A stretch of DNA of 32,870 bases, taken from contig JAJYRM010000042.1 of assembly GCA_021794075.1 (NCBI GenBank), positions 1 through 32,870 of the forward strand, given 5' to 3'. The position numbers were made by a program, and so were the translations under genes. Source of the stretch: Bacteroidota bacterium (GTDB lineage Bacteria > Bacteroidota > Ignavibacteria > Kryptoniales > JAKASW01). The notes below the pieces were generated by a model, which saw nothing but the letters and a program-made list of their open reading frames with translations, did not search any database and had not been told where the DNA came from. This document shows positions 1 through 32,870 of this stretch, one piece after another (within the stretch, counting starts at the first letter, position 1; every line of letters starts with the position of its first letter).

Positions 1-136
1 TGATCAGCGTGTTTACCCTCTGGATCGGCACCTTCATCCGGCGCGCGAGCTCCACCTGACTCATGCCCTTTGGCTTCAGGAACTCTTCGAGCAGAATCTC
101 TCCGGGATGAGTCGGTTTACGGTTCTTTGGTATCAT
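1..136 (-). CDS. higA: HigA-type antitoxin, partial (cut by window edge)
   Basis: The reverse strand from an ATG at 136 reads MIPKNRKPTHPGEILLEEFL and continues with LKPKGMSQVELARRMKVP before the window ends. HPGEILLEEFL followed by a helix-turn-helix segment (SQVELARRMKVP) is the classic opening of HigA/XRE antitoxins, which neutralise the HigB mRNA-cleaving toxin and repress their own operon. Only the first 45 residues are present; the C-terminal half lies outside the window. A good ribosome site (GAGGAAAAGGAC) precedes the ATG. The gene starts 10 bases after the higB stop, the usual HigBA order. As far as it can be read the antitoxin is intact although the toxin gene is broken. Confidence 0.85.
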   Translation of the reverse strand, partial: MIPKNRKPTHPGEILLEEFLKPKGMSQVELARRMKVPIQRVNTLI

Positions 137-146
137 GTCCTTTTCC

Positions 147-412
147 TCAGTGATAATCGGTTATCGAAACGCCGCTTGCCGCGCCGTCGGCCCACCTAAA
201 CACGATGCGGAACTGGTCGTTTATCCGGATCGAGTGACAGCCTTTCAGCTCTCCCTTCAGAACTTCAAGCCTGTTCCCTGGCGGCACTCGCAGATCGGCT
301 ATTTCGTGAGCCGCGCGACACTCCAGATTGACTGCGGTATTCGTCGGGCCGCTTTCGTATCGAGCCCGTCGTATATATCCCTGGTTGTCTCATCAGCGAA
401 TCCGGCGATCAC
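147..412 (-). pseudogene. higB: HigB-type toxin, disrupted by an internal out-of-frame deletion
   Basis: Two reverse-strand frames each carry one half of a HigB (RelE-fold) toxin. From GTG at 412 the first frame reads VIAGFADETTRDIYDG and on to SIWSVAR, then LTK and a stop. The second frame resumes at AAHEIADLRVPPGNRLEVLK and ends with INDQFRIVFRW and ITDYH before TGA at 147-149. The DLRVPPGNRLE and SIRINDQFRIVF motifs are diagnostic for HigB. Comparing with the usual HigB layout, about seven codons (the helix around 'ARRKLDxLxAA') are missing at about 315, and the frame changes there. The loss is bounded by short GCG-type direct repeats, consistent with slippage. I infer an inactive toxin; a frameshift in the source sequence is less likely because residues are missing too. 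Confidence 0.75.
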
Positions 413-772
413 ACGCCAAGTTAGCGCTTTAACGCCATACGTGCAACGGAGGCCCAACAGCCAAATCGCCCCTCTTCGTTCCGATTATGTCACAGAGAAG
501 CACAGAGCGTGAAATTAGCTTTCGTTCCCAATTCAACATTTAGAATTCATAATTTAGAATTTCTTCCCTCTCTCCGTGTAATCATAAAGCCGGGGCTGTA
601 TCATTTCACAGAGTTCCACACCTGTGTGCCGAAGGCACAGAGGACGGAATCAACCCGCGCCACCAATTCAAAATTTAAAATTCAACATTTAACATTCTTC
701 CCTTGTCCTCTTTCGTGCCGTCGAATATTTTGTATCGCTATCATACATCAAACCAATCGAGAATCTGCATCC
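413..772. other. Gene-poor spacer with short repeats
   Basis: I see no convincing gene in this 360-base stretch between the higB remnant and cutC. The open frame running through it into cutC encodes low-complexity sequence with no domain. It contains the CTCTGTG-type and AT-rich repeats described separately. No clear promoter for cutC could be picked out. Confidence 0.6.
487..704. repeat. CACAGAG (CTCTGTG) repeats and AT-rich AATTCAACATTTA-type repeats
   Basis: CACAGAG occurs at 491-497 and 501-507, ten bases apart, and again near 605 and 635, beside CCGTGT and CTGTGTG variants. Between these lie two AT-rich blocks, at about 530-570 and 663-700. Each is built from 13-14-base units such as AATTCAACATTTAG and AATTCAAAATTTAA and each ends in CTTCCCT; the two blocks are roughly 80% alike by eye. 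The same CTCYGTG motif, in the opposite orientation, recurs near the right end of the window (32493-32532), so this is a dispersed repeat family. Confidence 0.65.
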
Positions 773-1453
773 ATGAAAAGCGGAATATTATTCGAAGCAT
801 GCGTCGAAACACTTGAATCAGCGGTTGCAGCCGAAAAGGGCGGGGCAGGCAGGATCGAACTCTGCGTGAATCTCGACATCGGCGGCCTCACCCCTCCCGC
901 CGGGATGATTCGCGAAACGTGCAAGGCCCTCTCCATCCCGGTCAACATTCTCATCCGCCCGCGCGGAGGAGATTTCAACTATTCATCCGAAGAATTCGAA
1001 ACGATGAAGCGCGAGATAGAGGTCTCGAAGCAGGCCGGCGCCAATGGCGTGGTTGTCGGCGTACTCATGGCTGCCGACTCCGTCGACCTTGCGCGCGTGC
1101 GTCAGCTGGTGGAGATCGCCCGCCCCATGAGCTTTACGTTCCATCGCGCCTTCGACGAGGCAGCCGATCCTTTTCGCGCGCTAGAAGATATCATGAGCCT
1201 CGGCATCGAAAGACTCCTCACCTCCGGACAGAAGCCCGCGGCGAAACAAGGTATCCCGCTCCTCAAGCAGCTCGTCGAAAAAGGCGGCCGCCGGATCTCG
1301 ATTATGCCGGGTGGTGGAGTCAACGAATCGAACGCAGACAGGATACTTTCGGAGACAGGCGCGCGAGAAATTCATGCCTCGCTCCGCGACTCTTCAGAGG
1401 ATTTCGAGTCGAGGGTGAAGAATTTCGTCAACATAATTAGCCGTGCCCTCTAA
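773..1453 (+). CDS. cutC: Copper homeostasis protein CutC family
   Basis: This 226-residue protein matches CutC over its whole length. It opens MKSGILFEACVETLESAVAA, and has the conserved GGAGRIELC, GGLTPPAG, IRPRGGDF, FHRAFDE and ISIMPGGGVN segments and an EIHAS motif near the end. CutC has a TIM-barrel fold and has been linked to copper tolerance in E. coli, though its biochemical role is disputed. An open frame extends upstream to 509, but that part is repeat-rich and unlike any CutC, so I chose the ATG at 773, where homology begins. No strong ribosome site is visible there. Length is close to the bacterial norm. The next gene is 119 bases downstream on the same strand and looks functionally unrelated. 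Confidence 0.9.
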   Translation: MKSGILFEACVETLESAVAAEKGGAGRIELCVNLDIGGLTPPAGMIRETCKALSIPVNILIRPRGGDFNYSSEEFETMKREIEVSKQAGANGVVVGVLMAADSVDLARVRQLVEIARPMSFTFHRAFDEAADPFRALEDIMSLGIERLLTSGQKPAAKQGIPLLKQLVEKGGRRISIMPGGGVNESNADRILSETGAREIHASLRDSSEDFESRVKNFVNIISRAL

Positions 1454-1572
1454 GTCCTTCAAGGAATTCCAAAGTTGTCCGATCATTGACCCGCCGTTCG
1501 TCTCTATTTAACTTCTTTTAAGGATTTAAGGAACACGCCGTATAAATTGAACACCTACAAAGGATTCGCGTC

Positions 1573-2913
1573 ATGTCACATAGAATAATCGCCTTCGCGG
1601 CGACAATATTTCTCGCAGTGAGCCTTGCGGCCGCGGCGCCTTCAAAGCATGCAGGAAAATCGAGCGCGGCTGACAAACGGCTGGCGGAGCAAATTCTGGC
1701 CAACAGGGATTTCGGGATTGTCATGCAAAAAGGCCGCGACCTCCTGAAGACGGGCTTCAACGCGGGAAGCGGATACGCTCAGGTTTGGATTAGGGACCTG
1801 AATACTTTCATCAACTATTCGTTGAAGGTTCGACCTAAGAGCGAAGTGCGCGACGCGCTCCTGAAGTTTTTCTATTTCCAGGAGTTCGACGGCGACATGG
1901 TTGACGGGTACGAGCAGATCGGTCCCGACGCGAAGATAGACTACTACGGCCGGTTCACCCGCTACGACATGCCCGGCTACGCCTTCCACAAAAACACGGT
2001 CGAGGCCGACCAGGAGTCGTCGCTCATACAGGCCGTCTACAAGTACATTAAAGCCACCGGCGACACATCCTTTCTGAATGAAGTGGTACACGGGAAGACA
2101 GTTCTCAGACGAATGGAGCTGGCGCTTGGATACATGATGAACTTTCGTTACGACCACAAATACGGCATGATGTGGAACGCCGCCACCGCCGACTGGGGGG
2201 ACGTGCAGTTCGACGATCCGTGGGGTGTAAAGCTCGACGAGAACTCCTACCCCGCGTGCAGCATTTATACTAACGCGATGTTCCTTATCGCGCTCAGGGA
2301 CTTCGTGAAGCTCTGTCCCGATACGGCCACCTCCGCTAAATGGCAGAAGATCCACGACGAAATCGCGCGTAACGTCATGAAGTATCTCTGGGATCCGAAG
2401 CACGACAAGTTCATTCCGCATCTCTATATCAGATGCGATCCATTCAGGGACAAAAAGGGCTTCGATGAGAATAAGATATTTTATCACGGTGGGACCGCGG
2501 TAGCAATAGAAGCGGGACTCCTTAACAGAAAGCAGATCTTGATTTCGCTTCACAAGATGGAGGAGGACGTCAAAGACGCCGGCGCGCAAAGCATCGGGCT
2601 GACAATGTACCCGCCTTACCCCGCAGGGACTTTCGCCAACAAAGGAATGGAGCCGTACCATTACCAGAACGGTGGCGACTGGACGTGGTTCGGGGCAAGG
2701 ATGATCACCGATCTCGTGCGCTACGGCTATGCGCGGCAGGCTTATCGCGAGATTCAGCCGTTCGTGAAAAGGGTCGTGAAAAACAACGGCTTCTACGAGT
2801 GGTATACTGTCGGCGGCAAGCCACAGGGTTCAGCGTCATTCCGCGGATCGGCCGGCGTGTTGATGCAGGCGATAGACGCGCTGCGCGCGTGGGCGAGAGA
2901 CAATGCGAAATAG
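1573..2913 (+). CDS. Secreted six-hairpin glycosidase-like protein
   Basis: The 446-residue product starts with a signal peptide (residues about 1-22, hydrophobic core then AAAAPS), so it is exported. The remainder resembles (alpha/alpha)6-barrel glycosidases of the GH15/GH63/GH78 type: VWIRDLN with Asp75 where these enzymes often keep a catalytic acid, VEADQESSLIQAVYKY, WNAATADWGD and a late NGGDWTWFGARM segment followed by a helix-rich C-terminus. Family and substrate cannot be set by eye; glucosidase, debranching-type or mannosylglycerate-hydrolase-type activity are all possible. An AAAGGA site sits eight bases before the ATG. It is convergent with the phosphoesterase gene, and a large inverted repeat separates the two stops. 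Confidence 0.7.
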   Translation: MSHRIIAFAATIFLAVSLAAAAPSKHAGKSSAADKRLAEQILANRDFGIVMQKGRDLLKTGFNAGSGYAQVWIRDLNTFINYSLKVRPKSEVRDALLKFFYFQEFDGDMVDGYEQIGPDAKIDYYGRFTRYDMPGYAFHKNTVEADQESSLIQAVYKYIKATGDTSFLNEVVHGKTVLRRMELALGYMMNFRYDHKYGMMWNAATADWGDVQFDDPWGVKLDENSYPACSIYTNAMFLIALRDFVKLCPDTATSAKWQKIHDEIARNVMKYLWDPKHDKFIPHLYIRCDPFRDKKGFDENKIFYHGGTAVAIEAGLLNRKQILISLHKMEEDVKDAGAQSIGLTMYPPYPAGTFANKGMEPYHYQNGGDWTWFGARMITDLVRYGYARQAYREIQPFVKRVVKNNGFYEWYTVGGKPQGSASFRGSAGVLMQAIDALRAWARDNAK

Positions 2914-2974
2914 CGCTTCCGGCAGCTAATACAAACGTCGATATCGTCGAACTCGCCACCGCCACTGATTAAGC

Positions 2975-3038
2975 CTTTAGGGAATCACACGAATGAGCAA
3001 AGCTTAAAAGCATTCATCCGTGTGATTCGAACCTAAAG
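2975..3038. terminator. Large inverted repeat between convergent genes, probable bidirectional terminator
   Basis: An inner stem pairs 2982-2996 (GAATCACACGAATGA) with 3014-3028 (TCATCCGTGTGATTC), 14 of 15 positions, around a 17-base loop. An outer stem pairs 2975-2981 (CTTTAGG) with 3032-3038 (CCTAAAG). It lies between two genes that converge on it (stops at 2913 plus and 3109 minus). Neither side has a long T-tract, so it may instead be a structured repeat or a 3'-end stabiliser. Confidence 0.6.
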
Positions 3039-3108
3039 ACAATCGTGTTACTCATGTTCCAATCGGAAGTGGATTCCCGCGTATTTCTTCCTCGCGCCGC
3101 TAGCGCGC

Positions 3109-5490
3109 TCAATCTCCCCTTTTTCCTGAGAGTATGGAATACCTAGGCGCAGGCATATCGGTGCCCTTGATCGACTTCCAGAGGATTTCGTTGAACAGCG
3201 TCGGCGGTACCGCGTCTGCCATGCGGAAGTTCATCTTGTCCATGATTGCCTGGCCATAAGCTCCGTCTTTATTCTTCTCATTCAGGTTGACGAGCGGCTG
3301 AAGGACGGTGTATGCGGCGGTATCGGCATCCATCGTAAACGAGTTGAACATCGGTTCCGCTGCGGCGTCGTACTGGCTCATCGGCGGCATGCCGAGTATC
3401 AGCTCCATTGTCCTGAGCATAGACGAAGTCGTGTACATTGTATTGTCGACGTAGTGGCGCTTGCAGTACGGGCTGATCACGAGCCCCTCCGTGCGATGAG
3501 CGTCCACGTGGTCCGCGCCGTTCTGGGCGTCGTCTTCTATCACGAAGATCGCGGTGTGCGGCCATATACGGCTGTGGGAGATCCTCTGCACGAACAAGCC
3601 GAGCGCGTAATCGTTCTGTGCCACCATGGCGTTCGGCGCGAGCTTCCCCTTCGTCGTGCCATACGTGTGATCGTTCGGAAGGCGAATGAGGTTGAAACTC
3701 GGGACGGAATCGGCCGCGAGGAGCCGGGTGAAATCTCTGTTCCACGCATTATATCGCGAGATATCCGAATAATTCAGGTCCCAGCCTCTGTACATCGGAT
3801 CGATATGACCGATGAGAGCCTTCTCCCGCGGCGTGTTGGGTTTATTCGTGTCAGGATTGCTCTGCACGAATTCGCCGTAGTCACGGAAATACACGTGGTT
3901 CCTCTCGCAATCGTTCCAAATGTAGCCTGCTTCAGGGGACGCAACCGGTTGCCCGCCTTCGAACTCATACGGGGCTCCCCTTCCGGCGTAATTGGAGGGC
4001 CAGCTTTTTTCCACGTAGTCGGTCGCGTACGCCGCCGTCGACCAGTTGTGTCCGTCGGCACTCACCTCCGCGTCGCAATAGAGATTATCAAGCAGCACAA
4101 AATGTTCCACAAGGTTGTGTATGTTCGGCGTGATTTTCTGCCCGAATAGGACGAGGCTCGAGTCGCCATTCCCTTCTTTTATGTCGCCCAGCACCTGGTC
4201 GTACGTCCTGTTTTCCTTAATGAAATAGAAAACGTATTTTATCGGCGATATGCCTCCTACTTTGTCGGGAATCGGATTGTCCTCCGGGAAGGAAGCGTCC
4301 CTGGACGCCAGCGGGCGGTACGGGGTGTTCTTGTAGACTTGCTTGGTGTAATTGGTGAGTTCTTCCTTGTCGGGAAACTTGAAGAATGAAAGAGTCGCTT
4401 TAAGTAATACACCTATGTAATAAGGCGAATCGCCTCCCGTCTTGTAGCCAGGATTCGGAAATGACCGGTTGCCCTTCCCGTTAAGGACCAGTACTTCACC
4501 GTCATTCAATTCGAGAACTTTTGTCGGATACCAACCGACGGGGATGAAGCCCACGGGGACGGGACGCTCGATGTCCGATATATCGATAACTGTAAGCGAG
4601 TTGTTGTCGGCGTTCGCCGCGAGGACGTACTTCCCGTTCGGAGAAACGCACACAGAGTTCGTTGTGGATCCTTCCGGGGAATCAGGATATATAGCTGTGG
4701 AAACCGTCGCCGTGGTTTTGTGAGTCTTCAGGTTTATGACGCTCACGCTGTTATCGTTCGCGTTCGCCGTGAAAGCGTAATTGCCCCTGACCGCGATCTC
4801 AGTCGGATGAGCTCCGGTTCGCGCCTGGTACAGAAGACGAGCTCCCCTGTATGCCTCGACCTTACCGGAGCTCCACATTGAGACGAGCAGCGTCCCGTCG
4901 TTGAGATATTTGCAATAATAAGGCATCCCGTCGAGCTGAACGACAGTTTTTCTGCCGGACTTGAAATTATAATATCTAAGGGTGCTATCTCCCCTGAATA
5001 CAACCGCGAGATCGTTTCTGTTAACGTCTAGTCCCGCGGCCCAGGCGTATGTCCCCCGAGGCGGATAGCTGTCAACGCGAGGCGGCGCGAAACTGATGGT
5101 CCGCCCCTGCTTCAACTTCCCGCGAGTCAAGCGGAATGTGTAAACGCAATTCTGATTTCCGCCGGAAACGTACAACGTGTTACCGTAAAACTTTATCCCG
5201 AGCCACGTGTCCTTAAGCGGGACTTCCTGCACCACCTTTCGGGTTCGTAGGTCTACGAGTCTCAGTACTGGCTTAGACATGCCGGACTGAGTGACCGCGA
5301 GATACTTTTGGTTCGGAGAGACCGCCGCGTTGAGCGGCAAGTCGCCGATCTCAATCGACGTCCCCGCGGGTGATAGCCACCAGCCGTTCGGAAGCAGCAT
5401 TCGGCCATCTTTTTCTCCGGGAAGTTGGGCGAAGGCAACGCCGCTCCCGATTAATAATAGCGCTACGATTCTGTAGATTCGATTGGACAT
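3109..5490 (-). CDS. Secreted YncE-like beta-propeller fused to AcpA-type phosphoesterase
   Basis: The 793-residue protein has a signal peptide ending near AFA-Q (residues 20-22). Residues about 45-375 form a YVTN/YncE-type propeller, with repeats such as NYAFTANANDNSVSVINL and KYVLAANADNNSLTVIDI. Residues about 415-770 form a phosphoesterase domain related to the AcpA/phospholipase C superfamily: KENRTYDQ (Glu426, Asn427), EVSADGHNW (Ser477) and IEDDAQNGADHVDAHR (Asp653, Asp654). These match the kinds of residue that hold the metal in Francisella AcpA, so the enzyme site looks complete; the natural substrate is unknown. A strong ribosome site (AGGAGTTATAA) precedes the ATG. The BNR gene lies 136 bases upstream on the same strand, with a hairpin between them. 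Confidence 0.85.
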   Translation of the reverse strand: MSNRIYRIVALLLIGSGVAFAQLPGEKDGRMLLPNGWWLSPAGTSIEIGDLPLNAAVSPNQKYLAVTQSGMSKPVLRLVDLRTRKVVQEVPLKDTWLGIKFYGNTLYVSGGNQNCVYTFRLTRGKLKQGRTISFAPPRVDSYPPRGTYAWAAGLDVNRNDLAVVFRGDSTLRYYNFKSGRKTVVQLDGMPYYCKYLNDGTLLVSMWSSGKVEAYRGARLLYQARTGAHPTEIAVRGNYAFTANANDNSVSVINLKTHKTTATVSTAIYPDSPEGSTTNSVCVSPNGKYVLAANADNNSLTVIDISDIERPVPVGFIPVGWYPTKVLELNDGEVLVLNGKGNRSFPNPGYKTGGDSPYYIGVLLKATLSFFKFPDKEELTNYTKQVYKNTPYRPLASRDASFPEDNPIPDKVGGISPIKYVFYFIKENRTYDQVLGDIKEGNGDSSLVLFGQKITPNIHNLVEHFVLLDNLYCDAEVSADGHNWSTAAYATDYVEKSWPSNYAGRGAPYEFEGGQPVASPEAGYIWNDCERNHVYFRDYGEFVQSNPDTNKPNTPREKALIGHIDPMYRGWDLNYSDISRYNAWNRDFTRLLAADSVPSFNLIRLPNDHTYGTTKGKLAPNAMVAQNDYALGLFVQRISHSRIWPHTAIFVIEDDAQNGADHVDAHRTEGLVISPYCKRHYVDNTMYTTSSMLRTMELILGMPPMSQYDAAAEPMFNSFTMDADTAAYTVLQPLVNLNEKNKDGAYGQAIMDKMNFRMADAVPPTLFNEILWKSIKGTDMPAPRYSILSGKRGD

Positions 5491-5560
5491 TTATAACTCC
5501 TGTAAAAAGATTTGTAAAGTTAGCCCCTTCACTGCGCATGACTTCGATTTCTCAACGAAC

Positions 5561-5592
5561 GACTTCTCCCGGCAGGAGTGTCGGGAGAAGTC
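5561..5592 (-). terminator. Perfect 11-bp hairpin between two minus-strand genes
   Basis: GACTTCTCCCG at 5561-5571 pairs perfectly with CGGGAGAAGTC at 5582-5592 across a 10-base loop. It sits just past the stop of the BNR-protein gene (5627) and about 70 bases before the start of the phosphoesterase gene (5490). There is no T-run on the minus strand, so it may be an inefficient terminator or an mRNA-processing or stability element that sets different levels for the two genes. Confidence 0.5.
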
Positions 5593-5626
5593 ATCCGGAT
5601 TTCGGAAGTACTTGTGCCTTAGGCTT

Positions 5627-8600
5627 CTACTCTTTCGCCGGCTTGACAATAATGGCTGGCACCTCAAGGGCCTTGATCATATCATTAAAACTTGCCACGT
5701 CCTTAGAAATGACGCCATCGAGCTTGGATATCTGAGAGTCGGCGGTAGCGGCGAGCTCCATGTAGACATCTCCGTCCTGCAATGTCGGAGCGACATCCGC
5801 GCCCTCGAGATCGCCCTGCAACGAGCCAAGCTTCTCATAAGTTTCGAGCGGGAAATTCAGAGGGTCCTCAGGCGCGTGAGAGCGATACTGGTAAAGGACC
5901 CCTTCAATCGCCTTAAGTTTTTCGCTAATCTTCTTAGCTGCGCTGTCCACGCGCGACGCATAGCTCTGTCCCTTCACACGCGCCATCTGATCGTTGAGCT
6001 GACCGTCGATCTCGTGGATCCTGTTGACCGCATCGGTTATCTGAGACATCTTGTCGCGGATCTTCATCGACAGCTCGAATTGCAGGACGTAGTCTTCGTG
6101 TGTCGCCGATACCCGCGGATCCTTCACGATCTCGAAAGGCTCCTTATATGTCTTGCCGTTCACCTTAAGTTCGGCGTAATACTTCCCGGGAATCGCCAGC
6201 GAGCCGCTCGTGCTTCCCCAGACTATCGCGCCCTTAATCTTATGCGGATCTGGATACCGCATATTCCAAACGAATCGATTCGCTCCCTTCTTGACGACAA
6301 TCGAAGTCTGTTCGCCACGATCGAAGAAAGACATCGGGCCCTTCTCTTTGGCTTCCGATTTCTTCGTCTCACACTTGAAAGTCTTGACGAGAGCTCCGGT
6401 CGAATCGAGTATCGAAAGTGACGCGCTGTCCGGCAGCTGCTTCAGGTAGAAATTGATCATCGGTCCGTTCGGCGGATTCTCCCCGGCGGCGGGAACTTTG
6501 AATTGAGGCATTCCCTGGTCGAATCTTATCGCGGGTTGTATCGCGAAGAGGGTCTTCGAAGCATATCCCTGTTCTGCGAGCTGCCTGAGATATGTAAGAT
6601 CGTCGAGAACCCAGAACGATCTTCCGTGCGTCGCCGCTATCAGGTCGTTTCCATGCACGGTCAGATCGCGGACTGAGACGATAGGGAGCTTGTTGCTCAG
6701 CAGCTGCCAATCCTTACCGTCGTTGAACGAGACGTACACATGCGTCTCAGTACCGGCGTAAAGTAAGTTCCTGTCGACTGGGTCCTGCCGGATTACCCTT
6801 GTAAAATCGTCGTCCGGTATGCCGTTCGTGATTTTCACCCATGACTTGCCGTAGTCAGTTGTCTTATAAAGGTACGGATGCTCGTCATCAAACTTATACC
6901 TGTTGGCCGCCACGTAGGCCGTTCCCCCATCGAAATGCGAGGGATCGATAATGCTTATGAGAGCCTGCTGGGGAAGCTCCTTGGGCGTGACGTTGCTCCA
7001 GCTCTTCCCTCCGTCCGTTGAGACGTGGATGAGTCCGTCGTCTGATCCGGCCCAGAGCACATCCTTATTGACAGGCGAAACGGCGAAAGCAAAGATCGTC
7101 CCGTAATATTCAACGCTCGTATTGTCTTTCGTGATAGGACCACCGGATGAAACCATGGTAGCGGAATCCGCCCGCGTCAGGTCGGGGCTGATGACGCTCC
7201 ATCTGTGCCCCTGATCGGTAGATTTGAAGACGACATTGGCAGTAGCGTATATCGCGTTCGGATCGTTCTGTGGTATGACTATCGGGAATGTCCACTGAAA
7301 TCTGTACTTGGTATCTTTTGCCGCCCAACCAAGAGGATTATCGGGCCACGGAGAGACGACGTTCGTCTGCATCGTCTTTGTGTTGTACCTGGTAATCAGT
7401 CCTCCGTAAGAACCGGCGTAGACAATATTCGGATCTGTCGGAGAGACTGCTATATAGCCGCTCTCTCCTCCGCCGACAGAATAATAATCCTTCATCCCAA
7501 TAACGCCGCGGTCCGAACGGCTCGCTATTGAGACCGTAGTGTTGTCCTGTTGGGCGCCGAGTATTCTATATGGGAAGCCGTTATCAGTCGTGACATGATA
7601 GAACTGGGCCGTCGGCTGGTTGTCGAGCGTGGACCATGACCTACCGCCGTCCATCGTGACTGTGGCTCCGCCGTCGTTTGCCTCTATCATCCTCTCAGGA
7701 TCGTTCGGAGCTATCCACAAATCGTGGTTGTCGCCGTGCGGGACCCGAATCATTTTGAACTTGCTGCCTCCGTCGATCGATTTGAAAAACTCGACGTTGA
7801 GAAGATAAACCGTGTTCTCGTTCTTCGGATCTGCGACAATTCTAGAGAAGTACCACGGCCTGGTCCTGAGATTTCTGTTCTGGTTGATATATGCCCACGT
7901 CTTCCCGCCGTTATCCGAGCGGTAAATGCCTCCCTCTTTCGCCTCAACTTCCGCCCAAACTCTTTCAGGATTTGCCGGCGAAACGGCTATTCCGATTCGG
8001 CCGAGGATTCCCTTGGCGAAGCCTTCGTTGTCGGAAATCTTATTCCATGTCTCCCCGGAATCGGTACTCTTGTAAAGTCCGCTCCCTTTTCCGCCGCTCG
8101 TGAATCCCCAGGGAAGCCTTTGGACCTGCCACATCGAAGCGTAAAGTATCCTCGGGTTACCGGGATCAATCGCGAGATCGATGGCGCCGGTACTATCGTC
8201 CACGAACAGCACACGCTTCCACGTCTTTCCACCGTCAATTGATTTGTAGACTCCCCGATCATTGTTCGGCCCAAATGCTCTTCCGAGGGCCGCGACATAA
8301 ACAATGTTTGGGTTGCTGGGATCGATTTGAATCCTGGCGATATGCCGGGTTGCAGCCAGGCCGATGAAACTCCATGTCTTGCCCGCGTCTTCCGATTTGT
8401 ACATCCCTTCGCCGTACGTCACGTCTCCGCGAAGGTCGGACTCGCCTGTTCCAACATATATGACATTAGGATCTGACGGCGCAACCTCGATCGCGCCTAT
8501 AGATGAATTCTTGAAATACTTGTCCGAGATATTGGACCAATTGGCTCCGGCATCGGTCGTTTTCCAGACGCCGCCGTCCACGCCGCCGAAATAGAAGACG

Positions 8601-8806
8601 AACTGGTGGACCGGATCGCCTGCCACGGCCACGGACCGGCCGCCTCTGAACGGTCCAATGAGCCTCCAGTTCATCGTGGAGAGATACGATGTATCGACCA
8701 TGGCGGTCGACTTTGTCTCCTTCGCCGCCGAGATTTGCGGACCGGCGAGAATAAATACGGAGAGAGCCGCCGTCATTAAAGCGACAAACTTTCCCAATTT
8801 GTGCAT
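5627..8806 (-). CDS. Secreted BNR/Asp-box (sortilin-like) beta-propeller protein
   Basis: This 1059-residue exported protein has a signal peptide (about residues 1-28, ending ISAA). Residues about 45-720 contain many BNR/Asp-box repeats of the form S-x-D-x-G-x-T-W: KTTDAGANWSN, KSEDAGKTWSF, KSIDGGKTWKR, KSTDSGETWNK, RSDNGGKTWAY, VSTDGGKSWSN and KTTDYGKSWVK, each followed by DPxNPxxxY strands. This is the architecture of VPS10/sortilin-like and sialidase-like propellers. The C-terminal 300 residues add a beta-rich segment with GANRFVWNMRYPDP and a helical, probably coiled-coil region. Such proteins are often labelled glycosyl hydrolase, but I see no catalytic signature and would not assign an activity. 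A GGAGG site lies eight bases before the ATG. Confidence 0.85.
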   Translation of the reverse strand: MHKLGKFVALMTAALSVFILAGPQISAAKETKSTAMVDTSYLSTMNWRLIGPFRGGRSVAVAGDPVHQFVFYFGGVDGGVWKTTDAGANWSNISDKYFKNSSIGAIEVAPSDPNVIYVGTGESDLRGDVTYGEGMYKSEDAGKTWSFIGLAATRHIARIQIDPSNPNIVYVAALGRAFGPNNDRGVYKSIDGGKTWKRVLFVDDSTGAIDLAIDPGNPRILYASMWQVQRLPWGFTSGGKGSGLYKSTDSGETWNKISDNEGFAKGILGRIGIAVSPANPERVWAEVEAKEGGIYRSDNGGKTWAYINQNRNLRTRPWYFSRIVADPKNENTVYLLNVEFFKSIDGGSKFKMIRVPHGDNHDLWIAPNDPERMIEANDGGATVTMDGGRSWSTLDNQPTAQFYHVTTDNGFPYRILGAQQDNTTVSIASRSDRGVIGMKDYYSVGGGESGYIAVSPTDPNIVYAGSYGGLITRYNTKTMQTNVVSPWPDNPLGWAAKDTKYRFQWTFPIVIPQNDPNAIYATANVVFKSTDQGHRWSVISPDLTRADSATMVSSGGPITKDNTSVEYYGTIFAFAVSPVNKDVLWAGSDDGLIHVSTDGGKSWSNVTPKELPQQALISIIDPSHFDGGTAYVAANRYKFDDEHPYLYKTTDYGKSWVKITNGIPDDDFTRVIRQDPVDRNLLYAGTETHVYVSFNDGKDWQLLSNKLPIVSVRDLTVHGNDLIAATHGRSFWVLDDLTYLRQLAEQGYASKTLFAIQPAIRFDQGMPQFKVPAAGENPPNGPMINFYLKQLPDSASLSILDSTGALVKTFKCETKKSEAKEKGPMSFFDRGEQTSIVVKKGANRFVWNMRYPDPHKIKGAIVWGSTSGSLAIPGKYYAELKVNGKTYKEPFEIVKDPRVSATHEDYVLQFELSMKIRDKMSQITDAVNRIHEIDGQLNDQMARVKGQSYASRVDSAAKKISEKLKAIEGVLYQYRSHAPEDPLNFPLETYEKLGSLQGDLEGADVAPTLQDGDVYMELAATADSQISKLDGVISKDVASFNDMIKALEVPAIIVKPAKE

Positions 8807-9241
8807 CTGAACCTCCGTGTTTTGCTTTGGAATTATTTCAGGGCGATTCGGGTCCCGTCAAACTTAAGACGGAAACCGAGAAGCCTATAAGGGATTAGTC
8901 TAAAATTCGAAAACTGATCAGGAGACTTTCTCAAAAGTGACATCGACTGAAATTGTTCGTTTCTTCTGGGCGTAGCTTTTCAGACAGCCTCGGAGAGGAA
9001 ATAAACGCATTGACGGATACATTATCAAAAATGAATTATGAAAGTAATTACCTCCGTTCAAAGCAGGACGGACGCATCGTCTCAAGATTCTGAAATTTTG
9101 AAAGTCCACTCTTGGTGCGTTCATCCATTCTCCTATTGCAGCAGACAGGGATGACACCATCATTGTAGAACAAAGCTAACAGACGAGCGGGTCAAAAAAA
9201 AGTTGCATTCCTCTTACGGCCAGACTAAATTTTAAACGTAG
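8807..9241. other. Long spacer, no supported gene
   Basis: This stretch separates the divergent BNR-protein and dap regions. I see no credible gene; one 81-codon reverse frame (8918-9163) lacks a ribosome site and recognisable motifs. It should hold the promoter of the BNR gene: a TTGACG-like box lies on the minus strand near 8858-8863, but no well-spaced -10 box goes with it. Confidence 0.5.
9203..9231 (+). promoter_or_regulatory. Possible sigma-70-like promoter ahead of the dap region
   Basis: TTGCAT at 9203-9208 and TAAATT at 9226-9231 are separated by 17 bases. It would drive the uncertain ORF at 9242 and possibly dapB, 470 bases downstream. It is only a consensus-like match, and promoters in this phylum can differ from TTGACA/TATAAT. 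Confidence 0.3.
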
Positions 9242-9636
9242 TTGAATAGAGGCGCGGTGATTATCAGTAAGCGTGGCGCCGAGAAATTTTTCGGGAGAAG
9301 TGCGAAGTCCTTCGCAAGCACGACGAAAGGAATCACCGCCGAAACCACGAACCAGACTTCGACGTTCACGGTTGGGCTGCCCTATCCGGAATTGCGATTA
9401 CTCGTCCGGACAAGGATTTCGAGCGGGCCATTAGAAAAAACCTGCCGAAGGAAGTGAATAACTTGCAGACTGTCACCTCGGTGGAATCAGCGGTGATTTT
9501 CCCGGGATGGAGCGCTATTTCGCTTATCGTCAAATACGAAGAAGACGATGGCGTCCCGGATTTCTACTCCGGGAAACTGGTCAATCTTGTTTCCGTGATC
9601 AGTCCTTCCCTCCATTCCGTTTTACTCCCCGTTTAA
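9242..9636 (+). pseudogene. Possible decayed ORF upstream of dapB
   Basis: Two overlapping open frames with coding-like composition cover this stretch. The first (TTG at 9242, stop at 9457) reads GAVIISKRGAEKFFGRSAKS and on to TFTVGLPYPELRLLVR. The second frame, open from 9271 to 9636, contains GIAITRPDKDFERAIRKNLP and VKYEEDDGVPDFYSGKL, but has no start codon until a GTG at 9454. A frameshift near 9385 would join them into one product of about 130 residues. I do not recognise a family. It could be a decayed gene, a fast-evolving small protein or non-coding sequence that happens to be open; evidence is weak. Confidence 0.3.
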
Positions 9637-9696
9637 ATTCTTACCGGCGACCATCCATATAACAAACTTAGAAAAGTGAACACTGAGAATGGGACG

Positions 9697-10425
9697 ATGA
9701 ACATAGGCTTATTCGGTTACGGCAAGATGGGAAAGGAAATTGAAACTGTCGCGAAGCAGCGTCATCACTCGGTGTCCGCGATAGCAGATGTAGATACGAA
9801 GTTCGATGATGTCAAAGCGTCGTTCCAGAACTGCGACGCCATAATAGATTTCTCCATTGCGGACGCTGTTCCGGCGCACGCCCGATTCGCCGGCGAGTTG
9901 AGAAAGCCAATAGTAATCGGTACGACCGGTTGGCAGAACAAGATGGACGAAGTGCGAAGGCTTGTGGACGAAAGCGGAATTGCCGCGGTGGTGGCATCCA
10001 ACTTTTCACTCGGAGTAAACCTGTTCATTTCGACCGTTGAAAAAGCAGCCAAACTATTCGGCCAGTTCGACGCTTTCGACTGCGCGGTGCTCGAACAGCA
10101 CCACAACCAAAAGGCGGATGCCCCCAGCGGTACGGCGCTTACCATCGGCGAAGCGGTCATTAAAAATTTTCCCGGGAAAAAGAGACTATTGACAGGCGTT
10201 CCTGAAGGAAAAATTTCCAAGGAAGACCTGCAGGTCAATTCGATTCGCGTCGGAAGCGAATACGGGACACACAGCGTGTTTTTCGATTCGGAAAACGACA
10301 GGATTGAGCTCACACACGTCTCGAGAGGGAGGCGCGGTTTTGCTCTCGGCGCTGTAATCGCGGCTGAATGGGCAGTTGGCAAAAAAGGATTTTTCAAATT
10401 CAGCGAAGTCCTTTCACAATTATGA
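9697..10425 (+). CDS. dapB: 4-hydroxy-tetrahydrodipicolinate reductase
   Basis: DapB reduces the product of DapA with NAD(P)H in the lysine/meso-diaminopimelate pathway in the cytoplasm. The 242-residue protein has the N-terminal dinucleotide-binding motif GLFGYGKMG, the IGTTGW segment (about 74-79), SNFSLGVNLF (about 101-110) and the signature catalytic stretch EQHHNQKADAPSGTA, with His135/His136 and Lys139. Near the end it has the usual RGRRGFALGAV. I start at the ATG at 9697 because family members begin MxIGxxGxxGxMG; an in-frame GTG at 9676 would add seven unusual residues. It is the first gene of dapB-dapA-dapD, with 34 bases to dapA. It is somewhat shorter than the E. coli enzyme (about 273), as in many Bacteroidota. 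Confidence 0.93.
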   Translation: MNIGLFGYGKMGKEIETVAKQRHHSVSAIADVDTKFDDVKASFQNCDAIIDFSIADAVPAHARFAGELRKPIVIGTTGWQNKMDEVRRLVDESGIAAVVASNFSLGVNLFISTVEKAAKLFGQFDAFDCAVLEQHHNQKADAPSGTALTIGEAVIKNFPGKKRLLTGVPEGKISKEDLQVNSIRVGSEYGTHSVFFDSENDRIELTHVSRGRRGFALGAVIAAEWAVGKKGFFKFSEVLSQL

Positions 10426-10459
10426 AAATCATATCGACACAAAAGATAAAGAGGAAAAG

Positions 10460-11365
10460 ATGAGACGGATGCTATTTCGCGGAACAGGCGTAGCTCTCGT
10501 TACACCGTTCAAGAAAGACGGCTCGGTAGACGAGCAAAAACTGCGGGAGCTGGTCGAGTTCCAGATAACAAACGGCACCGAAGCGATCCTTCCCGCCGGA
10601 ACGACAGGCGAGAGCGCGACCCTCTCGCACGCCGAGCACCAGCTCGTTATGGAAATTGTTCTCGATCAGACGAACAAGCGCGTGCCTGTGATCGTGGGCG
10701 CAGGAAGCAACTCGACACGCGAGGCGATTTCACTAACCGCTCATGCCAGGTCTATCGGAGCGGACGGTGTCCTTTCGGTAGCTCCGTACTACAATAAACC
10801 GACGCAGGAAGGCTTCTTCCGCCACTATGCCGCGATCGCCGAAGCGGTAGACATACCGATCGTCGTCTACAATGTCCCCGGAAGGACCGGCAGCAATATC
10901 AACGCCGAGACGACAATCAGGATGGCCGAAGAAATCCCGACCGTGTTTGCCGTGAAGGAGGCAAGCGGAAACGTCCCCCAGATGATGGAAATTCTTAGAG
11001 GACGGCCCGGTGATTTTGCCGTCTATTCCGGCGACGATCAATTCGCCTTCACTCTGGTAACGCTGGGCGGCGACGGCATAATATCGGTCGTCGCTAACGA
11101 AGTGCCGAAGATGTTCAGTGATATGGTAAGGTTCGCCCTTGCAGGCGACCTCGTCAACGCCAGGAAGCTTCACTTCAAGCTCCTTCCGCTGATGAATGCC
11201 AATTTCATCGAGTCGAACCCAATACCGGTGAAATCCTGCCTCGCGATGATGGGAATGATAGAAGAGGTTTACAGGCTCCCCCTCGTTCCGCCCACCGAAG
11301 TTACTAGGTCCAAACTGAGGCGGATAATCGACGAACTTGAACTAATTCAGATTGCGGTAAAGTGA
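10460..11365 (+). CDS. dapA: 4-hydroxy-tetrahydrodipicolinate synthase
   Basis: DapA condenses pyruvate with aspartate semialdehyde, the first committed step of lysine/diaminopimelate synthesis. The 301-residue protein has the family landmarks: GTGVALVTPF near the N-terminus, PAGTTGESATLS (about 45-56), the VYNVPGRTG segment with Tyr137, and the Schiff-base lysine Lys166 in VFAVKEASGN. A (beta/alpha)8 aldolase barrel is expected, normally a tetramer. The open frame extends upstream over the end of dapB, but the ATG at 10460 with the ribosome site GAGGAAAAG fits the family length. Its stop TGA shares a base with the dapD ATG (TGATG), so the two are probably translationally coupled. Confidence 0.95.
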   Translation: MRRMLFRGTGVALVTPFKKDGSVDEQKLRELVEFQITNGTEAILPAGTTGESATLSHAEHQLVMEIVLDQTNKRVPVIVGAGSNSTREAISLTAHARSIGADGVLSVAPYYNKPTQEGFFRHYAAIAEAVDIPIVVYNVPGRTGSNINAETTIRMAEEIPTVFAVKEASGNVPQMMEILRGRPGDFAVYSGDDQFAFTLVTLGGDGIISVVANEVPKMFSDMVRFALAGDLVNARKLHFKLLPLMNANFIESNPIPVKSCLAMMGMIEEVYRLPLVPPTEVTRSKLRRIIDELELIQIAVK

Positions 11366-12207
11366 TGAGCAGAGAACTTCTAATAGCTGAAATAGAGAAA
11401 CTCTATGAGATCCATGAGACGAGCCTGGAAGCGGAATCGAACGTCGAGCGATTCCTGGACCTTCTCGACATTGGCGAGGTGCGCGCGGCGGAACCCGATC
11501 CGACATCACCTACCGGATGGAAGGTGAACGAGTGGGTGAAGAAAGGAATACTACTCGCATTCCGCGTCGGAAAGCTTGTCAAGGTAGAAGACTCGTGCAG
11601 CGAACAGTTCTTCGACAAGCATAACTTTCCCGTGAAAGATATTTCGGCTGAAGATCAGATCAGAGTGGTACCGGGCGGCACCGCCATTCGTCGCGGCGCC
11701 TACCTTTCGCGCGGCGTAGTCATAATGCCGCCTTCATATGTGAACGTCGGCGCTTACGTCGGCGAGGGAACCATGCTTGATTCCCATTCACTCGTAGGGT
11801 CGTGCGCCCAGGTGGGAAAGAAAGTCCATGTCAGCGCCGGCACGCAGATAGGCGGCGTGCTTGAGCCTGTGGGCGCATTGCCGATCATCATAGAAGACGA
11901 AGTTATGGTTGGCGGCAATTGCGGTATTTACGAAGGGACTATCATTAAAAGACGAGCCGTCATCGGAGCAGGCTGCGTAATCACAGGCTCCACGCCTATT
12001 TACGATATCGTGAAAGGAATAGTCCATAAGAAAGAGAAAGGTCATCCGCTTGTTGTGCCCGAAGGCGCCGTTGTAGTTCCGGGATCACGCCGAGTCTCCG
12101 GGGACTTCGCCGCGAAGAACAATCTATCGCTTTACACGCCGATCATCGTGAAGTACCGCGACGAGAGAACCGACGCCGCAACGGTGCTCGAACAGGCACT
12201 CAGATAA
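11365..12207 (+). CDS. dapD: 2,3,4,5-tetrahydropyridine-2,6-dicarboxylate N-succinyltransferase
   Basis: DapD transfers succinyl from succinyl-CoA to tetrahydrodipicolinate, which places this organism on the succinylase route to diaminopimelate. The 280-residue protein has the N-terminal helical domain, then EPDPTSPTGWKVNEWVKKG, RVVPGGTAIRRGAYL and a left-handed beta-helix of hexapeptide repeats (about 105-235: VNVGAYVGEGTMLDSHSLVG, SAGTQIGGVLEP, VMVGGNCGIYEG). Length is typical. I use the ATG at 11365, which overlaps the dapA stop; a GTG one codon earlier is also open. It is the last gene of the dap set; the other enzymes of the route (dapC, dapE, dapF) are not in the window. An inverted repeat follows its stop. 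Confidence 0.95.
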   Translation: MSRELLIAEIEKLYEIHETSLEAESNVERFLDLLDIGEVRAAEPDPTSPTGWKVNEWVKKGILLAFRVGKLVKVEDSCSEQFFDKHNFPVKDISAEDQIRVVPGGTAIRRGAYLSRGVVIMPPSYVNVGAYVGEGTMLDSHSLVGSCAQVGKKVHVSAGTQIGGVLEPVGALPIIIEDEVMVGGNCGIYEGTIIKRRAVIGAGCVITGSTPIYDIVKGIVHKKEKGHPLVVPEGAVVVPGSRRVSGDFAAKNNLSLYTPIIVKYRDERTDAATVLEQALR

Positions 12208-12295
12208 TTGGAACTCACTTCAACCGCGGCTCACTTGGCACGAGACAATGCTCCGGCAAAGTGAGTCGTGATTTCACTTCAAGTGAGTTCTAATT
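12206..12295. terminator. Nested inverted repeat between convergent dapD and cysK
   Basis: An outer stem pairs 12206-12220 (AATTGGAACTCACTT) with 12281-12295 (AAGTGAGTTCTAATT), 14 of 15 positions. A second CTCACTT at 12230-12236 can pair with AAGTGAG at 12259-12265. Between them lies a further TCACTTCAAGTGA palindrome (12274-12286). The element starts on the dapD stop and ends five bases before the cysK stop, so it probably ends both transcripts. The repeated use of the ACTCACTT core is unusual for a plain terminator. Confidence 0.6.
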
Positions 12296-12300
12296 CCCTG

Positions 12301-13218
12301 CTACGCGGATGGGAACAATCCATCCACCGATAAGTATCTCTCACCGGTATCATAATTAAAGGTCATCACCCTCTTCAGCGAAGGATCCTCCGCGAGCTTC
12401 TTCGCCACGGCGGCAAGCGACGCGCCGGTGGAAATCCCCACAAGAATCCCTTCCTCTTTCGAGGCGCGAAGAGCATAAGCATAAGCCTCGTCCTTGGAAA
12501 CGTTGATTGTTCCGTCGAGAACTTTCATATCGAGATTCTTCGGTATGAACCCCGCTCCAATTCCCTGCAACGGATGCGGTCCAGGCTGCCCGCCCCCAAT
12601 CACCGGAGACGCGTCGGGTTCGACGGCAAATACCTTTATCTTCGGAAATTTCTCTTTCAGCACCTTCGCCACGCCTGTAATATGTCCACCTGTGCCGACT
12701 CCTGTTATCAATGCGTCGAACCCTTCAGGAAAGTCCTTCACGATTTCTTCGCCAGTTGTTCTCTTGTGAATATCGACGTTGGCTGGGTTTTCAAATTGCT
12801 GGGGGATCCACGCCGAAGGAAGAGTCTTTGCCAGCTCCGTCGCGCGCTCGATGGCTCCCTTCATCCCCTTCTCACGCGGAGTGAGATCAAACTGGGCGCC
12901 GTACGCTGCCATGATTTTCCTTCGCTCAATAGACATCGATTCTGGCATCACAAGTATAAGCTTGTATCCCTTGACTGCCGCCGCCATCGCCAGTCCTATG
13001 CCCGTATTGCCTGAGGTCGGCTCTACTATCACGCTACCCTTTTTCAGAACACCGCGTTTCTCCGCATCCTCGATCATGGCGATACCGATCCGGTCCTTGA
13101 TGCTCCCTCCGGGATTCTGACGCTCGAGTTTCAACCAGACTTCCTTCTCCGGGAAAATCCGGTTCAGTCTTATGTGCGGTGTGTTGCCGATCAGCTCAAG
13201 TATATTTTGAACTTTCAT
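12301..13218 (-). CDS. cysK: Cysteine synthase A (O-acetylserine sulfhydrylase)
   Basis: CysK makes cysteine from O-acetylserine and sulfide using PLP. The 305-residue protein carries all landmarks: [10 protein letters not shown], the PLP lysine Lys41 in NPGGSIKDR, the substrate loop [13 protein letters not shown], the phosphate loop [11 protein letters not shown], and [10 protein letters not shown] near the C-terminus. Length is typical of bacterial type A enzymes (about 300-320). A strong ribosome site (GGGAAAAGGA) directly precedes the ATG. It follows cysE by 31 bases on the same strand, so the enzymes for consecutive steps are probably co-transcribed and likely form the cysteine synthase complex. 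Confidence 0.95.
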
Positions 13219-13249
13219 TCCTTTTCCCTCTCTTGAAGATTTAGTTGAA

Positions 13250-14107
13250 TCAGATTACGAAATTAATCACCCCGCTGCGATCGTCCTGCTGCTGCACTAT
13301 AGTCTCGCTCTTCTGGTAAACCACAGAAAATGGAGGCACGCTGTGAGTCAGCCATACGTTCCCTCCAATCATGCTGTCGTGACCGACCACTGTTTCTCCA
13401 CCAAGTATAACGGCCTGCGCGTAAATCACAACATTGTCTTCGACTGTCGGATGACGTTTCGACTTTGCCATATTTTTATCGACACTGAGCGCGCCGAGAG
13501 TCACACCCTGATAGAGTTTCACGTTGTTTCCAATGATGGTCGATTCACCGATGACGATACCGGTCCCGTGATCGATGGCGAACGAGCTACCGATCTGCGC
13601 GCCCGGGTGGATATCAATGCCGGTCAACTGGTGCGCGTATTCGGTGAGGAGCCTTGGGAGTATCGGGACCCGCACCCTGTACAGCTCATGCGCGAACCGG
13701 TATATGGCGATGGCAGTGAAGCCTGGGTATGCCAGTATCACCTCATCCACGCTCTCCGCCGCCGGGTCGCCGATGTTGATCGCCTCCGCGTCAAGCCAGA
13801 GGGCGCATTGTATATCCGGCAGCGCCTCTATGAATCCTGCTGCCACCGCGTCTGCGTCGCGGTCCTTCCCTTTAAGGAAAGGCGTAATAAGTCTACGAAG
13901 ATCCTGCTCCAGGGTGACTAGACTCGCGAAGATTTCATTTTCCGAATGATTCGCGTCGGAGCTGAAGTGCGGGAAGAGGGTCGCCAGCAGCCCGTCAGCG
14001 AATTCTTGGGCGCGCCGCTCTGCCTGCATACCGAAGGAACTCTGGTCCGGTAATTCGTGCAAATTCTTTAATATCTCTCCCGCTACCTGTTTTGTGTTTG
14101 TTTCCAT
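13250..14107 (-). CDS. cysE: Serine O-acetyltransferase
   Basis: CysE acetylates serine with acetyl-CoA to give O-acetylserine, the substrate of the next gene's product. The 285-residue protein has an N-terminal helical region (about 1-140), then the [17 protein letters not shown] segment and a left-handed beta-helix with the catalytic stretch [13 protein letters not shown] and [11 protein letters not shown]. The sequence resembles the EpsC/long-N-terminus class seen in Bacteroidota. It ends in ...NFVI. A C-terminal isoleucine is known in other CysE proteins to insert into the CysK active site, so this tail supports complex formation. The ribosome site before the ATG is weak. The upstream 218 bases hold no other gene. 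Confidence 0.93.
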
Positions 14108-14325
14108 CTTGACTTAAAAGCCTCTATTGAACTGTAAGCGTTCTTATAACCTCACTGACGTTTCGCCCGTTTCCGGACAAGATTTCAAATGCATGAGATT
14201 GATGTACTTAAATTAGATAACGAAAGCTGGAAACCCAAAGTTCAAACGAATTAGAAGAGTTTTGCGAGATCCACGCGGGACCCTGCTTAACGAGTTATTC
14301 CCTGGTACATCATAATGTCAAAATC

Positions 14326-15960
14326 TTATCCGGCTTCATAGGTCCCCCATATTTCCCTCAGAGCGCCGGAGATTTCTCCTAACGTTGCGTAACTCTCAAC
14401 CGCGGCCAGGATCGAAGGCATTAAGTTCTCACTGCCTGCCGCCCTTCTTTGCAACTCCTGAAGACTTCTCCTCACATCATCCGCGCTACGTTCACCCTTG
14501 ACCTTTCGAACCCTCTCTATCTGCGTTTCCCTTACCATCGGGTCGAGCTCAAATATTCTCGGCTGGATATTGTCGGTGTCGTTGAATTCATTCACTCCGA
14601 CGACAATTTTTTCACGCAACTCAATCTTTCTCTGATATTCATACGAGCTAGTGGCGATCTCCATCTGGAAGAAGCCGGTTTCTATCGCCTTGACGGCGCC
14701 TCCCATCGACTCAATCTTGTCGAGATACTCCCAGACTCTCGTCTCCACCTCATCAGTGAGTTTTTCGAGAAAATATGATCCGGCGAGAGGATCGATGGTG
14801 TTGGGGACGCCGGATTCAAAGGCAAGGATTTGTTGTGTCCGAAGCGCGAGCCGTACCGATTCCTCCGTCGGAAGTGCGAGCGCCTCGTCACGGCTGTTTG
14901 TGTGGAGCGACTGGCAACCTCCGAGAATGGCCGCAAGCGCCTGGTAGGTCGTTCGTATGACGTTGTTGTCGACCTGCTGCGCGGTAAGAGTCGAACCTGC
15001 CGTCTGTGCGTGGAACCTGAGCTTTATCGCGTCAGGATTCTTCGCACCGAATTTTTCACTCGCGAGACGAGCCCACACGCGCCGCGCAGCGCGGTACTTC
15101 GCGATTTCTTCGAAGAAATCGTTGTGTGCGTTCCAGAAAAAGGAGAGCTGGCTCCCGAATCTGTCGAAATCAAGTCCGACGGATTGCGCCGCGCGGACGT
15201 ATTCGATCGCGTTAGCGAAGGTAAACGCGACTTCCTGCACGGCCGTCGCGCCCGCTTCCCGGATATGATATCCGCTTATCGAAATGGTGTTCCAACTTGG
15301 AAGCTCTGATGCGCAGTAGGAGAAAATGTCGGTAACCAATCTGAGTGATGGGGTCGGCGGGTAAATGTATGTTCCACGTGCGATATATTCCTTGAGGATG
15401 TCGTTTTGAATTGTGCCCGAAATTTTCTTCAGATCAGCCCCCTGTTTCTTCGCGACGGCGATGTACATGGCAAGAAGAATGGCGGCTGTCGAATTAATTG
15501 TCATCGATGTGGTCACGGTGGATAGTGTTATTCCATCAAACAGCCTTTCCATGTCTGCCAGAGAGTCGATTGCCACGCCGACTCTTCCGACCTCACCCTC
15601 GCTCATTGGGTCATCCGAGTCATATCCGATTTGTGTCGGCAAGTCGAAGGCTACTGACAGACCGGTGATTCCCTGTTCGAGTAGGTAGCGATATCTTTTG
15701 TTCGATTCATCTGCGCTTCCGAAGCCTGCATATTGTCTCATAGTCCAGAGTCTTCCGCGATACATCGTCGGATAGACCCCCCTCGTGAATGGGTATTCTC
15801 CCGGAAAGCCTAGCTTGTCGAGATAGTCTGATATTGCATCGCCGGGTTCCCCTGCCGGCCCGTACAACCTTTCGATATCTATCCCTGAATCAGTTCGGAA
15901 CCGTTTGGACGCCCCTTCCGGCTCCTTCGTTGCTTCGTTCTCACGGGGTTGGTCCGCCAC
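14326..15960 (-). CDS. Methylmalonyl-CoA mutase large (catalytic) subunit without a B12-binding domain
   Basis: This 544-residue protein is the TIM-barrel catalytic part of an acyl-CoA mutase, which interconverts methylmalonyl-CoA and succinyl-CoA using adenosylcobalamin. Visible signatures are [20 protein letters not shown] (about 61-80), [39 protein letters not shown] and [13 protein letters not shown]. Tyr77, Arg195 and His232 correspond by constant offset to Tyr89, Arg207 and His244 of the Propionibacterium MutB as I recall its numbering; the Tyr/Arg pair favours methylmalonyl-CoA over isobutyryl-CoA. The protein ends where the cobalamin domain would begin, so a separate small subunit is required and none is in the window. 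The start is GTG with the ribosome site GGGGAG. Confidence 0.9.
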
Positions 15961-15993
15961 TTCGCTCCCCTTTCTCTTATTAATCGGCCGATC

Positions 15994-16857
15994 TCATTTC
16001 AACACGTCGATCAGCGTAAAGACAAAGAGCCCGACGCTCAGATAGGCGTTCATATTGAAAAAGGCGAAATTCAATTTACTTAGATCGTCGGGCTTAACGA
16101 TACGGTGCTGGTGTATCAGCGTGACGCCGACAATTCCCAACCCGAAAAGGTAAATGGTTTGGAGAGGGAGTATAAATTTCAGGGAAAGCAAAAGTAGAAA
16201 GGCGATGACATGGAGTGCCGACGACACCACCAGAGACTTTCTCACACCGAGAGATTTCGGCATCGAGAAAAGTCCTACCTGGTCGTCGTAGTTGAGATCC
16301 TGAAGGGAATATATAATATCAAAACCCGCTCCCCATGCGACGACTGTAAGTCCTAGGATGATCGGTGGAAGGGCAAACATTCCGGCTATACCGAGCCATG
16401 CTCCCACCGGTGCCAAACCCATACCAAGTCCGAGAAATATATGTGAAAGCCAGGTGAACCTCTTCGTGAAGGAGTAGAAAAAGACGACTCCCAAAGCTAC
16501 AGGCGATAGATAGAAGCAGAGCGGGTTGAGTTCATGAGCGGCGAAGACCAGAAGTAGCGACGCGGCGATAACAAACAGTTTCGCCTCACCGACAGATATT
16601 TTCTCGGCAGGGATTTCCCTGTTCTTCGTGCGCGGATTCCTCGCGTCAAACTCACGGTCCGCGATCCTGTTGAACCCCATCGCCGCTGATCGGGCTCCAA
16701 CCATAGCGACGATGATCCAGATTAGTTTCATCAGCGTGATCTTGTAGCTGAAGGAGACTAGCACCACGCTCGTCAACGCGAACGGCATAGCGAACAGGGT
16801 GTGGGAGAACCTTACCAGTCTCCCGAAGGCAATAACACGGTCTATAATTTTCCTCAT
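15994..16857 (-). CDS. ubiA: UbiA-family polyprenyltransferase (possibly MqnP-like)
   Basis: This 287-residue membrane protein has about eight predicted hydrophobic helices. It has the two Asp-rich motifs of UbiA prenyltransferases: NRIADREFDARNPRTKNREI (about 63-82) and DIIYSLQDLNYDDQVGLFSMP (start about 179). Enzymes of this family attach a polyprenyl chain to an aromatic acid during quinone synthesis. The exact motif forms are those of the group often annotated as putative 4-hydroxybenzoate polyprenyltransferase, which includes the MqnP enzymes of the futalosine menaquinone route; no other mqn or men gene is present to decide. The gene lies 33 bases upstream of the mutase gene on the same strand and may share its transcript. 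Confidence 0.85.
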   Translation of the reverse strand: MRKIIDRVIAFGRLVRFSHTLFAMPFALTSVVLVSFSYKITLMKLIWIIVAMVGARSAAMGFNRIADREFDARNPRTKNREIPAEKISVGEAKLFVIAASLLLVFAAHELNPLCFYLSPVALGVVFFYSFTKRFTWLSHIFLGLGMGLAPVGAWLGIAGMFALPPIILGLTVVAWGAGFDIIYSLQDLNYDDQVGLFSMPKSLGVRKSLVVSSALHVIAFLLLLSLKFILPLQTIYLFGLGIVGVTLIHQHRIVKPDDLSKLNFAFFNMNAYLSVGLFVFTLIDVLK

Positions 16858-16976
16858 ACTTTTGATAAAATACCGCCGCCATCCTGAAAATACAATTATA
16901 TCGCACTTGCTTGGCGTTCACGCGACTGCATGAGCTCACGCTCCACTGGTTGAAGTATCGGAATAGATACTCTCAT

Positions 16977-17014
16977 AAAAAAAATCCCGGCGACACGTTC
17001 AATTGTGCCGCCGG
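16977..17014 (-). terminator. Intrinsic terminator of the DUF4097-type gene
   Basis: Read on the minus strand, CCGGCGGCAC (complement of 17005-17014) pairs with GTGTCGCCGG (complement of 16987-16996) around an eight-base loop and is followed by A and eight Ts (16977-16984). One pair is G-U on the minus strand but A-C on the plus strand, so the hairpin favours minus-strand transcripts, which end here after the stop at 17051. Confidence 0.85.
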
Positions 17015-17050
17015 ACTATAGCGATTCGATTACCGCTATTTGCTTCGTTG

Positions 17051-17842
17051 CTACTCTTTGTAAATGCTGATACCGCCGTTCGTGGTATGGAGCCTTATTT
17101 CATTTCCACCCTTGTTGATCGTCCCTTCGAGTCTCGTCTTGCTGAAACGCCCCTGGATGGTTACCGGAAAGTCGGTGTGAATTCCGCCGTTTGTCGTGCG
17201 CGCATCGATCTCCGCATTGATATTCGTCGGACAATACACGGATATCCCGCCGTTCGTAGTGCCAAGCTCCAACTCCCGCAGTTCGACTTTGTCGCTGATC
17301 CTCGCATTTATCGCTCCGTTGGTCGTCGACCCCTTGACTACACCGCCCACCCCCTCAAGTTCAATGTGGCCGTTGGTCGAATGCGCCCTCACTTTTCCGA
17401 TTACTTCCCTTACCCTTATGCTACCGTTTGTTGAACTGACATTCAGCTTAACGGTCGAAGGCACCTTCAGAACGTATTCAACGCTGCCATATCTCGAACC
17501 GCCATGAAGCAGCCAGTCGAAAAAGCCACCGCCAAAATCATGCGGGTAACGCGTCTTAACTTCCAGGAAATCACTGCCGGATTTTATGTCGACGCGGAGA
17601 TCGGAGAAATATTCTTCTGCATTTTCGCTGTTATCGGCCCGAACAGTTTTCGTCACTTCGAGTGACACCTGGTTCTTATCCCAGCCTACGACCTTGATAC
17701 TACCGTTAACATTCTCGACAATGACGCTTCCAGTCGGTGAAATATTGAAGAATTTCGTTTCGGTCCTCGAATATTTTTCCGCCTTGGCGCTTGAAGCGGT
17801 GACGAAAACTCCAACGACGAGAGCAAACAGTAAGTTTCGCAT
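17051..17842 (-). CDS. Exported DUF4097-type beta-solenoid protein with TTNG repeats
   Basis: The 263-residue product has a signal peptide (MRNLLFALVVGVFVTASSAKA), so it is exported. The rest is a repeated beta-strand pattern with an NG turn: VIVENVNGSIKVVGWD, VSSTNGSIRVREV, AHSTNGHIELEGV, GSTTNGAINARI, LGTTNGGISVY, ARTTNGGIHTDFP and LHTTNGGISIYK. This is the right-handed solenoid of the DUF4097 (putative adhesin/auto-transporter head-like) family, whose role is unknown. I place the start at the ATG at 17842, preceded by GGAGAAG; an upstream in-frame codon at 17869 would spoil the signal peptide. The gene stands alone between two intrinsic terminators, so it is probably monocistronic. A YncE- or BNR-type propeller was considered and rejected, as no W or Asp-box motifs are present. 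Confidence 0.8.
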   Translation of the reverse strand: MRNLLFALVVGVFVTASSAKAEKYSRTETKFFNISPTGSVIVENVNGSIKVVGWDKNQVSLEVTKTVRADNSENAEEYFSDLRVDIKSGSDFLEVKTRYPHDFGGGFFDWLLHGGSRYGSVEYVLKVPSTVKLNVSSTNGSIRVREVIGKVRAHSTNGHIELEGVGGVVKGSTTNGAINARISDKVELRELELGTTNGGISVYCPTNINAEIDARTTNGGIHTDFPVTIQGRFSKTRLEGTINKGGNEIRLHTTNGGISIYKE

Positions 17843-17931
17843 ATTATCTTCTCCATTTTTCTGGCTCAATCAGACGAAACGTACGAGTATCTACGACGCT
17901 GAGCTGGCGAAAGTTTCATTAGAGGTGAAAT

Positions 17932-17960
17932 AAAAAAAGGCAGGAAATAATTCCTGCCTT
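17932..17960 (-). terminator. Intrinsic terminator of hppA
   Basis: On the minus strand AAGGCAGGAA (complement of 17951-17960) pairs perfectly with TTCCTGCCTT (complement of 17937-17946) around a TTAT tetraloop, followed by a run of seven Ts (17932-17938, overlapping the stem end). It lies 28 bases past the hppA stop. Confidence 0.9.
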
Positions 17961-17987
17961 GATGTTAACCCGTTTTCCCGAATAGCT

Positions 17988-20114
17988 CTAGACGAAGAGC
18001 GGAGCCAGGACAAGCGTGATAGTGGCCAATAGCTTTATGAGCACGTGAAGTGAAGGTCCTGCCGTATCCTTAAATGGATCGCCGACAGTGTCTCCAACCA
18101 CCGCTGCTTTGTGAGGCTCGCTTTTCTTCCCGCCGAACATCCCGGTCTCGACGAACTTCTTCGCGTTGTCCCATGCGCCGCCGCCATTGTTGAGCAGGAT
18201 AGCCATTAGAATTCCGGCAATCGTTCCAACCATCAAGAGAGCGGCTACAGCCTCTGCTCCAACGTTGAAGAGCCTGAACACGACCCCGACCAGTATCGGC
18301 GTGCCGACCGCGAGAAGTCCTGGCCCAACCATGCTTCGGAGCGCTCCGCGCGTCACTATGTCGACGGTTCTGCCGTAATCGGGCTGTTCAGTCCCCGAAA
18401 GGATACCGGGTTTCTCTTTGAACTGCGCCCTAACGTCATTGATGACGTAGTAAGCGGCCTTTCCCACTGCCTTAATGGCAAGTGAGCTAAAGAGAAACAC
18501 CAGGGCCGCGCCAAGAAGCGCTCCGACAAAAACTTCGGGCCTTGCTATGTTCACCGATGTCATGGCGGGAAGGCCCTTCTCTTTTAGAAGCACGTTCACA
18601 TCATCTATGTACGCAGAGAAGAGAAGGAACGCAGCGAGTGCCGCCGAACCGATCGCATACCCCTTTGTCAACGCCTTTGTTGTGTTGCCCATTGCGTCGA
18701 GCCTGTCGGTCTTCTTTCTGACATTCTCAGGCTGTCCACTCATCTCGACAATACCGCCTGCGTTATCGGTGATCGGGCCAAATGTATCCATCGCGAGAAT
18801 ATAAGCCGCTGTTCCGAGCATGCCCATCGTGGCTACTGCCGTTCCGAAAAGACCGGCGTTAGGTATACCCGTCGCCAGACCGAGATAATATGAGCCCACG
18901 ATCGCCAAGGAAATAGCTATCACCGGCATCCATGTAGATTCGAGACCGACCGCAAAGCCGGTGATGATGTTCGTCGCGGGACCGGTCTGGGAAGCTTCAG
19001 CGATCGATCTCACCGGCCTGTATTTGTACTCTGTGAAGTACTGGGTAATATAAACGAACGCTACGCTTGTCAAAATTCCGACCACGCCCGCCGCGAAGAA
19101 ATAGAGCCACGCGTTTGGCGCGCTGGGAGTATCCAGAAGCCATTTCGCGCCGATGAAGAAACCGATAGCGGCAAGGAACGACGTGACATAATAGCCATGA
19201 TTCAGCGCCTTCATCGGGTCCTCGTCCTCCCGAGTCCGGACAAACATTACACCGACGATGGAGGCGATCAGTCCAAAGGCACGCACAACCAGCGGGAACA
19301 TGATTCCCTTAAGGCCGAAGAAATGGAAGAGTGCGACTCCGAGGATCATCGCTCCAATATTTTCGGCCGCCGTCGATTCGAAAAGATCGGCACCGCGTCC
19401 GGCGCAGTCGCCGACGTTGTCGCCGACGAGATCGGCTATCACCGCCGGGTTTCGCGGGTCATCCTCTGGGATTCCGGCTTCGACTTTTCCGACGAGGTCA
19501 GCCCCGACATCCGCCGCTTTAGTATAAATCCCTCCGCCGAGCTGCGCGAAGAGAGCGACGAAGGATGCTCCGAATCCAAATCCGACTATCATAAAGGGTA
19601 TTTTTTCGATCGGGGTACCCAAGACCTGAAAAATTCCAAAAAGGCCGCCAACCCCAAGGAGACTCATCGCGACCACAAACAGACCAGACACCGCGCCTCC
19701 CCTCATCGAGATTTGCAGCGCGCGGTTTAGTGATGTCGTTGCCGCGCTTGCGGTCCGGGAGTTTGCCCTGATAGACACGAACATTCCGATATATCCCGCG
19801 ATCCCGGAGCATAAAGCCCCGAAGAGAAACGCGAGCGCTGTGTACGCCGCCAGCTGGACCGGGCCGACAGGATCGTTCGGCATCGGAGTTCTTACAAATG
19901 CATAAAGCACAAAAATAATTCCCGCTGTGACGACGCTAAGCATCGCTATAGTCGAATATTGTCTTCTCAAAAACGCTTCGGCACCTTGCCTAATTGCATC
20001 CGCGATCTTCTGCATCTCGGGTGTCCCGCGGTCTTGTTTCAGGATCTGGCGCGCGAGGTACACCGCAAACAGGAGTGAGAGGACACTGATCGAAAGAATT
20101 AGTCCTAATTCCAC
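17988..20114 (-). CDS. hppA: Membrane-bound proton-translocating pyrophosphatase, K+-independent type
   Basis: This 708-residue integral membrane protein (about 16 helices) couples pyrophosphate hydrolysis to ion pumping across the inner membrane. It holds the signature loops GGGIYTKAADVGADLVGKVE, DNVGDCAGRGADLFES and GDTVGDPFKDTAGPSLH, which bind Mg-pyrophosphate. In the GNTTKALTKGYAIGSA segment the residue after NTT is Lys; Lys at this site marks K+-independent enzymes, whereas Ala marks K+-dependent ones, so a proton pump of the Rhodospirillum type is likely. The start is GTG with a strong ribosome site (AAAGGAGG). Only 43 bases separate it from the upstream terminator's T-run, leaving little room for a promoter. 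Confidence 0.95.
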   Translation of the reverse strand: MELGLILSISVLSLLFAVYLARQILKQDRGTPEMQKIADAIRQGAEAFLRRQYSTIAMLSVVTAGIIFVLYAFVRTPMPNDPVGPVQLAAYTALAFLFGALCSGIAGYIGMFVSIRANSRTASAATTSLNRALQISMRGGAVSGLFVVAMSLLGVGGLFGIFQVLGTPIEKIPFMIVGFGFGASFVALFAQLGGGIYTKAADVGADLVGKVEAGIPEDDPRNPAVIADLVGDNVGDCAGRGADLFESTAAENIGAMILGVALFHFFGLKGIMFPLVVRAFGLIASIVGVMFVRTREDEDPMKALNHGYYVTSFLAAIGFFIGAKWLLDTPSAPNAWLYFFAAGVVGILTSVAFVYITQYFTEYKYRPVRSIAEASQTGPATNIITGFAVGLESTWMPVIAISLAIVGSYYLGLATGIPNAGLFGTAVATMGMLGTAAYILAMDTFGPITDNAGGIVEMSGQPENVRKKTDRLDAMGNTTKALTKGYAIGSAALAAFLLFSAYIDDVNVLLKEKGLPAMTSVNIARPEVFVGALLGAALVFLFSSLAIKAVGKAAYYVINDVRAQFKEKPGILSGTEQPDYGRTVDIVTRGALRSMVGPGLLAVGTPILVGVVFRLFNVGAEAVAALLMVGTIAGILMAILLNNGGGAWDNAKKFVETGMFGGKKSEPHKAAVVGDTVGDPFKDTAGPSLHVLIKLLATITLVLAPLFV

Positions 20115-20157
20115 TATCGTTCTTCCTCCTTTAAGATTATTTGATTGACCTCTATGG

Positions 20158-20187
20158 AAAAAAAAAGCGTGATTGAAAAAATCACGC
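20158..20187 (-). terminator. Intrinsic terminator of the Exb-Ton-TPR operon
   Basis: On the minus strand GCGTGATT (complement of 20180-20187) pairs perfectly with AATCACGC (complement of 20167-20174) around a five-base loop, followed by nine Ts (20158-20166). It lies 14 bases past the stop of the TPR gene and just ahead of hppA, so any hppA transcription from the operon would need read-through. Confidence 0.9.
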
Positions 20188-20200
20188 CTTTATGATGAAG

Positions 20201-21913
20201 CTATTGACAGCCTATCGATTTCTGGAGCTTGATCATTTGCTCGTGAACAGGATCGTCCTTGCTGACTGCGTTAAGTACCTTCTTGATTTCAGCGCAAGCC
20301 TGATCGATTTTTCCCATGTATGCGTAATCCTGAGCAAGTAAAGCGAGAGTCTTGGTATCCTTCGGCGCGTACTTCAGTGCTGACTGAAGGCTGGTGAACG
20401 CGTCCTGATAGAGTTTCTTTGCCTCATCGGGCCTGTCTTTTTGTATCTTAGCGGCCTGTATGATCTGGTAAACGGCGATATAACGATATGCGTCGTTCAA
20501 ATCGGATGAATGATCCGCTCCGGATGTATCCGCGAGCGCCAACTTTATGAGGTGATTATAAACAGCCACGGCTTGTTCCATCGAGTCGGACGCGGAATAC
20601 GCAAGAGCAAGCCACTTATTGGCAAAATAGTTGTCAGGCTTTTCCACCGTCACCATCTTCAACGTATCAATGGCCGCCGACATGTGCTGCGATGCTATAT
20701 AGCAAAGTCCGAGATTCAGCTTCGCGCCTATGTCGTTCGGCTCGAGCTGCAAATACTTTCTGAAGTAAGATATCGCCTCGTCGTAACGCCTCATCGTGAA
20801 GAGAACCCCGGCCAGCTGGTTTTCAATCGGCGCGAGAGTCGAATCCAGGCTGATTGCCTTTTCCCATGAGCTGACAACCGCTGCCGTGTCGTTTACTGCT
20901 TTGGCGGCAAGACCATACCTTACGAGGTCTCTCACGCTCATCGAATCGATCGGGATGGATTTGTAGAGGTTGTAAGATTGCGACGCGTCTTTTTCAAAAT
21001 AATATGCCGACGCGAGCGACTTCTTCGCTTCCAGAGAATTGGGAACCTTAGTAAGGTATTCCTGAAAATACTTTACCGCGTCGCTGAAAAGGTTCGCGTT
21101 GAAAGCGCAGTCTGCGAGTTCGAAAAGCGCCTTGTTATCCTTCGGCTTAAGTTCATGATATCTCTTCAGAAAGGGATAGGCGTCTTTATATCTCTTGTTC
21201 ACGTAAAGGATCTCGCCCGCCTGGTACTGCCCCTGCGGATTGTTCGGTGCCAACTCCGATACTTTAAGAAACTGTTTGTAGGCATCGGCGCCGTCGGCGT
21301 TCTTCAAATAGGCGTTGGCCAACCGCAGCCTGACAGGGATGTTCATGGAATCGAGCTTCAGCGCTTCCTGGTAAAACTGGATCGCTGTATCATAAATACT
21401 CTGCGCCTTATAAGTGTCCGCAATTCCCGCGAGCGCCCGCGGATCCTTGTCGTTCATGTCATGGGCTTTGTAGTAAGCCTGCATTGCCTGGTTGACGGAA
21501 TCGGCAGCGAGATAGGCGTCTCCCAGTGAAATCACGAAATTCTCGTCTTTCGAATCCTTCTCGATGGCAGTGTTGTAGTACTGAATCGCCTGAGAGTATT
21601 TCTTCTGGATCGCGTTAATCTGGCCGAGTCCGTAATAGGCGCCGGCCATATTGTCATCGAGCTTTATTCCTCTGTTGAAATAAAACTCGGCGCTATCAAG
21701 GCTGTCCAGCTTCAGGAATACTTGTCCGAGATAGAGATTCCCCCTCTTGGAATTCCGGTCTTCCTTAAAAGCCTGCTGCAGCAACGGAAGTGCTCCCTGG
21801 TAATCGTTTTTCTCAAAGAGCGCGATACCTTCCTTAAGCGGATCCTGTGCGTAGGCCTTCAGGCTCAAAGCTGTTAATAGAAGGACGAGAAAGAGTGTAA
21901 GTGGTTTTTTCAT
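20201..21913 (-). CDS. Exported tetratricopeptide-repeat protein
   Basis: The 570-residue protein has a signal peptide (about residues 1-22, ending AYA-Q) followed almost entirely by TPR units, roughly a dozen: ALFEKNDYQGALPLLQQAFK, AYYGLGQINAIQKKYSQAIQ, YNTAIEKDSKDENFVISLGD and AYRYIAVYQIIQ, with the A/G/Y spacing typical of the fold. TPR arrays are protein-binding scaffolds, here in the periplasm. It is the last gene of the Exb-Ton operon; its ATG overlaps the stop of the PstS-like gene by four bases (ATGA), so it depends on translational coupling, and no ribosome site is visible. In related Bacteroidota a TPR protein occupies the same slot, suggesting a shared role with the energiser; no direct function is known to me. 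Confidence 0.85.
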   Translation of the reverse strand: MKKPLTLFLVLLLTALSLKAYAQDPLKEGIALFEKNDYQGALPLLQQAFKEDRNSKRGNLYLGQVFLKLDSLDSAEFYFNRGIKLDDNMAGAYYGLGQINAIQKKYSQAIQYYNTAIEKDSKDENFVISLGDAYLAADSVNQAMQAYYKAHDMNDKDPRALAGIADTYKAQSIYDTAIQFYQEALKLDSMNIPVRLRLANAYLKNADGADAYKQFLKVSELAPNNPQGQYQAGEILYVNKRYKDAYPFLKRYHELKPKDNKALFELADCAFNANLFSDAVKYFQEYLTKVPNSLEAKKSLASAYYFEKDASQSYNLYKSIPIDSMSVRDLVRYGLAAKAVNDTAAVVSSWEKAISLDSTLAPIENQLAGVLFTMRRYDEAISYFRKYLQLEPNDIGAKLNLGLCYIASQHMSAAIDTLKMVTVEKPDNYFANKWLALAYSASDSMEQAVAVYNHLIKLALADTSGADHSSDLNDAYRYIAVYQIIQAAKIQKDRPDEAKKLYQDAFTSLQSALKYAPKDTKTLALLAQDYAYMGKIDQACAEIKKVLNAVSKDDPVHEQMIKLQKSIGCQ

Positions 21914-22875
21914 AGTGGCTGATTATTTAGTTGAATTAGTCTCACAGGCATGGTGGCCGGAACAAGCCCGTTGTTTACGAAAATCTGCTGGCCGGCGGCG
22001 CTGACAACGAAGGTCAAGAATCCAGCTCCAAGTCCATCATCAAGATTCCGTGTCAGGAAAAATATCGGACGCGTCAGCGGGTAATAGCGCCTATAAATGT
22101 GCGCCTGGTATGGAAAGTAGTAACTTCCGAAAGTATTTGGGTCGATATGTTTTATCATACTCGAATCGACTTCAGCAATCTGGATGGCGCGAGGAGAGGG
22201 CTCCTTGCTTTGGACCAGATCCGGGCCTGAGTTGAGCCAATCCGAACTGATAAGACCGATCGCGCCTCTCGTTTTACCGACGAACTTGTAAACGTTAGCC
22301 ATTGTGGTACATGGATAAGCCGCAGTAAAATTCTCGCTCCCCAGCACCCGCTCCTTGAAAAACTCCAGCGTTCCTGAATTCGGGCTTTCAAGTGCGGGAA
22401 TAATTCTTCCCTGGAAATTCGGGTCGACCTCTCCCCAAAGCTTCGTCTTCCCGTCGAAAATATTTCGAAGTTGATCTGTGTTCAGTCCCTTTACATGATT
22501 CGCGGAATTTACTATTACAACTACACCGTCGAGGGCTACCCTCGTTGAATCGGCTTTGATATCGTATTTCTTCATCGCCTCGAGTTCGCTCTTCGTGAAG
22601 TACCTTGAACTGACAACCAGATTCGTCTCGCTGTTTACGAGTTTGGCGATCGCCACACGCGACGGTACCGCGTGCACGGTGATGTGGGCCTTCGAATAAA
22701 GGTTCATGAACTGGTTCGCCAGCTTGGTAACGACGGGCGCCACGGATTCCGCGCAGTAGACTTCCAGCTTACCTGATGTAGGCGTGGAGGAAGCAACTTT
22801 CTTTTTTGGGGTACAGGACGAAATGATCACACCCAGCCCCAACACAGCAATTAAGAAACGTTTACTGATCGTCAT
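21910..22875 (-). CDS. PstS-like periplasmic binding lipoprotein
   Basis: The 321-residue protein begins with a lipoprotein signal whose lipobox ends at Cys21 (IISSC), so it is membrane-anchored. The rest matches the PstS/PBP-like-2 fold: LEVYCAESVAPVVTKLANQF, a LDGVVVIVNSANHVKGL segment, LRNIFDGKTKLWGEV, ALESPNSGTLEFFKERVLG and a long C-terminal lobe with FLTFVVSAAGQQIFV. PstS proteins bind phosphate, but there are no pstC, pstA, pstB or phoU genes next to it; it is embedded in a TonB operon instead. The typical SGT ligand motif is present (NSGTLEF). I infer a binding or scaffolding role tied to the Exb-Ton complex rather than ABC import. Its start overlaps the upstream 55-aa ORF by 14 bases. 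Confidence 0.85.
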   Translation of the reverse strand: MTISKRFLIAVLGLGVIISSCTPKKKVASSTPTSGKLEVYCAESVAPVVTKLANQFMNLYSKAHITVHAVPSRVAIAKLVNSETNLVVSSRYFTKSELEAMKKYDIKADSTRVALDGVVVIVNSANHVKGLNTDQLRNIFDGKTKLWGEVDPNFQGRIIPALESPNSGTLEFFKERVLGSENFTAAYPCTTMANVYKFVGKTRGAIGLISSDWLNSGPDLVQSKEPSPRAIQIAEVDSSMIKHIDPNTFGSYYFPYQAHIYRRYYPLTRPIFFLTRNLDDGLGAGFLTFVVSAAGQQIFVNNGLVPATMPVRLIQLNNQPL

Positions 22876-23029
22876 CCTGCTTTGCTTTAGTAACCGTAAT
22901 TACGTAACGGTAGATTCCCCAGAGAATCAACACAATTCCGAGTGTTATCCGGAATTGGTCCGGGAAACTTCTCCGAAAATACACTCCGAAAATAACAAAA
23001 AGTCCGCCGAAAAAAAAGACGGCGGACAT
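22862..23029 (-). CDS. Small two-helix membrane protein between tonB and the PstS-like gene
   Basis: A 55-residue frame on the minus strand begins MSAVFFFGGLFVIFGVYFRR and continues with SFPDQFRITLGIVLILWGIY and RYVITVTKAKQDDDQ. It has two hydrophobic segments (about 4-18 and 28-44) separated by a charged turn, i.e. a hairpin inner-membrane protein with a polar tail. It fills the gap between tonB (stop at 23083) and the PstS-like gene, whose start it overlaps by 14 bases, as expected for a coupled gene. The frame stays open upstream (NKLGKYIGYF precedes the ATG), so a longer form starting at an unusual codon is possible. No ribosome site is evident. I do not know its family; small proteins occupy this slot in some Bacteroidota. 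Confidence 0.6.
   Translation of the reverse strand: MSAVFFFGGLFVIFGVYFRRSFPDQFRITLGIVLILWGIYRYVITVTKAKQDDDQ
22997..23027 (-). terminator. Terminator-like hairpin overlapping the start of the 55-aa ORF
   Basis: On the minus strand GTCCGCCG (complement of 23020-23027) pairs perfectly with CGGCGGAC (complement of 23002-23009) across a TCTTTTTTTT loop and is followed by TTTTT (22997-23001). The first base of the stem is the G of the ATG at 23029. It could act as an attenuator between tonB and the downstream genes, or hide the start codon. Confidence 0.5.
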
Positions 23030-23082
23030 AAAGTACCCAATATATTTGCCGAGCTTGTTCGTATTGCCCTTTACAATAGAGT

Positions 23083-23829
23083 TTACTGCTTTTGCAGTCT
23101 AAAAGTAAACGGTATTACGACCCAAACCGCGACGGGACCATGGTTCATGATCGCGGGCGTGAACCTATACTGCATTGCAGCATCGATTGCCGCCTGATCA
23201 AAGATCTGAGCATCGCTCTTGAGAACGATCGCCTTGTGGGGCTTACCGTCTTTGTCGACCCAGATCTTCACGATGACTCTGCCTTCGATTCCAGCCCTTT
23301 GAGCAAGCTCAGGATATTTCGGCGTTACCTGCTTTATAATCTGAGGCTCTTTTTCCACCGGTACAAAGTCGGGTGGCGGGGCGTCGCTTGCGGGGACTTT
23401 GAAATCCCCCATCGAGACTCCGACCGAATCTCCGCCCGTCCCCTGCGTGACCGGACCAGCTATCTTGCTCAACTGTTCCTGCGTCGCAATAGTCTGCTCA
23501 GGGGAGACTTGGGCGTCAGGAACTGGAACAGGAATTCCAACATTCGGTTTCGCCATAGGAGTAGAGAGCTGAATCTTCGGAAGAGCCTGCTGATTCATGA
23601 TCGAAGGGGGCGGCCCGAGTTCACTGTACGTCAGAACACGGACAGTCGGCATGCTCTCGTCTTCCCGGTTCAAATACTGTGCTCCCCAGTAAGCGCCGAC
23701 ACCGATGAAGTGGACGGCTATCGCGATAGCCAGACCAACTCCCGTGTACTTCTGAGCCAGGCGCTTGAGAAGAGGGGCACCGTATTGTCCCTGGGCAACG
23801 GTGCTTTGTGCTACTTTCTTCTTTGCCAT
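23083..23829 (-). CDS. tonB: TonB-family energy transducer
   Basis: The 248-residue protein has a short cytoplasmic N-terminus, one membrane helix (about residues 30-50, containing LAIAIAVHFIGVG), a proline-rich periplasmic stretch (about 85-165) and a C-terminal TonB domain: VTPKYPELAQRAGIEGRVIV, KIWVDKDGKPHKAIVLKSD and FDQAAIDAAMQYRFTPA. TonB carries proton-motive force from ExbB/ExbD to outer-membrane receptors. It directly follows two exbD genes on the same strand, with a good ribosome site (AAGGAGG). The YP motif and the A-AMQYRFTPA segment are typical of the Bacteroidota-style short TonB. The receptors it serves are not in the window. Confidence 0.93.
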   Translation of the reverse strand: MAKKKVAQSTVAQGQYGAPLLKRLAQKYTGVGLAIAIAVHFIGVGAYWGAQYLNREDESMPTVRVLTYSELGPPPSIMNQQALPKIQLSTPMAKPNVGIPVPVPDAQVSPEQTIATQEQLSKIAGPVTQGTGGDSVGVSMGDFKVPASDAPPPDFVPVEKEPQIIKQVTPKYPELAQRAGIEGRVIVKIWVDKDGKPHKAIVLKSDAQIFDQAAIDAAMQYRFTPAIMNHGPVAVWVVIPFTFRLQKQ

Positions 23830-23847
23830 ATTAGTTCAACCTCCTTT

Positions 23848-24342
23848 TCATTTCGCGCCAACCTTTGCTAACGCGGCCTGATCTTGAGGCGTCATTGGTG
23901 CCAAACTAAAGCGCGTCACGTTGTCGAGGTTTAGTTCGTCAAGTATGTTGATCATGTCCTGGTATTTGGCTTTCCGGTCAACCTTTATAAGCGTGACGAG
24001 CCGCGGATTAGCCTTGTTCTCATCGATAATCAACTTGCGGAAATCTGCCCACGCGACCGGTTTTGGCGGCTGCGTTCCAATCGTCCAGTAAATTGATCCA
24101 TCTGGCACGACCAAGAGCGTCATCAGATTTGACGCGGCAATTTCAACCTTGGTGTCTCCCGGCGGGAGGTTGATCTCCATCGCCTGGGGACGATTGAATG
24201 CCGTTGTCAACATGAAGAACGTCAACAGAAGAAACGCGACGTCCACCATCGGCGTCATGTCGATGCGGATCGCAATCCTTCTTTTCTTCTTGTGTCCGCC
24301 CTTTTTCTTGCCATGAGGTTCGGCTACTTGTACATCAGCCAT
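23848..24342 (-). CDS. exbD: ExbD/TolR-family transport protein (second copy)
   Basis: This 164-residue protein has a Lys-rich cytoplasmic start, one membrane helix with the family motif RIDMTPMVDVAFLLLTFFM (Asp34 is the conserved membrane aspartate that carries protons) and a periplasmic domain of about 110 residues ending with NVTRFSLAPM. ExbD forms the stator core with ExbB. It starts three bases after the first exbD stops (ribosome site GGAGG within the end of that gene), so the pair is translated together. It differs from the upstream copy, especially in the periplasmic half (IYWTIGTQPPKPVAWADFRK), consistent with a heteromeric ExbD pair as seen in other Bacteroidota. Confidence 0.93.
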   Translation of the reverse strand: MADVQVAEPHGKKKGGHKKKRRIAIRIDMTPMVDVAFLLLTFFMLTTAFNRPQAMEINLPPGDTKVEIAASNLMTLLVVPDGSIYWTIGTQPPKPVAWADFRKLIIDENKANPRLVTLIKVDRKAKYQDMINILDELNLDNVTRFSLAPMTPQDQAALAKVGAK

Positions 24343-24344
24343 CT

Positions 24345-24869
24345 TTAGCCCTCCTTACCGCCTCCGCCGCTGCGGAGTTCAGTTTGCAGGTTGAACCTCG
24401 AGACTTGCGCCTTCTGAAGATCGTTCATGACGTCCATGACCGGTCCGTAGTCGGCATCCTTATCAGCCTTGATGACGGTTATCAACCTTATATTCTGGAT
24501 ACGTGCCTGGACCACCAGGTTGGCGAGGTCCTTTGGCTGCACTGGGACCGCCGGCACCAGCCATACTGGCACAATTTTCCCGTCTTTGTCTTGTATCCCG
24601 TTCGGATACATCGGCTCAAAGAGGGCCTTCATTATCTGCTGCTGATCGACTCCCATGAATATCTGTCCAGCTTTGTCAATACTGATAGTAAGGACTCCGC
24701 TTTCAGGCAGCTTCGGACCCTTGTCCGACGATGGCAGCGTTATCTGTACTGCCTGCGGCGGTTTGAACTGGGTCGTCATCATGAAGAACGTAAGAAGCAG
24801 CATAGCAACGTCCACCATCGGGGTCATGTCGATCCTGATGTTGAGCCGTCTTTTCTTAATTCTAGGCAT
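24345..24869 (-). CDS. exbD: ExbD/TolR-family transport protein (first copy)
   Basis: This 174-residue ExbD has the motif RIDMTPMVDVAMLLLTFFM with the proton-carrying Asp20 in its single membrane helix, then a periplasmic domain. It contains an extra segment of roughly 25 residues (NGIQDKDGKIVPVWLVPAVP) absent from the second copy, and ends in a Gly-rich tail. A ribosome site (AAGGAGC) precedes the ATG. It lies 22 bases after exbB. The two copies in tandem are a known arrangement in Bacteroidota; I infer unequal roles, since their periplasmic halves are diverged while the membrane motif is almost identical. Confidence 0.93.
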   Translation of the reverse strand: MPRIKKRRLNIRIDMTPMVDVAMLLLTFFMMTTQFKPPQAVQITLPSSDKGPKLPESGVLTISIDKAGQIFMGVDQQQIMKALFEPMYPNGIQDKDGKIVPVWLVPAVPVQPKDLANLVVQARIQNIRLITVIKADKDADYGPVMDVMNDLQKAQVSRFNLQTELRSGGGGKEG

Positions 24870-24891
24870 TTGCTAAGCTCCTTGAAAGCGG

Positions 24892-25623
24892 TTACTTACT
24901 GTCGAAGTTTCTCGAATTCAATATCGCAATGATGCTGGCGGTTGCTTCATCGATCATATAAGTGAAACCGTCTACTTTATTAACAAAGAAGTTGTACGCA
25001 ACGATTCCCGTGATAGCCGCTATCAAACCGCCCGCGGTATTGATAAGAGCTTCCGAGATACCGATTGACAGCTGGATGGCGTCCGGAGCGCCGGCGTGGG
25101 CCAGAGCCTGGAACGCGCGGATCATTCCAATAACCGTTCCCAGCAGACCGACCATAGTGGCAATCGAAGAAATCGTGGAAAGGACGATGAGGTTCTTCTC
25201 TAGAAGCGGCGTCTCGAGCATCGTAGCCTCTTCGATAGCGCGCTGAACTTCCGACATATACTTCTCAGCTTGTACATGGCTGTCTTTGAGAACTTCCTGA
25301 TATCTCTCCAGGCCGTTGCGGATAACGTTAGCCATAGAGCCTCTCTGCCTGTTGCAGACATCGATCGCGGCCTTGATATCGCCGTTATTGAGGTTGTCTT
25401 CAACGTCTTTGAGGAACTTTGTGAGGGATCCTTTTCCCTGCGCCTTACGGAGTGAGAAGATGCGCTCGAACACGTATGTGAAAACCATCAACGAGAGCAT
25501 GATAAGGAGAATGACAAGCGGTCCGCCCTTGGTGATGAAACCGGGAAGGAAATAGGAGTAGACCACGTAAGCAATAGCAAACGCGACGATGATGAGAACC
25601 GTCGCAAACAGGCCTTGTTTCAT
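24892..25623 (-). CDS. exbB: ExbB/TolQ/MotA-family proton channel
   Basis: This 243-residue inner-membrane protein has an N-terminal helix (about 5-28), a second near 38-52, a cytoplasmic region with KYMSEVQRAIEEATMLETPL, and the conserved membrane pair STISSIATMVGLLGTVIGMI and EALINTAGGLIAAITGIVAY. These are the ExbB/TolQ hallmark helices (GLLGTVxGM and TxxGLxxAI), which line the proton path with ExbD's aspartate. Two hydrophobic segments before the cytoplasmic region give the four-helix layout seen in some Bacteroidota. A strong ribosome site (AAAGGAGG) lies ten bases before the ATG. It is third in the operon, after the receiver and STAS genes. Confidence 0.93.
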   Translation of the reverse strand: MKQGLFATVLIIVAFAIAYVVYSYFLPGFITKGGPLVILLIMLSLMVFTYVFERIFSLRKAQGKGSLTKFLKDVEDNLNNGDIKAAIDVCNRQRGSMANVIRNGLERYQEVLKDSHVQAEKYMSEVQRAIEEATMLETPLLEKNLIVLSTISSIATMVGLLGTVIGMIRAFQALAHAGAPDAIQLSIGISEALINTAGGLIAAITGIVAYNFFVNKVDGFTYMIDEATASIIAILNSRNFDSK

Positions 25624-25677
25624 TTCAGTAAAGCCTCCTTTTGAAGGATTTTGTTAATAATGTTGAGTTGAGCAAAA

Positions 25678-26034
25678 CTATTTTTTCTCTTTCGAGAAAC
25701 TCGCAACCGCGTCGATCTGCGTGTCGCGCACGTCGAACACCATCGTTAGCTTCGTTACGACGAAAATGTTCTTTATGTTCTTGTTGAGGTTCGCCAGTTT
25801 TACCTCACCGCCGTTCTTGGCGTAATGCGTATGCGCCCAGATCAAGACACCAATCGCGGTGCTGTTCAGATAAGTGGTCTTGCCAAGATCGACAACCAGC
25901 TTCTTGTTACCGTCGGCGGATAATTTACTGACTTCGGAACGGAGTTCATCCGTTTCCTCGCCACCGATCAACTCGCCTTTTGGCTCGATGACCGCAACCT
26001 CGCCGTCCGCAAGCTTCGATACCTTCAACGCCAT
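25678..26034 (-). CDS. STAS-domain protein (anti-sigma-factor-antagonist-like)
   Basis: The 118-residue protein is a single STAS domain: VAVIEPKGELIGGEETDELR, KKLVVDLGKTTYLNSTAIGV and a C-terminal half with GGEVKLANLNKNIKNIF. The segment after the LVVDL strand is the phosphorylation loop of SpoIIAA/RsbV-type regulators, usually D-S-S-G; here it is N-S-T-A with Ser58 in the usual site. In that family an anti-sigma kinase phosphorylates the serine, and the unmodified protein releases a sigma factor. No kinase or phosphatase is encoded nearby. It sits 12 bases after the receiver gene and 54 bases before exbB, with a GAGGAG ribosome site, so it is probably co-transcribed with the energiser genes. 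Confidence 0.85.
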   Translation of the reverse strand: MALKVSKLADGEVAVIEPKGELIGGEETDELRSEVSKLSADGNKKLVVDLGKTTYLNSTAIGVLIWAHTHYAKNGGEVKLANLNKNIKNIFVVTKLTMVFDVRDTQIDAVASFSKEKK

Positions 26035-26046
26035 TTTCTCCTCACT

Positions 26047-26418
26047 TTAGTTTAGAGTTTCCTTGATTGAATTCGAAATATCAGAAATGCTGAAAGGTTT
26101 TTCAATGAACGCCGAGACGAAGGCAGAAAGCGACTTGCTCTGCATTTCACGCTCGGAGATTCCGACTGCAATCATAGGGACGCCAGGTTTCACTTTAGCG
26201 GCTGCCTCAACGAAATTTCCCAGCACTTTTTCGGGCATTTCACCGTCAACAATCAAAAGATCCACGCGCGCCTTGATCAGACGTTCCAATGCCGCATCCA
26301 GATTGTACTCGCAATGAACCCGAAAACCGATTTGATTCAAGTATTGCTCAATCAGTCCGGCTACCCTCAGGTCACTCGCTGCTATCAGGATGCTCCTGGA
26401 TTCTTCAGGTGTACGCAC
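26047..26418 (-). CDS. Response-regulator receiver-domain protein, degenerate
   Basis: The 123-residue product is a lone receiver domain without an output domain. It has the phosphoacceptor region DLLIVDGEMPE (Asp58) and the conserved lysine in AFIEKPF (Lys107). The acidic pair normally near the N-terminus is reduced to one residue (AASDLR, Asp16), and the Thr/Ser switch position reads AVGIS. So phosphorylation may still occur but signalling is likely altered. The start is GTG and no ribosome site is clear. It is the first gene of the minus-strand operon, followed by the STAS gene after 12 bases; a receiver next to a STAS protein suggests one signalling module. Confidence 0.75.
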   Translation of the reverse strand: MRTPEESRSILIAASDLRVAGLIEQYLNQIGFRVHCEYNLDAALERLIKARVDLLIVDGEMPEKVLGNFVEAAAKVKPGVPMIAVGISEREMQSKSLSAFVSAFIEKPFSISDISNSIKETLN

Positions 26419-26737
26419 GCTTCAATATTGTCAATTTAGATGCCGAAGACGCTCAACTTCAAAAACATCGATCCAAACGCGCTTTGAAACCTTCCAGCAC
26501 TCGGGGGTATTCAGGAAGACGTGTGTCAGCATGCAAATTGCAAGGAACCAACGAAGATTGCAAGCCAATTTTTCCAATCTCAAATGTGTAAGCTCGAAAC
26601 AATCTTCCCTTCCGCCGAGTATTTCATTTACAATTTCCTCCTTTCCGGAAGTCGCGTCACAACGAAGCCCCACATTGCTTGACTTCCGCTGAACGCAGAC
26701 TTAGATTAATGATAGTCAACAGGGAGGAGACGAGGAG
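26419..26737. other. Divergent promoter region between the receiver operon and the baeRF gene
   Basis: This 319-base gap separates two divergent transcription units and contains no gene. It is AT-richer than its surroundings. A sigma-70-like promoter for the plus-strand gene is listed separately. I could not identify a convincing -35/-10 pair for the minus-strand operon. Confidence 0.5.
26679..26707 (+). promoter_or_regulatory. Probable sigma-70-like promoter of the baeRF gene
   Basis: TTGACT at 26679-26684 and TAGATT at 26702-26707 are separated by 17 bases. The start codon of the baeRF gene lies 31 bases past the -10 box and has a strong ribosome site (GGGAGGAGACGAGGAG) in between, giving a short leader. 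Confidence 0.5.
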
Positions 26738-27922
26738 ATGATCACCCATCAGGAAATAAACCTATTACTAAACTATACGGCGCGTGAGGGACTCGCAATC
26801 TCGTTCTATCTCAATACTGACGGCAGCGAACGCAACAGGAATATCTGGAATATAGAAGCGAAGGACATCATCAAGAAGGCGCGTAAAGATCTCGAGGCCA
26901 TGAACGTAAGCCGGAGATATTACGAAACTGCCGAGAATAGTCTCAGGAAAATTCAGAATTTCGTCAACACAGAGAATTTCGCCCCGCATTACAAGTCTAT
27001 CGCGATATTCGCCAACGCGGTTGAAAACTTCTACCAGGTCTACCACTTGCCGGTTGCGCTGAAATCCAGCCTGACTCTCGACACAAATTTCTATCTCAGA
27101 CCGCTGCTCGCCATGCTTGAAGAACATTATCGCATAGGCGTTGTTCTCGTCGATTCGAGACGCGCGAGACTCTTCGAAGCATATATGAATGAAATAGTCG
27201 AACACAACGATTTCGCCACAAAGACCAAACCACAGAGGAAGCCGCTCATGGAAACCTTCATGAAGCGGGAGAAGAATCTGATGCAGCGGAGGGAAGAAGA
27301 GACGCGCTACCACCTCTCCTCGACGGCGGAAGCGCTCAGGACCCACTCCGCGCGCCGGCATTTTGATAAACTCGTTATCGGAGCCCGCAAGCCTATCGGC
27401 GATCACCTCGCGAGGCTTTTGCACCGCACTCTCCAGTCTAATATCATCGCGGTGACTGAGATGGAGATAACCGAGAAGGAAAAGGACGTCCTCGCGAAAG
27501 TAATCCAGGCCGAAAGGAACTTCGAGGTTGAAGAGGAGCGCAAGCTCCTCAGGAAGATTTGCACTGAAATTGAAAAAGAAGGCTATGGCGTAAAAGGGAT
27601 CACGAGGGTCCTTGAAGCCGCTCAGGAGTATAACCTGCAAACCCTCGCCGTTGCCGAAGACTACTCCGTTCAGGGAATGGTATGTCCGGAATGCGGGATG
27701 CCCCACATAGACCGGCAGGTATGCGTCTGCTGCGGCAGACAGCTTGTCGAAGTTTCGGATGTGATTTACGACCTCGTCGAGGAGGCCGCGAGGCAAGGCG
27801 CTACCGTTCGTCACGTCAGGGGTGAAAGTCTAATGCCATCGCTTGAAAATGTGGCGGCAATTATTAAATTCAAACGAGGTGAACTGGTCCGTGTCGAGGA
27901 GGCTAGCGAGGACGAATTCTGA
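26738..27922 (+). CDS. Bacterial eRF1-like protein (baeRF family) with zinc ribbon
   Basis: The 394-residue protein resembles bacterial relatives of archaeal/eukaryotic release factor 1. Residues about 1-125 form a helix-rich N-domain, 130-240 an eRF1-domain-2-like part (YRIGVVLVDSRRARLFEAYM, then a charged helix and FDKLVIGARKP), and 245-390 a pelota/eRF1-domain-3-like part (VLAKVIQAERNFEVEEERKL, VKGITRVLEAAQEYNLQTLA). A zinc ribbon is inserted in domain 3: Cys316 and Cys319 (CPECG) with Cys329 and Cys332 (CVCCG), as in archaeal aRF1. The GGQ motif for peptidyl-tRNA hydrolysis is absent, so a ribosome-rescue or stress-related role is more likely than termination. That role is inferred from published work on the family. 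Strong ribosome site; divergent from the receiver-STAS-Exb operon. Confidence 0.75.
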   Translation: MITHQEINLLLNYTAREGLAISFYLNTDGSERNRNIWNIEAKDIIKKARKDLEAMNVSRRYYETAENSLRKIQNFVNTENFAPHYKSIAIFANAVENFYQVYHLPVALKSSLTLDTNFYLRPLLAMLEEHYRIGVVLVDSRRARLFEAYMNEIVEHNDFATKTKPQRKPLMETFMKREKNLMQRREEETRYHLSSTAEALRTHSARRHFDKLVIGARKPIGDHLARLLHRTLQSNIIAVTEMEITEKEKDVLAKVIQAERNFEVEEERKLLRKICTEIEKEGYGVKGITRVLEAAQEYNLQTLAVAEDYSVQGMVCPECGMPHIDRQVCVCCGRQLVEVSDVIYDLVEEAARQGATVRHVRGESLMPSLENVAAIIKFKRGELVRVEEASEDEF

Positions 27923-28037
27923 AAATCTGTTTTGCCTGCGGTTCAACACCTTTTAACTCAAACTTCTTTTGCAAGCGTAGCTCGATAAGTCAAGGTAAAA
28001 TGCTGTACCATATCGAGAGGGCAGCGTACAATCTCTT

Positions 28038-28043
28038 TATAAT
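28038..28043 (+). promoter_or_regulatory. Possible -10 element upstream of galK
   Basis: A perfect TATAAT lies about 100 bases before the galK start. No good -35 box is found at the usual distance (28015-28020 reads GAGAGG), so this is a partial promoter match. Confidence 0.3.
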
Positions 28044-28141
28044 GTCGGAATATATTGTATATTGAGAAAAATGATATTGAGGGATTAAGTAAATGACCGG
28101 GGTTTTCCCGGGGATTTCATAAATCGAGAGTAGTAATAAAG

Positions 28142-29380
28142 TTGCGCAATCAAATCAGACAAAAGAACAGATTCACGAAGTATCCAAGTGAGAGGGTCGT
28201 GCCTGAAGCTACTTCGGAACAGGACATAAGAAAAGAGCTCGTCAAATTGTACCGGGAGGAATTCGGCAAGTCTCCCGATATAGTGACGAGCGCTCCTGGA
28301 AGGATAAACCTGATCGGCGAACACACCGATTACAATGGAGGATTTGTTCTTCCCATCGCGATCGACCGCAGGACCTACACCGCCGCGGGGCGAAGGGGGG
28401 GAGAACTCTTCATCGCGTACTCCAAGGAACTCAGCAAGAAGACTTCATTCGAAATTCAACCTGGCAAGTTCGAGCACTCAAACTTTTGGGTCAATTATAT
28501 CAAAGGCGCATGTTCGCTTTTGAGCGACATAAAGCCCGTCAAAGGGGTGAATTTTGCCATCGGTAGCACCGTACCGAGAGGGAGCGGGTTAAGCTCCTCG
28601 GCAGCATACGTGGTCTCCATCATAGAAGCGGTATCGAGACTCCACGATATACGACTGAAAGACATTGATGTGCCGATCCTCGCCCAGCGAATCGAGAACG
28701 AATTCGTGGGAGTACAATCGGGCATCATGGATCCATTCGTCGCGAAATTCGCGCGTGAGAACAACGCGCTCCTCGTTGACGCCCGTTCACTCGAATTCAA
28801 GCACGTCCCGATCTCCGACAGATGCTCATTCCTCGTCTGCGTTACAGGCGTGAAGCGAGCCCTCGCGACAACAGAGTACAACAAACGCCGCCAACAATGC
28901 CAGATCGCGGTGATCGGATTGGCCGAGAAACTCAACCGCGAGATCACATCCTTGAGGGATGTCTGCATCGAAGAGCTGAAGGAACTTAAGGACGACTTTG
29001 ACCCGACACTTTACGCGCGTTCCATTCATGTAGTTACGGAAAACCAGCGAGCGCTTCAGACTTTTTCCGCGCTGGAAAACGACGACCTCGAAATGGTTGG
29101 AAAGCTAATGCTCGAATCCCACCTCAGCCTCCGCTCTAACTTCGAAGTCAGCTCGCCCGAGCTCGACGCTTTCGTTGAGATCGCGGAACAATGCGAGGGA
29201 GTATATGGCGCGAGGATGACCGGGGCAGGATTTGGCGGAAGCGCAATCTGTCTGGTTGACGCGGACCGTGAAGAGGCGCTCGCCGTCGAAATTGCCGAAA
29301 AGTACAAACAGCGCGGCTTCGAGGGAGGTTACGTCTTCATCGCGAGGACAGGCAGCGGCTCTAAAGTCGAATACGCGTAA
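28142..29380 (+). CDS. galK: Galactokinase
   Basis: GalK phosphorylates galactose with ATP, the entry step of the Leloir pathway. The protein (up to 412 residues) is a GHMP kinase with the galactose-binding motif PGRINLIGEHTDYNGGFVLP (about 52-71), the ATP-binding PRGSGLSSSAAYVVS, the VGVQSGIMDPF segment that contains the catalytic aspartate, and the C-terminal GARMTGAGFGGSAICLV. The longest start is TTG at 28142; a GTG at 28199 (residue 20), next to a GAGAGG sequence, is an alternative, and the family homology begins only around residue 28. No galT, galE or galM is adjacent, so it may be fed by other loci. It precedes msrB convergently. Confidence 0.93.
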   Translation: MRNQIRQKNRFTKYPSERVVPEATSEQDIRKELVKLYREEFGKSPDIVTSAPGRINLIGEHTDYNGGFVLPIAIDRRTYTAAGRRGGELFIAYSKELSKKTSFEIQPGKFEHSNFWVNYIKGACSLLSDIKPVKGVNFAIGSTVPRGSGLSSSAAYVVSIIEAVSRLHDIRLKDIDVPILAQRIENEFVGVQSGIMDPFVAKFARENNALLVDARSLEFKHVPISDRCSFLVCVTGVKRALATTEYNKRRQQCQIAVIGLAEKLNREITSLRDVCIEELKELKDDFDPTLYARSIHVVTENQRALQTFSALENDDLEMVGKLMLESHLSLRSNFEVSSPELDAFVEIAEQCEGVYGARMTGAGFGGSAICLVDADREEALAVEIAEKYKQRGFEGGYVFIARTGSGSKVEYA

Positions 29381-29519
29381 GAACTTCGGCTCTCAAGAAA
29401 AAAGATACTCTCCTTAAATTCCCGAGAACAATAAGGCTATCCGCTTGCTGACGTATCCAAGCTTCTTGGCCTGAAGAGATGCGGACACGCGCGGTCGAGA
29501 ATTCAGACGGCGACTTCGG

Positions 29520-29918
29520 CTATTTCCTCTCGTCAAACTTCAAGGCGGCAGAATTTATACAATATCTGAGTCCGGTTGGTTTCGGTCCATCATCGAAAAG
29601 GTGTCCGAGGTGAGCCCCGCACTTGCCGCACTTAACTTCGGTCCTGACCATCCCGAAAGAAGCATCCCTATCCTCTTCAATTTTCGAACCATCGACAGGG
29701 GTAAAGAAGCTTGGCCAGCCCGACCCCGATTCGTACTTTGTCTCGGAATCGAAGAGCTCGCTCCCGCAGCAAACGCAGCGGTATATTCCATCCCCATGGA
29801 AGTCCCAGTATTTTCCGGTGAACGCGCGCTCAGTCCCTTTTTCCCTCGTGACGTGGTACTCTTCCGGCGTCAATTCCTTTTTCCAATCGGCATCTTCTTT
29901 CTTTATCTTCTCTTCCAT
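29520..29918 (-). CDS. msrB: Peptide-methionine (R)-S-oxide reductase MsrB
   Basis: MsrB repairs oxidised methionine (R-sulfoxide form) in proteins. The 132-residue protein has the full signature: zinc cysteines Cys48/Cys51 (CVCCGSELF) and Cys97/Cys100 ([12 protein letters not shown]), [11 protein letters not shown], and the catalytic Cys120 in [11 protein letters not shown]. No signal peptide, so cytoplasmic. I use the ATG at 29918, preceded by a strong ribosome site (GGAGG); the frame extends 15 codons upstream but those residues are not part of the family. It lies 130 bases downstream of the mannanase gene on the same strand and could share its transcript; there is no MsrA fusion. Confidence 0.95.
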
Positions 29919-30048
29919 ATATCCTCCGCGCTTTCTAAATATCAAACACAAACATGCGGACATCGGTTCTCATTCGCGTGAAGGTGAACGCCACTTCATC
30001 GCTCCCTTCCGCGCAGGTAGCGGTCATGACTGCGAAAGCGGTGGCGGG

Positions 30049-31416
30049 CTAACTTCCCTGCCTTGACGATTCCGCGATCGCTTCTCTCTTCACAAGTTTC
30101 TCACTCTTATCCAGCCCGGTCATCTCGGCGGCACTTTGCTTCAATACCGCGATGGTGGATGTATCCGTGTTGTAAACTGAATTCAAACCCTGCGGCTCCT
30201 GCGGCGGATCTCCCATGTACGGATCCCCGGGTCGCCACACATGGTCCGCGTGTTGGGGACGCCCTTCGCCTCCCCAAGCCCAGAAATTGGATCCGACAAT
30301 CGGCGCGCCCGCGGCCGCACTGTCATAGACTGCACCGAGAATAGTCTTGAAGTATCTGTCTCGTGCCGTAGTCGGCGTGCCGGGATCGTAAGCCTCATTA
30401 TCACGCGGAAGCCCGAACTCCTCCATGACGATAGGCTTGTTCAGCTCGCGCGACAGATGAATCTGCAGGCCGATGTAATTGAGCGCTTTATAAACCGTGG
30501 AATCGTATGTCCCTGAAATATCCTTGGCGTTAAACCATCCCCAGTTTTTCGGCCAGAGATGGAATGTGAGGTAATTTATGTACTTCGTCCTGAAGCCTTT
30601 CAAGAAATAAGTGCTGTCCTGCAGAGTCCCTATGGTCCCCTCGCTTCCGGTTGTGACCAGATGGTTGGGGTCGAGGATGTGAATATAATGTGCCGTTGAA
30701 TCTATCCAGTGATACCATCTATCAATGTGGTCGGCATTTATACCGGGGCGCGGCTCGTTTGCCAGTTCCCAAGCCATGATAGTGGGATCGTCGCGGTAGT
30801 AGAATCCGTCGTATTTGTTCTTCCTGTTAAGGAGATCATAGACGTAGTTGTAAAAGAGAGTCTCCGCCTTTTTGTTTCCATAGAAAGAGGCCGCGTAATT
30901 CATGAACGCGGGGTATCCAGAAACGCTCGGTCTGACCCCTCCCCCGCCATTCGCCCAATCATTGTACTGCGCCATCCCGCCCGACCACTGCCAGTAATTC
31001 GTCAGGAAAATGACGGCGTGCATTCCACGCTTGTGCATTTCACTAAGTAAGTAGTCGAGGCCGTCGAGGAGCTGCTCGTTAAAGACGCCCGGTTTTGTCT
31101 GTATTGCCGGCTTGAGTGAATTAGTCAGATAAGATAAGTTTGACCCGCCCAGTATTCTGAGGTTTGTGACGCCCATGGACTTCAGCCTGTCGAGCTCCTT
31201 TCTCAGCCTCGCCCTGTCGCCTCCTGGCCCTTTGGATCCGAGATAGCACCCGTACCATAAATTTGTGCCTGTGAAATAATACGGCCTCCCTTTGTATTCC
31301 AACTGGGTGCCGTTCGCTTTTATATATTGAGGTCGCTGCCAGAAAAGTAGCGTCGAGCAGGAGCTGAGGAGTAAGGATAACACGAGGAACTGGGCAAGGA
31401 GGAAAATCTTCCGCAT
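30049..31416 (-). CDS. Glycoside hydrolase family 5 (beta-mannanase-like) lipoprotein
   Basis: The 455-residue protein has a lipoprotein signal ending at Cys20 (LSSC), so it is attached to a membrane, probably at the surface or in the periplasm. The rest is a GH5 TIM barrel resembling endo-1,4-beta-mannanases: YFTGTNLWYGCYLG, TNLRILGG, VIFLTNYWQWSGGMAQY, the acid/base Glu221 in AWELANEPRP, FHLWPKNWGW and the nucleophile Glu333 in VMEEFGLPRD. All expected catalytic residues are present. Substrate is inferred (mannan or glucomannan); other GH5 activities remain possible. The ribosome site before the ATG is weak. Its neighbour across the upstream gap is a divergent outer-membrane-like protein. 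Confidence 0.85.
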   Translation of the reverse strand: MRKIFLLAQFLVLSLLLSSCSTLLFWQRPQYIKANGTQLEYKGRPYYFTGTNLWYGCYLGSKGPGGDRARLRKELDRLKSMGVTNLRILGGSNLSYLTNSLKPAIQTKPGVFNEQLLDGLDYLLSEMHKRGMHAVIFLTNYWQWSGGMAQYNDWANGGGGVRPSVSGYPAFMNYAASFYGNKKAETLFYNYVYDLLNRKNKYDGFYYRDDPTIMAWELANEPRPGINADHIDRWYHWIDSTAHYIHILDPNHLVTTGSEGTIGTLQDSTYFLKGFRTKYINYLTFHLWPKNWGWFNAKDISGTYDSTVYKALNYIGLQIHLSRELNKPIVMEEFGLPRDNEAYDPGTPTTARDRYFKTILGAVYDSAAAGAPIVGSNFWAWGGEGRPQHADHVWRPGDPYMGDPPQEPQGLNSVYNTDTSTIAVLKQSAAEMTGLDKSEKLVKREAIAESSRQGS

Positions 31417-31737
31417 GGGTTATTCTTTCGATGAAATTTATAAATGCGCCGGAATGCGGCGAGCGACATCGTGACACGCCTCTGTGGTACACGTGCCTGA
31501 CACTTCAGCGCCGATCCGATTTGCAACACTAATGCCCGGCAAGATTTTACCGGGTGATTGAAGACTAATGAATTTAAATCAGGGCGGGATGCGAAACAAA
31601 AAAGCTTCACATAGCCGAAGACTAGTTGCTCACCTGGAGAGGATATTCATCGTCGAGGTTAGTCGCGATTGAGCGATGCTAAAGTTTTGTATCGATAAGA
31701 TGGAACTTTAGTTCACATATTGGGTTTAGTAGTGGAT
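31417..31737. other. Divergent intergenic region, no gene
   Basis: This 321-base gap lies between the divergent mannanase and barrel-protein genes. It contains no supported ORF. A short hairpin (CCCGG...CCGGG, about 31534-31553) is present. A weak promoter-like pair, TTGAGC at 31669-31674 and TCGATA at 31692-31697, spaced 17, could serve the plus-strand gene. Confidence 0.4.
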
Positions 31738-32271
31738 ATGACAATCCCATCTAAAGTACCTTTGGCCGGATCGATAGTGGTCCTCCTGGCAGCCCTTCTG
31801 CTCGGAAACAGTAAATTGCAAGCTCAGCCTTTTCACCAGAGAGTAGTAAGCGTTGGCGGCGTCTTCGGAGATCCATCTGGCGTAACGATGCGAATACCGT
31901 TCGGGATCTCGCGGGCATTCGATATCGGTTTCGGGCCGGATTATTTCGGCTCACCGAGACTTCAGGTGGACTACATCTGGGAGTTCCACGCCTTCAAATC
32001 AAATTTGTTCACCGAATACTGGGGGCCCGGACTCGCTATAGCCTTCGCGAAGGGGATTAACGCGTTCTATACAAATGAGCCGAGGAAGGAAAGCTTTGGT
32101 GCGAGCGAGGACAATTCATTCCAGGTAGGAGGGCGCGCGATCTTCGGCGTGAGCATAACGCCGAAAGCATTCCCGTTCGAGTTCTTCGTTGAAACGGGTC
32201 CGCTCCTTCCAGTGAGCCGGGTATTCGACCTCGACTTCGACGGCGCCATAGGGGTTCGGTATAAGCTGTGA
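31738..32271 (+). CDS. Exported outer-membrane-barrel-like protein of unknown function
   Basis: The 177-residue protein starts with a signal peptide (about residues 1-30, SIVVLLAALLLGNSKLQAQ). The rest is alternating polar/hydrophobic strands with glycines and aromatics (DIGFGPDYFGSPRLQVDYIW, LFTEYWGPGLAIAFAKG, FQVGGRAIFGVSITPKAFPF and FEFFVETGPLLPV) and ends GAIGVRYKL, all suggestive of an 8-stranded outer-membrane barrel. I do not recognise a specific family. The ATG at 31738 gives a better signal peptide than the longer TTG start at 31720. It stands alone. Confidence 0.6.
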   Translation: MTIPSKVPLAGSIVVLLAALLLGNSKLQAQPFHQRVVSVGGVFGDPSGVTMRIPFGISRAFDIGFGPDYFGSPRLQVDYIWEFHAFKSNLFTEYWGPGLAIAFAKGINAFYTNEPRKESFGASEDNSFQVGGRAIFGVSITPKAFPFEFFVETGPLLPVSRVFDLDFDGAIGVRYKL

Positions 32272-32492
32272 ATGCTTAATTGCGGACTTTAATTCCGCTG
32301 CGCGGGAAATATCCCACGGATTGGGATTAACTTATGACAAACCCGTTCCGATCAATCTTCTCGACGATTCGTCGCCGGAGATCGGCACGAACATTCTTTG
32401 CCACTCCTGCTGGAGTGAAACGCGCTTCACGGGGCCCTAAGGGAGATATGCTGAGAAAACAAAAGCGACTGACACTCGGAGAAGAGACAACT

Positions 32493-32532
32493 CTCCGTGG
32501 AACTCTGTGATACTCCGTGTGCCTCTGTGAAA
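32493..32532 (+). repeat. Four tandem 10-base CTCYGTG units
   Basis: CTCCGTGGAA, CTCTGTGATA, CTCCGTGTGC and CTCTGTGAAA follow each other without gaps, alternating CCG and CTG. The same motif occurs in reverse orientation at 487-650 near the other end of the window. Confidence 0.85.
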
Positions 32533-32696
32533 TGTTAAGGAAAGTTCAAGACTGTAGGAAAATGTGGTCGCCGATGAAAAGCACTAATGCCACAGCACCT
32601 CGGAAATCACCTCGATTTTTATGTAAGCTGATTGATCCACCCGCGGAAGTGCAAAGAACTCTGAAAGCATGAAATCCCCGTCAAAACCCCGAGAGC

Positions 32697-32730
32697 GTTC
32701 TTTCTTTTCTCTTGATAGAAAAGAAAGAAC
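32697..32730. repeat. Perfect 14-bp inverted repeat (purine/pyrimidine hairpin)
   Basis: GTTCTTTCTTTTCT (32697-32710) and AGAAAAGAAAGAAC (32717-32730) pair perfectly around a six-base CTTGAT loop. One arm is all pyrimidine apart from the first G. No gene ends nearby (the closest stop is at 32271), so it is more likely a dispersed palindromic repeat than a terminator. Confidence 0.8.
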
Positions 32731-32765
32731 CAAATAAAAGATCAAGACTGACGGAAAAAATGTCT

Positions 32766-32863
32766 GGACATTTCCGCGTGTCGCTAAAACAAATCATATC
32801 CGGTGGACTGTGATGGACTTCAGGAATCCCAGATTTGTTTTCGACGCGACACTTGAAATGTCC
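32766..32863. repeat. Large imperfect inverted repeat, about 98 bp
   Basis: Three blocks on the left pair in order with three on the right: GGACATTTC (32766-32774) with GAAATGTCC (32855-32863), GTGTCGC (32778-32784) with GCGACAC (32846-32852), and AAAACAAATC (32786-32795) with GATTTGTTTT (32832-32841). That gives 26 base pairs around a 36-base loop. It could be a small palindromic repeat or MITE-like element; no terminal duplication was identified. Confidence 0.7.
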
Positions 32864-32870
32864 TAATCGT

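Follow-up and report, generated by a model that had tools for sequence, protein, structure and literature searches.

A probable Balon-type ribosome hibernation factor of baeRF family 10 with an aRF1-like four-cysteine ribbon and no GGQ motif

The window, that is, the entire stretch of 32,870 nucleotides analyzed here, encodes a protein of 394 amino acids that is best explained as a Balon-type ribosome hibernation factor from the baeRF family 10 branch, a reading that we consider probable. Proteins of this kind are already known (baeRF_family10, Balon-like), and what remains of interest is the combination of a ribbon at the EF-Tu loop site with the loss of the Gln. The view of the preliminary description that bacterial homologues of archaeal and eukaryotic release factors are poorly characterized is outdated, because the work on Balon supplies a structure and a mechanism for such homologues (PMC10901736). 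The gene and its parts are as follows:

26722 to 26729, plus strand: Shine-Dalgarno sequence GGGAGGAG, a strong ribosome-binding site ahead of the baeRF ATG (from sequence)
26738 to 27922, plus strand: baeRF family 10/Balon-type protein, 394 aa (open reading frame, Pfam and predicted structure)
26738 to 27067, plus strand: N domain with the eRF1 N-domain fold, residues 1-110 (VIA against 2lgt, Z 12.3)
27092 to 27517, plus strand: M domain matching PF18854, residues 119-260 (2hst, Z 12.5)
27206 to 27283, plus strand: short, basic loop that replaces the GGQ loop, residues 157-182, with the core ETFMKREK at 172-179 (alignment)
27533 to 27874, plus strand: C domain, eRF1_3/Pelota-like, residues 266-379 (5eo3, Z 12.3; 3ir9, Z 11.9)
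27683 to 27733, plus strand: four-cysteine ribbon of the zinc-ribbon type, C316, C319, C329 and C332, at the site of the EF-Tu-contacting beta-loop of Balon (alignments)

The open reading frame, which starts with ATG, is a genuine gene under strong constraint: comparison with the nearest orthologue gave a dN of 0.054 versus a dS of 1.39 (dN/dS ~0.04), as expected under purifying selection. It is present in one copy in its own 4.53 Mb genome and was found intact in 12/12 other genomes of the genus as well as in the 7 sister-family genomes searched. Across 18 aligned orthologues, which are 25-90% identical to the window protein, 35 columns are invariant. A scan of the contig collection returned only 3 close relatives, one from a Candidatus Kryptoniota bacterium and two from Bacteroidetes bacterium MAGs, and no match to the window protein was obtained in the plasmid collection.

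An AlphaFold2 model built with 38 relatives (mean pLDDT 84, pTM 0.61) displays all three eRF1 domains in the predicted fold, and its single domains match isolated N, M and C domains of eRF1 (VIA). The relationship to eRF1/aRF1 proposed at the outset is thus borne out by the predicted three-domain fold and the structure matches, and the absence of eRF1 domains 2 and 3, which would have spoken against it, was not observed. The top PDB match of the model is the cryo-EM structure of Msmeg1130 (Foldseek E 8e-23; VIA Z 29.4, 366 residues, 4.7 A), followed by Balon of Psychrobacter urativorans (VIA Z 22-23) and Rv2629 (Z 20.5); the best of these matches are Balon homologues in complex with ribosomes. 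The eRF1/aRF1 structures align with Z 19-20 and at a larger rmsd, of roughly 10 A upwards, and full Pelota/Dom34 chains with Z 9-12. The shared fold superfamily and the absence of GGQ would also suit a non-catalytic Pelota/Dom34-like rescue or splitting factor, which would enter stalled ribosomes at the A site and bring in a splitting partner, and Dom34-like roles have been proposed for baeRFs by Burroughs and Aravind (PMC6514570). However, the Balon proteins resemble the model far more closely (Z 29) than the full Pelota/Dom34 chains do, and we consider such a role unlikely. Nor is a splitting GTPase or ABCE1 partner known for bacterial baeRFs.

The family assignment was corroborated by profile searches. 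Among the baeRF families, the protein matches baeRF_family10 (PF18854) with 75.8 bits against a cut-off of 27.1 over residues 119-260, and eRF1_3 is matched in the C domain below the cut-off (E 0.0018). The NCBIfam hibernation-factor model for AOC03_06830 (Balon) was recovered with E 4e-22, albeit with a score of 79.2 versus the equivalog cut-off of 330. The same applies to the MSMEG_1130 model (E 6e-16, 58.4 versus 480), the Rv2629 model (E 6e-6, 25.6 versus 320) and the aRF1_eRF1 model (E 1.5e-10, far under its equivalog cut-off). Msmeg1130 is also the closest solved structure by sequence (phmmer E 3e-4; profile E 1.2e-9). In the phylogenetic tree, the clade of the window protein (98/92) is separate from the clade containing P. 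urativorans Balon and AOC03 (100/100). The rows for aRF1 and Msmeg1130 fall on the ribbon side, but both placements are unsure; because of their long branches, we did not rely on the positions of aRF1, Msmeg1130 and the relative L096.

Msmeg1130, the Balon homologue of Mycobacterium smegmatis (PDB 8v9j, 8v9l), shares with the window protein the full-length three-domain fold, a short middle loop without GGQ, the lack of NIKS and of the His-Pro motif, and an insert at the C-domain site where the window protein has its ribbon. The two proteins are, however, only 17-18% identical, and the Msmeg1130 insert has no Cys pairs (GADG...APHS versus CPEC...CVCC). P. urativorans Balon (AOC03_06830; PDB 8rd8, 8rdv, 8rdw) likewise shares the architecture and, like the window protein, has neither GGQ nor NIKS, yet it belongs to its own fully supported clade and carries a His-Pro motif, a long PTC loop and an EF-Tu(GDP)-binding beta-loop, none of which is recognizable in the window protein. 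Archaeal aRF1 (PDB 4af1, 3ir9) has the same domain order and a Cys ribbon at the matching C-domain position, but possesses GGQ and releases the peptide. According to the literature, aRF1 also carries NIKS.

Balon, Msmeg1130 and Rv2629, which are devoid of NIKS and GGQ, have been described as stress factors that bind the ribosomal A site (PMC10901736). By analogy, the window protein would be expressed and enter the A site under stress or starvation, with the N domain at the decoding centre reading no codon. The M domain would point towards the peptidyl-transferase centre, where its short basic loop would be unable to hydrolyse peptidyl-tRNA, and the C domain, with a zinc ribbon of the aRF1 type, would be turned to the region where factors bind, close to EF-Tu and the L7/L12 stalk. 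Such binding would hold the ribosome occupied and inert, without peptide release, until recovery. Against this hibernation reading we count the equivalog scores far under their cut-offs, the missing His-Pro motif and the ribbon in place of the beta-loop, and also the lack of linkage between baeRF and HPF/RaiA or chaperone genes in the loci examined. The single HPF gene of the genome is located on another contig than baeRF.

The loop at the GGQ site is predicted with low confidence (pLDDT about 60 at residues 161-180). In a comparison with the bL27 trap and lasso loop of Balon-type factors, it is about 15-20 residues shorter than the loop of P. urativorans Balon. The GGQ site aligns with about M170-E171-T172 in the HMM alignment or with F173-M174-K175 in the MAFFT alignment, and neither the sequence nor the alignments of the window protein contain GGQ or a Gln at the catalytic position. 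In the sister family, GYHGFD is found at this site, whereas the ribbon-less relatives L100 and L101 keep a KDQRQD stretch. The protein was suspected from the start to lack GGQ and thus not to be a normal release factor; the sequence and the alignments agree, and action by the GGQ mechanism would therefore not be expected. Family 10 typically keeps a conserved Gln (PMC6514570), so that the window protein belongs to the family by its Pfam score and differs from it in that its lineage, judging from the alignments, has lost the catalytic Gln described for the family. The Gln-bearing members have been suggested to be active alternative release factors that hydrolyse peptidyl-tRNA in special circumstances, and a ribbon-bearing relative (L096/L119) keeps GGWSQ; for the window protein such an activity is highly improbable, given that no conserved Gln or Gly-Gly occurs at the loop in this protein and 19 other order-level orthologues.

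At the decoding end, NIKS was found neither in the sequence nor in the alignment of the window protein, and the His-Pro motif is missing: TDGSER (in LNTDGSERNRN) occupies the position of THREHP in P. urativorans Balon. Msmeg1130, a published A-site binder (PMC10901736), is likewise without the His-Pro motif in our alignment.

The four cysteines form the motifs CPEC (316-319) and CVCC (329-332). All four are invariant in the 18 aligned orthologues and align with the ribbon of Methanosarcina mazei and Halobacterium aRF1, which upholds the earlier comparison of this element with the aRF1 ribbon; the aligned counterpart of this segment in Msmeg1130 is the insert without Cys, and in P. urativorans Balon it is the region of the beta-loop. 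The ribbon was found in 20/20 order-level orthologues, and 34 other distinct baeRF loci from the class (37 listed rows minus 3 duplicates) lack it. The ribbon itself is not unique, because family 10 proteins with a ribbon are also present in other parts of the phylum (family f30, L096 and L113). Judging from the conserved cysteines, it presumably binds zinc. The two-strand insert seen in many baeRFs may, as Burroughs and Aravind guessed, represent a zinc ribbon that has degenerated (PMC6514570), and the window lineage would fit this idea as the retained state.

In Balon, the C-domain beta-loop contacts EF-Tu(GDP) (PMC10901736). It is conceivable, if doubtful, that the ribbon functionally replaces this loop through a zinc-dependent contact and engages EF-Tu or the L7/L12 stalk differently; the contact would perhaps be zinc- or redox-sensitive. 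If so, exchanging the loop for the ribbon would give Balon-type hibernation a second mode, and a state intermediate between aRF1 and Balon would be preserved in the window branch. An archaeal release factor is regarded as the ancestor of Balon. In the window lineage, the ribbon is intact and the catalytic Gln is gone, whereas other family members have kept the Gln and lost the ribbon. These opposite losses mean that the two changes are separable, and the path leading from a release factor to a hibernation factor thus becomes testable with extant proteins.

The baeRF gene faces a receiver-STAS operon across exactly 319 bases (26419-26737), as originally proposed and as the coordinates and Pfam matches confirm. 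The neighbours and intergenic elements are:

23083 to 25623, minus strand: ExbB, ExbD, ExbD and TonB (TonB_C) (Pfam)
25678 to 26034, minus strand: STAS domain protein (Pfam)
26047 to 26418, minus strand: receiver domain protein, the divergent neighbour (Pfam)
26538 to 26564, no strand assigned: direct repeat TTGCAAG-N13-TTGCAAG, conserved genus-wide (footprint)
26679 to 26707, plus strand: sigma70-type promoter TTGACT-N17-TAGATT, kept in 13/13 genus loci (footprint)

The promoter lies about 30 bases before the baeRF start in every genome (13 intergenic regions), and apart from its window copy the 32.9 kb contain no strict match. The second hexamer varies within the genus, being TAGATT or of the TTACATT type. 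The two TTGCAAG copies, at 26538 and 26558, are nearer to the receiver side, and the repeat is possibly an operator. A wider TTGCAAG regulon was considered and rejected, because the repeat has a single exact match across the genome (4.5 Mb), and control patterns have 2 and 1. In the sister family, neither the TTGCAAG repeat nor a pair of TTGACT/TTGACA hexamers was detected upstream of the gene, a lone hexamer being present in L019.

Outside the genus, the surroundings of the gene are different. A rhomboid protease gene directly precedes baeRF, apparently in an operon, in 7/7 sister-family genomes (L074:6084-7918; upstream of L014-L020), and a HAD-family gene follows it in the sister-family locus examined. 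In another family of the class (L120, genome G034), STAS-ExbB-ExbD occurs without baeRF at that location and without a receiver match. The STAS gene joined to the energiser genes may be the older unit.

The preliminary description had further suggested joint stress control of baeRF and the receiver-STAS operon. The divergent pairing, whose conservation bears on this point, was found in all 12 other genomes of the genus; it is absent in the sister family, where none of these neighbour genes is near baeRF in six loci. The same 12 genomes also keep galK and, within the reach of the contigs, msrB to one side, with PstS, TPR and H+-PPase to the other; the entire 12-14 kb segment is thus syntenic and the pairing is not singled out. 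The baeRF-receiver linkage is therefore a genus-level arrangement, being replaced by a rhomboid-baeRF-HAD operon in the sister family, with STAS-ExbB-ExbD standing apart from baeRF in another family of the class. Moreover, baeRF has its own canonical, housekeeping-type promoter close to its start, and shared control thus does not follow from the shared region. Although the pairing within the genus and the conserved repeat in the gap would accord with co-regulation of baeRF and the receiver-STAS-ExbB/D-TonB operon in one stress pathway, we regard this scenario as weak and distinctly unlikely.

Two further observations concern relatives of the genes described here. The ribbon-bearing family 10 relative at L096:1321-2412 on the plus strand (identical with the L119 locus, from genome G371 of the same phylum) has KKGGWSQKR at the GGQ site, resembling the GGxSQ of VLRF1 factors, and on this basis its product is a candidate active bacterial peptidyl hydrolase; the same genome contains a second baeRF copy, without the ribbon, elsewhere from L096. 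In some members of the genus (loci L063, L070 and L071), a second TonB-like gene directly follows the first in the ExbB/D operon.
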